The position numbers were made by a program, and so were the translations under genes. A stretch of 64,000 bases of DNA from Branchiostoma lanceolatum. Taxonomy: Eukaryota > Chordata > Leptocardii > Amphioxiformes > Branchiostomatidae. Positions 1 to 64,000 of this stretch are shown here, piece by piece. The stretch lies in NCBI RefSeq assembly GCF_035083965.1, contig NC_089724.1:3830001-3894000 (forward strand). The letters run 5' to 3'. Under the pieces are notes generated by a model, which saw nothing but the letters and a program-made list of their open reading frames with translations, did not search any database and was not told where the DNA came from. Positions within the stretch are counted from its first letter, which is position 1; the number at the start of each line of letters is the position of its first letter.

Positions 1-435
1 CCCTAAGGCCACACTGACACCTGGGTGCACACCTGTTTTCACCAGTTACTGGTATGTCATCTATGTCAGACAGGGTTGGGGTCGGCAAGGGTTAACTAAG
101 ATTTTAACATGCAAGAATCTTTTTTGGGGGGCATGCACTGGCATAATGTTCGGGGTGTTCAGAGGATGTCATCCAAAAAGTCTACTCAGTGTGGCCTAAG
201 GTCTCTTGTGCCACTTTCGGGAGTAAAAAAAAAACATCTCAGGTATTGGGTAGGATCAAACTTGAGAGAATTTATCAAATTCCTTTTGTATATTTTAGTA
301 CAGTGTTTTTTCACTATAATGTTTGTAAGTCATTTGGTCTCAAACTTTTTTTCTAAAAACCTTACCAACAATGCTTCCTGTACTCTGTAGTTTCTTTACT
401 GTGAGAAAATGAAATAAACTAGACTTATGTATCAA
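1..435 (+). other. Possible 3' UTR and polyadenylation site of an upstream gene
   Basis: No convincing coding exon is visible. The stretch is T-rich and ends in AATAAA at about 413-418, followed within 30-40 bases by a GT/T-rich run, which is the usual metazoan cleavage arrangement. A 93-codon ORF at 109-390 has low-complexity, T-rich codons and looks like untranslated sequence. An upstream plus-strand gene ending here is an inference; the signal could be chance in AT-rich DNA. Confidence 0.25.
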
Positions 436-866
436 CCTTGCCAAATGTTTGCTTGTTATTGTTCACATTTGTAAGTCATTCTGCATTCTGATAAGGACTA
501 GTATCTGACAGGCCTGTAAATAGAGGTGTTGGATAAGTTACAAATTCCAGTCCTTCATAGAAATGATTGTGAAAGAGAGAGAAAATGTGATTGTTATTCT
601 TGTGTGAAAAATAAACGATGCAGGTAACAACTGGTGGCTTTGCCTTGACCCACTTTCTCAAGGTGCAGTCACTTACATGTATGTCGAACGACTTTAAGGT
701 ACTGATTGTAAGAGCCTGCTGTAGGTACCTGCTGTACGTGTATATGTATGACTTGGGAAAATATCTGTAAAGACAGTAGATTACATGTCCTACTTAGGAA
801 TTCGGTAAGCCCCTGTCACACATATAGCCGACCATGGCCTCAAGACCTTGTCCATATTTTGGAGTT

Positions 867-1275
867 AGCCGTGATAGTCGTGAGCAGGGTCATCTGTGGT
901 TGGGAGTTGGTCGTGAGCAGGGTCATCTGTGGTTTGGAGTTAGTCGTGAGCAGGGTCATCTGTGGTTTGGAGTTAGTCGTGAGCAGGGTCATCTGTGGTT
1001 GGGAGTTAGTCGTGAGCAGGGTCATCTGTGGTTGGGAGTTGGTCGTGAGCAGGGTCATCTGTGGTTGGGAGTTAGTCGTGAGCAGGGTCATCTGTGGTTT
1101 GGAGTTAGTCGTGAGCAGGGTCATCTGTGGTTGGGAGTTGGTCGTGAGCAGGGTCATCTGTGGTTGGGAGTTAGTCGTGAGCAGGGTCATCTGTGGTTGG
1201 GAGTTAGTCGTGAGCAGGGTCATCTGTGGTTTGGAGTTAGTCATGAGCAGGGTCATCTGTGGTTGGGAGTTGGTC
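867..1275 (+). repeat. 33-bp minisatellite, about 12 copies
   Basis: The unit begins GTCGTGAGCAGGGTCATCTG and continues with a TGGTTGGGAGTTR-type end. Units differ mainly at two positions (TTGG versus TTTG, and final A or G). Because 33 is a multiple of three, ORFs are open through the array in three frames on both strands; they are by-products of the repeat and not genes. Confidence 0.95.
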
Positions 1276-1409
1276 GACGAGGATGCCTAGTACTAGTCTT
1301 TAGAATTAAAGTTGTCTGCGCCAGCCGACTAGTGTAAATTTTGAAAAGCCGAACTCAAGAAAGTCATATTTTGCTTAGATACGATCAGATTAATCACTTG
1401 TGATATAGT

Positions 1410-1859
1410 CACCCCGACCAATCGAATCACGTGAATCGCATTGAAACTCAGATTCGTATCAGCCATGACCCGACAAATCGCTAAATCTAACTTGCGTTAA
1501 CGACTACATCTGACCAAACAAACTCGCCAGTGAGATGGTGGAAGGTGTCAGCGTCCAAAAGACGTTTTCAGATTGACAATTTTGGCACTTTGGAAGTGAT
1601 TGAATCCGCCCGCGATTTAATGTCTGGTTTCTACTACTTTTCTCTAAACGTTAAATCGCGGGCGGATTCAGTCACTTCCAAAGTGCCATAATTGTCAATC
1701 TGAAAACTCCTTTTGGACGCTGACACCTTCCACCATCTCACTGGCGAGTTTGTTTGGTCAGATGTAGTCGTTAACGCAAGTTAGAAAGCGATTTGTCGGG
1801 AAATGGCTGATAAGAATCTGAGTTTCAATGCGATTCACGTGATTCGATTGGTCGGGGTG
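1410..1859. mobile_element. 450-bp near-perfect palindrome (fold-back MITE)
   Basis: Arms of about 210 bp (1410-1620 and 1650-1859) are almost perfect reverse complements around a loop of roughly 30 bp. The outer ends read CACCCCGACC and GGTCGGGGTG. ATAG lies just outside each end (1403-1408 region and 1860-1863) and may be a short target duplication. Only a handful of mismatches and small indels separate the arms, which suggests recent formation or ongoing arm correction. No coding potential is seen. Confidence 0.85.
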
Positions 1860-1977
1860 ATAGTGGGATGGATTCCAGGCTACTCTCGACCCACCACCGA
1901 CCTGGGTTGGGATCAACCTCCTTGGTTGGGAGTAGTCATGTAGTCAAGAGCAAAGTCCTGAATGTATGACAGGGGCT

Positions 1978-2708
1978 TGAGCTTTAAACCACCCATTGGT
2001 TAGAATGACGTCTGGTGATAACATAAGGGTTGGGATGGAGCTTTGCACAGTGTTTTTCCTGTTGCAAACAAGGTTGATGTCAAATCTGATATAGCTGAAC
2101 TACAAGGCTTGTGATTGGTCGAAGACGTTGACGTCACAATAGAAGATGACATGGGGTTATCTGATTGGTAGCTGTAACGCCTGAGGTGTAGTGAGCTACT
2201 TGTTTTCCGGCCTCTACACAGTTGATAGGGAGACCTCTGAGTGCTACAGGTGAGAGCTTTTTTTGTTTGTTTGTTTGTTTGTTTGTTTCTTTGTTTTACT
2301 TGTCGCAGACCACGTCTTATTGATACAACGTGTTTCTGATGATCTACCACACAGTGTGTACGTATGTGTGGGTCAATGACTTGCAAGGAAACGGTACTAG
2401 TAACTAGCCGTTCGTGTTTTCAATGTTGAAAAAAACGCAGAAAAGTACCCCAAAACAATTACGATTAATTCATTCCCATATTGTAGCTAGATAGTAAGTC
2501 TCATCTTAATGATATGAAATAAAGGTATTCAACTATATTTTCACGGGTTTGGGGACTCAAAACAAGCCAACACCTGTGTTGCTCAACCGGTATAACAGCG
2601 TGCAGCAGCTTCGCAGGCACGCATTGCCTCTGGTTATGTTACATCGCACCACCCAACATTTGCATAAATCTAAGATCTAACTAAGCGTTTTTTTAAATCC
2701 ATTTTGGG
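1978..2708. other. No gene seen; contains a (TTTG)n microsatellite
   Basis: A (TTTG)n run lies at about 2262-2297. The 128-codon minus-strand ORF over it reads low-complexity KQTNKQTNK sequence and is not supported. Nothing else was recognised. Confidence 0.4.
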
Positions 2709-2745
2709 CATAAATGTGTAATAAAGTTCATTGGTATATAACAAG
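2709..2745 (+). mobile_element. LINE-type 3' end fragment
   Basis: GGGCATAAATGTGTAATAAAGTTCATTG resembles the ends at 48190-48256 and (reversed) 61955-62090, all with a GGGCAT..TGCAATAAA pattern. This looks like the conserved 3' terminus of a non-LTR retrotransposon. Only the tail is present, which is typical of 5'-truncated LINE copies. Confidence 0.35.
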
Positions 2746-3690
2746 GATGCCTCTGTCGTGCTTGGTGACAGTAAGAACTAAGCGAAATTTCTAAAACACC
2801 TAACTCTGGAATTTGTAATTGTTATTTTTCTTTCTTAAGCTGTTTATAGATTGTTGCTACGTCAACCAAATTGCAATCTTATAGCCTTGTTCAATTCGAA
2901 GTAGAATACGGATAACGATATTTTCTATACCTCTAAGCTTTGAAGACACCAAATCCCACACTAGAATCCAACAGGCCTAGGGTCCTTGTTAACAGTCCCA
3001 CCAACCCTTCAGGCGCTTAATCATATCAAGGACGTTGTATTGTCCATAGTATCATAGTGTCATCTCCACGACACAATGGGCTCTTTCGAGAAACCTGTCT
3101 GCTGTAAGCTTTACAGTTCTTACTAGCCTCTACCTGGCTACGTTGATCGCTGGAAAAATGGTAGACATTGGTCAAAAAGAGTCGGCTGCGGAGATCGGGC
3201 TAGGGACAATAGCTATACTGGTAGAGACTAAGTTACCAAAATACAGGCAGAGTGGTGGATTTGGGCACGCTTCTTTTTTTTGCCCGAGACCCACCCACAT
3301 AATCAACCTTGCTACTTGCGCCTCGTCGCACATATTCATGATCATTACAAATGGGACATCATTTTGATGGGAAATAGACAAGATTTGTAACGAAATCAGG
3401 TCTCCAAGGTACAAAATGTTTACAGCGGCCAGCCCAATACCCGCCGCCCCCTTTCCGGGGAGGGGCTAGTATACAGCCTCGGACAGCGGAAGAATTTACG
3501 TTACACAGAGCGTGACAGACTAGGCCGTAACGTTTGCAAATATATCAACAGGTCCAAAAATACCCTGGCAGTCGCAAGGGGCCATAGGGCCAACTCTTTT
3601 TATATCCCATAGTATTGATGGTGTTAGAATAACGCTAAAGACATTGCCCCCTATTTAAGATTATTCTACCTCTATTAAACCCATCTTGTA
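2746..3690. other. No gene recognised
   Basis: AT-rich with short ORFs on both strands (for example 3143-3367) that show no family motif and no splice-bounded exon. I see no regulatory or repeat structure here. Confidence 0.3.
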
Positions 3691-3692
3691 GA

Positions 3693-3935
3693 GTGCGCAG
3701 TCCAGTGGTTAGCAATCTTGCCTCTGGAACTAGAAGTCGTGAGTTCGATTCCGGCTGTGTCACTCACCCGACATGCACGCTAACGGAAAGGGTCGCAGTC
3801 CTTAGGACGGGACGTTAAGCCGTGATCCATTGTTCATTGTGCTTGTTGAAAACAGCCAAGGGAGTTTTCCCGGCACAATGAATCTGTAAATACTATACAT
3901 AGTGTCCGTCCTCTCTGTCACAACCAGTGGAAGAA
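3693..3935 (+). mobile_element. tRNA-derived SINE
   Basis: A Pol III A-box-like segment (CAGTCCAGTGGTTAGCAATC) is followed 25-30 bases on by a B box, GAGTTCGATTCC (about 3741-3752). The body downstream includes GACGTTAAGCCGTGATCC, a phrase common in tRNA-derived SINEs of marine animals. It lies about 100 bp upstream of the EF-hand start codon, so it may overlap that gene's promoter region. Confidence 0.65.
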
Positions 3936-4035
3936 TATCTCTTCAGTAAGCTAAACTGGATCGAGATCACTTTCCTTTCCTTTCGAATTCCTTACCCATA
4001 GAACTCGAAGCGACTAGGGAAAAAAAGACTCCAAC

Positions 4036-6144
4036 ATGTCCGGTGAAGAAAAGAAGAGGGTGAGGACGGTGCCGACATCAAAGATAAAACTCACGCTGCA
4101 GAGTCTCATGGAGGGAGAGGTAAGATTGTTTTGCACTCACGTGACCATGACGTGTTGGCAGCCATGTTGGATGGTTTAACCCGGAAGTTGGTTGCCATGT
4201 AGATTTTGGGGCTTTATTCTTTGGCGTCATCTCATGGACGAACCTAATACCAGTTAAGAATTCCAGGAAGTACCCAGGCATATTACTGTTGTTTTTTGTT
4301 GTCAGGAGGACATGAAGAAGGCTATCGAAAAGGCCTGGAACAAGCTGGACACGAACGGGAGCGGATTCCTGGAGAAGGAGGAATTCCGTGAGGCAATTAA
4401 CCTCGTCGTGAGTAATGTCTTGTTTTTGTTTGTTTGTTTTTCGCACAACTCGTAAACCAAATTTAGGCCCGCCCTAAGAATCTATTCCTTCCCTTCTTTA
4501 AGAAACGTAGTTAGATTCCTTGGCCAATAACAAGAAGACATAAGTTTTGATAAAGCACATCGATGTAAGGCGACGAGTCCAGTGAAAAAAGCCACACCTC
4601 TTACTGCGTACATGCAAAACGCCACGAAAGGACTCCCTGTGAGCTGTCTCTTTTATCATCGACCATGTTTCTCTAAACCCTGAATAACCATTATGTTCTT
4701 TATTGCTTTGTCTGTTTTGGTTTAAAGCTGGTTGGAGATGGGGACGAAGAGGGGATTGGAGAAAAACAGTTCAACAGCTTTTTCGACAAGGTGGACAAAG
4801 ACGGTAGGTATCATTTTTGCTGCTTTTTGATATTCTGTCATTTGACGTTTCGTATGTTACCATTTGAACCTAATTTTGAATTGGTATTCGTCTGATGTTT
4901 TCCTTCAACCTTCTATTGTGTTAGTCCGGCCTTGGCCCTTCCCCCGTAAATAGTTTCGTTAACGTTAGGTTGGTAAATCACTGGATGACAACATTCTTTG
5001 AACACAAAGTGACGTTTCGGTGACCATCTGTCACCTTCCGTGAGGCAATACTAGTTCTACTTCGCACTGCAGCTAGGTGTCGCTGCTGCAATGTGAAGGA
5101 TGCGGTCCCAAACTGGCTTCGGTCAGAGTGTAACGAATAGAGTTTGCGGGTGTTTGGTATCTTAGCTTCTATCTTAGCGATATATGAACTCAGAGCCAAA
5201 CCAGTTTGATTGCTATCTGTGAGTCGTGCATTTATTGATCCATACAATACTCAATACTAACATATACAGGTCTAGGATAACAGGTTGAGCATACGATGTA
5301 CATAGATAGATGCTAGTAGGTATATCAGGTCTAGGGTTACAACACAGGGTCTATATGGACTAACTATTAGGATACAATCTATAACGTAAGAGCTAACTAA
5401 GAGTAATAGGTGAACATACCTTGGTCCGAGGACCGCAACTCCAACTAACTTCTTAGACAAGTACATCTTCCATGCTCAACTCTGGTAACAATGACTAACT
5501 ATCTGATTGACTGCTCTCACCAGCCAATCCCAGCTTATCTATGTAAGCTCCTCCTCCATATGGTCTAGCTACTAATTACACTTATTATGCATATATCAAC
5601 CTACTGAACATCATGTACGTTACAAGAGGATGAGCCTGATAGAGTTGCACTGAGGAAGGTTACAGACGGTCACCTAAACGTCGGCTAGGTATCAAGTCTT
5701 TGGTTGCGTACAAAGAACCAATACACAGATCTTCTTGTTGTATATGTCAGATATAATTTTGTTCCATGTTCTGATCTTCCAGCGGACGGAAAGATCTCCA
5801 AGGATGAGTGGTTCCGCCGGGCCAAGGGCCTCTTTAAAAGGATGGAGGAGGTAAGATATGTCGTCATCAACACCTCATCTTTTACTAATGATCTAAGGAG
5901 TGAAAAGTCTAGCGACACATTCATGTGGTTCGAAGGTATGGTATATGCTGGCCAGTTGCTTGCTTAGCTGGCTGTTGCTTGGTTGATCGGTTGCTTGCAA
6001 TTGGTTGCTAGGTTGCCAGCTGACGGTTAAGATGGTAAAGAGCAATAGACAACTTGACCATTCAAATACATACCTGACGTCGAATTTGTTACTTTTTTCT
6101 GTTTACAGAATATCGACAATGACGACGAAAATTTGACCAAGTAG
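4036..6144 (+). CDS. Small EF-hand calcium-binding protein, five exons, 121 aa
   Basis: Exons join in frame as 4036-4119, 4306-4407, 4728-4803, 5783-5850 and 6109-6144; every boundary has AG/GT and the phases match (0, 0, 1, 0). The protein starts MSGEEKKRVRT and ends ENLTK. Two canonical EF-hand loops are visible: DTNGSGFLEKEE (residues 43-54) and DKDADGKISKDE (residues 85-96, split across exons 3 and 4). A third degenerate loop, GDGDEEGIGEKQ, lies near 65-76. The second loop has the canonical D-x-D-x-D-G-x-I-xxx-E ligands, so Ca2+ binding is likely. The acidic tail is short. It resembles calbindin- or sarcoplasmic-type small EF-hand proteins, but I cannot name an ortholog. It is probably a cytosolic Ca2+ buffer or sensor. 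The start ATG was chosen because it opens exon 1 in frame after a purine-rich leader. Confidence 0.88.
4804..5782 (+). other. Intron 3 of the EF-hand gene (979 bp)
   Basis: Begins GTAGGT and ends TTCCAG. It is the longest intron of the gene. Minus-strand ORFs at 4978-5247 and 5272-5466 lie inside it without family motifs. No insertion could be delimited. Confidence 0.7.
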
Positions 6145-6183
6145 GCCGAGACCGGAAGTCGTCATCAATACAGTTCACACTTT

Positions 6184-6361
6184 CACAGACCACCAAACTG
6201 CCTGCGTCACAGGGGAGAGACATGCGTCATATCCGTCAACATTCGAACGCGTTCTAAAATGTTCGATAGACGTTCGATGCGTTCGAATGTATGTGCACAG
6301 TTAGAACCTGTTCGAATATAGGCTACGTCACCCGCTGACGCAAGCTGTTTGGTGGTCTGTG
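6184..6361. mobile_element. 178-bp MITE with CACAGACCACCAAAC inverted ends
   Basis: The left end CACAGACCACCAAACTGCCT and the right end are reverse complements over about 25 bp with two or three mismatches. The interior is rich in GTTCGAA/TTCGAAC motifs, as in the dispersed repeats at 14341 and 19171. It lies 40 bp after the EF-hand stop codon, so it is probably transcribed in that gene's 3' UTR. No target duplication was found. Confidence 0.65.
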
Positions 6362-6882
6362 ACTCGTGTATTGTAACATTGGCTGTGTAATGTGTTCTAA
6401 GGTCACAGCAAGTAGATTTTATTAATGACATCCTCCGCAGACTCCAAAACTAATGAAATAGGTAGGAAAAAAACAAGGCAGGCAAAAAAACAAGATTCCT
6501 ATATTTTCAAATTATGAGATCATTAATCTTGTTAAACAAGAATTGAGGCGACAAAATATGATATCACGACCAACAGGTCTTTTATTCCTGTATTCAACCA
6601 ATGAGGTTTCATATAAAATATAAAACCTCCTTGATTCAACAGTTAACATGTCCTTGTAAATGTATATACATCTCAATAGACTAACTACAACAAATGCAGA
6701 AAAGAGCAAATTTTTGGCATGTTGACCACCGTCGGAGGGCAATGAAATTTCTTGTTTTTTTTTAGAAATCAAGCGAAAATTAATGAGCGCGCTGATGTCA
6801 TTCATAAAAATTACTTGCTGTGTTCTAATAACATTTCGCGCCACCGAATATTAGATCAAATGTAATGATGTCAACGGCTTGT

Positions 6883-6888
6883 AATAAA
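6883..6888 (+). terminator. Candidate polyadenylation signal for the EF-hand gene
   Basis: AATAAA in the context TTGTAATAAAAGAGTTTG, about 740 bp after the stop codon. No closer canonical hexamer was noticed. Its use is an inference. Confidence 0.25.
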
Positions 6889-7079
6889 AGAGTTTGAGGC
6901 TCCTGATAGCTCGTTGTATTTCGTGTTGACTGACTACAGAATATGTCTTGTACACACACCCCAATGGCCTACCGCGGAACACTTCTTCCTGAGCTCAAAA
7001 ACTGTTACCGTCCCGAAAATATGACCAAAATAGTTTCACAACAAAGGGGTTTTTGCAAGGATCACCACGGACACATTGC

Positions 7080-7130
7080 ACAGAGAGTTAAAATCATCTT
7101 TATTGCACTTAGGACAAACATACAATAAAG
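7080..7130 (-). mobile_element. Possible LINE-type 3' end, minus strand
   Basis: Read on the minus strand it gives a CCTAAGTGCAATAAAGATGA-type end, similar to the tails at 62165-62290 and 61955-62090. It is short and weakly supported. Confidence 0.25.
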
Positions 7131-7192
7131 AAGACGAAAGTTTAAAAGCTCCTTGGCCAACCCTTAGATTAACATCAACCTCAGTGGCCAGT

Positions 7193-7197
7193 AAAAA
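7193..7197 (-). terminator. Pol III terminator of tRNA-Gln
   Basis: On the minus strand a TTTTT run lies 10 bases past the tRNA 3' end, the expected simple RNA polymerase III stop signal. Confidence 0.6.
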
Positions 7198-7207
7198 GTA
7201 TTTTTTA

Positions 7208-7278
7208 GGTCCCACCGAGATTCGAACTCAGGTCTTTGGATTCAAAGTCCAACGTGTTCACCACTACACTATGGGACC
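7208..7278 (-). tRNA. tRNA-Gln (anticodon TTG)
   Basis: On the minus strand the 71-nt sequence folds as a full cloverleaf. The acceptor stem GGTCCCA/TGGGACC is perfect. The anticodon stem TTGGA/TCCAA encloses loop CTTTGAA with anticodon TTG, reading CAA (Gln). The T arm contains GTTCGAATC, the B box. The D arm contains GTGTAGTGGTGAACAC, the A box region. There is no intron and no encoded CCA. A T-run terminator follows. Stems are intact, so it is likely a functional gene and not a SINE head; no SINE body follows it. Confidence 0.93.
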
Positions 7279-7289
7279 GACGAAGTACT

Positions 7290-7915
7290 ATGCAGTTATT
7301 ATATCCCACATGACTTGTAAGTGATTAGTCGCGCCGGCGGCACATGTTAATGTAGGTTTTCGGTCTCCTTTATAGAGCCGCTCCTTTCAATCAGAACCAA
7401 GAGCAATCAACGCATATATCGTCACACCAGGGTCTCATGACTGATCATGTTAAAATGTTATTCCGTCTCGATAAGACATGGTCCCATTTCTTACACGATG
7501 TACAAATAAAGCAGAAAACTTTCTGGATTGTCCGAGTTCATACCTGTTGCAAAGTTCAGTCACTTCTCCTTAAAGTTATGACAACACCTTTGTAACATAC
7601 CACCAATGATTATTGAAGTCCTTCATGATACTGTAAAGATAACCAACCCACAGACAAACCAACCCCTCCGTAACCATAGCCTACATGGCAGTTGTTAAAG
7701 CTGTGTTCACGAATCACGACGACGTTCCACAACACTACGACGAGTCACACGTGGACGAGGGGATACAAATGCACGCACATGCAGCAGTGTCACCTAGCGA
7801 CATCAATGTGTAATGCAAACCGGCGTATGAAAGTGTAAGGTAAAGCGGTCGAATCTCAGACTGGGGACGAAGCATGGCACTTTTTCGTTAGCTATAGTGC
7901 AATACGGCTTTTCTA
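7290..7915. other. No gene recognised
   Basis: Unique-looking sequence with no long ORF or splice-bounded exon, and no inverted repeat that I could pair. Confidence 0.3.
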
Positions 7916-7924
7916 AGGCTGGCA

Positions 7925-8025
7925 TATTTTTGGCCAAGCACATCGGGTCACCCCTACTCTTCTTCATAAGTGTGTTGGGTTCTTTTACTTGCAGAGGTTT
8001 GGCGCCCTCACTCCCCTCATGAAAG
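7925..8025 (-). mobile_element. SINE tail fragment (GGGTCACCCCTACTCTT family)
   Basis: Reverse complement of the ACACACTTATCGAAAAGAGT-AGGGGTGACC tail that also ends the complete SINE at 15571-15842 and recurs at 39541-39640, 44801-44890 and 55916-56040. The tRNA head is absent here. Confidence 0.6.
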
Positions 8026-9204
8026 TGACGCTGCCAAAAACAGCCGGGCTAACCATTTTACTTAACATCGTAGATGGCATGTGATTTTTACAGGTTACTG
8101 AAGAAGCACAAACCTCAGCGAAACGATAACAGCAGACTTTAATCAACCAAACAGTCAAAGAGAAAACCCAAAGTTATCACTGTAAAACATGGATTCATCA
8201 ACCACTCGAAGCACTGAGGACAAACATTAGTTGCTGAGGCCAGGTGGTTGCTCAGAGGAGGACAGGGCGGAGTTAGCTATGCGAAAATTGACAGGACTTT
8301 TTAATGTGGCTTGGGACTGAGGGTGGCTGCTTTTGCATAGGCTGTAAGCTACATTGAGGTACCATATCGTCATGTTAGTTACTCGTTTCTTTCTAGATGA
8401 ACACGTTTCAGAGCTACATTTTTTTCGCGCTCTCACAAAAATGTCATACAGAAAAAAACTTTGAGTGGCCTTGCCAACAACTGAGATTGGTTCTCCCCCC
8501 CCCCCCCCAATCCTATTTGCTCCCCCAGGCGTGTCCGAAGTACCCACTCCATAGCGCGCGCTGCATGATGGATAAGACAGCTTTCCGATTCGCTGATACG
8601 TCAGATACGTACAGTGGGTCAAACTGACGAGGGTGTTCTAGACGGGCAACAGAACTTGTTATATCACTGGCAACCTGTATGAAAGAGAGAAATGTAAAAT
8701 GAGAGACGAAATGAAACGTTACTAACTTGCTAGCGAGCATATTTCGTTAATGCTACACCTCTGCAACGATAGAGGATGAAGGATGATGATGATGATAGAA
8801 CCGGCATCGTGGAAAAAGCATGGGAAAACTATGAAAATGTTTGATTCACTGACACGAACATATATTTGGCAGCATCTAATCGCCATACCCGGATTCAGGT
8901 CCGTTTTAAGAGAAGCAGAATCGGAGAGAGATTGATCAGGGGTAGAGTTGACAGGCCGTCACCGCGGTGCTGGCGTGATTGATGGAACTTGCAACCTGTG
9001 ACGGTCTGTGGGCACCGACGGATCAACGGGTGGACGAAGTACACACCGTATACGTAGAAATGAGAAAAAATACTTCATTGAGCAAATAAACTGTGATGCA
9101 CCGTTCTTAGTGAATGTAAAGCATTTTATGAGAACTTGACATGATGATGAGGATGACTATTATGAAGTACTCGGTCAATCTTATAGCATTGCTAGATGTC
9201 ATCG
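8026..9204. other. No gene recognised; poly-C run
   Basis: A homopolymer C run of about 12 lies at 8497-8509. Overlapping ORFs on both strands at 8227-8740 share the same DNA without family motifs. Nothing else could be supported. Confidence 0.3.
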
Positions 9205-9497
9205 CAGTATAAATGGTAAAAACAGGTAGTCCCATAGCCTTTTTGATGCTTTCGGGACAGGGGGTTGTTATCCACTGTGTCTAGGGCACGGTATTGGAAG
9301 GTGGACGCCCCCCCCCCTCTTCATCTGCCTTTACCTCACCCCGACCAGCGGAAGTCAGCTACCATTTTTTTACACCTGGATGGAGTAAGCAAAGTCATGT
9401 AAAGTGCCTTAAGGCACGGCATCGGTGGCGGGAAATTCAGGGGGGATATTCGAACCCAGAACCCCTGTGCTCTGAGCACCCTAACCCTTACGCCAAC
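9205..9497 (-). mobile_element. tRNA-derived SINE, minus strand
   Basis: Read on the minus strand, a tRNA-like head (GGCGTAAGGGTTAGGGTG, then B box GGGTTCGAATATCC) leads into a body with GCCTTAAGGCACTTTACATG and a tail ending near 9205. A related headless copy lies at 22640-22825. The ORFs that cover it (9294-9521) are shadows. Confidence 0.65.
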
Positions 9498-10440
9498 AAT
9501 TGCAGTATAGGATAGGACCATGGGACAAATTGATAATTTCAGATCACAGAAAATGCCAGAAGCAGGATTGATGTGGCTGAAGGAGTTCGAATTTATTTAG
9601 GAGAAGTCTGTAAAAAAGGCGCTTATCCAAGCGGAGTGATCCTTTGTCTACAGCTCCGCTGACCTGTGTGATACCGACTTGTCGGTGATAATGCAGAAAA
9701 TCCCTCGGAACACCGACAAAACCATAATCCTATTTTCTTCTGTTGTTTATCCCCCTAATTATCGTGTGAACCCGGTGGTACACGGCTTCCACCGACTGAG
9801 GGATGCATATGAGCTACTGGTCAAAACATGGCGTCCTTTTGTGCAAGTTGTCCGTGCCTAATCGCCAAAGAGAAGATTTTCTTTGACTTGGTTTTCTTTG
9901 ATATCCATTAGTAATACAGCACTACTTTTCAAATACAGTAACTGAAATTCACAACATATATTAATTTATCTCAACAGAAAACTCGAAATATGTGAACTCA
10001 AAATCGGATTGAGAAGGTTAGAGGTCAAGGTTAAATGCTGTAAATCAAGTTCTTGGAATCAGATTAAGTTAGCTTATATGCTGCTCTGGTCGGTTCGGTA
10101 GCCATCCTTTATATCGGCAGAAATTCATAACACTGTCATGTCATTGAAGATCTTCCATGACTCTGAGTTTGATTTGCTCCAGGCCTGCACACATGAACTT
10201 TGAACTCTTTTAAGGCCTTTTCCCTTGCATGTCTAAAATTTCGAACGTAATCCCCAGGCTTTAACTAGTCTATTGCCAAGAAAGCATAGGAACAAAAAAA
10301 TTAGATGTTCTAATAGCATGGCAAAAATAATCTATTTTCTTAAGGTCTTCTGCAACTTTATTTAAACATATAAAGGTAAATAGAAATAGAATCGGCCCAG
10401 GTACATGGTTATGTAATTAACATAGAGGCTCTTGCCTTTT
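9498..10440. other. No gene recognised
   Basis: A 60-codon ORF at 9679-9861 has no visible motif or exon borders. The rest is AT-rich sequence without structure that I can pair. Confidence 0.3.
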
Positions 10441-10446
10441 TGATAG

Positions 10447-10500
10447 TACACGTATATCACGGATAGAACACGTATATCACGGATAGTACGCGGATATCAT
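10447..10500 (+). repeat. Short tandem repeat, ~22-bp unit, 2.5 copies
   Basis: The unit ACACGTATATCACGGATAG is repeated with the third copy drifting to ACGCGGATATCATC. Confidence 0.7.
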
Positions 10501-11544
10501 CAATATATCGTGTCTTTTTTGTTCGGCGGGTAGCTACAGAAGCATTTGAAAGCAAACATAAGTCTTCTTCCCGGTTCTTTCCCGACTCTCAAGCAGAGTA
10601 ATCCTTAAGAACCAGGTGACAATCCTCCAGACCTTCACCCTTGGTGAGGCGTTTCGTCTTAAGGTCCACACCTGAGGTGGTGCTAAGCCCCTTAAAGTCG
10701 GACGTAGCTCTTCATACTTTTCATTTTCATAGAATCGTGGGAGGCAATGCTGTGAAGATGAAAGTTGCCATATGTCTTAGCTAGAATTCATTTCTTTGCA
10801 TTTCAAGGTAACGTTTCAAAGCTTATACTCCCTCGCCCGTTTTTTCCTTGTCATTTTCACAGCAAAACCCTTGAAAATGAAGGTGGATGCTTCCAGCCTT
10901 CAGGTTGTATGTCTCGCCGCACCGTCCTGTCCGTTTGCTCTCACGGAAAGCCGGAGAAGTCTGTGCCGGGGCTCTGTACGCAGCTTTGCGGATTTCCTCT
11001 TCATTTTGCCTGGCAAACCCCCTGAAAATGAAAGGTGAAACCCCAGCTATTCTGGCAGTACTTCTTTCACGGGAATCTTGTCCTCAAAACCCTTGAAGAA
11101 TGTGATGACAGTAGGTTGAAATTGTAAGTTGAAATGATTTTTTTTTGGCCAGTCTATCAAAACTTACAGATGAATAAAAAAAAACAGTCTTTAGCACATG
11201 CATCTGGAGGTAGTGTTTTACGTAAAATACCATCGAGGTTGTAGAACTTCTGCTAATTTACGCTAAGACTTCCTTTAAGATTAAAGAACAAAGGGACGAA
11301 TATTGATAAAGAAAACAACGACATTACAAAATACAAATGACCCATAACTAGTGAAAACATCGGCAAACAATCCACCATATGTACTTTATTATGACTTTTG
11401 TATCTCAGTGCCTGCACGTAGCCCGGTAGGGTATGAATCTATAATAAAGGTTATCGATAAGAATAAGTATTGCTCGTACGAGAAAGCCCGTACGTTGAGT
11501 AGCGGCAATGTGACAGTTTCAGCGGTCAGATCCTCTATCTTTGT
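10501..11544. other. Non-coding or undetermined; diverged duplicate around 10840-11040
   Basis: Two segments near 10855-10895 and 11000-11045 share a CATTTT..CAAA-CCC-TGAAAATGAA pattern, suggesting an old tandem duplication of about 150 bp. Three plus-strand ORFs (10765-11096) overlap each other in different frames, so none is credible alone. Confidence 0.3.
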
Positions 11545-11790
11545 CCAGTCTTGCGCAAGAAGGCGCTAATCCGTTGAAAGTCTGGATTATCCTCCCGACT
11601 TCTCTCCCCCTACTCTTTCCTCCATCACTCCAAACATGGCGATAAATTCCTTGAGAGCAAAGGTGGCAATCCATAGAGTCTGGGCCGTGAGTCTTGAGGA
11701 CACCGTACAGTCTGCACACCCTTTCTCAAGGTGGCGCCAAGACGTTGAAAGTCCAGATCATCCTTCCTGTCCCCCGGGTCCGCGGGACTA
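11545..11790 (+). repeat. Two diverged direct copies (~60 bp, ~175 bp apart)
   Basis: The segment with GGCGCTAATCCGTTGAAAGT (from 11550) recurs as GGCGCCAAGACGTTGAAAGT (from about 11732) followed in both by TC(T/C)(G/A)GAT-ATCCT and a pyrimidine-rich tract. This is an old duplication; no coding role is seen. Confidence 0.5.
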
Positions 11791-12369
11791 AGTAGTGAAA
11801 GCTGCGGTGATGCTCTTACGTTAACAGGGCCGGTGTCAGGGCGGAGAGGAAGAGCAGTGTTAAGAGGATTATAAGGATCTGGTGGATCGTCACCTGGAGA
11901 AAGCTGATCACAGACTTCTAGCCGCCTGCTTGCACCTGAACACAAGGTGTGCAAGACTGGATAGAGGGACTTTAAGGCGCCTTGGGTCACAAGAAATCGA
12001 TCTGAAAATCTTTGTGATATTTCTACATTCCTGTAATGTAAACATCTATGGGTCGTCGAGAAGATGACGCTCTACGTTGAACCATAAAACGTATGTTTTC
12101 GAGCTCAACAAATTAAGATGAGATTTGCGTAAGGATTGCGATTTGATAGTGTCTCCTTCCAAACTAGACATTTAAGTGTGTGAGCCTTTTTTTACTGAAA
12201 ACGTACACGCACTTCAATCAGTCAATATTAGAAGTCATGATCATAGAAATTCTATTACATTCGATGTTTTTCAGAATCAATGAGTATGTGAGGTTTATGT
12301 CATTCCATGATTACTTGATTGCTTACTTTAGGTAACAGTTAGGATTTTGAGGTTACTCAGCAATGCCAA

Positions 12370-12500
12370 TGTAAGGTAGTCTCTGAAACTTTGAAGAGAC
12401 AACAAAAAATGACAAAGTAGAAAGCCCGACAAAAACGCCTAAAAACAAGTAAAAAAACAGCCGGAACCCATCCCCAGCTTGGAGAGTAAAGATGTAAGAA
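12370..12500 (-). mobile_element. MITE fragment of the CTCCAAGC/TTTTGTCGGGCTTTC family
   Basis: Read on the minus strand, ACTCTCCAAGCTGGGG is followed by TTTAGGCGTTTTTGTCGGGC and TTTCTACTTT. The same order occurs at 49036-49130. This places the 63-codon minus-strand ORF at 12353-12544 inside a repeat. Confidence 0.5.
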
Positions 12501-14340
12501 GCGTTAGTAACTGGGCAGATCAAAGGAACATAACAGGCTACCATATATCAGGAGAAGACAAATCTCATTCAACATATCCTCCAGACGGCAACGGTACTGA
12601 GGATGCAGATGAGCTGAACATGCCTTGCGAAGCAGATTAATGGATGACAACGTCATTTACATTCTTATAAGATTCATGTTCATTGCTTCCATCAATGCCA
12701 AAAGTGATGTGAAGTAATGTCAAGTGAAGTGGGGTTATGGGCCTTTGTAGTATCACTTACTGAAACATCACCTTTTCATCCACCGTGAGGTAAGATTTTT
12801 TTTTGGTTTGGACAAAACTATTGAACTTAGAATTATCGTCTAACCATGTACAAGTACGTTTGGTTCAGCTTCGATTCAATGGCAACTTATAGATAGATCA
12901 CGTCCCAAAGAACATTCTTCAGACAAATTTGTATGTCACGTGCACGTCGGGAAACGACCAAACGACGGGATCAGATGTCCGAAAAGACATTGGAATGTGA
13001 AATGGCATCACCTTCGACACTTTCCGGAACAGTGGTGTCCATTATACCCCTCCCGCTTTCACCGTGCTGCGTTCTATTATCTCACGGACATAATTCTTGT
13101 CGTGCAATGGCCCTGTCAATCAACTGGAACTGACGAATCACGTCTCTGCAGGTTTTACATTGGTAACAGAGGTTTAGACCATCAAACATGTATGAGAAAA
13201 AGGCCCGGTCAATAACCTAGATGTTGCTGATCTTTTCTTACGAACTGAGCGTCCCGGGTTTGGATCTTGAGACTATGGCATTGGTGATGGTCATTGGCAT
13301 TAGGGATAAAACTTATACCATGCTTTAGTCGCCAGTTACTGTGCTCCATTAGAAAGTATGTCAAGTTGACTCGTCCTAAGTTATTAATAGAGAAGAAAAG
13401 ATTATATACGTCACTGTTTCTTGGATTCAAGACAGTGCACATGTCACATGATCTCTTGGCTAGCAGACGGAGCGACAGGACGATGTCACAAACTCTAAGA
13501 TAAGACATTTCAACCTTCAAGAACAGTTTGAAGTGATGAAATGGCTCCCCATCGGTCAAGTCAAAAGTCAAGACAAGACTTTTAAGTTGCGACCAATAGA
13601 CGTATTGTCCTCATTGTCCGCTTTCCCAAATGTTTCCGACGATTCCAAATAAACCTACGTGCTGCATAGCTTTGATGTTTTCTCCACAGCCTTGATGGGG
13701 TGCATTTTCCTCCGTATTGGCCCGATATCCGGCGCGGAGTTGATGACATCCGCTGCCCTATGCGGCAGGTCCGGGCCCATTACACCGCACCACCGTTTCC
13801 ACCGGACCGCCCTACCTGGTCTATTATCTCCCCATCATAATTCACTCACAATGGCCGCCGCCATAACCACCTCAACGGCCGGAATGAGCCTCATTTCAGT
13901 CATCTATTTTCGGTTTTACGCCTCCGGGGCCATAACTTTCCTCCGGTGATGACCACAAACTTCGACAGGGTCCGTTTTTACGACTCTTCCGAAAGTCTGT
14001 TGACAACGTTAGGAAGTTATGCGGAGATAAATTTTGATTTTGCAGACGGGTGAAGCTTCGAGCACTTCTGCAGTACTTCTTGGGGGTAAGCCAAGGGGTA
14101 GACTAGTGGCTCGGGTTGGCATGGAACTGCACTGGTACCGAAGCAATAAGTTCGAGGGATAAATGTGTGGATGTCCGTCTTTCCTGGTCGTGTTAACCTA
14201 CTGTTAAGGGTTTGCAAGTTAACCATGGCCACTTTAAAAAGTACATTTATTGGCTTCTGTGTACTAAGTATTGCTGTACAGAAAGTAACGTTATACCAGT
14301 ACCATTTATCTCCTGTATTTGTTTTAAGTGTTATTCGATA
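12501..14340. other. No gene confirmed; two similar GC-richer segments
   Basis: Segments near 13010-13110 and 13770-13860 share a pattern (TCC-ATTA-ACC, CACCG, GTTCTATTATCTC or GTCTATTATCTC, CATAATTC, CAATGGCC), so they are probably diverged copies of one element. ORFs over them (12933-13215, 13659-13949) are best explained by this. Nothing else was recognised. Confidence 0.3.
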
Positions 14341-14590
14341 TGTGGGGGATCCGGACTTTCGAACACAATTTCGAACGTTCAAGTTCCACGAAGTCTGTTC
14401 GAATAAGGCTCTATCCTTCTAACGTTCTCTCCTAGAACTTTCGAACGAGGCATGGCAACGGTGAACTTTTAGATGTTAGCTAGTCGCCATTTTACAAATA
14501 TAAGAAAGTATCTATTGAATGTATGAATTCTCAAAATCAACTTGGATTTAGACGTTTTATTTTGATTGCAAAACGTTTTGTGGCGTATTT
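14341..14590 (+). repeat. Dispersed repeat, copy 1 (GTTCGAA-rich)
   Basis: Shares long stretches with 19171-19420 in the same orientation: CTTTCGAACACAATTTCGAA, then GAAGTCTGTTCGAA, GTTCTCTCCT-GAACTTTCG, TGAACTTT-G-TGTTAGCTA, and a conserved GTTTTATTTTGA near the end. It is probably an old non-autonomous element. Confidence 0.65.
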
Positions 14591-14957
14591 GTGAAACTAG
14601 CAAGTTTCTACCAGGATACGTCAGTTTTGCAGCCGATGTTTAACGAGCGGATCAGGGCGATGATGATTGGCTGTGTTCCAATGTCCATACTGGACAATTT
14701 TGCCTCTGGCTGAAATGTAACCTTTTATTGAGAAACCATTTCTTCATTTCCTGCGCTGTGTAGGCGGTACAAAACGGCAGGAGGGGGGCGCTGTTATCCC
14801 TCATCGCCAATTGAATATCGGACAGACACATCCGCGCTCACCTTCGGGGATATAAAATATGACAACAAATTACGGCGCGGCGGTCCCGAGCTCGTAAAAC
14901 GGGAATGAGGGGCCCCGCGGTGCCGGAAGCACAGACGTAATCACCGATGATGTCAAC
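14591..14957 (+). promoter_or_regulatory. CpG-rich 5' region with TATA-like box
   Basis: GC content and CpG frequency rise from about 14750. TATAAAATAT lies at about 14851-14860, some 100 bp before the ATG of the ORF at 14958. This looks like a Pol II promoter for that ORF, but no initiator or transcript evidence is available. Confidence 0.3.
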
Positions 14958-15257
14958 ATGTCGGGCCGTAATGAAGAGTTGTGGCGGGACGACGCTGCCC
15001 CGGACCGTGAGGAGAGTCCTACCCCGACCACGCCGCGGGGCCGGCTGCACCGCTCCGAAATTGGCAATTACCGCAGAGTCGTTTTCGGAAAGCTCTATTA
15101 CGGGGCGGGGCGGAAGATGGAGTTGGTGCGGGAGTGCGGAGAGAGGGAGAGACTCGCGCTGATCGAGCAGAGAGACGCCGAACTCCTCACCCTGAGGGCG
15201 CCCAGATTAAAATATGATTACCCGTCACTGAAGAGACACGTTTATCACGTCAGGTGA
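14958..15257 (+). CDS. Candidate small gene or first exon, 99 aa, unknown function
   Basis: The ORF starts MSGRNEELWRDDAAPDREES and stays open in CpG-rich DNA with a charged, non-repetitive composition, unlike the random ORFs nearby. The middle part (GNYRRVVFGKLYYGAGRK, about residues 36-53) is followed by a basic/acidic helix-like stretch (ELVRECGERERLALIEQRD). The end reads YPSLKRHVYHVR and then TGA. CAG|GTGATG at 15252 could be a splice donor, in which case this is a first exon. I do not recognise the family. Confidence 0.35.
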   Translation: MSGRNEELWRDDAAPDREESPTPTTPRGRLHRSEIGNYRRVVFGKLYYGAGRKMELVRECGERERLALIEQRDAELLTLRAPRLKYDYPSLKRHVYHVR

Positions 15258-15570
15258 TGGAGTCGTGGGTTGAGTTAAAGGACGATAAGAGAGAAAGACG
15301 TAGTCGCAAAAATGACAGCCAGTAACAACAATGGCAAAGTGTCTCGGTCTTTAGAAACAGCGACCACCACTAACGGTATAGTTTAGGGTCATGGATTTAT
15401 AAGGTCGAATGCAGGGTATGGTCCGCTAAATCATCAAACTTAAATCATGATACACGAATGATTAAAAGAACCTCCATTTCACACGTGCCTTTGCTTTGCT
15501 GATGTCGTGTTCTCGTTTCTGGTATTTGCCGGTTTGTCTTTCACTCCTGGAGCGACACATTCACTGACGT

Positions 15571-15842
15571 GGTGGCGCGGTGGCGCAATGGCAGGGTGTT
15601 TGGCCTAGAACCCAGAGGTCCTGGGTTCGAATCCGGGGACCCCTGAATTGTCCCGCCCACGATGTGCCCTTGGGAAAGGGAAAGGCACTCTAAACGACTT
15701 TCCTCACTTCACTCGGGTGGAAATGAGTACCAGGCTTCGGATAGGGTTGGTTAGGGACGTCCCTCCTATCAATGGAGGTGCCGAGAGAGAAGAGAGCAAC
15801 GTAAAATAACCCACCACACTTATCGAAAAGAGTAGGGGACCT
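15571..15842 (+). mobile_element. Full-length tRNA-derived SINE
   Basis: A box: TGGCGCAATGGCAGGGTG (about 15581-15598). B box: GGGTTCGAATCC (about 15623-15634). The body contains CCTTGGGAAAGGGAAAGGCA and CGACTTTCCTCACTTCACTC, and the 3' part ends in CACACTTATCGAAAAGAGTA-GGGGACC. This copy shows that the solitary CTTATCGAAAAGAGTA fragments elsewhere in the window are SINE tails. Confidence 0.8.
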
Positions 15843-16633
15843 TACCGACGTGAGTGGATCAAATGAATCTGCTCGAATATGCAGCTTGTACCTTTCAGTA
15901 CAAACCTGGTGGGTGCGTTATATTAGGCGTTTTACCGGGTATGCAATGCAAACAAACAAACGTTGCTCTACATGGCGTCTTATATGCAGCTTTTTGCATG
16001 TACGTTCTCATGGTGTAACACATGCCCTTTGACCTTACAGATTATGGACCCAGAGACGTCTTAAGCCAATTGAAGCAATTTCAACCCCCAATACTCATCA
16101 AGACCTGGTGCAAGTCATGATCAAAGTCCCAAAACTCCAAGTTTACTTGCATTCTGTGGCCTATAACAGGCAATGGTACCACCTGTAGTGTTCTACGTGA
16201 CGATGAGCAACCTGCCCTAATTGAAGAGTTTGTCTCATCTACGAAACAGACGGAAAACAAAGTTCTGTTTTGAACTTGCGGGGAAGAGAATGAACTCCAG
16301 TTCCAACCAATTCCAGCGCAGATGAGACCTGATTACGGTCGGAGCGGGCGTGTTAACTGAGACAAGTGCGACACCGGACCAGATCGAGCACCTTCGGTAC
16401 TTTACAACTTCGCCGTGCAAAAACAATCATCTCGTCGCATCAACACTAAAACTGTTTTCAGACCCGAAGTGGGAATAAAACATGTCGGTAATGAAAACAT
16501 TACAGCGAGCTGATGGGAAACTGTCGAGCTAACGAAGATGGACGGAGATTGCCGAGCGGGAGACGCATCTCCAGCGCGGGTTGAGCACCCGAAGGACCCG
16601 CGGTGATGGTAGAGAAGATTGGCTCTTTTGGTT
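15843..16633. other. No gene recognised
   Basis: Short ORFs only (15850-16032 plus, 16235-16426 minus), with no motif. A GC-richer patch just before 16634 leads into the tandem array. Confidence 0.3.
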
Positions 16634-17560
16634 CAATTACGGGTGATATTTGCACAGGTTTGGGGCGGCCTTAGCACCCGCGGTACCGGAGGTGGGGAAA
16701 AGTTTAGGTAGTAAAGTTGTGTGGACGAAAATAGACGTCAAACTTCTGCGGATTTCTGTGATCGCAAGAATAGTTATCTGTATGGAATGAATTGAAAACA
16801 GTACATAAATGAGCGAGTGAGTGAGTGAATGAATGAATGAGTGAATGAATGAATGAATAAATGATCAATTACAGTTGATATTTGCACAGGTTTGGGGCGG
16901 CCTTAGCACCCGCGGTACCGGAGGTGTGGAAAAGTTGGGGCCGTAAAGTTGTGTGGACGAAAATAGACGTCAAACTTCTGCGGATTTCTGTGATCGCAAG
17001 AATAGTTATCTGTATGGAATGAATTGAAAACAGTACATAAATGAGCGAGTGAGTGAGTGAATGAATGAATGAATGAATGAATGAATGATCAATTACAGTT
17101 GATATTTGCACAGGTTTGGGGCGGCCTTAGCACCCACGGTACCGGAGGTGGGGAAAAGTTGGGGCCGTAAAGTTGTGTGGACGAAAATAGACTCTTGCAA
17201 ACGGGCACTGGTGTCTGCGATCGCTGGAATGATTATCAATATGAAATGAATGGAAAATACTCAAATGAGTGCGTGACTGAGTGAGCGAGTGAGTGAGTGA
17301 TTGATTGACAGAATGAATGAATGATCAATTACGGGTGATATTTGTACAGGTCTGGGTCGGCCTTAGCAGCTACTGTACCGGAGGTGGGGAAAAGTTGGGG
17401 CAGTAAAGTTGTGTGGACGAAAATAGACGTCAAACTTCTGTGAACGGAGACGGCTATCTGTGATATCAAGAGCAATCGTCGAGAGTGAGTGAGTGAGTGA
17501 GTGAGTGAGTGAGTGAGTGAGTGAGAATGAATGAATGAATGAATGGATAAATGTTCATTT
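16634..17560 (+). repeat. Tandem array, four copies of a ~230-bp unit
   Basis: Units start at about 16634, 16866, 17090 and 17326 with CAATTAC(A/G)G(T/G)TGATATTTG. Each holds GTTTGGGGCGGCCTTAGCAC, a GTTGTGTGGACGAAAATAGA block, and an internal GAGT/GAAT tetranucleotide microsatellite at its 3' end. The microsatellite length differs from unit to unit and reaches (GAGT)n of about 10 in the last copy. Confidence 0.9.
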
Positions 17561-17776
17561 GTCAGCTTATGGATTTAAGTATAACCATGCCATTTTCCTG
17601 CTTGTTTTCAGAAAGTTTGCGTATGGCGCATGAGCCTGCTAATACACCTGAAACAGACTTCCGTGCTGGTGATGGCTTCTGATTTTTGCTCTTTACTCTG
17701 AGAGGGCTAGTGGGTGAGCACAGTTTCGGAGGATTTCATGTTTCGGGCTTTTTCCATGTCTATTTTTGAAAAATAT

Positions 17777-18368
17777 AACTTTTTTCATGTTAAACAGTGG
17801 ATGACTATGTTGCTTCAGGGTTGACAAACTATCGACCATTGCCCCCAGGATCATAACTGGAACTAATTGTCAGTGTCCAATAGAAAGCTAACGCTAAAAA
17901 TAAAATCAACACAAACATGGTGAAATGTCGTAGAAACCACGCTGCTTTTTTTAATCAAAACACGGGATTCCTAGCGGTGCTATTGTCCCGTATTCGACTA
18001 TCTTTAGTGAGTTCTCACATCACAACGACGTCGTATTTTTGCATCATGGACGTCGCTATACATTGTGATAGTGTTGTTTGAACTTATTATGTGTAGAAAT
18101 GACTAAATAAATTAACTTTCGAAATCCTATTTTCGGGCCCTAATATTGCTTTCGGTCCCTTTAAAATACACTTCTTTTTTCATGTTAAACAGTGGATGAC
18201 AATTTCACTCTAGGGTTGACAAACTATCGGCCATTGACCGCAGCATCAAATATAACTCGAAACAGTGTCTGATAGAAAATCAACACAAACACAGTGAAAT
18301 GTGGTGGAAACCACGCTGATTTTTTAATCAAAACACGGGAGTCCCAGCGGTGCTTTTGTCCCGTATTC
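17777..18368 (+). repeat. Direct duplication (~200 bp) at 17777-17997 and 18178-18368
   Basis: Both copies begin TTTTTCATGTTAAACAGTGG and share GGGTTGACAAACTATCG-CC, CACGCTG-TTTTTTAATCAAA, and GTCCCGTATTC at the end. They differ by indels and point changes and are separated by about 180 bp of unrelated sequence. Confidence 0.8.
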
Positions 18369-19170
18369 CCGGTGCGAGGCCGCGTATCCATCACGATGCG
18401 ATAATTGGAATTCGAAAGCTAATTTTTCTGCCCCGTTTCCCTTGAGTAAGCGCGGCACCAGGTCCCCGAGTTGGAGGTGACTCGCCCCGGGGGGTCCCAT
18501 GGACACACCCCGGCGCCGAGCCACCCCGGAACGCTACCAGCGCCGCTGTCTCTGTGTATGTGTAGCGGCGCAGTGGCGAGACTGTGTATCGGAAAAATGA
18601 TCCACAAACGCATACGTTAAATGTGATTAGTTAATTGCACAAATGACATATTGCACGTGGATCTCTTTGTTTAACAGTATCTACTTGGAAACAAGGTTAC
18701 CAGCATATATACATGTCACAGCTCATACAACCCGTTGGGAAAGATGTTCTGAAGCATGTGAGAATTTCACGTATTCAGGTTTGTGTTACGAATTCCTCTT
18801 CATATCATCATGTGTTTAGCACTATCACTTGCGTATTGGTGGCTTGAAAAACAAATACATGTGCGAAATGTTTCAATCTGTTACTTTTCAGATAACATCA
18901 TTCCAGTGGGAAAGATAACAGTAACTTAATCAACTGGATGGATTCGGGTGGTATCCACACGTTCCACTACCTTTCGTCAGTGACACCGAGCAAGATCATC
19001 CCAGTGTATTTGTACTTCATTACAGTTTCGCATAAACTTTTGACCTCGCCAATATGGCAACCGGCAGGATCATTAAATCGGTTCGAAATTTTACGACGCG
19101 TTGCCTGGAAGCCTGCTGGTTAGACGTCTTACTGACGCCACCCTGCCCTGTCTACCACCTCCGTCTCGGC
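18369..19170. other. No gene recognised; GC-rich patch at 18369-18560
   Basis: A CpG-rich segment with minus-strand ORFs of about 65 codons overlaps the 3' end of the preceding duplication. No motif was seen. Confidence 0.3.
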
Positions 19171-19420
19171 GATGTATGGAACTTTCGAACACGATTTCGA
19201 ACGTTCGAATTCCCCGAAGTCTGTTCGAACGAGGCTCTATGGTATATTTCCTGTTCTAACGTTCTCTCCTGGAACTTTCGAACGAGACATAGCAACAGTG
19301 AACTTTAAGGTGTTAGCTACTTGCTATCTTAGCAAAGCATGAAGCAGCTATTTATTGAATTTATGAATTCTCTACATCAAATTGGATTCGTACGTTTTAT
19401 TTTGAGTACAAAGCCTGCCG
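19171..19420 (+). repeat. Dispersed repeat, copy 2 (GTTCGAA-rich)
   Basis: Homologous to 14341-14590 in the same orientation; it carries CTTTCGAACACGATTTCGAA, GAAGTCTGTTCGAACGAGGC and AACTTTCGAACGAGACATAG. Several short inverted TTCGAA motifs suggest a fold-back origin. Confidence 0.65.
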
Positions 19421-21436
19421 GTTATACGCCTACCTGACGCCGCTTTGTCCTGACTACCACCTCGCCCAGCCGACGCCGTCCCGCGTCTACCCACGGCGTG
19501 CCGTCTTTCAGATCTTTGAATATCACACAAATAATTGATTGGAAGATACCGAGATATACATCAAAACGTTAATGTTTTTGTCGACATCTGCAGACGAAAA
19601 TTGAAGTCTTCCAAGCGGAGCAATTTGCACGATATCAACAGTAAGACATATCGGTATGACATCATTGGTAAAGCAGGTGCACCATACGGACTGGTAAGTC
19701 TTATTTATGATATCCGAAAGCAAATTAAATACAAGTGGTCAACCGTACCAATAATCATTTGGTAATCATCAACCTTAAACATCCGTGGAAAATGTTTATA
19801 CAATTTTACATTCGGCATGGGATGGTGATATACGATAGCATACTTTTGAAGGTATGCCCTCTGGAAATACAGAAAACCCTGACAAAAGACTCAACAATTC
19901 ACGTCAACTTTCACAAAAAAAGTTTGAATTCTTAGCCATCTGGTATGCAGAGCTCTTATGAAGCATTCACAGTATTATCATCAGTCTTATGAATCCGACG
20001 GGGTATGGCAAATAGGTGCTTTATAGTCCGACCGGCACTAATTTATTGACTGTTATCAAATGAGACTTATGGACCTTAAACTAACAACCAGGACTCCATG
20101 CTGTGAAACCTAATTACGGAAAGGAAGTTCAATAAGGAAGCGTACGCCTGACTTGCCCCTAAGTGTATTCTCCAAGATTTACTGCATATTAATGGTAACA
20201 GTTGGGCGACCTGTTAACTGTTTCGGCGCGCCTAATTTGGTATGAAGTAATAAAGATTACATGTCTGAAAACGGTAATTAAAAGTACGATAGTGTTCTCA
20301 CATATGTAAGTGGGCTATTCGAATTGATCGATCTGAACCGGAATCTAGTAGTTTTGCTTCTGTTTTACGCGTTCGTGTGGGTATTTGATATGATACGTAC
20401 ACGAACAAAATGTCATCAGGTCACATCATTTGAATCGCTGCAACACAAGATTCCATCTACTGTTGTCAAACGATTTTACATGATTATACATATGAGTCAT
20501 TTACAGTTTTCATTATCGCTCTATGAAAGTGGGTCACTCTTAATTTTTGCATTGACTTTGGCAGAAAAGTATGAGATTCCCACCCCCACCCCCAAATGGT
20601 CGTCAGTTTTTAGACTCTAGCATACGATGTACTTCGAAAATTTGAAATGTATTACGGCGGAACGCTGCATTATATCTACACTTATGTTTACATGCAATCA
20701 TGTTATTCATGATTGACATTATGGTGTCTGAAGCAGTGAGTCACTTAGTGCGTCAGCATCAAGCATACTTGTCATCACTTGAAACCGTATCATAATATGA
20801 AGTCCATTTGTGTTGATAGAAATCATTCTAAAGCAAAGTTAAATGGTAACATACCCGTTAAAACGCGAAGTCACATAAGCGGTGGGTTGTTAATTACTTC
20901 ACAAAGGACAATCTAAAATATGATATGCTTACTTCAGGTTTTGATTCGGAAATTGCACGTTAACTCAACTTTATGATATGAATGCTGCTTCTTTCCCGGA
21001 CAAAATATCGCCCTTCTGAACCACATCTGCACTAATAAAACCAGACCCCAAGTGAACGGTAGAAATTAGCCTTTAATTTACATCGGACGGAGTCTGATCG
21101 ATGTGCGACAGGAGAGTGGGCGGGCCGGGGTCGCAGGGTCCCCGAGGACGCAGGGGTCACCGTTACGGTCCGGCTACGATCAATCCGGGCGGCGCTCGGT
21201 ACAGGTCGGGATTAGCTGTTTGTCCGGGTGATCAATGTGGTCGATATGTTGTTATAGAGAATGCGCTGAGGGAAGGGTCGGACTGTCTGGAGCTGGGATT
21301 CAGCTGTCTGCTTCTGGGTCAAAGACAGGGTGTGAAGCGGGCTGAATGTCTTTCATGGTCGATCTTGTTATAAATCCTGAATGTCGTATCATCGTTGAAA
21401 ATATCGTAGGGCAGGAAAAACATACCAGGGCTGCTC
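19421..21436. other. No gene recognised (about 2 kb)
   Basis: Short ORFs only. A CpG-rich patch at about 21093-21240 contains a 90-codon ORF (21101-21373) without motif; it could be a CpG island, but no exon is evident. The rest is AT-rich and unstructured to my reading. Confidence 0.3.
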
Positions 21437-21620
21437 ATTCATCCACTCACTCACTCACTCACTCACTCACTCACTCACTCACTCACTCACTCACTCACTC
21501 ACTCACTCACTCACACACGCACACACACACACACACAAATAAACGCACACGCTCAAACTCACTCACACATAAACACTTACTCACAAGCACGTGTGTGCGT
21601 GTACCAACACACACACGCAC
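21437..21620 (+). repeat. (CACT)n then (CA)n microsatellite
   Basis: About 18 TCAC tetramers run to about 21513, followed by (AC)n and imperfect CACA-rich sequence. The Ser/His/Thr-rich ORF at 21346-21744 is a product of the repeat. Confidence 0.95.
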
Positions 21621-22639
21621 AGATATTCTCGGTGATATCATATCAGATAGTTACTTCAGCACCAAGGACGTCGACACCTCATCTAAAGTGGAATCTCTCG
21701 TACAGGTCCTAATAATTCTTTTCTCATTGTATTATAATAGATGAGTAATTTCCGACTTCCCGTACTATCGGAAAATTCCAGTTGATCAAAACATGAGATT
21801 TAGTGTTATGAACATGGATTTGTGGTCTATGATCTTGTACCTCAGTCCCCAACCATAAGCTTGCGGGTTGAATCCCTGATTTTAGTCCTGATCCTCGGCT
21901 TGCACGCTATCAGTTGGCACAGTAACCTTTTGCTTTGGTATGACGTCAGTCGCGGCTGCTTCCGTTCCCATAAAAGTGTACAACACACTTTTCAATAGCA
22001 AAGGCAAGTTGCGAACTCTATCGCAGGAAATATCAGACCCTTAACCATCGCTTGAATCCACAGTAAACCTTTCCTTCACATACCGTAACGCCAGTACAGG
22101 GTATTCAAGGTTTAAGCCATATTTCCGTGTTTTTTTCTACAGTATCTTGCACCGATATGCTTATCTTAAAATCACTGCGTGTCGCGTGCTTGCGGTAAAA
22201 CATATTTTGGATGAAATGTGATATTGCTAAACACGATTTTAAGATGTCACAAAGAAAACGTACGACGCTTGACTTTCATTTCAGATTGCCACAAGAAAAA
22301 ACATCCGTGGTGGAGTGGAAGAAAGACAAGATAATAGCGACACTCAGTTCGGAGAGAAGCCCCTGAGGTGAAACTGTTGTTGACATCTCCTCCCTGTATG
22401 ATGGATGATCCCCGGACGCGGCTAAGCCGCTAATCCGGCCCGTTTTGTTCCGCCGGTCCACCTGTCAGTCACTTGTTGTGACAGCTGACAATTCTGCAGC
22501 TGTGCTGCTTTCTTGCGGAAGGACGATTCCATTTTTATGTTCAATTTGATTTTGGACAGACAAGGACAATGTTGCACTGCACACAAGTTAATAACTTATT
22601 TTAACTTAAGAGTGCAACATACATGAAAACAATGTTTGA
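21621..22639. other. No gene recognised
   Basis: A B-box-like GGTTGAATCCC occurs near 21868, but no A box or cloverleaf could be paired with it. The remaining sequence holds only short ORFs. Confidence 0.25.
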
Positions 22640-22825
22640 TAAGACAAAGGTAGTCCCATGGCCTTCTCGACGCCGTAGGGGCAGCGGGTTGTCATCTACT
22701 GTGTCTAGGTCGGTATTGGAAGATGGGGCCCATCCCTCTCCTTCCCTCTCCCCAACCTGAGTCGGGTACCCATTTTTACATCTAGGTGGAGTGGGGAAAG
22801 CCGTGTTAATCGGTGGCATGTCCTT
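22640..22825 (-). mobile_element. SINE fragment, minus strand, head missing
   Basis: Shares GTAGTCCCAT-GCCTT, GGGTTGT-ATC-ACTGTGTCTA, GGTATTGGAAG-TGG and CATTTTTACA-CT-G-TGGAGT with the SINE at 9205-9497. The tRNA-like head is lost beyond about 22825. Confidence 0.6.
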
Positions 22826-23559
22826 GGTGCCGATAAACAGACGCCAGAATGCCCCGCGTCTCGGTCCCAGGGCGTTCCGGCGGACTTCAGGTTACTTTTG
22901 CCATCGCAGCAGGAAGATTCTGACTCACGTAGGCACCTCATAGCCTTCTTCGGTTAGGGATGTGTTTGTCTGTGTGTTATCCAGGGCCACGCATTATCAG
23001 TTTTGCAAACTCAGTGAGAGACACCCTCAGGTCCATGTTATCATTCGTTACTAAGTTTGTCATCTTGCCAAGGCCACTGGGAAGGGGGGGGGGGGTTAGG
23101 GTCTGTTAGAGTAACACAATATTGGTCCATTCAATGTTAGATACCTTCCAATACCTACAATGTCATGTCCTTTGCCTGGAGTGTCCTTGCTCAGAGGGTC
23201 ACAGTAAAGTAGATTGGTGACCTTTACTTTGCAGTTAAACTTTAACTTCACAATGGCCACCTTGTTGCGGACTTTGCTCTCTAGGTCATGGAATCGGGGA
23301 GGGGGTGTCTGTTATCTTTAATTTCGTTTGGTATAAACGTATCAAGGACACATAAAGAGAGAGTGTGACCAACGTAACTCCATAACTTAGCCCGATCAGG
23401 ATTATGTATGTGTTCACTGTGTTCAAGGTTACGTACCTTAAAATACCCAAAGATAGCCATTTTTGGGCACACTGTTCCTAGCAGCTTGTGCGATTTATTT
23501 GGTGACTACCATCTATAGAAATAGCAACAACTCACAATGTACAATTGATTTGTTGAAAG
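22826..23559. other. No gene recognised; poly-G run
   Basis: A run of about 11 G lies at 23083-23094. No exon was found. The 3' UTR of the TRIM gene on the minus strand may reach into the right end of this interval. Confidence 0.3.
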
Positions 23560-23565
23560 TTTATT
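23560..23565 (-). terminator. Candidate polyadenylation signal for the TRIM gene
   Basis: TTTATT on the plus strand reads AATAAA on the minus strand, about 380 bp downstream of the TRIM stop codon. No closer canonical hexamer was noticed. Confidence 0.35.
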
Positions 23566-23946
23566 AAAAGAAGGCAAATTCTGCTAGATTCACCATGTAA
23601 AAAGTATTGTATAGACACTACTTTTCTATACACTGTTATACTACTCTCATATACATAGTATTCGTGAGGTGCAAATGAAATATTGTGAATTATGAGTCAG
23701 TTGTAAAGAGCACAGTATTGCCCCTCCCATTTGCATTAATACATGCATAGAACCTATATTTTTCACATTTGATTTTTGTGTGCAAACTTTTATGTTACAT
23801 ACAATATTCCTATTCAGTTTGCTTAACAATATCCGTGGGGCTTTTAACATAAACCGGAATCTAAACTGCAACTTTACCACTTCTTGATTTGTAGAAAGGA
23901 ACATACATGTACAAGCTTGATACGTATTTGAAGACTGAAGTTTTTC

Positions 23947-26130
23947 TCACATGTATCTGTATTTCCTGATACAGTGGTCCCCAGGATCAGCTACGAACAC
24001 ATGTCCATCCTCTGTCACAGCCACCCCATATGGAATGTTTAGCTTGTCTCCATCACTGCTGATGGTGGACACCCAGGTACCGTCTAAGCGGAACACCTGA
24101 AGCTTCTTACCGTGTTCAATACCACCAATTGTACCCCCAATGTTTGCCAGAACTATGTTCCCCCTGCTGTCAGCTGACACCCCTATAGGGTTATACATGT
24201 CCTGTGGTTGTTGGCCCCACTTGCCGAACTTGTGATGAAAGTTCATATTCTTGTCAAACACCTGAACACGGTCATTGTCTTGATCTGACACAATGATGTT
24301 GTCCTTTGTATCCGCACAGACAAAATATGGCTGGTCGAACTGCCTCTCCCCTTGTCCCTTCCCTCCCACCTGTTTCACTAGATTACCATCTACCTCAAAC
24401 AGGAATATGACGTGTTTGTCAGGATCAGTTACAACAACCCTCCCATCCCTCTGTACTGCCAGGCCATAGGAGTTTGTGCAAAAGCCATCCACAGAAAATT
24501 TGTGCAAAAGTTCTCCTGATGGTGTAAACTTCTTGACTACATCCCCAGACAATATCACTGCGGTGCCATCCATATGAGCTGCAATTGATACAGGACCTGT
24601 AGCTGTTCCAAATGAGTAACAAAAGTTTCCTGTCAGATCAAACACCTGGATACGTGTGTTGCGAGTATCAGCTACATACAGCCGATCTCCACTGACTGCA
24701 AGATCAAAAGGTGTATTAAACTGCCCGTGTTGGCTTCCCTTGTGTCCGAACCTCAGTACAGGGTTGTTACTACCCACTTCTACAATGAGAGGGGAACACA
24801 GGCTAATCCCTCCTGTAACCCCAACCCCTTCCCCTGAAATTATACCAACCACATGCTCTCCTGATGCTTGTGGCCTCCAAACTGCTTTAAATGCCCCTCC
24901 ACTAGTTCTGGTAGTGTCTAATTTAGCACATTGCCCCCCAGGCGAGGTGACAGTGACTTGAGGATCGGTTTCCCATTCTTGGCCTTTCTGTGGTCTAAAG
25001 ATGACAATAGTTGGCAAACTTTCTACTGGGGCCTCTGCGAGGAACAAAGATTCATCGGACAGAAAAAGGTAACAGTCAACAAGATCAGTGCAGGCGTTAT
25101 CTGGTTGGAAGGATATATTATTCTTTAAAGCTTCATGGTGAACCTGGGTTGTGGAAAGAACATTTAGCCTATCTTCTAGCTGTTGCCTAAGTGTGAGAAT
25201 TTCTACATCATTACCTCTAGCTAGAATGTCTGTCGAGAACTTCAGTCCATCTTTGGTAGACTTGATGTTTTCTTCCAGCTCTTTCTCTTCCTTCTCGAGA
25301 GGCTCCTTCTGGGTCTTTTCCATCTTGTTTAGCTTCTCTGTGATCGTCTTCTCTTCCTTATCCAGTTTTGCTCTCATCTGTGCGAAATGTTCCTGTATTT
25401 CTTTTCTCCGTGTTTGACAGTTTGTTGTGATGCTTGCGAGTTCTTGGCTAACAGTTGCTTTAGCTTTCTTTAAAGCATCACCCGTGTCCTTGTTTTTTTT
25501 CACCAAGGTCTGTAGTTCAGCCTTGTACTTCTGTGCGATCTTACTGACCTCCTGTGGGTTGTGGTTTGGTCCAGGTCGGTGCTCGGTAATGGTGCAGTCT
25601 CGGCACACGAGCTTGGCGCAGGGTTGACAGTAGAAAGTCATGCGCTGGTCGGTGTGGCGAGGGCAGTACATGGCTCGGCTGTACTTTGGCCTGCTGCTGG
25701 GGTTCTTCAGATCATTTAGGGTGAAGATGTAATGATCCTTTAGAGCAGGAATACTACTGTGAGCAGTTATACAGTTCTTACACAGCAGGATACTACAGTC
25801 CGCACATCTTCCTTCTACCTTTGCATCAGACTTACACATCTGACACTGGGTGTGGTCTTCTTCGCTTTTATGTAGAACCCTGAAGTCCAGCAAGCTGTTG
25901 ATGTAGAAATTTGGCGACAGATTGCTGACACCTGTTCCCTGTAGTCTGACCTGGTGCCGACAGGTAGGACAGGTGAGCTGGCCCTTTTCCCTCCGCCATG
26001 TTTCCAGACACCTGGCACAGAAGGTGTGAAGACAGGGCAGGACGCGGGGGTCGTCATAGATCTCCTGGCAGACGGGACAAGTCAGGAACTTCTCGTCAAA
26101 CTCCTCTAGTGGGAGGCTAGCAGCAGCCAT
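23947..26130 (-). CDS. TRIM2/TRIM3-type RING E3 ligase with NHL repeats, 727 aa, intronless
   Basis: Predicted RING-type E3 ubiquitin ligase of the TRIM-NHL class. From the chosen Met: a C3HC4 RING at about residues 18-57 (CPVC, CLHTFCARC, CPTC), a B-box1-like zinc motif at 95-133, B-box2 at 156-191 (CPRHTDQRMTFYCQPC), a coiled coil at about 193-335 rich in Lys and Glu, a filamin/ABP280-like domain at about 369-452, and five or six NHL repeats at about 456-727 (for example FDLAVSGDRLYVADTRNTRI). This order is that of TRIM2, TRIM3 and TRIM71. The frame stays open 61 codons upstream to 26313, but MAAASLPLEEFDEKF at 26130 gives a normal TRIM N terminus. There are no introns, which suggests a retrocopy or a member of an expanded intronless lineage. 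The domain set is intact, so it is probably functional in the cytoplasm. Confidence 0.92.
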   Translation of the reverse strand: MAAASLPLEEFDEKFLTCPVCQEIYDDPRVLPCLHTFCARCLETWRREKGQLTCPTCRHQVRLQGTGVSNLSPNFYINSLLDFRVLHKSEEDHTQCQMCKSDAKVEGRCADCSILLCKNCITAHSSIPALKDHYIFTLNDLKNPSSRPKYSRAMYCPRHTDQRMTFYCQPCAKLVCRDCTITEHRPGPNHNPQEVSKIAQKYKAELQTLVKKNKDTGDALKKAKATVSQELASITTNCQTRRKEIQEHFAQMRAKLDKEEKTITEKLNKMEKTQKEPLEKEEKELEENIKSTKDGLKFSTDILARGNDVEILTLRQQLEDRLNVLSTTQVHHEALKNNISFQPDNACTDLVDCYLFLSDESLFLAEAPVESLPTIVIFRPQKGQEWETDPQVTVTSPGGQCAKLDTTRTSGGAFKAVWRPQASGEHVVGIISGEGVGVTGGISLCSPLIVEVGSNNPVLRFGHKGSQHGQFNTPFDLAVSGDRLYVADTRNTRIQVFDLTGNFCYSFGTATGPVSIAAHMDGTAVILSGDVVKKFTPSGELLHKFSVDGFCTNSYGLAVQRDGRVVVTDPDKHVIFLFEVDGNLVKQVGGKGQGERQFDQPYFVCADTKDNIIVSDQDNDRVQVFDKNMNFHHKFGKWGQQPQDMYNPIGVSADSRGNIVLANIGGTIGGIEHGKKLQVFRLDGTWVSTISSDGDKLNIPYGVAVTEDGHVFVADPGDHCIRKYRYM

Positions 26131-26313
26131 GATGTCGGTCTCGTACAACTGGAAAGGTTCTACGCTCAGCAGACGGCTAGTTATCACAAAGAGTGAAAGG
26201 AGGAACTTCGCATCGGGATCTGTTTTTTTACCATCACAGTCTAGACAGGGTGAGGTACTGACAGGTGTGCCATACTGATTGGTCCAGACGCCAAGCAAAC
26301 AATGGCCAAGCAA

Positions 26314-26966
26314 ACAATGGTTTTATTTCATGTATCATAACACGAGTCTTCTTATTGTACATACTAGCTCAAGCGTGAATGTCTAATGTCTGTTGTAATT
26401 TGTTCACTGTAGCATGCGATGTTTCAATATAGTAATTGCAATGGGTGGACTACAAATAAACTAAAAAGGGCCCCTTCAACCTGTAGCTTTTTTTCTATCG
26501 CAAGTCAGGGCTTCATGTGTGCTATCTCGACCTTCCGCACGACTGCAACCCTAGCAATAGCATACACATGATATGGGTTGAAAAATCCGGCTTCAACCTG
26601 GGATTACTATAACGTTACATTGTGTATTTTTCTGTACATTGTATGTGTATGAGATGGTAAGGATTCCTGGGCCTCTGATGGCGTTTTAACCATCCCACAA
26701 CCAGTCTGAGTTCCGTAACTATATTTCGAAATGATCACTGCGGATCTCGCTATCTCACAGATTCTTGTTTCCCAGCGACAGGTGCATATCGGGACCAAAC
26801 AGACAAGCAAAGACGCCCGGATTGACCCCTGACCGCCATTCTACACCATCGGTGTCCGTTTCTGTCAACCTTTCTGTCGGGGTCTCAACCCTGAGATATT
26901 TACAACGTTGTTTTAGAGGCTGACAAGCCAACATTTGTGCCCGGGACGATAACACGTCCTCTCGGC
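26314..26966. other. 5' flank of the TRIM gene; no gene recognised
   Basis: No TATA box or CpG island is obvious directly upstream of the TRIM ORF. Overlapping minus-strand ORFs at 26607-27224 have no motifs. Confidence 0.3.
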
Positions 26967-27033
26967 GTGTGCTTATATCTCGTGCCGCCCCACTGGGGGA
27001 CGGTGTTCGGTGGCCCCCGGCCGTGCCGTTCGC
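26967..27033 (+). repeat. Direct repeat A, left copy (67 bp)
   Basis: GTGTGCTTATATCTCGTGCC and the following GCCCC-CTGGG-GACGGTGTTCGGTG and CCGGCCGTGCCGTTCGC match 36205-36271 in the same orientation with few changes. Both copies lie outside the inverted arms at 27286 and 36104. Confidence 0.8.
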
Positions 27034-27285
27034 ATTAGGCCATGTTGATTCGGTTGTATGGATGACATCTTGTGGGCACTCAAAACTGATGCGAGCGTGC
27101 GAAGAAAAAACAAAATTGTCTTCATTATGAAATCTATTGCCAAGTGGCCAGGAAGGGTGAACAGATGACTTAATACACAGAGTATTGTACACCGAACGAT
27201 AGAGTCTTCATTTTGTTGTTTCACATCTTTTTATTTGACTTTCGAATTGACTACAACATTCTACGGCATTAATACCCGTTTGTAG

Positions 27286-27765
27286 TACGGTGGCCCACGG
27301 GAACACGGCGTTTTTTTTTATATCTGGGTTTATTTTCAACTTTTTTTTCCTGCGTGAAAATTTTTCGCACTTTTTTTTGTTTTGCAAAAATTTTTTCTTC
27401 TTTTTTTTTGTGGGCATATAATGTACCCTCCCCGACAACGCACCGTCCCCAGGTCAAAGGTCGTGTGACGGGCGGACGTGTAATGGCGGCATATAGATAC
27501 CGACTGATGAATCGTAAGTTATTCAATATATCTCATAGAATTGCATTATCACACTCCAAATTCAACTTGTTCCGTATAATTATAAGCTCCAGATCGTTGG
27601 AAAATTATCATAACGTGATGTTTTGCTGTAAAACTTATTGGTAAAACGGTCATCATCTGTTCTCTCATTGGGGAGGGGGGCGTAGGGTTTTTGGAAAAAC
27701 TTTGCTGCTTTCTTCGTGTGAATTTAGGACCGATTGGCATTAATGATTAGTATACTTTTTTATGT
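27286..27765 (+). repeat. Inverted repeat B, left arm (~480 bp)
   Basis: Nearly identical in reverse orientation to 35617-36104. The outer end is TA|CGGTGGCCCAC and the inner end lies near AGTATACTTTTTTA. The left part is a run of T-rich blocks; the right part holds a first-exon-like ORF start. The two arms bound an 8.8 kb interval, as long terminal inverted repeats would. Alternatively they are two separate insertions of one ~480-bp element. Confidence 0.85.
27450..27513 (+). promoter_or_regulatory. Promoter/first-exon-like segment in left arm B
   Basis: GTAATGGCGGC at 27481 resembles a YY1 site overlapping a start codon, as in many animal CpG promoters. The reading MAAYRYRLMN is followed at 27514 by a perfect GTAAGT donor. 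If real, it would be the first exon of the integrase-like gene downstream. The same segment exists reversed in the right arm. This is an inference. Confidence 0.35.
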
Positions 27766-27884
27766 GAAATGTATACGTAGCGGTGCTGTAACCGTAAGTC
27801 AGTTGATTCCTATGGCCTCTGAGGAAACATGAATTCAAAGAAGTAACAGAAATCACACATACACAGCCTCAAAATGTCCTTAAT

Positions 27885-28010
27885 TTGACACGATGTCTTG
27901 GATATTCCTGTGTCTTGTATACATGCCATTTAACTTTAGGCTGTTTGTTATGGGAAAAAAGGGAAAGTAAAAGGTCTTTGAAGTTATACAGAAGAAGAAT
28001 ATGTTTCCAT
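27885..28010 (+). pseudogene. Possible N-terminal exon of the integrase-like gene
   Basis: The frame reads LGYS near its start and KRSLKLYRRR near its end. That spacing resembles the N-terminal HTH-like region of this integrase family as I know it (GYS..., then a basic LxRRR). Exon borders were not found with confidence, and the match is short. Confidence 0.3.
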
Positions 28011-31000
28011 GTTCAGTTCTTTATTCTCATGTTATTCTATGTATCACTGGTGTTACTTACTATAGCCTAGGTATTAAGTAGTCAATATTTTCATGGTTCA
28101 TATGGAAGAATGGCATAGTTTTTTACATAGATATGATATTATCATGGATTAACTTTACGGCTGATCATTTTCTCACACATTTCATGTATATTGTATGGCA
28201 CGTTTCTTTGGATGTGGCCATGCATCACTTATGTTTTCTATTAATAATTTTTGTTATCAGGAAGAACTCCAGGGCCCAAACCAAAACGTTGTCTATAGAA
28301 AGATGTGGCGCTGTCTTTTGCGGAAATATTGGCTTAATGTCAGAAGGTATTTGTATTTTTGATGTGTTTGAATTAAAACGATCTAGAAGTAGTGATACAT
28401 GTATTTGTTTTGTTTTTTTTCAATGTGAGAAGTATCATATTTAACCCTGTACCCTAAGTAGAAGTTTTCAGAACAAAGCTGTACTTAATTAACTTAGCCT
28501 TGGGCAGACAGCAACCATTTTGCACATATCCTTAATTTTCCCCTAATGTCCCTAACACATCAGGAGTACTGTGCAAAGGATTTTACAAGAAGAAGACCCA
28601 GAAGGCTCAGCTCAGAGACGACAACGACGTCTTATTCGGCGTGACTACTTTAGTCTGGTAGTACACACAATCTTTATTTTTGTTGCAGAGTAATTTTCTG
28701 ACATTTTCAAGATATACTTTTGAACGCTGTTATTGCACTGTGTGGCTCCAAAGTTACTTTGGTTGACATGTGTTTTTTTTCTTTTATTACATCTATTGGT
28801 TCTGTCCTAATAGCTAAGAATCAGGACTTGTCAGCTGTCATTATATGGGTCATTATGCTTGACATTTTCGTCACAGAAATTCTTTTTTTACCTGAATGTC
28901 TTGAGACTTACATGTCTCTTTTTTCATTAATGTTTCTTTAGTCTAGTAGGTTGTTTAACATTCTATGTTATGATATGTATAACCGTTACTTGCGTGTGTG
29001 TCTTTTTGCACATTTTACATACATCATGTAGCCTCTCTCCGTAGCTGATTCCCTTAGAACACTTCACTCTATTTGGCCGACGTATACTATTTTCCCAGCG
29101 ATCCATGCAGCTTGGCAGAGGCTACATTTTACCTACATCTCAGTGTTCTATTCATGTCAAAAGCTGAGATATATCACACTTATTGTGTGTTTGCACTATT
29201 GCTTCTCCTTCAATATACCCCTATGCTGTAGGTTGGTGAATATCAACTTCCTTGAAATGTTATCAGAAGTGACTGTCATATTGCATTTTCTTTGTCTAAT
29301 CCTAGCCTTTTGTCTTGTCCTTCAGGGGCCGAGTCAAGTCTGGCATATTGATGGGTGTGTATATGTGTACATTGTAAAATTGCATTCTGTGTATTACCAA
29401 TAACTAACCACTTTGAAACGATGATGTGGTAAAATAATTTTCTCTGTTACTGTATTTGCAGGAATGACAAGTTGAAACCGTATGGATTTTGTCTCCATGG
29501 CTGCATCGATGGGTAATGTACACACTATAGGTTATCTACTGCTTTATATAATTTTTGTCAGGTATTTGACACCTGGTTTCCATTCTTATCACAGGCGACC
29601 ATTCTCTAAACATGGTAATGTCAGAGACTTTAGAGACCAACCATATATCATTCTGTCTTGCACTTGAACATAATCTGTATATCATTGAGCTGTACAACCA
29701 ATCTAGATCTGTGGTGTAGAACTTGCATGCATAACGTTGACCTTGCTTGTTTCTTGACCTCCAGCACATTAAATTCGCTGTTTGACTAACCTATGTGTAT
29801 TGGTTTCACCGTTAGACTGAGTGGTAATTTGCAGCACTTAACGTTAACAATTGTCTTAGACATGATAGTCAAATGAAACTTTTATCATAATGACACTTGT
29901 CTTTTACATTGTAGTTATAGTAGACGTTGCATGTGGCTACATGTTGGCACAACAAATAAGGATGCTGCAGTAGTGGCCACACTCTACCTGAACACAGTCA
30001 ACCAGCTAGAAGGTACATTGACATAGTGTCAGTAGTTAAGACTTGAGTAGTCATATGTTCTACTGTCCATTATTGGCTGTCCGTCCACTCCGTGTCACAT
30101 GTACATGCGATTAGCCTACGGGCAGGAATTTGCCATAACTTTTCATTGATTGTCAGAATGATATTCTAAAATAGCTTATATAAGTTATACAGACATACAG
30201 CCTATTCAGTGGTCACTATATTGGATATGTGGCACATTAAACACTATTTCAGTATCATACAATTTTGGGGATAAGGTGCACTGGTACTTATTTCACAAAA
30301 AAATATTTGAGATGTACAGCATATAGTTGTCAGCAAAACCATATTTAGTATTACAAAATGCCTCTCTTATCATGATCAGCTAGAGCATAGCTGTTATCAA
30401 CTTAGATATCGTAAACAAATGTTTTATATTTTTCGGTCTGTATGCTAGTGTATAAAAGTGACTTAACAGTTTACATAGTATAGGTAAATATTTAGGTGCA
30501 CTGGTGCACCCACATTAAAAACAATTACTAGTAGGTGCATAGTAGCCATGGCTCCAATTTTGGGTTCACTTGCACCTTGTATTTAGAACCATTATCTGAA
30601 GATAAAGGACACTTATTTCCACATTCTTGCAGGTTGTCCACAACTTGTCCGATCCAGGCACAGAGAATGTGGTGGTGGCTGCAATGCAGTGTTCTTTTCA
30701 TTGCAACCATTAGTATGGCAAGTCTGTGCATAATCAGGTGCATTTCTTTGATTACATTTCATTGTGCAGTGTAAGACCCTATTATGAAGGTTCCTATCAG
30801 TTAGTGTGCCTCTGAGGCCTGTCTGTATTTCCATTTCCTTGATGTTCCTTGAAAGCAAGGTACAGATGCATCTTACAGCTTTATCATTATTGTGGTATAG
30901 CATCATCATACCATACCGGTAGCTAACAGTGCCAAAAAAGAGGCTTGGATTCATTCTGAAGATACAAAATGTATCAAACATTAACAAAATCAAACCATTT

Positions 31001-31299
31001 TATGCTTTATTACATTACTGCACTAATAAACAGATACTGTACTTGGGTAAAATACATGTTAATGGTGTGTTTTGTTTATCATTATAGCGTATTGAAGCCT
31101 TCTGGTCTCACCTGAGGCCCACAGTGGTGTGGTGGATTGGGGTTTTCCAGGTAAAGATGCTCATGGAACTGAACAAAATTGAACATTTTAGTTTTCTTAT
31201 TAAGAGAAAGTATAGATTCTTCTCAATTTGTAGGTGTGATACAATAAGAGTAACATAAATAAAACAAGAGTTGGTAGACCTCAAATCTCCATGAAATAT

Positions 31300-31830
31300 A
31301 TATTATGCAAATTAGGCCCACAGTTATATAATCTATATTCAACTATGGTCATTGTCACATAACTTCCAAATGCCATCAGTATGAAATTCCAGTTACTGCA
31401 TCTACCAATGTGGAATTACTGTATTTTCTCATTAATTATGCAAATAGGGTCTTCATTTGCATAACTTTTATCTGCCAATGTCCCTTTATTTCTCAGTTAC
31501 ATACTGTATGTTGCATTTTTGAACTGTCCTACCATTGAACAGAGTGGATTTATAAAATGCCTTCATTAATTATGCAATATGCAAATTAGATTCTGATTTG
31601 CATTATCGTCATTTCATTATATCAAGTAACACTTAAGCTATCCACATATCAAAAAGAAGTATAAAGGTTTGGTTGTATATCCCTCTGTGGTTTCACAACC
31701 AGCTGTCGAGCCCCTCGGGAAGTGACCCAGTTTCGCTATAACAGGTGTCCCACAACTTGCAATGGACAACACTGCAAATATAGATTTTCCTCATTACTTA
31801 TGCAAATCAAGTTCAATTTGCATATTTTGC
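31300..31830. repeat. Cluster of seven ATGCAAAT octamers in an integrase intron
   Basis: ATGCAAAT occurs at 31305, 31438, 31579 and 31800; its reverse complement ATTTGCAT occurs at 31455, 31596 and 31816. The spacing suggests three diverged direct copies of a TATGCAAAT..ATTTGCAT module. The octamer is the POU/Oct consensus, but a degenerate repeat family is the simpler reading. Confidence 0.6.
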
Positions 31831-31899
31831 AATTCATTGTGTACATCTGTCTAAGCTACCTGCATAGTAAATGATATGAAAATCTGTTTCTTCAGTTAT

Positions 31900-32115
31900 T
31901 CTCCTTAAAGGGTTTTGACAAATATGCCATTGTTGTTCCAGTGACACATATCAGGAGGCCCAAAATCGACCTTGACCTTTCTCCTCCCAACACCTACCCA
32001 CATACCAAATATCATTACAATCCATGTAGACGTTCTTCAGTTATGCTGACTTTAAGCATCCGAAGGCACAAACATACACACACGCAAACACACGCAAACA
32101 CGCAAAACAATATCA
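31900..32115 (+). mobile_element. Probable dispersed repeat ending in a CA-rich tail
   Basis: CCTACCCACATACCAAATAT followed by CATTACAATCCATGTAGACG, TTCTTCAGTTATGC and then ACACAAA-rich sequence resembles a repeat consensus common in invertebrate genomes. It lies inside an intron of the integrase-like gene. The family is not named with confidence. Confidence 0.4.
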
Positions 32116-33641
32116 CCATGAAGAAGTCTTTTTTCATGGAGATAATGATATTAATACAATCTGTACAGTTACTAACTTCATTTCTCTTTCTTTTATTAAT
32201 GATATTGTGGTCCATTATCTGTATGTGTTTGGTGAATCATCAAAATTTTTCACGATGATGAGAGTATAACCTACATGTATATGTGGGATTTAGTCTCTTT
32301 TTAAACCAAGACTATTGTAACAGTGGTTTACTTTTTAGGAAATGGCAGCTCATGGAGACCTTGAAGTAGGGAACTTTCTACACAAGTAAGTGCTTTATGG
32401 TATAGTGTGATACATATTCCACCCACCTTGTGTTTTTGATCCAAATTTACTGTGGCATACTAAATGCTACTTTGAGGAACCCCTGCCTCTTAAACTTAAA
32501 GTGTCCATGGCTTTACATGTTACTTTGTTTTGCTATGATATGGCAGGAGCCTTGACATGTTATTTTGTTCATAATTGTTAGTACTATATTTAGATATTTA
32601 GTACTAACATATTATGATCAGATATTGCTCAAGTACAATACAATATAATTTGTTTTCTTATTTTACAAAAATTGAAAAGCAGAAGTTGTACTGGTTGCAA
32701 GAATAGTAGTTATGACTGTTTTTCATATACTATTGTATCATAACGATGACTTTTGCTTTACTTGACTCTTTGAATGTACAGAGGAATCCTACGTTTCTGC
32801 TTTATGCCGATCATCAGACAACAACTCCTGGAGTTCATGGAGGACTGGAATGACAGAAGAATTCGTCCGCATCGAGGGGCAACAGTTCCAGGTGGACGAC
32901 CAAACGTGTTGTTCTTCCTGCCAGAGCGAACAGGTATACACAAGCAAAAATATGAACTCTGGAAATGTCATCTGTACCAAAGGCCCGGCTTACACGTGCA
33001 TTTTCCAAGTACACTTAGAGCACACTCAGCCCAAGTCCTGTGACTGTGTAAATAGAAATCTGTCATTTTTGACTTTGTAAACAGAAATCTGGGTATTCAA
33101 GTCCCCTTTTCCCAGACAAGACTTGATCACGGTCGAGACCATGCTCAAGACGCCCAGCAGGGGGGCAAGACAGACACCTCTATTTAAAAGCATGATTACA
33201 CAACTACAATTATTGTTCCTCAAGCTACTGATGAGCTGCAGTACTATTTGTTTGCCCCCAGTTCCTCTGAAGGTAATTGGCCTCGCATGATTGGTAAAGT
33301 AATGTCTTAGATGAAGATGTGTTTGTTTTTTCTATGTCTTCTAAATGTCCATGTACCAATCATAGCTGTTTGGCGACACAATGTGTATTTGTTGCAGACT
33401 GTGTACCATGTATTCATTTTCTGTTCTCTTTGAACGTGACAGGTGGAGATAACTTCCTGAACCACCTGTCCCAGCATGACAGACAGCAGGCACAACATTA
33501 TTGCAAACCTCCAGGCAGTGATGTGGGGAATGAGCCCCTCAACAGGTATCTGGAAGAGATGATGGCGAACATGCAGAGGCGGGTACCAGACACTTGGCAG
33601 GAGGCTGCACAATTGTATATAGACCTTGTATATATTGCAAG

Positions 33642-33684
33642 TGACCCTTAGATAAAATTGGCTAATAGTCAATTTTAAGGGTCA
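33642..33684. other. Hairpin spanning the integrase stop codon
   Basis: TGACCCTT (33642-33649) and TAAAATTG pair with CAATTTTA and AAGGGTCA (33677-33684) around a short loop, giving about 16 base pairs with a small bulge. The stop codon TAG at 33649-33651 lies within it. It abuts the next hairpin directly. Confidence 0.65.
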
Positions 33685-33755
33685 GTACAAGAGGGGTTAT
33701 CAGAAATACATGTATATAGTATATACATTGTATCTCTGATAACCCCCCTTGTACT
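33684..33755. other. 72-nt perfect-stem hairpin downstream of the integrase gene
   Basis: AGTACAAGAGGGGTTATCAG at the left pairs with CTGATAACCCCCCTTGTACT at the right, and the stem continues inward through AATACATGTATATA-type sequence. The stem is about 30 bp with one or two mismatches. It could be a very short MITE or a small-RNA hairpin in a 3' UTR; the sequence alone does not decide. Confidence 0.6.
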
Positions 33756-35616
33756 AACGACTGAGAATTATGATTGAATAACAGTAGCTGCAATTCTTCT
33801 TGCATTGAAACTTTGCTGGCACTTAGGCCACACCAATTTAACACATTGTTTCTTGGGTCACCTGCTTCCTTTGTTGTTTATTAACTATTTGATAAAAAAA
33901 TATTTTTCAACCCCAAAATGCTCCTATTTTGGCACCGTCCATTGAAGAAAGTCTTGTCTTCCTAGTTGTTACTGTTCTTTCACTTTTGAATGCAATGATT
34001 TGATTGAAAGTTCAAATTTCATTGTCTTCATCCTAACACAAAGAGGTTGGAGCCTATGTTGTTGGGACTACCAAACTTTCAGCACATTGCCCTTTTTCTT
34101 GTCAATGACCTCATAATAATATAATTGCTGCTGCAGACACCTGAGCCTTTGGTCTCAAGACTCTAACAGTCAGTCAACATTGTAAGGAGGGAAGACTTTG
34201 TAAATTTGAAACATGTACAGTCAGTAATATTGTAATCATGTCTACGTGATGAAGGCTTTGTTGGTGTATTACTTCATAACATTTCTTGCCAGTCGCTCAT
34301 GGTACAACTCAATTCATTGCATGTTTTAAATTCACTGCATGTGGGTTTTCTTTGCAACAAGCCTAAGTGTGGAATGATAGAAGAAAACCAGGACATGGTG
34401 TATCAGCTGATTGTACGAATGTAGGTTATTTCATGTACACTGTTCCCTTAGAACCTACTTATACCATTAATGAACTAATAACTAACACCAGCTATTATGG
34501 TATGCTACACCAAGCAAAACACCACTCCTAAGTAGCCAGCAAGGGGAGAGGAAAGGATTGTTGTGTATTAGTATGTCAATAATAGGGATTGGTGAAAAAA
34601 ATTTAATTACGTGTACTACATAAAGTATGTCGTAAGAAAACTACCACGTACTATGTTGCCTGATGGAACCACTGTATTAATGCAGCCTGCCCGAATTATA
34701 ACTGGTTAATTCAGAATAGCCAAAGCATCCTGTCTACATTGTCAAATTTGAATTATATTTTATTATTAATTTGTGTCTAGCAGAACGGCTGCACCATACA
34801 TGTAAATTAGGTGTTAGTTAACCTTTTTATTTTGACAGCTGCACTAAATATGTTGGATCATACTAATGGCACTACAGAAACAATAAATGATTGCCGAACA
34901 CATGTGCTGTTTGGAGTCTTGATATTTTTATGTTCATTGCTTTTAGGAAACATGATATTTTGTTGAGGCTATGCAACATCCTAATTCCACCATGTCCACG
35001 GTGCTAATTCAAAGGAGGGGGGCAGGTTGTGTTGAAGGGGAGAATCTTAAATCATAAATCTTTTTTTCCTTCTAAGTTATACAGTAGTTTACATCAAAAT
35101 AAGGCTCGAAAAGAGGTGAAACAAAATGCTTCCCCTCAAGTGCCAGAAATATCGTCTAGGAGTATGAATCTAGACGCACTGCTGTGGTTTTTCACGCCTT
35201 GGGTACTCCAAGTGCAGTTTATTTACACGATGCCAAGTTGGCCTTCTGTACCTGACCTCTAGACACAGTTCAGAACCCTGGCTAGCTCGCTTTAACAGTC
35301 TAATAAGAAAACATGACCACATTGACGTGCTGCATAACACATATACAATGACCAATATTGAACCTTTAATATTCATGATAAGCTCAAATCAGCCTGCAGG
35401 CCACTTTTCCTTGATCAAACACGCCAGGCTCAAAGTGTCAAGGATATCAATTTACTATGGCTGACTGGTACCGGTGTGACGAGCCTGGGTGCATGTGTGG
35501 AGATTATCTTGGGGTGGCTGGAATCTCTTCAGGGCTGAAGGAGCTCTCCACCCCTCAATTATAGCTCCCCATAGGAGTTTTGCCAGGACTTTTCTATCGC
35601 CAACCTAAGATAAAAG
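33756..35616. other. 3' flank of the integrase-like gene; no other gene seen
   Basis: AATAAA near 34880 followed by a TGTGCTGTTTG region is a candidate 3' end for the integrase transcript, but it is 1.2 kb from the stop. The segment at about 35384-35410 (AGCCTGCAGGCCACTTTTCC) recurs at 61300 as GGCCTGCAGGCCGCTTTTCA. No exon was recognised. Confidence 0.3.
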
Positions 35617-36104
35617 TTTAAAAAAGTATACTAATCATTAATGACAATCGGTCCTAAATTCACACGAAGAAAGCAGCAAAGTTTTTCCAAAAACCCAACG
35701 CCCCCCTCCCCAATGAGAGAACAGATGATGACCGTTTACCAATAAGTTTTACAGCAAAACATCACGTTATGATAATTTTCCAACGATCTGGAGCTCATAA
35801 TTATACGGAACAAGTTGAATTTGGAGTGTGATAATGCAATTCTATGAGATATATTGAATAACTTACGATTCATCATGAGTCGGTATCTATATGCCGCCAT
35901 TACACGTCCGCCCGTCACACGACCTTTGACCTGGGGACGGTGCGTTACGTTGTCGGGGAGGGTACATTATATGCCCACAAAAAAAAAGAAGAAAAAATTT
36001 TTGCAAAACAAAAAAAAGTGCGAAAAATTTTCACGCAGGAAAAAAAAGTTGAAAATAAACCCAGATATAAAAAAAAACCCGCCGTGTTCCTGTGGGCCAC
36101 CGTA
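35617..36104 (-). repeat. Inverted repeat B, right arm (~488 bp)
   Basis: Reverse-complement partner of 27286-27765. Its outer end reads GTGGGCCACCG|TA. The minus-strand reading MAAYRYRLMMNRKLFNIS keeps the ORF open to a stop at 35736, as in the left arm, with one extra codon. The A-rich blocks correspond to T-rich blocks in the left arm. Confidence 0.85.
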
Positions 36105-36204
36105 GGTTTCAGATATTTTTTGCAATGTACGGCAAATATTTGCACATTTTGCACCTAGCTGTTTTGTGCGATTTACAGTATGGTCGAAAACTTTTTCTGT
36201 TGAA

Positions 36205-36271
36205 GTGTGCCTATCTCTCCTGCCGCCCCGCTGGGTGACGGTGTTCGGTGCCTCCCGGCCGTGCCGTTCGC
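36205..36271 (+). repeat. Direct repeat A, right copy
   Basis: Same orientation as 26967-27033. It is followed by a CpG-rich region to about 36500 that has no counterpart next to the left copy. Confidence 0.8.
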
Positions 36272-36540
36272 GTCACGTGACGACTCGTTCCCAGATAACC
36301 ATCTCGGCCCCAGGAATTCGCTACAAAGTAGCCGTCAGTTCAAAGCGCGCGCCGCCGATCCCCTCCGCCGATAACGTCGCGATAGGACTTCAGATAGCCG
36401 TGATGGAATGGAGCCGGGATGACACGGGAGGGGCGCGGGCGCCACCTCGGCTTCCCCCCGGGGACGTGAGGGACGGGCCGCGCGGATCTAGCTCGTCTTA
36501 CCGCTGATCCTCCTGGCCTGATCCTGGGAGATGAAAGGCG
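36272..36540. promoter_or_regulatory. CpG-island-like segment
   Basis: Strongly CpG-rich, with ORFs on both strands that reflect base composition. It may be the upstream island of a gene starting to the right, such as the candidate exon at 37329. No core promoter element was identified. Confidence 0.25.
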
Positions 36541-36751
36541 CGCAGAACAAAGACGCGCCGTGTTGGTGTTCTGCTGTAAGGAGGGGTGAGGGGAAGGGGG
36601 CTTGGCGGGATTTGTATTACTTTGTGCGAATGTGAGGGACGGATTAGTGTATAGAGACATGGCAGGAGGATTATGGAATGACAAATGTCATAAGGACAGA
36701 TGGAACGCAAGATACAGTACAATCTGAGTGACTAAGGAAAATAAGTTTTCA

Positions 36752-36944
36752 CTCTACTCTACTCTACTCTACTCTACTCTACTCTACTCTACTCTACTCT
36801 ACTCTACTCTACTCTACTCTCCTCTCCTCTCCTCTCCTCTCCTCTCCTCTCCTCTACTCTACTCTACTCTACTCTACTCTACTCTACTCTACTCTACTCT
36901 ACTCTACTCTACTCTACCATACTCTACTCTACTCTACTCTACTC
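36752..36944 (+). repeat. (ACTCT)n pentanucleotide microsatellite with (CTCCT)n core
   Basis: Nearly 190 bp of ACTCT repeats, with a central block of CTCCT variants at about 36819-36852 and one ACCAT interruption. The Leu/Tyr/Ser-rich ORF is a product of the repeat. Confidence 0.97.
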
Positions 36945-37307
36945 CTACCTGCTAAACGGCGTTTTATGTTTCTCTCACTTTAACGCAGTCCGTCTTCAAA
37001 ATATAAACATATACGCTAGGTTTCGGTGAGGGTATATCCAATCCTGTAGTATGGTTTGTGGCTAGATAGTAGCCTCTACCAGGCTCCTGGGATCTGTATC
37101 TGTATCTATATAGCCGGTATAACCGCCATTAGGCGTAACACACCAGTATACAAGTTTAAGTCGGGTGGGGATGGAGTTGTAAAATATCATTGATAGCATG
37201 CTGGCCCTGAGTCGAGGAGCTGGACTCTGTGTGCCCTTGAAACAGCCTGACCTCCAGGCTATTTCTACTGGTCACCATAGCAAACTTGAGAAGGGCAGCT
37301 GTACCGT

Positions 37308-37446
37308 CGATGACGTCATGCAGAGAAAATGGCGGCCCCCGCTGTCTCCCATGATGACTTGGGCGGAGAACGGACGGTCGCCGGCGCGAAGGTCACGCCT
37401 AATCAAATTGTTCCACTTTCACTTTCGATTATGCAGATCCCTCCAG
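37308..37446 (+). CDS. Candidate first coding exon with CRE and YY1-like sites
   Basis: TGACGTCA (CRE) at about 37312 is followed by AAAATGGCGGC, a YY1-like motif overlapping ATG 37329. The frame reads MAAPAVSHDDLGGERTVAGA and continues to about residue 39, where CCAG|GTGATC at 37446-37447 could be a splice donor. The arrangement is typical of animal housekeeping gene starts. I found no matching second exon downstream and do not recognise the protein. Confidence 0.35.
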
Positions 37447-37935
37447 GTGATCCTTACATTACAATAGACCACAGGTGCTGTTTAAAACAAACCCACCAAA
37501 CACCCAGAGGGACGTTTAGTGTTAAACAAACTGTGCTTTTGTCAGCCTCATTCTCTTGTAGTTATCTACTCGGTTAAAGTTACAGATACTAAGTGAGACA
37601 TTCAAATTCATAAGTTTACATTTTACATGGTGCTGTATTGCATTATACTTATAGTCAACATATGCTTACCAGAAAGAAAAATCAAATCGTTTTTCTTGCA
37701 AAATATTTTGCAAACAAATTGCCATCGCATAAAGTCTCATCCGACGATGACCATGGACGCTTCAAATTTGTATATGTTTGTTACGTAGATTCTTTTTATT
37801 CAACTTTGTGATCCATAGTTTTCCTTCGTTTCGTTACAATGATACCGGATACCTGACTAAAAGTAAAAGTCGTCCCAGTCATAAACGCTGGTCATGCGCT
37901 AGGTGGTTACTATCACTGTGACAACGGTCAATCTG

Positions 37936-38045
37936 AAGGCCAGGTGGTCCTTATGTAGAGGTGGTCACTAGTGAGGTTTGACTGTACCTCATTGGCCAGG
38001 TGGTCCTTATGTAGAGGTGGTCATTAGTACAGGTTTGGCTGTAAA
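37936..38045 (+). repeat. Two tandem copies of a 56-bp unit
   Basis: GGCCAGGTGGTCCTTATGTA at 37938 and again at 37994, followed by GAGGTGGTCA in both. Confidence 0.85.
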
Positions 38046-39540
38046 TACACTTTTACCACAGATGTCTCCAGGAAGAAGCCCTGACCGTCCGTCTGCGGAC
38101 ACCTGCCCTACACACGACCACCTGCCGCACAAGTCTGCGCGCGGCCGGGACCGTCTGGGCGGGACGGGGGAGGGGGGCTGGTTTGTTAACCACCTTTGCA
38201 TAATCGATTTCGGCAGGTGGAATCCCCTCGCCGATAGCCCAGTTAGTTTATCATAAATCAATGTAAAGCAAGGTATATCCATCCACGTGACTTTAACTTT
38301 TACACATGGCTCGAAAAACATGCCTGCCAATTGCCGATTTATTTTTTTAAATCGCAAGTTGTGACAAGTTGTTCTGTAAAGCTTGGGAATGAATCAAATA
38401 AGCTAATTAATGGAGTACTGAAGCTTGTGCTGTGTTGTTCGGCATAAACAATGGCTTCTACATGGCTTCGCACAGCTAAAGCCTCTCCAAATTGCGCACA
38501 AAATGTCTGACAACTTGCAGTGTTGCAGGCATAATCCTACTTATCCTTACAACCAAACGACAATACGCACCACCAACTGACTGCTGCCTTTCACAACTCT
38601 CAAGTTTATATGCTGCTGGTACAGCGAGATCTCTGCGTTTAGCAAGAGGAAACCGGGCCAACTTTGCGTCGTAAAAACGCACATGTATTACACGAAACAC
38701 GAGATCTTTCACAGAGAAATCTGAGCCAAATTGCTGGTAAGAAAACTGAGACAAACATGAAAAAGTAGCGAAATTTGGATCTGATCTAAAAATTATACCA
38801 AACTAGTTGGCGACCCATGAAATAGAGCATAATAAAAGAAACTAGGTGATATTTTATTACCTTTATTTTCCACTGACCATGTTAGACACTACTCTTCATT
38901 TTGACGACAATCGAATCGGGGTTGGAAGGTACTCTGGGGACGACAGCCTGCCGCGTGGGAGGGATGATGAATATCCTGGGAACGATCAGTTAGAACCACA
39001 ACAGCTGGGGAGGTCACGTGACGTTCGATGCAAACTGCGACACGCTATTCATCAACGTCAAGGGCGCGCAACTCATCTTACTCATTTCCATGTGAAGTTG
39101 GAAGTATCGTCCACTGGCCTAGATTCTGCTTCATGTATAAAAGCGGGAGCGGTTGCGCAAGATCCCCTTTCTATTGGATGTAGACTGTTAAGCGACTAAA
39201 ATTGCCTTTGTATGACCTACTGAATCATAATGTAAAAGTGTGATTTGAAAGACGACAAAACACACATTATTTACAACTTCTTTTCCTCTGAAATTCGTTT
39301 GAACTACTTATGTAAGATTTGGTCGCTCAATAGGCGTTCTTCGGTCGCCGCTTTATTGGAAAGGGGGTATGAGAGGAGTTTTGAATGAGCCTACTACACT
39401 GTGTACGGTTATCGTTTGGGCAAGAGAGGACGGTGAAAATCTATCTCGATGAAGCTAGATTGACAGAACTATTCTCCCACTTGTTGTCATTGTAGGGCAG
39501 ACCATGTTCATTAATTCCTCGGTCTCACTACGCCGAACCT
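38046..39540. other. No gene confirmed; possible TATA promoter at 39134
   Basis: GTCACGTGAC (E-box palindrome) lies near 39013, and TATAAAAG near 39136-39143 is followed by GC-rich sequence, which could be a Pol II promoter. ORFs at 38846-39199 (plus) and 38476-38754 (minus) have no motif or splice support. Confidence 0.25.
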
Positions 39541-39640
39541 GTGCACGTTAAAGAACCCAGCACACTTATCGAAAAAAAAAGTAGGGGTGACCTGATGGTG
39601 TACTCCCCTGCATACCGCAACTCCGAGGTGCTGCCTCGAT
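39541..39640 (+). mobile_element. SINE tail fragment
   Basis: Contains AGAACCCAGCACACTTATCG and AGTAGGGGTGACC, matching the tail of the SINE at 15571-15842 and three other fragments in the window. Confidence 0.6.
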
Positions 39641-40244
39641 GTTCTGGCTATCAAAAAAGCATTACATTTTGTCTCAAGCATCACGCTTAAAGAGGTTAAC
39701 CTGCTTTGCCCCCACTTCAAAACGCACACAGGTTCGCTGTCCAGGCGATACTCCCGCATGACGCTGACAGCTACAATGAACAATGGACCGCGGCTTTAAT
39801 AGAACGTTCTATCCGGTTTTTACGACGACTCAGCCTCAAGTCTCAGGTACAGACAGAACGTGAGACCACCGGTTTTATTTTCATCGCTACAATTTCAGAC
39901 ACGATTTGAAGCCCTTATTTCATGGATATTAGCGGATCCGATACAACCCGGGTTCTCATCGCCGTCTCTCGTCTCCAGAGGTCTCCTTCCAACGTGGGAA
40001 CGAGGTTAAGTATGACACTTCAGGATCAGGTTGAGACGGATAGGGGATCTGCGTCGGGTGTCCTGACAGCCAACTGACACTGTTCTGAACAATGGAAAGC
40101 ACAATAGAGACGGCATACTCCTTCCACCAGTCCCCCGCAAGGCCATAGAACCATTTCGAAATTCGCATAGGCTTCGGCTAGTTGGGCAGCCCTGGCTGTA
40201 CTTATTCTAACAGCAAAAAGTCAAATCAAATTGGCCGAAATAGG

Positions 40245-40357
40245 TAATCTCTGAGCAAACCTATTGGTGACAATGACAGTGTTAAAAAAAGGGCCAATAA
40301 AACTGCTTTCGCCCTTTGAATACTGTCATTGCCACCGATAGATCTGCTTGGAGATTA
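40245..40357. mobile_element. 113-bp hairpin MITE, CTCCAAGCAGA family
   Basis: The left arm TAATCTCTGAGCAAACCTAT pairs with the right arm ATAGATCTGCTTGGAGATTA, and the pairing continues through GACAATGACAGT / ACTGTCATTG. The right terminus TGCTTGGAGATTA is the family signature seen at several other sites. Confidence 0.75.
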
Positions 40358-40589
40358 TAAATTAGGGTAGTCCAGTAGAGATGGTCCCAGCAGCCGTCAC
40401 TAGTAGCTATAGAAAATGTCGAGTCCGCCGTGGTTGCCAACTTCTATGTCTATGGTAGACTAATTCCTCTGCCAAATGATCATTCACGCACCCCATTTTG
40501 CCAATTTCTAGTACGTTTTCGGCAACCAAAGGAGTATGGCGCAATATTATGTCAGTAGAATAGCTGTGGACGTTTTGGGTACGGTGTAC

Positions 40590-40715
40590 CATTAGTCTGT
40601 ATAACGCAAACTCCAGCTGTCCGGGGGTTTCTCTCCCCTCCCCGTGGGTTGCGAGGCGGTTACAGGGCGGCAAGCGGTCACAGGAGGCTTGATTGAATTC
40701 AGGCTAGGTGTACCA
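40590..40715 (+). repeat. Repeat shared with the interior of the 58250 MITE
   Basis: AGTCTGTATAACGCAAACTC, CAGCTGTCCGGGG, GCGGTTACAGGGCGGC and ACAGGAGGCTTGATTGA also occur in the same order at 58345-58465. Here the hairpin arms of that MITE are absent. Confidence 0.7.
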
Positions 40716-42624
40716 TTATCTCACAGTCCAGGGAGGCTCACGGTAAAGCTATATAGACTAGTCTAAACGTTCATAGTTTCTGAACGCGCGTAGCGCCGAG
40801 GGCGGTATTCTCTAGGGTACGCGTCATGAGCAGTCAACACTTTGTCAAGTTCTAAATTTACTGGTGAACTTACAAACTTTGTAATCACTTTCTGATAAGA
40901 AGATAGACTACTTCCCCGAACTTTTCTTGGCAGGAGTCGACTTTGTTTCGAATGTATCAATATTTATGGTGCATATCTATTGCCTTGCCGTATATTATGT
41001 CTAAGTGTCTAAAAGACTAAGTTACCGAAGCTGTTGTTCTATAGTTGACATTAAGAGTTGTAGGGTTTGTAGCTGAATGCTTGTAATTGATTTTGCTCTA
41101 TTCTATATCCTCGTGACTTCGCGTGACCCATTGTGGACCGTTAAACACCCCGGACAACGGCTACAACGCGGACGTGAAAGGAAACAACGTTCCGGACTTG
41201 AGAGGAAACACGACAGGATGATTCAGTACCAATTTGTACGGACGCAAACGTGTTGGTTCCGGTTCCACACCGGCTAATTCGGCATCTGTGCCTTTGTTGC
41301 CGGTGGGCAGAAATATTTATGTGAGTTTGCGGAATTTCAATTTCATGGTTAAACCGTCCATGCATACCGAATGCGGCGTCGCCAAATTGCATTGTTCAAC
41401 TTTGTTCGTGTCTGTACTTTTGACGGAAAGTTTGGCGATTCTTCACATCTCGGAGACATGAAGAAGGGACTTTGTTACGTGGTGCAAAGCAGATCACGAC
41501 AGAAATAGGCTTACGCAGGACTTTTGGGTTGTGTCAGAATTGATTTGTTCATGTCTGTATTTTTTTCACGGAAAGTTGACGATTCTTCATATAGCGATGA
41601 AAGAAAGAAAGAAACTTTGGTTTCTTGCTTCTGGATTCATAGTAGCTATACATCTGAATCTGGGAAGATGGGGAGGACCTTGCTGCATTGAGCCACCCCT
41701 ACACGTCCTTGTATATATGTAAATAAATGTATTACTAACTCGCTAAATTCACTTGTCCTGTCCTTTGCACACACAAATTCAGTAATTTATGTTCCTTAGC
41801 GCCTTTCCTTTATTTTCCCCTTTGTTTTACTTGTACCGGGCACTTGTGTTGTATCTAACCCATGCACAACTGCTGATAATCTCAGATATGAGGCTAAGCA
41901 GTAAAGAAGAAGAAGAATCAACGGCTATTCTGCTGACTTGCCATTCTTTTTTTGCTTTAGTAATGCATATACCTAGATACTTAGGTCTACACTTTCTGTC
42001 CCAAGGGGGCTTATAATGCCCTCAGCATTTAGTGGAAAGTGTTCATTGAAACAATGAAAAATCTTAAACGCTGTGAAGTAAATAAGAACAAAATCCATAT
42101 CCACAAAGGACTTTCCGATAGACAAAGACACATAAGGTGACACGTGTAAGAGGAGACGATACGTAAACACAGAGAAATCAGATAACATCAAACGGTACTT
42201 CTAAATGTTTATATCAAAACAAAACAAAACACTTTGATTATTACTTTTCCTACTTTTACTGCTCAAAATCTTGCCATGAAAACTCTCGTTTCACTGACAA
42301 ACAAAGGTTACGACATCAAAAGTTTCGTTTCACAGGAAAACGAAGGTCACAACAGTACAAGTACTTTTTCTGCTACTACTAACGTCACCACCCCTGCCTT
42401 TAATTTCCGATCAGGGCTCGTCCCTAACCTCCCCGGACCCCGGGGGCACGGCTGCTGACCCGTGACGCGGCCGGGCCGTCTCGCCGTGACCGTGACCGAT
42501 CAATGCGCCCGGCTGATCGCGGTCCAAACTCAAACCGTGGACAGTTGTAGGTTTCTTCTAACTCTTTGTCGCGAATTTCTCCAAAGGAAAAAAAAATCGT
42601 CCATTCGTCCTTTCAACAAGAGAA
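40716..42624. other. No gene recognised
   Basis: Short ORFs only. Near 42280-42350 two diverged copies of a CTCGTTTCACTGACAAACAA-type unit are seen. A GC-rich patch lies at 42420-42540. Nothing else was found. Confidence 0.3.
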
Positions 42625-42780
42625 ATCATCTTTATTATCTTTATTCGAAATTTCAACAATACAACGCACAGTGGAGCGCCAGGCAGGCAAGCTGATGTTG
42701 CGGACCACTTACATTACAATTACACTGAATACGACAATAAGGCACTTAGGCAATACATAGCATAATACAATATATGAAAG
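42625..42780 (-). mobile_element. Possible LINE 3' end, minus strand
   Basis: CATCTTTATTATCTTTATTC followed by AATACAACGCACAG and other A-rich sequence resembles the reversed LINE tails at 61955-62090 and 62165-62290. This is weak. Confidence 0.25.
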
Positions 42781-43029
42781 ATAAGTCATGAAATCATGAA
42801 ATCATGAAAGTAAATCATGAAAGTAAAGAGAAATCATGAAAGTACAATTTTAGTTTATGTCAGGACATGTGTGGCAAGACTTAAGAAGCCCTCACACGAC
42901 GAAGTGCATCTTACTGACACCCGGACAAATCTGGACCCTTTGTTGTTGTGTGTCTCGCGCGGCGGCGGCCTTGGAATGCCGAAGTCGGAATTAAAGCGTT
43001 CCTTATCAGTTGTGCATCTAAGTGAGCTA

Positions 43030-44310
43030 TTTCGTTGTCATTACACGCGTACTTGGGTATCGGTGGTGGCCTGGAGGGGTGTTGACAACTTGGCTGTTTT
43101 ATCTCCGAGAGAACCTGCCTTCAGTGGGTTAGTCTCCTTATGCTACGATCCTATTTCCAAAGCGGCCGGGGCCCGGCCGGGCAGTTTGAGGGAAAGAAAA
43201 AAAATAATAAAAAATACCACAAGTCACAAAACGTAAAAGAATTACTCCTAACCATATACAGTATATATTGTGTATTTTCTTTAGATGCGTTTTTATTTTA
43301 TTTTTCGTTCTCGCAAACAGCCCGGTCGGGCCCCGGATTGGAAATGGGACCGTAGCATAAGCACGCTCTGGGGAGGGCGTACTTGGGTACCGATAGGTGG
43401 GTGGCTGTTGGCCTGGAGGGGCGCTGACAGTCAGGCTAACTGTCTTATCTACGAAAGGAAACTGCCTTCGGGGGGTTAGCCTTGTTAGCAGGTTCCGCGG
43501 AGGGTGTACTTGGGTACCTACCGGTGGTGGCCTGGAGGGGCTACTGACAGGCTAACTGTCTTATCTACGAGAAGGTAAAGTAAAAAAAATCTTTATAACC
43601 AACAATTTAAAGGCACATGCATTGTAAAACATAGAACAAGTAATGTCTACGGACTCGGGTGAACTAGACAACCACGACTTTGTGTTGTGGGCGGCAGTAC
43701 TAGTACTGTACTCTGACAAGCCTGTTATATAACGTTCACTACCTTATCTCGGTGAAGAAGCAGGTGGCAAGAACAGGCCGCAGTAAAGCACAGAAAATGA
43801 GCTCAGCTTACAACTAATTGGAGATTAACGGAGCCTTCGGACTATACAATAGGGTGAACTAGACGACCATGACTCCGTGTTGTGGGTGGTAGTCACTAGT
43901 ACTGCACTGACAACCCTGCTAACTACCTTATCTCGAAGAAGCAGGTTGCAAAAACAGGTGTTAACACACAGAGAATGAGCTCCTTACATCTGCTTGGAGA
44001 TTAACGGAGCCTACAGACTTAACGGTCAGGTGACCTAGGCAACCCTAACTCAGTGTTGTGGGTGGGAGCAACTAGTAGACCCTAGTACTGTACTGACAAG
44101 CCTGCTAACTATCTTATCTCGGTGAAGAAGGAGGTTGGAAAAAACAGGGATAAACACCTAGAATAAGCTCCGTTCATCTGCTTGGAGATTAACGGAGCCT
44201 TCCGACTATACAGTCGGGTGAACTAGACAACCATGACTCAGTCTGTTGTGGGTGGTATACTGTACTAGCGCTGTACTGACAAGCCTGCTAACTATCTTAT
44301 CTCTATGAAG
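43030..44310 (+). repeat. Diverged tandem array with two sub-repeats
   Basis: Left part: GTACTTGGGTA, GGTGGCCTGGAGGGG and CTAACTGTCTTATCTACGA recur near 43045, 43376 and 43500. Right part: about 3.7 copies of a ~182-bp unit (starts near 43645, 43827, 44009, 44193) with GTGAACTAGACAACCATGAC, GACAAGCCTGCTAACTA-CTTATCTC and TCTGCTTGGAGATTAACGG. The shared ACAAGCCTGCTAACT-TCTTATCTC suggests that both parts come from one ancestral unit. A hairpin MITE (43137-43361) interrupts the left part. Confidence 0.8.
43137..43361. mobile_element. 225-bp hairpin MITE with CTTATGCTACGRTCC ends
   Basis: Arms of about 60 bp pair: CTTATGCTACGATCCTATTT at the left with the reverse complement of AAATGGGACCGTAGCATAAG at the right, then a GC-rich CCGGGGCCCGGCCGGGC block. 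The centre is A/T-rich. It sits inside the tandem array and therefore inserted after that array had formed. Confidence 0.8.
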
Positions 44311-44800
44311 AGCCTGCCTTTAGGCTGTGGGCGGTTGCGGTGGGGACAGATTGTGAAAACTGGGTCAGGAGCGTTGTCTGGGGAGTGCCTTTATCTCTAA
44401 ACTATTTGGGGAGATGTGCCAACAGTTCAACCTATACCAAATAGAGTTTGGACTTGGAGTAATTTACTTCGTAACATACTTAGTACATCACGTTTTTCAT
44501 CAAGGTTTGCTGATTTAGAAAAAAAAAAGTCGTCCCAATGGCTCCATTACTAGGCCTAGGAAGAATGCAAAGTGTATGAAAGAATGAATGACTTTTCTCT
44601 TTTTTATAAACTTAGACAGATCTTCCATAGCAATACTTGACTATTCTTACAGGGATGTATGTTCTTACGTACGATAAAAGACATGCTTATCCTGTCGAGT
44701 AACACATTATTGTATTACGAATGTATATATATGTTATTGGTATTCTACGACTGTTAACCTACTAGATCTAGATTACGACCCTAAAGCACCAAACATCTGT

Positions 44801-44890
44801 ACGTAAAAGAACCCAACACACTTATCAAAAAGAGTATGGGTGACCCGGTGCGCATATGGCCAAATAAGCGAGCAGTTCCGAAGTCGCATA
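44801..44890 (+). mobile_element. SINE tail fragment
   Basis: AGAACCCAACACACTTATCA and AGTATGGGTGACCCGGTG match the family tail at 15805-15842 and elsewhere. Confidence 0.6.
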
Positions 44891-45420
44891 TCAATACTAG
44901 CTACTTGAACAATCATTATGCTTTTTTATTTGTTTAACTGTTAACACGTGTAAATTTACTAGGTCTAGTTCATGAGGACTAATGTCATTTAGCTGAATCA
45001 GCGGTCTTCACACATTTACACGTACCATGTTGGGCAGACCTGGACACATACTGTATAGCACACAGGTCGGTTCACAGTTCAGGTAGGTCTGACCTAATTG
45101 TCTCATTTTTCACCGACTATCTTCGGCAAATGACCTGTCGCTTTCCCCCCGCCCTGACCGTCCCGTCTGAGCTGAGAAAGTTCAGGTCCGCCGTGTTTAT
45201 TTTCCTAACCCTCCGCCCGTGACAACCGGGTTGACGCCTCCTGCCCTTCGTCTGTCGGCTGCCGGGGAGGCCCAGCGTTCCGCGTCGGCGGGCAGACATG
45301 TGCAGGTGAGACCGCACGTGGCGGGTTCTGGGACCTTGGAGCTAGAGTCCAAGTAGGTGGTAGGGTGGAATATCGTAACTTTTCCTGACTGCCGGGCTTC
45401 TAACACAGACGGATTTTCTA
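44891..45420. other. No gene recognised; CpG-rich patch at 45140-45320
   Basis: GC-rich with minus-strand ORFs of 66 and 78 codons that overlap in different frames. No motif or splice site supports a gene. Confidence 0.3.
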
Positions 45421-45657
45421 AAGGCCCTGTCACACCTGTGCGTATATTGAAGGGCGCGTGAGTTGCGCATTAACATTTTTTGGGTTTAAGTAAGGTTTGC
45501 GGGGAGAAAGTTGTTTTCTACTTTGAACCACCGTTGTGCAGTCTAGTGGTCGAACCTACGAAATCACTCATTCGGCTGCAAACTTAACCTAAACCAAAAA
45601 CATGTTAATGCGCAACTCATGCGGACTTGTATATACGCACAAGTGTGACAGGGGCTT
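45421..45657. mobile_element. Harbinger-like MITE with TAA target duplication
   Basis: The ends AGGCCCTGTCACAC and GTGTGACAGGGGCT are inverted repeats, and the pairing extends inward (TGCGCATTAACAT with ATGTTAATGCGCA). TAA flanks both ends directly (45419-45421 and 45657-45659), fitting the 3-bp TWA duplication of PIF/Harbinger elements. The composite element at 808-1977 has the same ends. Confidence 0.75.
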
Positions 45658-45702
45658 AAGACTCGAACTATGCTGTCTAGACCTTGCAGTGTGTGTTAGT
45701 GT

Positions 45703-45717
45703 GTTAGTGTATGTGTG

Positions 45718-45750
<33 letters not shown>

Positions 45751-45808
45751 AGCATGTGTGAGCGCATCTGTCTGTGTGTGTGTGTTTGTGCGTGCGTGTG
45801 TGTGTGTG

Positions 45809-45853
<45 letters not shown>

Positions 45854-45860
45854 TTGTGTG
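45703..45860 (+). repeat. (TG)n/(CGTG)n microsatellite
   Basis: Imperfect GTGT and GCGT repeats on the plus strand. Cys/Val-rich and Thr/His-rich ORFs on the two strands are by-products. Confidence 0.95.
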
Positions 45861-45885
45861 TTTGTACAACACTCGTACGCCATTC

Positions 45886-46690
45886 TGACCGAGAAGTCTT
45901 CATTGAGGTCATGGAGAATGGCACAGTGGCGTTGCGATGCCGCTCCGTGAGCAGTTTTCGGAAAAAATCTAAAGATTTCTAAATTTTCGGGAAAAGATTT
46001 TCTGGTGCTCAATTGCTCATGTGAACTCTTAGTCTTGTCGACTTTTTCACAAAGAGCATCTTCGCAATACCACCACACTATTGCATTCCTTGATATGATG
46101 GTGACATTTACTGGAAATCTTGTCATGACTCACTGACAGAGAAGACACCTGTAAAGACACCGTGAGTGACATGTACACAGTGATGGCGCGAGGCCGCCCC
46201 GTGAACAATGTTCGAGGTTGTGGCTACTCAGAGGCTAGTCTAGTCTTGACATACTGACAGGGAAGACTTTGTGATGACACCGTGAGTGACACAGTGGTAT
46301 CTGGAGGCCGGCCCATGAACAACTTTCGCGGACATTTCAAGATTTCCTTCATTTTCGCGAAAAATTCCAAAATTCACCCGTGCTCACATGTCATGTAGGC
46401 TAGCCTGAGTGCTCCTCATGATCTAGTTGACCCGGGCTCCAACACAGGCATACTTGGAGCGAGTATGGGAGCCCCGGTAAACTAAATCTTAAGATGGATG
46501 GCACACAGGCTATTGTCATGTCTACTCTTACTCTTGTCCACTTTTTCACAAACATCTAATATCATTGCATTCCTCTATGACTGCGCCTACATATCATATA
46601 GTCCTGACGTGTTGTCAGAGAAGACCCCCGTGAGTGACACAGCGGTGTCGGTAGCCCGCCCCGTGGGTGGGGTGAGTGGCCCCGCGGGGG
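45886..46690 (+). repeat. Diverged direct repeats with CTGACAGAGAAGAC / CCGTGAGTGACA
   Basis: Units begin near 45886, 46132, 46254 and 46610 (CTGACAGAGAAGAC or variants), followed by CCGTGAGTGACA, a GGCCGCCCCGTGAACAA-type segment and then TTTTCG. A CTTGTC-ACTTTTTCACAAA block is shared by 46033 and 46533. The copies are old and partly truncated. Confidence 0.6.
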
Positions 46691-47096
46691 ATGTGACCTG
46701 ACGTGCGCGCGCTTTGATCAGGGTGTGCCTTACGTCTACACACACACAGGTTCTGTTATGAGAGAAAACTCCGCGGCAACTCGCTGGGGAAGGGGAAGGG
46801 AAAACAGGGCTTAAGCGGTCAGAGTTGTGCTTTGGGTTGTAATTGCCGGAATGTATATTGACCTATATTACCTGGTGCAATTGTAACTTGTGTTGCTCCA
46901 AAGCTATCTAGACTAAAGTTGTTCAAAATCAACTTAAGTATGTGCGAGATGTTATACCGGTCCAAATGTCCAGTGGATAAAGTGCTCAACTTGCATTAGG
47001 CAGGTCGCAAGTTCAAACCCAAAAGTTTATAAATGGAGCATAACTGTTTTATAAATTGCATTCTGCTTTTCTGAATATTTTCATGACAAAACGTTG

Positions 47097-47144
<48 letters not shown>

Positions 47145-48189
47145 ACTACATATAGGCTAGCCTTCTACTAAACTTGAAAAGCTTGGGAAGAATTTTAACT
47201 CAATTCGATAAAAAAAGTTACGATGCACGATCATGTTGTGAAGACAAATTGCTTACCTGATCATTGGGAGGTAAACACACGAACGCTGCCATCTCATATG
47301 AAACATTCAAGCACATGACCATGTAATGCATTCATTGACTTTTAGTCGCGTATCAATTCTCCTATTGCTTTTGTATGAATGTCATCATTATCATCATCCT
47401 TTCTGGTGGGTTGCCCGTAGTTGATTAGGTCCAATCTTTCTCTCCAAGAGTTCCTGTTATCTATGGTTTGGGTATGTATTCAGATATCAAAATATATAAT
47501 CGTACAGGGAAAGAAAAAGAGAGAGAGAGAAAGAAAGAAAAAGAGAGACAAATTGAAATAGAAGGAAAAATATATCTGTATCAATTATTCCGCATCAAAA
47601 CATCCAGGTAATGCACCCCTCATAATTGCTTTGTTATCACAGAAAAACTCAACAACACAACCGGGGTCGCACAGTTAGAGAAGTAGGCCGGGGCCCTGGA
47701 GACGTCTCCAACAACAAGCGAGCCACTTCGAGAAGTCCGTCTTATCGTCACAGGAAACCGTCCGGCGGACAGGCCGTCTGATAACTCTGTTCAGACAAAA
47801 ACAAGACGACTACAGCACAATCTTCTTGCCATATCATGCAACCGTCATTATAGAGAGCGAGGGACAAGGTCCACCAAATAACAGAATGTGTACATTCTGT
47901 AACAATGATTGTATAGAGTATGAAATACATTTTATTTTATTTTATTTTATTTTAGAATACTCACTATATGCAGACATGCGCAGACCCCTTGTAAGTTCCA
48001 TACAACTAGACAAGAAATATGCGCATCTTACAAATAACGAGTTATTCACATGTTTGTGTCTTCTAGAAACTACGATATGATTGAAAAACTATGTGAATTT
48101 GTGTACAAATGTTTCAAGAAGCCGAAAGAAGATACTCTGTAGATTTAGATGGAATATAGCACACTGTTTCTTTTCTTTTACTTCTTATT
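46691..48189. other. No gene recognised; microsatellites
   Basis: A perfect (CA)n of about 44 bp lies at 47099-47142, a GA-rich tract at 47510-47550 and (TTTTA)n at 47931-47955. A tRNA-like segment near 46966-47025 (GTCCAGTGGATAAAGTG, then GCAAGTTCAAACCC) could be the head of a SINE, but stems do not pair well. Confidence 0.4.
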
Positions 48190-48256
48190 ACCTAATGCAT
48201 TTAGCCCGCGATGGGCATGAATATGCAATAAAGTTCATTGTCATTGTTATTAAAGA
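48190..48256 (+). mobile_element. LINE-type 3' end
   Basis: TGCATTTAGCCCGCGATGGG, CATGAATATGCAATAAAGTT and CATTGTCATTG match the reverse complement of 61955-62000 and the fragment at 2709. This is the conserved end of a non-LTR element with an internal AATAAA. Confidence 0.5.
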
Positions 48257-48412
48257 ACAAGCAAGCTAATGCCAATACACGGATATACACGCATGCTGGG
48301 CGACTACGACTGGTTTTTATTACTAGTATCTTTTACAAACCAACTTGCTCGGGATGTCGGTTGACGACCTCGAAATTGCGCTATGGGTGACCGAAACGTA
48401 TGGAAAGAGTAG

Positions 48413-48521
48413 CCTGGTATCCAAAACCTATACATGTAGCCGCCGAGTCTCTTCTCTGCTATCCGGAAGCCAAGTGGAGGACAGAAGAGACTCGGCAGCT
48501 ACAATAGGTTTGGATACCAGG
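48413..48521. mobile_element. 109-bp hairpin MITE with CCTGGTATCCAAA ends
   Basis: CCTGGTATCCAAAACCTATA at the left pairs with AGGTTTGGATACCAGG at the right; the pairing continues through GAGTCTCTTCT and AGAAGAGACTC around a short loop. Confidence 0.85.
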
Positions 48522-49035
48522 ATATGTAAAGAGAGGGCAAACTTAGTCTGGGCAACACACCCGAAATAATGATGATGTTGATGATGATGATGACAACACA
48601 ATCTTGTCTGTTGTACTTCGAGCCCGTTTTCTGTCAAAACAGGACCAGTTAGGACAATACCCTCTTAATTCACTCTTCTATCGTCTGTATAAGAAAGTAA
48701 AATAAAGCTACAAAATATGACCTTTGGCAATTGAGATCTAAAGGAAGTCTTTGTTGGTTTGCTAAAGACTTACTAGGTCATCGTTGTCCTGTTACATGCA
48801 ATCCTCCTCTTAGCCAATCGTCTGTCAGCGCCTTGTCAACTACTCGTTTCCCGCGGGGCGAAGTCCCCGGATGTAAGCCCCCTTTGATGGCGGTTTCGGT
48901 TACGGCAAAATAGACAAACGTTGTTTGCAGACAAAACTTGGCCGTTCTCGGAACGCTGCCGAGCAAGTGGTCTAAGTGTTGTTTATGTTTCGCTTTCTCG
49001 CCTCTTGTCCTTCGGTGGTGACAGCGGAATGAGAT
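48522..49035. other. No gene recognised
   Basis: Short ORFs only, with no motifs. A (GAT)n-like patch lies near 48575. Confidence 0.3.
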
Positions 49036-49298
49036 CACTCTCCAAGCAGAGGTTACGCTCCCACTTGTTTCTGGCGTACTTTTTAGGCGCTTTTGTCGGG
49101 CTTTCCATTTTGGATGTCTTTTTGTCGGCCGGCCAAACCTCTGCAAACGCAAGCATCAATGCCTTATAGATCTAATCACTTCAACGTATGATATGATAGT
49201 CGTTTCAAAAGTCTGTGACAAAAGATAAAGCTCGACAAATAAAAACGCTTAAAATGCTGTCAAAAACCAATCGGAGCCAAACGTGTGCTTGGAGAGTA
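49036..49298. mobile_element. MITE of the ACTCTCCAAGCA family
   Basis: The left end ACTCTCCAAGCAGAGGTT is matched on the opposite strand near 49298 (reverse complement of GTGCTTGGAGAGT). Interior blocks TTTTTAGGCGCTTTTGTCGG and the reversed CGACAAATAAAAACGCTTAA pair loosely. A homologous fragment lies at 12370-12500. Confidence 0.6.
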
Positions 49299-49334
49299 TC
49301 GCTTTCTCGTCTCTTGTAGTTTGTCAGTGACAGT

Positions 49335-49489
49335 ACTCTCCAAGCAGAGGTTGATGGAGAAGATTGTGACCTGCTAAATATCATATGCCCCCTAGCTTTT
49401 CTGTCTGGGGCCTGAAAACGGGGCATATGATACGGAGGTCACAATCTTAAAAAAAAAAAAAATTCTCCACCAACCTCTGCTTGGAGAGT
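49335..49489. mobile_element. 155-bp hairpin MITE, ACTCTCCAAGCAGAGGTT ends
   Basis: Both ends carry ACTCTCCAAGCAGAGGTT in inverted orientation. The stem continues through GATTGTGACC/GGTCACAATC and ATCATATGCCCC/GGGGCATATGAT, interrupted by a poly-A run on the right arm. Its left flank repeats the CGCTTTCTCG-CTCTTGT sequence found next to the neighbouring element. Confidence 0.85.
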
Positions 49490-49814
49490 AGGTGACAGCG
49501 GGTTGAGATATAAACGGCCCGGAGTTTGTTATGGCGGGACGACACTGGGTGAGGAGGTTGTGAGAAGTTAAGTCCACGCTATACTAACAAGGATCGGGGC
49601 CCGGACGTTAACTCGGAAATGCCTGGAGTGGTTGGGAGGAACGTTTTCATTAAGTGCTCGGAACTGATCCGTGTTAACGTCTTCAGCCCTTTCAATTGCC
49701 ACATTACAGCTGATGAAGTGGAAGTAGAGTCGGAACATTGTCCAAAGAACCTTATATCGCACAGAATCGCGGTTCAAGTGATCATTATCAAAGTGAATTC
49801 GTCTCACCTATTTT

Positions 49815-51504
49815 ATGCTTCGGTCACAATTGGAAAAAGGGGCCCTGCCGGGTAGTTCCCGGGCCGTTTTTGGCACTTCCGGGCGTGACCCCTACGTGGC
49901 CCCGCGGGGCACCCTGCGGCTACCGGGCTATTTTTGGGCCCGGCGGGGACCCGAGAAAAATTTAGTTCTGACTTAAATTCTGCCCGGGTCCCGCGGACAA
50001 AACGACGCCGTGACCTCAACGTGAGAACACCACGAGGTACCCCTCCGGTTGCCGGCAGTCCACCTGGACAAGTAATATTTTGTCTGTTTGTTTGTTTGTC
50101 TATTTATTTTCACAACAAGAAAATCTATAATGCATATTACGATAAACAATAGATAAAAACAGATTCAGGAGGAGGAAAGGGCGTATATAGCGTATACTAG
50201 GCCCTCCTCGTCTATACTTATCAAACTTGATTTTAAATGATATATAGCAGAGTAATACATAGACTATGATAACGATTGACAATGATAATCAGATAATTAA
50301 TCGTATGAATTAATGTTAGATAACAAATGAACATGTGACTTTACTACAGGGGGCTATTATGGGTTTTCAGGGCACTTTTAAACGTCAGAAAAAAAGGCGG
50401 TTGTTTGTATATTTGTCTGAAGACTGTTCCATATTGTGACATATTTGCATTTTGCAACTCTGCAATGATGTACGGAAGTGAGGAAAAGGGATTTCTTTGC
50501 CTGATATGATAGTTGTGTACAAGTGAATTAGGGTTTGGGAAAATATGAAATACATTGGGGAAATTGTTGGAATGGAAATTGAATGTGAAGACATTGATTT
50601 GTATTTAATTATTATCGTGAATATCTAGTAATCTGAATTTATTGAAATAGAAGAGCCATGAGTGAGCTTAAGTCAGTAGTAACTATCCTTGTGACTTTCT
50701 TTTGGAGAGTTATAAGAGGATGTAGAGTTGTACGGCAGGTGCATCCCCAAACAATGTTGGTCTCTCTTGTTTATTAGGAACAGTTTGGCCTTATTGATAT
50801 CATAGCTTTTATTTTTACTGCAGAAATTAAGGCAATTTGTATTCGTAGAATTTGTTGGTAACTTATTTGCTTCAAAACATTTACTTTACACATATCTTGG
50901 TTAGCCAGTTGTAACAGAGAACCAAAATTAGGAATATGTTGGTGTTATTGCCAAAGAGTATAGAATTAGGTATTCTTAATATATTATGATATGATAGGGA
51001 CCAGGTGCACAGAGTGAATGTGTGTACTTCGTAAGACTCGGTCAAGTGTGTGACATTAGAGATCAGGTGAGTAGAACTAAAGCGTGAACTTAGTATATCT
51101 TGTTTCTTTTTGAGCTCCAGTACAGTTTTATATACCCCCGAGATATGACGAGTGCCCACCAGGAGCCTGCCTGATGACCGACCGTCGTTCGCGGGGCATT
51201 CGGCAGGGACCCTACAACTGCCCCGGCTGGATGTGATAAGCACGCGGTACCCTGTCGGACCCCACAGGGGTCACTACAAGACACCGTCAGAGCAACTTTC
51301 GGGTACCTACCGGAGACCGACCGATGAAGGTGACAAGATTTTACAAAAATGCCACCGAGTGCCTGCCGGAGCACCCCGGGACCCCTGCAGAGCAGCGCGA
51401 AGGAAACTTTTAATTGTGACCACGACAGCCGGTGCCCCTCGGACATTAGAGCCCGGCCGGGGCTACATCCCCGACGGGCACCGGCGCAATTGTGACCAAA
51501 GCAT
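49815..51504. mobile_element. 1.69 kb interval with ATGCTTCGGTCACAATTG inverted ends
   Basis: ATGCTTCGGTCACAATTG at the left is matched by the reverse complement CAATTGTGACCAAAGCAT at the right with one change. GC-rich arms with CCCGGG and CCGGC repeats lie inside both ends. The interior carries a minus-strand LINE relic (about 50085-50640). It may be a non-autonomous DNA element hit by a LINE, or two copies of a GC-rich element in opposite orientation. Confidence 0.5.
50085..50640 (-). pseudogene. LINE reverse-transcriptase C-terminal relic
   Basis: Read on the minus strand, FPNPNSLVHNYHIRQRN is the conserved stretch near the RT C terminus of many CR1/L2/RTE-like LINEs (NS-VHNYNTRQ pattern). 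Further on, in other frames, WNSLQ and FKSALKTH match the WN-LP and FK-LK-H end motifs, so frames are broken. The 3' end continues to AATAAATAGAC and an (AAAC)n tail (plus-strand TTTG repeats at about 50083-50100). Confidence 0.55.
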
Positions 51505-52255
51505 GAGAAAGGAAAATGCGCAGATTTTCTTGTTTTTTGGAACACAATTTTTGTGAGCGTAGTTGAAGTTACACCAGTGTGGTAGCCTTGAGTGTAGTTT
51601 GACGTGGTGCTACAATGTACGTTACCACACTGGTGTCACTTTCTGCACTTTTTGAATACAGGAATAAATGACATGTTGGCTGTGATATCATGTTTTGTCA
51701 CTTTAATTGCTGTTACAGCGTTTATGGTCTCCATCTTTAGAAATTAGACATCTTACTTTTTTTACCAATCTTTTTTTGCGTTCTCGCATTAGTTTTAGAG
51801 TCTACAGTTGATGTCATGCATAAGATTTATCTGCTGTGACCTGAATTAAAGAATCATGATTGTGTAAAGCCTCTCCATCATACAGCAAAAGGTAAGGAAA
51901 GCATTAGTACACAACAAAGTTTACAATGAACTTATTTCAACTTGTGCATGAAAATTACCATAAAATCATAGGCGCCGGAAGAACGGTGAATTCATGACTC
52001 ACTAGATACGAGATGAAGTATGACACATGCCACATAACACATTCCCATGACGTCATCCCAAGGGGCAGTTTTCCCGCGCTTAGACATCAGACGTCATGTC
52101 AGACGATAAGTGAAACAAATGTCGTTTTAATCTGGGCGGTCCGCGCGCTTAATAATGCATGCCGGGAAAGTGGGGCGGATTAGACGGGAATCCCTCCTGC
52201 ATATTCCGCGCGCACTGGCGTCATGAGATTATTTTTTTGTCGAAAAAAATCAAAC
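51505..52255. other. No gene recognised; short hairpin at 51575-51640
   Basis: ACACCAGTGTGGTA near 51572 and TACCACACTGGTGT near 51624 form an inverted repeat that bounds about 65 bp, a possible tiny MITE. The remainder shows no coding signal. Confidence 0.4.
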
Positions 52256-52512
52256 ATACCGTAAATGCAGAAATGCTCGCGGGGATTTAATTTCGCGATA
52301 GGGAGAAAATGGAGTGTTCGCGGTGGTTTTGAGTTCGCGTTTGAAACAATACTTAGCGTTACAGTCACACAATGGAACGGCTTTTCGCGGTGATTTTAAG
52401 GTCGCGGCAAGGAGGTCACCGCGAAAGCCGCGAACGTAAAACCACCGCGAACACTCCATTTTCTCCCTATCGCGAAATTAAATCCCAGCGAGCATTTCTG
52501 AAGTAAATGTAT
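52256..52512. mobile_element. 257-bp hairpin MITE, CGCGGTGG family, copy 1
   Basis: The arms pair over about 80 bp: GCAGAAATGCTCGC, TTAATTTCGCGATAGGGAGA, AAATGGAGTGTTCGCGGTGG and their complements. Other copies lie at 54835, 58779 and about 59855. ORFs over it are shadows. Confidence 0.9.
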
Positions 52513-52513
52513 G

Positions 52514-53716
52514 GGATCGCATCATGGAAGGCAGTGACTCTTAAAGAGAAAGAGAGGACTTTATAAGCTAGTCTGGCAGACTCGCCTGAAATGACGATAA
52601 AGGGTTGTCACGATAAGGGTTCTTCGTTTGTAAAAGTATAGTCGGACAAACAATTTATCAAAAAAAAATCATTCCTCTGCGTTCAAAGAATGGTTATAAA
52701 AACACATGATTTCTTCCCATGAAACATGTCCGACTTCTGTCCGTGCGATCCCAGCTGTCTGCATCAACTCCTAAAGCATCTCGCACAGACGCTGAACGCG
52801 AGGGAGTCTTACACGTGAAACTATGGTCGCATCATGAAAGAACTCTTATAGAAAAGAGTGGACATTTAGTACAGTCGGTCTGCCCGAAATTGTGATCAAG
52901 GGTCTTCGTGTACAAAAGTATAGTCGAAAAACTTATGTTAAAAAAAATCATTCCTCTGCGTTCGAAGAATGGGCAAAAAAAAATACATGATGATACAGAC
53001 GTCTGTCTGTATCACCTCCTAAAGCACCTTGCACAGACGCGAACAGACGCGGGAGTCTTACACGTGAAACGCACTGAATCATATCTGCAGTAAAGGCCAA
53101 GTTGAAGTAAATGTACTATGGTCGCATCATGAAAGGGCTCATATAGAAAAGAATGGACTTGGTACAGTCGGCCTGCCCGAAATAGTGATTAAGGGTTCGT
53201 CGTATTGAAGAGTATAGTCGAGTACCTTATCTTTGAAAAAATAATTTCTCTGCGTTACAAAATGGGCATAAAAAACACATGCTTTCTTCCCATGAAACAT
53301 GACCGACTTTTGTCCGTACGACCCAGCTGTGTGCATCATCTCCTAAAGCACCTTGCACAGACGCGAGCGCGCGGGAGTCTTACACGTGAAACGCACTGAA
53401 TCATATATGGAGTAAAGGCCAAGTTGAAGTAAAGGTATAGGGTCGCATCATTGAAGAACTCTTATAGAAAAGAGTGGACTAAGTACAGTCGGCCTGTCCG
53501 AAATAGTGATTAATGGTTCTTCGTGTTGAAGAGTATAGTAGAAAAACTTATCTTTAAAAAATCATTCCTCTGCGTTAAAAAAAAAATGAGCACAAAAACA
53601 CATGCTTTCTTCCCATGAAACATGACCGACTTTTGTCCGTACGATCCCAGCTGTGTGTATCATCTCCTAAAGCACCTCGCACAGACGCGAACGCGCGGGA
53701 GTCTTACACGTGAAAT
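52514..53716 (+). repeat. Tandem array, four copies of a ~300-bp unit
   Basis: Units start near 52514, 52823, 53121 and 53440 with GTCGCATCATGAAAG or a variant. Each contains AGTATAGTCG, TCATTCCTCTGCGTT, CCCATGAAACATG-CCGACTT, AGCACCT-GCACAGACGC and GGGAGTCTTACACGTGAAA. Internal deletions distinguish copies: the second lacks the CATGAAACATG block. Confidence 0.9.
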
Positions 53717-53729
53717 AGCGGGATCGTGT

Positions 53730-54425
53730 CGGGATGACTGCCCCTCATTTCTGGGGTGATCCCGGTAAAGCAGGGCAACATCCCGCCGGCCGTCTGTGCA
53801 GTCAGGGTGTCTGGGCCTTTCACTGGCGAGCTCACGGGATTAGAACCCTATCATTGGAAACCTGAGGGGTAAGGGCCTTTCACTGTGAACCCCAGGGACA
53901 GTCAGGGGGCCTGAGCAATTTGCTGGCGAGCGGACACAAATTATGCTAATGAGGACCACATTTGCATAATTTATGCAGAAACCTGTATTTCCCTTACGTT
54001 ACGTGCTACGGATGTCATATATGAGACGTAGGTACCTTTAGGAAAGGAATAGGCGCCAATCATTTGCAACCCGATGGGTAAGGGACATTTCACTGTGAAC
54101 CCCAGGGGCAGTCAAGATATCTGGGCCTTTCACTGGCGAGCTCTGGGTATTAGACGCCCATCTCTGTCAACTTCAGGGGTTAGGGATTAGGCGCCTATCA
54201 TTGGCAACCCGAGGGTTGAGGGACATTTCACTGTGAACCCAAGGGGCAGTCAGGGTCTCTGGGCCTTTCACTGGATGGGCTTAGGCGCCTATCATATGAT
54301 TGGCAACCCTTAGTAAGGGGTAACGTGCCTTTCACTGGCGAGTGCAGGGGATTAGGCGATTGTCAATGTTAACTTCAGTGGTAAGGGGCCTTTCAGGGGA
54401 GAGCTTAGGGATTAAGGGGAAAATC
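53730..54425 (+). repeat. Complex minisatellite built on GGGCCTTTCACTGGCGAGC
   Basis: Alternating blocks GGGCCTTTCACTGGCGAGC, GGGATTAG-CGCC-ATCATTGGCAACC, GGGGTAAGGGCC and TTTCACTGTGAACCCCAGGG-CAGTCA recur in changing order from the end of the previous array to about 54425. It resembles a higher-order minisatellite with a period of roughly 130-190 bp. A TATGCTAATGAGGACC..TTTGCATAATTTATGCA segment interrupts it near 53940. Confidence 0.75.
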
Positions 54426-54834
54426 ACTGCTACCAAAGATTGGCAAGATAAATATACCTCTTTTTTAATAGACGGAAAACGTATTGATGATCATGATTTT
54501 CGTTCGTTGTAGACTGGGTACCATCCTCCGTAGTAACTACTGGCTCAATCGTTTCGCTTGCTAACCCGTGGACTGGTAGCAAGGTACCTATGAAGGATGG
54601 TGGCCAGGCTACGTTCTTTGTAGACTCCGCCAAATGTAGATTCACACTAGTATAACATATGATGTCGGGGAACGGTTTTTATAGCTGGCTGGTCCACACA
54701 CGGTAGACATGGCGTCTGCGGCGCCCAGGGACCGGTGTCTGGGAACGACGGGAAAATCTATAGGGATGGGAACGCCCTCTGTGGGCCACGGGGCAATCTC
54801 GTTCCCAGCGCCTAACCTGGCTGGTATACTGTAA

Positions 54835-55026
54835 ATACTAGAATGTTCGCGGTGATTTTATGTTCGCAGTGAAGAGTTCAACTTAAAACCATCGCGAACA
54901 TGTCTGCTTTGTCTTCTGCCCGCTTACTCTCTTGTTTCAAGCGCTCGCGTAAACCTACCGCGAACACCCCATTTTCTCCCTACGCGGCGAAATCATATCA
55001 TTGCACACAGTTCCAATTTTACAGTA
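54835..55026. mobile_element. CGCGGTGG-family MITE, copy 2
   Basis: TATACTGTAAA at the left and TTTTACAGTA at the right. The arms contain TGTTCGCGGTGATTTTATGT and ACCGCGAACACCCCATTTTC. Confidence 0.8.
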
Positions 55027-55349
55027 GATCTAGTTGTGCGGTTTTAAGGTGCAAAACGCGGCACTGGCTGTGCATGTGGTAATGAAGACATGTGGGACAG
55101 CACGGACTGTGTCTTTGTAGACGTTCAGACGTTAGACGATTGATAGTGATGGTGGGTTTGTGGCTTTGTTGCTATGCTTGCACTTCATACTTTTATCCCA
55201 CGTCAGTTTCATGAGGATTGTTGTTGTTTTCACTGTCAAAAGCTGGAGAAGGTGTTATACTATACCTTTTTGAATCGTCAAAGGTTTTGGTATTGTAGCT
55301 TCGTTACTCCCATCCATTTTTGCTACTTTCATACGTTAACGTTGCATTG

Positions 55350-55392
55350 TACAGTACAGTACAGTGCAGTACAGTACAGTATAGTACAGTTT
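55350..55392 (+). repeat. (ACAGT)n microsatellite
   Basis: ACAGTACAGTACAGTGCAGT-type pentamer repeat of about 8 units. Confidence 0.8.
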
Positions 55393-55738
55393 TAGTATCG
55401 GATGCCACACCGCATTCCAGTCAAACTCAAAGTAGGCGCTACAACTTGGCACCTACGCGGTGCGATACCAAGACATACCGCTAGAGTGTCGAACACCTTG
55501 AATATCATTTTTGTCCCATCGCGGCTTACCTGACATCTTAAATTATTCGTCCAGTTTCTTTCCACAATATTTCACCCTTTTCTCTGACCCGTCCGGCTGC
55601 GGTGGAAGTGTGTGAAATAAGGTTGTGCCCGGAATAGGGACAGTGCCCATGCAAACCTGTCCCAGACTGATTTCGTTTCAAGGCATCCTCATTTGAGGTG
55701 AAGCAAGATGCTTTTTCAAGCAGCTAGTGGTAGTGCAA
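55393..55738. other. No gene recognised
   Basis: Unstructured sequence without ORFs of note. Confidence 0.3.
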
Positions 55739-55881
55739 TAGTCTCCAACCAGACCCAATGGATTGCAAAGACCGTATCCAACTGGAAGAAGGAGCTTGCA
55801 ATGCAACTTGGGTTGCAAAACGTACTTCCTCTGCCAGTTTGATACGGTCTTTATGCAAACTATAGATCTGCTTGGAGATTA
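55739..55881. mobile_element. 143-bp hairpin MITE, CTCCAAGCAGA family
   Basis: TAGTCTCCAACCAGACCCAA at the left pairs with the right end ATAGATCTGCTTGGAGATTA; AAAGACCGTATC-AACTGG and its complement form the inner stem. Confidence 0.8.
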
Positions 55882-55915
55882 GTAGTACAATGCGGCTTCG
55901 CTACGGCTCGCGTTT

Positions 55916-56040
55916 TGGCCAAGCACACCGGGTCACCCCTACTCTTCTCGATAAGTGTGTTGGGTTCTTTTACGTGCAGAGGTTTGACGCTTGAAGCTTA
56001 TATGCCTGAAGCTCCCTCATACACGTGGCCACCGGCTTTA
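55916..56040 (-). mobile_element. SINE tail fragment, minus strand
   Basis: CCGGGTCACCCCTACTCTTC and ATAAGTGTGTTGGGTTCTTT are the reverse complement of the family tail; GCAGAGGTTTGACGC is also shared with 7925-8025. Confidence 0.65.
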
Positions 56041-56189
56041 CGTCACCATCCAAAATGACGAATGCAATCCCTTACAACAAGTCCGTGCTGAAGTCGACCC
56101 CCAGGATAGAACTCGGGCCCCAGAATCCTCGGAATTTGATCCAGATGGACTGATAGCCTAGACGTATCCATACCAAGATCAGTTATTTC

Positions 56190-57270
56190 TACAGACTTTT
56201 CCGTTTCCCTTCATCACCTGTGTTGGAGAGACAGGTGCACAGACTAGAGGGGAAGAGTTCAGTCAAACGGCGTCTTCCTCGCACTGCATCAACGAAGCAG
56301 ACGTACTTCTTCCAGGGCTTTCTTCAACATTCTCCCACACTCGGACATATGTGTGGCTGTCTGTCTGTCCTGAGCTGGAGAGACAAATGTAGAGAGGTGG
56401 TGTATAGTCAACGGCGTTTTCCTCACAACATCGATTGAACAAACTTTATATATCCACGTTGTTGTGTCAATAGAGCTTCTCTTTCCACGTCAAGAGTTTC
56501 TCTTCCAGTTCTTCAGTCTACAAAATTCTCTCACACTCGGACATATGTGTGGCTGGCTGTCGTGAGTTGGAGAGACAACGGTGTAGAGAGGTGGTGTCTA
56601 GTGAAACGGCGTCTTCCTCACGAAATCGCTGAAACAGACTTTGACATCCATCAAGAGTTCCTCTTTCAGTTCTTTATACAACATTCTCCCTTTTCTCTGA
56701 CCCATGAGTGGCCGTCTGTGGAGAGTTGAAGAGACAGACTTGTATGTGTGTCTGTCGCGCGGTCGGACTTGGTCGGTCGTGAGTTGGGGAGACAAGTGTA
56801 GAGAGGTGGTGTATAGTGAATGAAACGGCGTTTTCCTCACAACATCGATTAAAACTGACATCCATGTCAAGAGTTCATCTTCCAGTTCTGTCTGCATCAT
56901 TCTCCTTTTTTTCTCACCTTTGTGTTTCTGTCTGTGGAGAGTTATAGAGACAGGACCGCGTACGTACAGTTAGACTACGGGAACAGTGTTAAACATTGAT
57001 GAAACAGACTTTAGTTCCTCTTTCAGTTTAATTCTGTAGAATTTTCCGTGTTTCTCTGACCTATGTGTGGTCGTCTGTGGAAAGTTGTATGGACATGCGT
57101 TCAACACACACAGCGGACTAGCACCCGAGTGTTGTAGAGACTTGCACATAGTTGTGCGGCCTAAGGGCTGCGAATCGGAGATGGGCGCTGCCATAGGCTC
57201 CACCAAGTGGCGCGGGAGGAGGTTGACTTAAACTCATGCGTGGCCGTCTGTGGAGAGTTGCAGAGACAGG
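56190..57270 (+). repeat. Diverged tandem array, ~150-215-bp unit
   Basis: Repeating blocks: GAGTTGGAGAGACAA, TGTAGAGAGGTGGTGTATAG, AAACGGCGT-TTCCTCAC, ACATCGAT-GAA, GAGTTCCTCTTTCAGTTCTT and ACATTCTCCC followed by GTGGC(T/C)GTCTG. Unit starts are near 56223, 56371, 56567, 56783 and 56940, and a truncated unit runs to about 57270. ORFs on both strands are by-products. Confidence 0.8.
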
Positions 57271-57481
57271 ACCGCGCGCGCCAAGTCAGACCGCGTCTCT
57301 TGCTGATCACAAAATCGATAGAATCGGGCCCTCCCTCCCCTGCCTTTCGGGGGAGATAAACCCGCAGATGGCACCAGGGCGCCCTTCGGTTTACTCCGGT
57401 TTTACGACAGGGAGCCGTTTCTTCCTTGCTGTGACACACCGACGCTGGTGTTACGACATCTTGACGTTTTGAGGTTACAAG
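57271..57481. other. Transition between repeat clusters
   Basis: Sequence following the tandem array, ending at the first TTGACAGGAT motif. No gene was seen. Confidence 0.3.
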
Positions 57482-57863
57482 CTATTGACAGGATCATCCT
57501 GGCAATAACAGAATTCTGCACTATTGACAAGATGATCCTGTCAAAAATTGGGAAAATCTGTTATCTCTCTCCAAATTTTCTGTCAGTAACCCAAGGATTC
57601 GACAAAGGCTGAAGTGGCTGATCCTGTCAGCAGTGCAATTTTTTTCTACTGCTGACAGGATGATACTGTTTACGGTTCACTTTTTCCACTGTCATGTCAA
57701 TAACGTCAGGCTTCGGTCAATTACAGACATGGTTGCATTTTTTACAGGATTGTCCTGTCAATAGTAGGGGGATTCTGTTATTGACAGGATCATCCTGTAT
57801 TACTGCACTATTGACATCATCATCCTGTCAATAGTGTATTTTTTACTATTGACAGGATGATTA
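57482..57863. repeat. Cluster of TTGACAGGAT/ATCCTGTCAA palindromic motifs
   Basis: Near-palindromes of the form CTATTGACAGGATCATCC followed by TGTCAATAG occur at about 57482, 57521, 57742, 57777 and 57806; half or variant forms lie at 57617, 57648 and 57845. That is eight in 382 bp, with unrelated spacers between. Each can form a ~10-bp stem, and neighbours can also pair with each other. Confidence 0.85.
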
Positions 57864-58249
57864 TCCAGGTGATACCTCCAGGCTTTAGCAAATATGAACT
57901 TGAACCAACCTCACATTTTCTATCCGGTTGAACTTTGCGCGAGTCTGTCGGGATTTTGGCGCGGATTTCTGACTTTTCTTCCTCAGTCATGAGAAGGTAA
58001 GAGGGATCAGCCGCAGACCTGCGAATTTGTGCAGTGAGGTTCTTTACTTGTGCTTACTGAGATTACACGAATGATCTCCAGGTAGGGATGAAAAATCCTG
58101 ACCCTTTTCTGGCTGTCTCGTTCGCATTTTTCTCATGATCGATTGGGTCAGCCAGAAAACGTTACAACCTTCCCTCCCAACATCTGCTTGGAGCTTCGCG
58201 GGATTGCCCCCGAGGGGGAGCTCTGCATCTAGTCTCCTTTGTCTACTAG

Positions 58250-58570
58250 GCTTTCTAGGCGCTGGCGTTTATTTTCGTGGGGAGGGCTGATTCGCAATTT
58301 TCAATACACCGTGGCCAGGTTCTTTTGCTGGAAAAATTGTCCAGTAGTCTGTATAACACAAACTCCAGCTGTCCGGGGATTTCTGTCCCCTACCCTAGGC
58401 GGCGAGCGGTTACAGGGCGGCGAGCGGTTACAGGAGGCTTGATTGAAATCAGGCTAATTGTCCGGCAATTACGATTTTTTTCAGCAAAAGAACCTGGCCC
58501 CCAATGTTGAAAATCGCAAATCAGCGTTTCCCCCCCCCCCCCCAAAAAAGCGTTGGCGCCCACCAGAAAC
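58250..58570. mobile_element. ~320-bp MITE with long inverted arms
   Basis: Arms pair through TTTCTAGGCGCTGGCG, GCTGATTCGCAATTTTCAA, GGCCAGGTTCTTTTGCTG and their complements. The right arm holds a poly-C run of about 14. The interior (58345-58465) is homologous to 40590-40715 and includes a tandem GGCGGCGAGCGGTTACAG. Confidence 0.8.
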
Positions 58571-58778
58571 CCTGCAAAAAAAGGCTACTCCCCATCATCC
58601 ATTCTACACAGTTGATTTCAAAGTAGATGTCGAGATAGATAATCGATCGTAACACTTTCTTCCTGCACCGTGTTCTTTTTTTGTTAGGATGGTTACCTGG
58701 CAGAAAATACGAGGAATTCGGAAACCTTACTGCCCCCTTGCCTGGTAGCTGGGTTGTTTTGAATAGTCCCCTGCGCTA

Positions 58779-58999
58779 TATACTGTAAAAGCGGAAATGT
58801 TGGCGGTCATTTTATGTTTGCCTTTTCGCGAAGAGCTCTTCAACGCGAACATAGAACCACAGCGAAAATGTATGTTCTGTCTTCTGCCCGACTACCCCCT
58901 TGTTTAAACCGCGAACTAACTTAAAAAAATACCGCGAACACTCCATTTTCTACCTGCGTAGCGAAACCATATCCCATATCCGTATTCATTTCCGCCGTA
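58779..58999. mobile_element. CGCGGTGG-family MITE, copy 3
   Basis: TACTGTAAAAGCGGAAATGT at the left; CCGCGAACACTCCATTTTCT and CATTTCCGCCGTAG at the right. Shares TCTGTCTTCTGCCCG with copy 2, so copies 2 and 3 are the closest pair. Confidence 0.8.
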
Positions 59000-59019
59000 G
59001 GGATGTATGAAAGCCCCCT

Positions 59020-59142
59020 TTACCAGGCTCCAGACGTAAAGAGTAGAAATTGGACGTGGCAAATTGTACCTATCGGCTGGCCAACTCCTCTATTTGGCCG
59101 CGAAGATTTGTACTCTTTCTAGCCACGTCTGGAGCCTGGTAA
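59020..59142. mobile_element. 123-bp hairpin MITE with TTACCAGGCTCCAGACGT ends
   Basis: TTACCAGGCTCCAGACGT pairs with ACGTCTGGAGCCTGGTAA; AAAGAGTAGAAA pairs with TACTCTTTCT further in. The element lies 20 bp from the preceding MITE. Confidence 0.85.
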
Positions 59143-59164
59143 GAGGCTACTCCTGACATCTGTT

Positions 59165-59460
59165 TGAAGCTCAGTACGCTCGCGGACGGTGAAGCTCTAC
59201 CCTACACCGAAATCATACCCTTGCGAAAATTCCCCTTGTACAACAGTCCCCTATCATATAAAAGCCATGCCATGATGGGATGTATAACCGGCGAACACCC
59301 CCCCCCCCCCCCCCCCATCTGCTTGCCCTACAGACGGGGGAACCTCTACCCCGCGAACATTTCCTTTGCACAATGTGGTCCTCTCTTACATAAAGCCACA
59401 AGGCTGTATAACAGGCGAACACCCCGTCTTACATCTGCTTTGATCTTCGTGTGGTCGCCC
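59165..59460 (+). repeat. Direct duplication of ~145 bp with a poly-C run
   Basis: Two units share GAAGCTCTACC or GAACCTCTACC, CGAA-ATT-CC-TTG-ACAA, TATAAAAGCC or CATAAAGCC, TGTATAAC-GGCGAACACCC and ATCTGCTT. A run of about 18 C lies at 59299-59316. Confidence 0.7.
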
Positions 59461-59854
59461 CACGAACGGGGTAGGCACTAGCCTACACCGCCGCCCAAAT
59501 CAAACCCATGTGCCCGACTGCTCCGCACCCAGAATCTTTCACCCTTCACTGCGCAGGGAATTTCAGTCCAAGGGCCTCACACGGGGTAACTTACCGTATA
59601 GCCTCAAATACATCTGGCACCAGAAAATAGTAACCACCGACTCACTCATCTTTTCGCTGGTTAGGAAGTGAAAAGATTACAACGGATAGATTATAAAGCT
59701 AAAGATTATAGCAGCGGTCACTACGGAGGATGGCCCCTAAAACGTAAAAGAAAAAGAGAGACCTTTCTTCCCTCGGTGCATGTTTTTTTCTGACTAGACT
59801 AGATGCTCTTATCTGTACCAAAATGTATCCCGAAGAAAATCTGAATAAAATGCA

Positions 59855-60056
59855 TTTATTAATTATTTTCGCGGTGGTTCTATTTTGCGGTAGGAGGGAA
59901 ATGTTGTGTTCGCGTGCTCAAAGTTAAAGTTCGCGTTTTAAACAATTCTGTAGTGCCGTAGTAGAATTACAAAACACATATTCGCGGTGTTATCAACAAT
60001 CATGATTTCGCGGTGAGAGGCCACCGCGGAAATAAAACAACCGCGATTTTACAGTA
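59855..60056. mobile_element. CGCGGTGG-family MITE, copy 4
   Basis: TTTTCGCGGTGGTTCTATTT on the left; GGCCACCGCGGAAATAAAAC and ACCGCGATTTTACAGTA on the right. The left terminus is degraded. Confidence 0.7.
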
Positions 60057-60345
60057 CACTACATGCACCTGTACTACAGGTATTGTATGTACCCACATTC
60101 TAGGATTAGAATCACAGTAAAATTCTATCTATAGAGAGAAAGGATGTACTGAACGTAGATACCCTTTACTATCACTGTGGTCTTCCTTAATGTTTCTGGG
60201 CGGAGACCAGTCCATAAAATAACCGGAGCGTTACACGGAACTACATAGATAAGGCTTCACGCAACAAAGATGAAATTAAGGCGACCATTTTTCTTCTTAG
60301 ATCAGATCTGAAGTTAGACTCAGACTCCGGGGTTGTGGCCGAGTC

Positions 60346-60474
60346 AGAGTTCGTAATCTCCAAGTCCAAGCAGATGTTGGGATATAAGACGGTAACAGTT
60401 TCTTTATCTCCAAGCAGATCGTAGGGTGGCAGGGGACAGTATCCATTGGTCCCCGTAGTATCTGTTTGGAGATT
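60346..60474. mobile_element. CTCCAAGCAGA-family MITE remnants
   Basis: ATCTCCAAGCAGATCGTAG at 60405 pairs with ATCTGTTTGGAGATT at about 60460, with GGGGACAGTATCCA near the centre; a further AATCTCCAAGTCCAAGCAGA lies at 60353. The 114-codon minus-strand ORF across it has no motif. Confidence 0.6.
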
Positions 60475-61954
60475 CACGTTTTCTGTCTGTGGAGTGTGGA
60501 GTTTAGTCTCTACCAGACTAACTACGCCAAATATAGAGAGAATATTTGCCTGGGAAATTTGGCCACCAGAGGGTTTCATTTGCAAACGCAGTCGACAGGC
60601 GAAATATTGACCCTCACCGTGGACTGACTCTACTGGCCAATTATTCCGTTTTTTTGCCGAATCCTACTGTATCCATACGCCCGTAGGAAGGCCTGGTGCA
60701 GGCTAACTTATGCGGTGTAGATCCACGCCGTCTCGCCACGCACACACACGCCACACGTCCGGACTCGTCCAGACTTTGCATGCTCGGCGTTTGAACATGA
60801 CGCGTTTTATTTTCGATTACATATTGTTTTCTAATCACTATTGATAGATGCTACGGGTCATGGGCGGAGATCTTTAATTGGGGCAATTAACAACAATGTC
60901 GTCTGGACTTCAAGTTGACATCGTAATAATAGCATTCATTTAGTAGTAGCAGTGTACAGTAGACATAATAGTACCCGTATTTCGCTTACAGCACGTGCAC
61001 ACAGTTGTCTGACTGCGAGTACTGCTTCTAGATATCTACCTAGCCGACGACCGCAGTCCTTGTTGAACCTATGCCCTTTCCGGCCGTCGCTACGCTTCGA
61101 TCTTAGGCTAGATGTTGTTAGCCTCCTTAGCAGGCTCTACGGAGGTCAAATTCATTGAAAACAGGAGGCACCAGAACACACTAGTAGCTACGAGATGGTC
61201 CAGCAGGATGTACCCGGTTAGGTTATATATCAGTGCAACATATTTGTCTACTATCATGTAACGTATGTTTAACTTTAATTTTGTTCAAGCTAAAATCGGC
61301 CTGCAGGCCGCTTTTCATTGAGGTTTGTTAAATCATTTTACGTTTGTTAAATCATACAATATGCGACCTGTGACTAGCCTCTCAAGACATGAGTGTAAAA
61401 TACAGCCAAGGTCTTTCATTTTTATCATTTCAAAACGCCAGTCGCGAAGGCTGCTATCGGGAGGCTAACATATTGTGGCCCGCACCGAAGCCTACAACGA
61501 GGTTATCGCGGGCGTTGAAGACTATTTAAGTGGGAGGGGAGCTTTAATTGGGGGTAATCAAAAACAGTTTAATCCCGCTGGTTTCCTCACCTGGTCCAAT
61601 ACACGTCCCCAGGTGTGCCCGTGTCACCTGTACCCGCGATTGTCCGGCGCTTGAAGAGGTGCTAATCCCGCTCAATCGCCTCCTCGCGGACAATGGGAAG
61701 GTGTGAATGGGCAGGTATTGTGGTCCGAGGTGCGCGTTCGAGAGGTCAGGTCTCGGGGACGGGTGCGGCATATGGCCAGACAAGTCCCGGGTCTTCTAAC
61801 AACAAAACATGACATGTATAGGACGGAAAGAAAGGGGGCGGTTTGGGGATATAGGACAGGGACGGGAGTCAGGTCAGACGATAACAGTTAACACAAAGCC
61901 CGGAGCAGTCGTGGTGTTGGTGACCTAGTTCACTGAAAATTAATGTTTAATAGA
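60475..61954. other. No gene recognised
   Basis: Only short ORFs on both strands. GGCCTGCAGGCCGCTTTTCA at about 61300 is shared with 35385. Tandem GTTTGTTAAATCAT (two copies) follows at 61325-61350. No other signal was found. Confidence 0.3.
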
Positions 61955-62090
61955 CAAAGTTTATTGCAAATACATGCCCAATGGCTAAATAGTAAAATAC
62001 AAGTACAAGCAACATATATGATAATGAAAGAAACTATGAATACAATATTATGCTACATTCTAAAATGTACATGGTGCTAGTTTTGTTGGG
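61955..62090 (-). mobile_element. LINE-type 3' end, minus strand
   Basis: AAAGTTTATTGCAAATACAT and GCCCAATGGCTAAATAGTA are the reverse complement of a TTTAGCCAT-GGGCATG..TGCAATAAACTTT tail, matching 48190-48256. Confidence 0.5.
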
Positions 62091-62164
62091 GTTCACTTTT
62101 TCTTTTGAGGCTTGGATCCAATACACAATGCAAGGTACACATGTCCCATGGCTTTCGAAAAGCT

Positions 62165-62290
62165 GGATAATGAATGAATGAATGAATGAAGACCTTTATT
62201 GCACATTTCTGCCACACTTGGCTAAGTACAGGTCACAACAAAACAAAACAACAAGTACAGTTAATGGATACAAAAAAAATATAACTATCA
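62165..62290 (-). mobile_element. LINE-type 3' end with (ATTC)n tail, minus strand
   Basis: (GAAT)n followed by GAAGACCTTTATTGCACATT and CACTTGGCTAAGTACAGG. On the minus strand this is a coding-side fragment followed by TGCAATAAAGGTC and (ATTC)n, the expected order for a 3'-anchored non-LTR insertion. Confidence 0.5.
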
Positions 62291-62311
62291 TTAGATAAAT
62301 TCTACTTCTAT

Positions 62312-62511
62312 AGGGCGTATTCAGTCACGTGACCCCTGTCCCCAGCAACCAATCGCGGGCCATAGCAACGCGTTCTGGCGGCCATGTTGGAGTCCAGGCA
62401 CAGTATTCTATTGCACGCTGTATGTTACATTCCGCAGAAAAATGAGCAACATTCCCTGAGCCGAGGCTGAGCGATCCACAATTCCCATTCAAAACTGTCT
62501 GCCTTGCCATC
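62312..62511 (+). promoter_or_regulatory. 5' region of the THAP transposase, possible element end
   Basis: AGGGCGTATTCAGTCACGTG is followed by a CCAAT box (AACCAATCGCGGG) and GGCGGCCATGTTGG, a YY1-like site. The segment could combine the left terminus of the transposon with its promoter. A partly similar CACTCACGTGACC..GCAGCCATGTTGGA segment lies in intron 1 of the EF-hand gene (about 4135-4175). Confidence 0.3.
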
Positions 62512-64000
62512 ATGGTGCTGTGCATCGTTGTTGGATGTGGAAACAGGACGGGTGCAGCGCACAAACATCGGGAAAAGGTGGGGTTTTTTCGCGTTCCTCG
62601 TGTCATAACACACCAGGGGAGGGATGCCGAGGAGTTAACATCGGCTAGGCGAAGAGAATGGCTTTCTGCCATTAGTAGAGCAGACCTAACGGAGGAAAAG
62701 CTACAAAATGAACGTGTGTGTGGTAAACACTTCGTTTCTGGACAACCGAGCAAAGAATGGGAACGGTTTAATGTCGACTGGGCGCCTACTGTAAACCTCG
62801 GCCATAGCAAGAAAGGAGATGCGGTGACAGGCGCCGGAAGAGCCGAGCGAGCCGAACGAACAACACGGCGCCGGAAACTACGGGAAGACCATCTCCAGGC
62901 TGAGGTCACAAAGAAAGTGAAAAGGTCAGGCAAGTCAACAACTAACAACTGTCCCGACGAACCCATGCACGTACCTGCTTCCAATGAACAAGACCTCACA
63001 GCTGAAAACTGTCCTGACCAGCCTGTGAACGTACCTGCTCCCAATGCTACCCCTGAGGACCCTGAAAACTGTCCTGACCAGCCTGTGAACGTACCTGCTC
63101 CCAATGCTACCCCTGAGGACCCTGAAAACTGTCCTGACCAGCCTGTGAACGTATCTGCTCCCAATGAGGTCCCTGCTTTTGAGATAGATACAGAGACTCC
63201 CTCCAGTTCCACAAACATTTCTGACAAAGGTACACAGACATCTGAGTTCGCCTACCTGTTTAAGGAAACTAAAGTGCAGTCCTTCACTGAGGAGTACTTT
63301 TCAAACTGCAATGACAGTGATGACAGGGTGAGATTTTACACAGGTTTACCAAGTTTTGATACTTTGAAGACAATATTCAATTTTGTTGAGCCTCATGTGT
63401 CAAGGAGGACCAAAACCTTGACACCTTTTCAAGAGTTTGTGATGGTTTTGATGAAACTCAGGCTCAATGTGCCTCAGCAAGATCTGGCTTATCGATTTGA
63501 TGTCAGCCAGCCTACCGTCTCAAGGATTTTCTCTTCATGGATGACTCTGATGGACACACGACTGTCACCTCTTATCAAGTGGCCTGAACGGGAAGTAATC
63601 ATCCGTACCATGCCGGCTTGTTTCGAGAACACATTTGGAGATAAGGTCACTATCATCATTGATTGCTTCGAAGTTTTCATTGAGAGGCCTTCAAATCTTC
63701 TGGCACGAGGACAGACCTTCAGTAATTACAAACATCACAACACAATGAAAGTACTGGTAGCCATCACACCTCAAGGATCCATCTGTTTTGTGTCCAAGGC
63801 ATGGGGGGGGCGTACATCTGACAAGCACCTTACTACAAACTGTGGTCTGTTAGACAAACTTAAACCTGGTGACTTAGTCATGGCTGATCGTGGCTTCACT
63901 ATCGAAGAGACCCTTGCCATACATCAAGTGAAGCTGGCCATCCCTACTTTCACCCGCGGCGCCAGACAGCTTGACCCAATGGATATTGAGCAAACCAGAG
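62512..64000 (+). CDS. THAP-domain DDE_Tnp_4 transposase (ISL2EU/Harbinger-like), 3' end beyond window
   Basis: Open for 496 codons from ATG 62512 to the window edge with no stop. An N-terminal THAP zinc finger (about residues 1-105) shows the C-x4-C start (C4, C9), a conserved Trp (REWLSAI), CGKHF, and WAPTV in place of the AVPTIF box. Next come a basic linker and four ~20-residue repeats (ENCPDQPVNVPAPN type, about 145-222). An HTH_Tnp_4-like helix-turn-helix (LTPFQEFVMVLMKLRLN, then SQPTVSRIF, about 303-350) precedes a DDE_Tnp_4 core with IIIDCFEVF (Asp384) and DLVMADRGF (Asp459). The catalytic Glu is expected past the window end. THAP proteins bind DNA, and this set is that of ISL2EU-type transposases. 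The intact frame suggests a young or domesticated copy. The start ATG is the first residue of a normal THAP domain. Confidence 0.9.
   Translation, partial: MVLCIVVGCGNRTGAAHKHREKVGFFRVPRVITHQGRDAEELTSARRREWLSAISRADLTEEKLQNERVCGKHFVSGQPSKEWERFNVDWAPTVNLGHSKKGDAVTGAGRAERAERTTRRRKLREDHLQAEVTKKVKRSGKSTTNNCPDEPMHVPASNEQDLTAENCPDQPVNVPAPNATPEDPENCPDQPVNVPAPNATPEDPENCPDQPVNVSAPNEVPAFEIDTETPSSSTNISDKGTQTSEFAYLFKETKVQSFTEEYFSNCNDSDDRVRFYTGLPSFDTLKTIFNFVEPHVSRRTKTLTPFQEFVMVLMKLRLNVPQQDLAYRFDVSQPTVSRIFSSWMTLMDTRLSPLIKWPEREVIIRTMPACFENTFGDKVTIIIDCFEVFIERPSNLLARGQTFSNYKHHNTMKVLVAITPQGSICFVSKAWGGRTSDKHLTTNCGLLDKLKPGDLVMADRGFTIEETLAIHQVKLAIPTFTRGARQLDPMDIEQTR
63003..63170 (+). repeat. 60-bp in-frame tandem repeat in the transposase gene
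   Basis: Two perfect 60-bp copies (from 63003 and 63063) and a third diverging after about 45 bp (from 63123). A more diverged copy lies upstream near 62950. Period 60 keeps the frame. Confidence 0.95.

Follow-up and report, generated by a model that had tools for sequence, protein, structure and literature searches.

What is the unit that occupies positions 27286 to 36104 of the Branchiostoma lanceolatum DNA analysed here (a 64-kb stretch of contig NC_089724.1, hereafter the window), in which two long inverted repeats enclose an intron-rich integrase-type gene? An earlier note, written from the letters of this DNA, found that the unit matched no element class that could be named with certainty and put it forward as a candidate undescribed system. 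We arrive at a different assessment. The TACGG..CCGTA ends together with an integrase-type transposase make an IS3EU/GingerRoot-like reading the best one, and, judging from sequence, we put at roughly 0.83 the probability that, among cut-and-paste DNA transposons, the element belongs to the IS3EU/GingerRoot kind or to its nearest sister, that is, to a recognisable, minor transposon class. We label it IS3EU-like rather than a proven member because no 6-bp target duplication was found at its borders and the class was judged from the ends and from domain matches.

Long inverted arms at the borders of the element

The arms that bound the unit are the following.

27286..27762, plus strand: left terminal inverted repeat (TIR), 477 bp, outer end TACGGTGGCCCAC; 97% identical to the inverted right arm, its end being the published IS3EU signature
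35619..36104, minus strand: right TIR, 486 bp, with the same end as the left arm, inverted

In a similarity search within the window, 472 of the 487 columns in the alignment of the two arms are identical and 11 are gap columns (E 0.0), which confirms the original description of near-identical inverted arms of ~480 bp on either side of the unit. The MAFFT alignment of the pair contains four substitutions among 476 aligned bases and four gap events, of 2, 5, 3, and 1 bases. This likeness is not a matter of chance. Further arm copies of significant similarity are absent from the 64-kb window (at E ≤ 0.1, each arm gives one 25-bp match with 84% identity, E 0.09). The 13-bp end occurs in exact form only at the two element borders; with up to three mismatches, there are 15 matches compared to the 10.9 expected, and 17 of 100 shuffles also gave at least 15. 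The GC content of the element (37.6%) is low relative to the adjoining 10 kb on the left (44.1%) and on the right (45.4%), as expected of inserted DNA.

The same arrangement could result if a 480-bp repeat had inserted twice, independently and in opposite orientations, around an unrelated integrase gene (the fallback explanation of the earlier note), and the ends are indeed not tied together by any 6-bp target duplication. However, neither arm contains a terminal inverted repeat of its own (exact seeds of 6-8 bp, first versus last 60 bp), the signature is found on the outer end only, and both arms face outwards. Moreover, the arm includes a candidate first exon and a splice donor in the orientation of the gene, although the phase misfits exon 2. 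We therefore consider this scenario very unlikely; the evidence instead supports a DNA-transposon-like unit with long TIRs and a multi-exon integrase-type gene inside, as originally proposed.

Outer ends and target site

The element starts with TACGG at 27286 and ends with CCGTA at 36104, so the outer-end sequences given previously are present. According to Kojima and Bao (PMC10045372), the termini of complete IS3EU families are invariably TA..TA, and their target duplications are usually 6 bp long; in the rust-fungus IS3EU families, the termini are TAYGG..CCRTA (2025 fungal transposon paper, PMC12730594). The ends of the amphioxus element conform to both forms of the termini, and TIRs, too, are a feature that it has in common with IS3EU/GingerRoot elements. 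Because the published termini take the form TA..TA or, in fungi, TAYGG..CCRTA, the TA is most likely the terminus of the element itself rather than a duplicated target. The unit had been described as TA-targeting, a view that loses its support once TA..TA is recognised as the IS3EU terminal signature.

No 6-bp target duplication is present outside the TA: the left flank, TTGTAG, and the right flank, GGTTTC, are equal at one of six positions, an observation on one copy that speaks for the locus and not for the family. When the TA is counted inside the element, there is no exact flank duplication at any length from 2 to 10 bp; when it is counted outside, TA is the sole exact duplication among the lengths tested. 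By eye, an uneven 3-bp reading is possible as well, with TAG before TACGG and TAG after CCG.

The duplication of TA outside the element is what would be seen if the transposon were of some other or unnamed class, one that targets and duplicates TA and ends in CGGTGG..CCACCG, which is how the locus was originally read. Against this, a match of 2 bp arises at a given place about once in 16 cases and carries little weight, and the known terminus of IS3EU consists of TA followed by CGG. As to Tc1/mariner-like elements, there is a TA at both borders, but the gene is of the integrase-core type, and the protein pieces that were searched show no match to a Tc1/mariner-type Pfam domain. We regard a TA-duplicating class as unlikely and retain the IS3EU-like reading.

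That reading leaves the flanks to be accounted for. The lack of a 6-bp duplication is odd for a young-looking copy: arms that differ at just 4 of 476 bases, provided that they are as old as the insertion, would lead one to expect a duplication that can still be recognised, and the mismatched flanks count against the IS3EU assignment. Three explanations can be given: later homogenisation of the arms, a joining of the ends through recombination or a misjoin of haplotypes, and an insertion that made no duplication. A rearranged transposon copy, in which recombination between two copies or a haplotype misjoin in the assembly brought together ends of separate insertions, is a serious possibility to which we assign somewhat less than even odds; it would refine, not replace, the best explanation. 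Rearrangement would account for the missing duplication between arms so similar, and a 67-bp direct repeat is found on both flanks, but this repeat stops short of the element borders, and the window contains no second arm copy.

An integrase-type gene, broken in this copy

We placed 11 candidate exons manually on the basis of the reading frames. GT-AG borders were chosen for all 10 introns, so that the splice sites provide no independent test of the model.

27483..27513, plus strand: putative exon 1, located in the left arm; an ATG and ten codons ahead of a GTAAGT donor, with a phase that misfits exon 2
28261..28346, plus strand: exon 2; together with exon 3, a weak HTH_21 match that stays below cut-off (E 0.005); frame not continuous with that of exon 1
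28564..28657, plus strand: exon 3, hand-placed
29326..29354, plus strand: exon 4, with the presumed first catalytic Asp (WHIDG)
29462..29512, plus strand: exon 5, hand-placed
29915..30012, plus strand: exon 6, hand-placed
30633..30737, plus strand: exon 7, with the presumed second catalytic Asp (DPGTEN); frameshift and stop in the frame of the motif
31088..31150, plus strand: exon 8; the presumed catalytic Glu belongs to NQRIE, a motif that runs across the exon 7/8 join
32339..32385, plus strand: exon 9, hand-placed
32782..32933, plus strand: exon 10, hand-placed
33443..33651, plus strand: exon 11, including the stop codon

The protein assembled from exons 3-11, with X at the broken places, matches Pfam PF24764 (rva_4, 'Integrase core domain') with E 9.1e-34 and 117 bits, the cut-off being 26, whereas the match of the same protein to the classic rve domain (E 0.003) stays below the cut-off of that family. 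The presence of an integrase-type gene with many candidate exons in the unit is confirmed, with the correction that the left arm contains putative exon 1. The HTH_21 match was obtained with the protein piece that includes exon 2. Matches to the NCBIfam models of IS3 (E 0.0039) and IS481 (E 0.016) are both far below cut-off, for a protein with an incomplete N-terminus. In Pfam searches of the protein pieces at E ≤ 1, there was no match to an H2C2 zinc finger, OTU, or Ulp1 domain, and the protein had 0 matches to solved structures (PDB) at the same threshold.

By the pattern of the family, the catalytic residues are presumed to be the Asp in WHIDG, the Asp in DPGTEN, and the Glu in NQRIE. Acidic residues can be placed as D-60-D-30-E, a spacing that includes the placeholder X's at the broken places. 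In IS3-type cores, the usual D-E spacing is ~35, and the shorter distance of 30 is a point against the IS3EU reading.

In the homology frame, nine of the 11 exons, namely 2-6 and 8-11, contain no stop. The chance that random intron stretches with the lengths of exons 3-6 and 8-11 (743 nt) are jointly stop-free is ~3e-6, a figure that serves as a sanity check only, given that the exons had been chosen by frame. Nevertheless, the transposase gene of this copy is broken. Exon 7, which encodes the second Asp motif, contains a frameshift plus a stop, and when the gene is read straight through, exons 7, 8, 9, 10, and 11 contain 1, 1, 1, 1, and 5 stops, respectively. Assembly error may conceivably be responsible for the lesions. 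In addition, the phase of putative exon 1 does not match the exon 2 frame from which the HTH_21 similarity derives. Open AG..GT candidates for a missing exon between exons 1 and 2 do exist, but among the 15 longest, none appears by eye to encode an N-terminal helix-turn-helix. Translation of exon 2 in another frame, which has stops, was dropped once the first frame proved to match HTH_21.

The many introns might suggest a domesticated host gene that lies between the repeats by chance. Such a gene, however, would hardly carry a frameshift and a stop within its catalytic core, in exon 7, nor exons 1 and 2 that cannot be joined in frame, and the matching transposon ends speak against it as well; among the alternatives, we give this one the least credence. 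Under the preferred IS3EU-like reading, the intron-containing DDE transposase would bind the TIRs, cleave at the outer TACGG termini, and insert the unit at another place. Since this copy is unable to make a full transposase, any recent movement would have required an intact copy at a different locus, acting in trans.

A putative first exon within the arms

Apart from putative exon 1 itself, two features of the arms bear on the start of the gene.

35867..35900, minus strand: right-arm mirror copy of putative exon 1; the donor is the same, and the copies differ by 3 bp, in frame
27415..27421, plus strand: TATA-box-like CATATAA, a possible promoter that each arm carries ~60 bp 5' of its exon-1 ATG; identified by eye

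The ATG of putative exon 1 is located 197 bp in from the end of the left arm. If exon 1 is real, the left arm would comprise the promoter and the first exon, and would supply both to the transposase gene besides serving as a terminus. The right arm has no obvious need of a promoter or exon 1 and, on the same premise, probably gained them by copying from the left end. It is unusual that ~480-bp arms hold a putative promoter and a putative first coding exon, such that exon 1 is present at both ends. The length of the arms is also an argument against the IS3EU reading: the TIRs of GingerRoot are reportedly 100-150 bp, compared to ~480 bp here.

One might go further and envisage an IS3EU-related lineage in which the TIRs have grown to ~480 bp, each with a promoter and the first coding exon, so that a spliced transcript could be started from either end, and in which insertion is possible without a 6-bp duplication. 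We put this forward as a speculative and rather improbable extension of the main reading. As a structural detail of modest weight, the long arms with their putative exon hint at a way in which the inverted repeats of a transposon might be lengthened, by copying of its 5' end to its 3' end.

Comparison with known transposons

The element is most likely a further member of a wider kind, the TIR transposons with an IS3/integrase-type transposase. Within this kind, IS3EU, a superfamily in Repbase, and GingerRoot form one lineage with 99% bootstrap support (Kojima and Bao 2023, PMC10045372). The likeness to IS3EU consists in the TA..TA (fungal TAYGG..CCRTA) termini and the TIRs (PMC10045372, PMC12730594). 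The IS3EU transposase is described as an IS3/IS481-like DDE enzyme without HHCC (PMC10045372), and the lack of a zinc-finger match in the protein pieces searched here is in line with this, while their HTH_21, IS3, and IS481 matches all remain below cut-off. The amphioxus element differs from IS3EU in the lack of a 6-bp target duplication and in the ~480-bp TIRs with putative exon 1. The fungal TET-bearing IS3EU elements carry TET/JBP and alpha-kinase genes (PMC12730594), none of which was recognised here in the frames scanned. GingerRoot, with 6-bp duplications and mostly TA..TA termini, is said to occur also in animals (PMC10045372) and has the TA..TA termini in common with the present element.

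Ginger1 and Ginger2, both from Branchiostoma floridae (Bao et al. 2010, PMC2836005), resemble the element in their integrase-like transposase and TIRs (~40-270 bp or 50-180 bp), and some Ginger1 genes also have introns, from 1 to 4 (PMC2836005). Ginger1 is characterised by TGTNR ends, 4-bp CCGG/CCGT duplications, an H2C2 zinc finger, and, mostly, OTU/Ulp1 domains, and Ginger2 by 4- or 5-bp duplications (PMC2836005, PMC10045372). In contrast, the element analysed here has TACGG ends, no 4-bp duplication, and no zinc-finger, OTU, or Ulp1 match. The distinction from Ginger that had been drawn at the outset is, then, borne out by the ends, duplications, and domains as published. IS481EU of parabasalids shares an IS481-like DDE transposase and TIRs with the element but is set apart by TNT..AYA ends, duplications of ~4, 15, or 25 bp, and TIRs that are mostly <50 bp (PMC10045372).

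Searches for relatives with six peptide patterns gave no match among viral contigs. The degenerate pattern DKLKP[YF]GF hit 4 viral and 88 prokaryote stretches; tblastn over all 92 of these yielded 7 rows at E ≤ 1, the best with E 0.007 over 25 residues, and no credible relative. The lack of a relative in these collections counts against the IS3EU reading. No paper linking IS3EU with amphioxus was found in the paper library searched; a lancelet IS3EU entry may well exist in Repbase. In the matching passages of PMC9587614, a paper that mentions both IS3EU and Branchiostoma, IS3EU appears only in a superfamily list and lancelets only as KolobokP hosts.

Remaining interior and surroundings of the element

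Between the gene and the right arm, one further region was delimited.

33652..35618, no strand assigned: region between the gene and the right arm, ~2 kb, with no recognised gene

A Pfam scan of 19 distinct reading frames, selected from 181 and partly outside these ~2 kb, gave no match above a curated cut-off (best E 0.026). Minus-strand frames, which might represent a second gene read from the right arm, were included in the scan, and their best match (E 0.07) is below the cut-off, so this candidate was rejected. In Polinton/Maverick elements, the integrase is accompanied by genes for DNA polymerase B, protease, and capsid; no match to any of these was detected among the same 19 of 181 frames.

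A hairpin with two 30-nt arms, 90% complementary, is located at 33681-33758, just 3' of the transposase stop codon, and may be either a small insertion or a signal that ends the transcript. Motifs of the ATTATGCAAAT type are repeated at 31302-31837, in the intron 3' of exon 8, and perhaps represent a nested repeat.

Outside the element, the two copies of the 67-bp direct repeat (26967-27033 and 36205-36271, one on either flank) are 90% identical and do not touch the borders. At gathering scores, the only Rfam match in the window is the tRNA at 7207, a tRNA-Gln with the anticodon TTG (7207-7278, minus strand). A tandem repeat at 840-1286 is apparent as a repetitive reading frame, and an ACTCT satellite with 38.8 copies and 96% matches occupies 36751-36944. 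A TRIM-type gene (23950-26322, minus strand) takes the form of one uninterrupted frame of 791 aa, in which RING, B-box, and NHL domains were matched; the frame is open to 26322, ~1 kb from the left end of the element, which thus lies on the 5' side of this gene.
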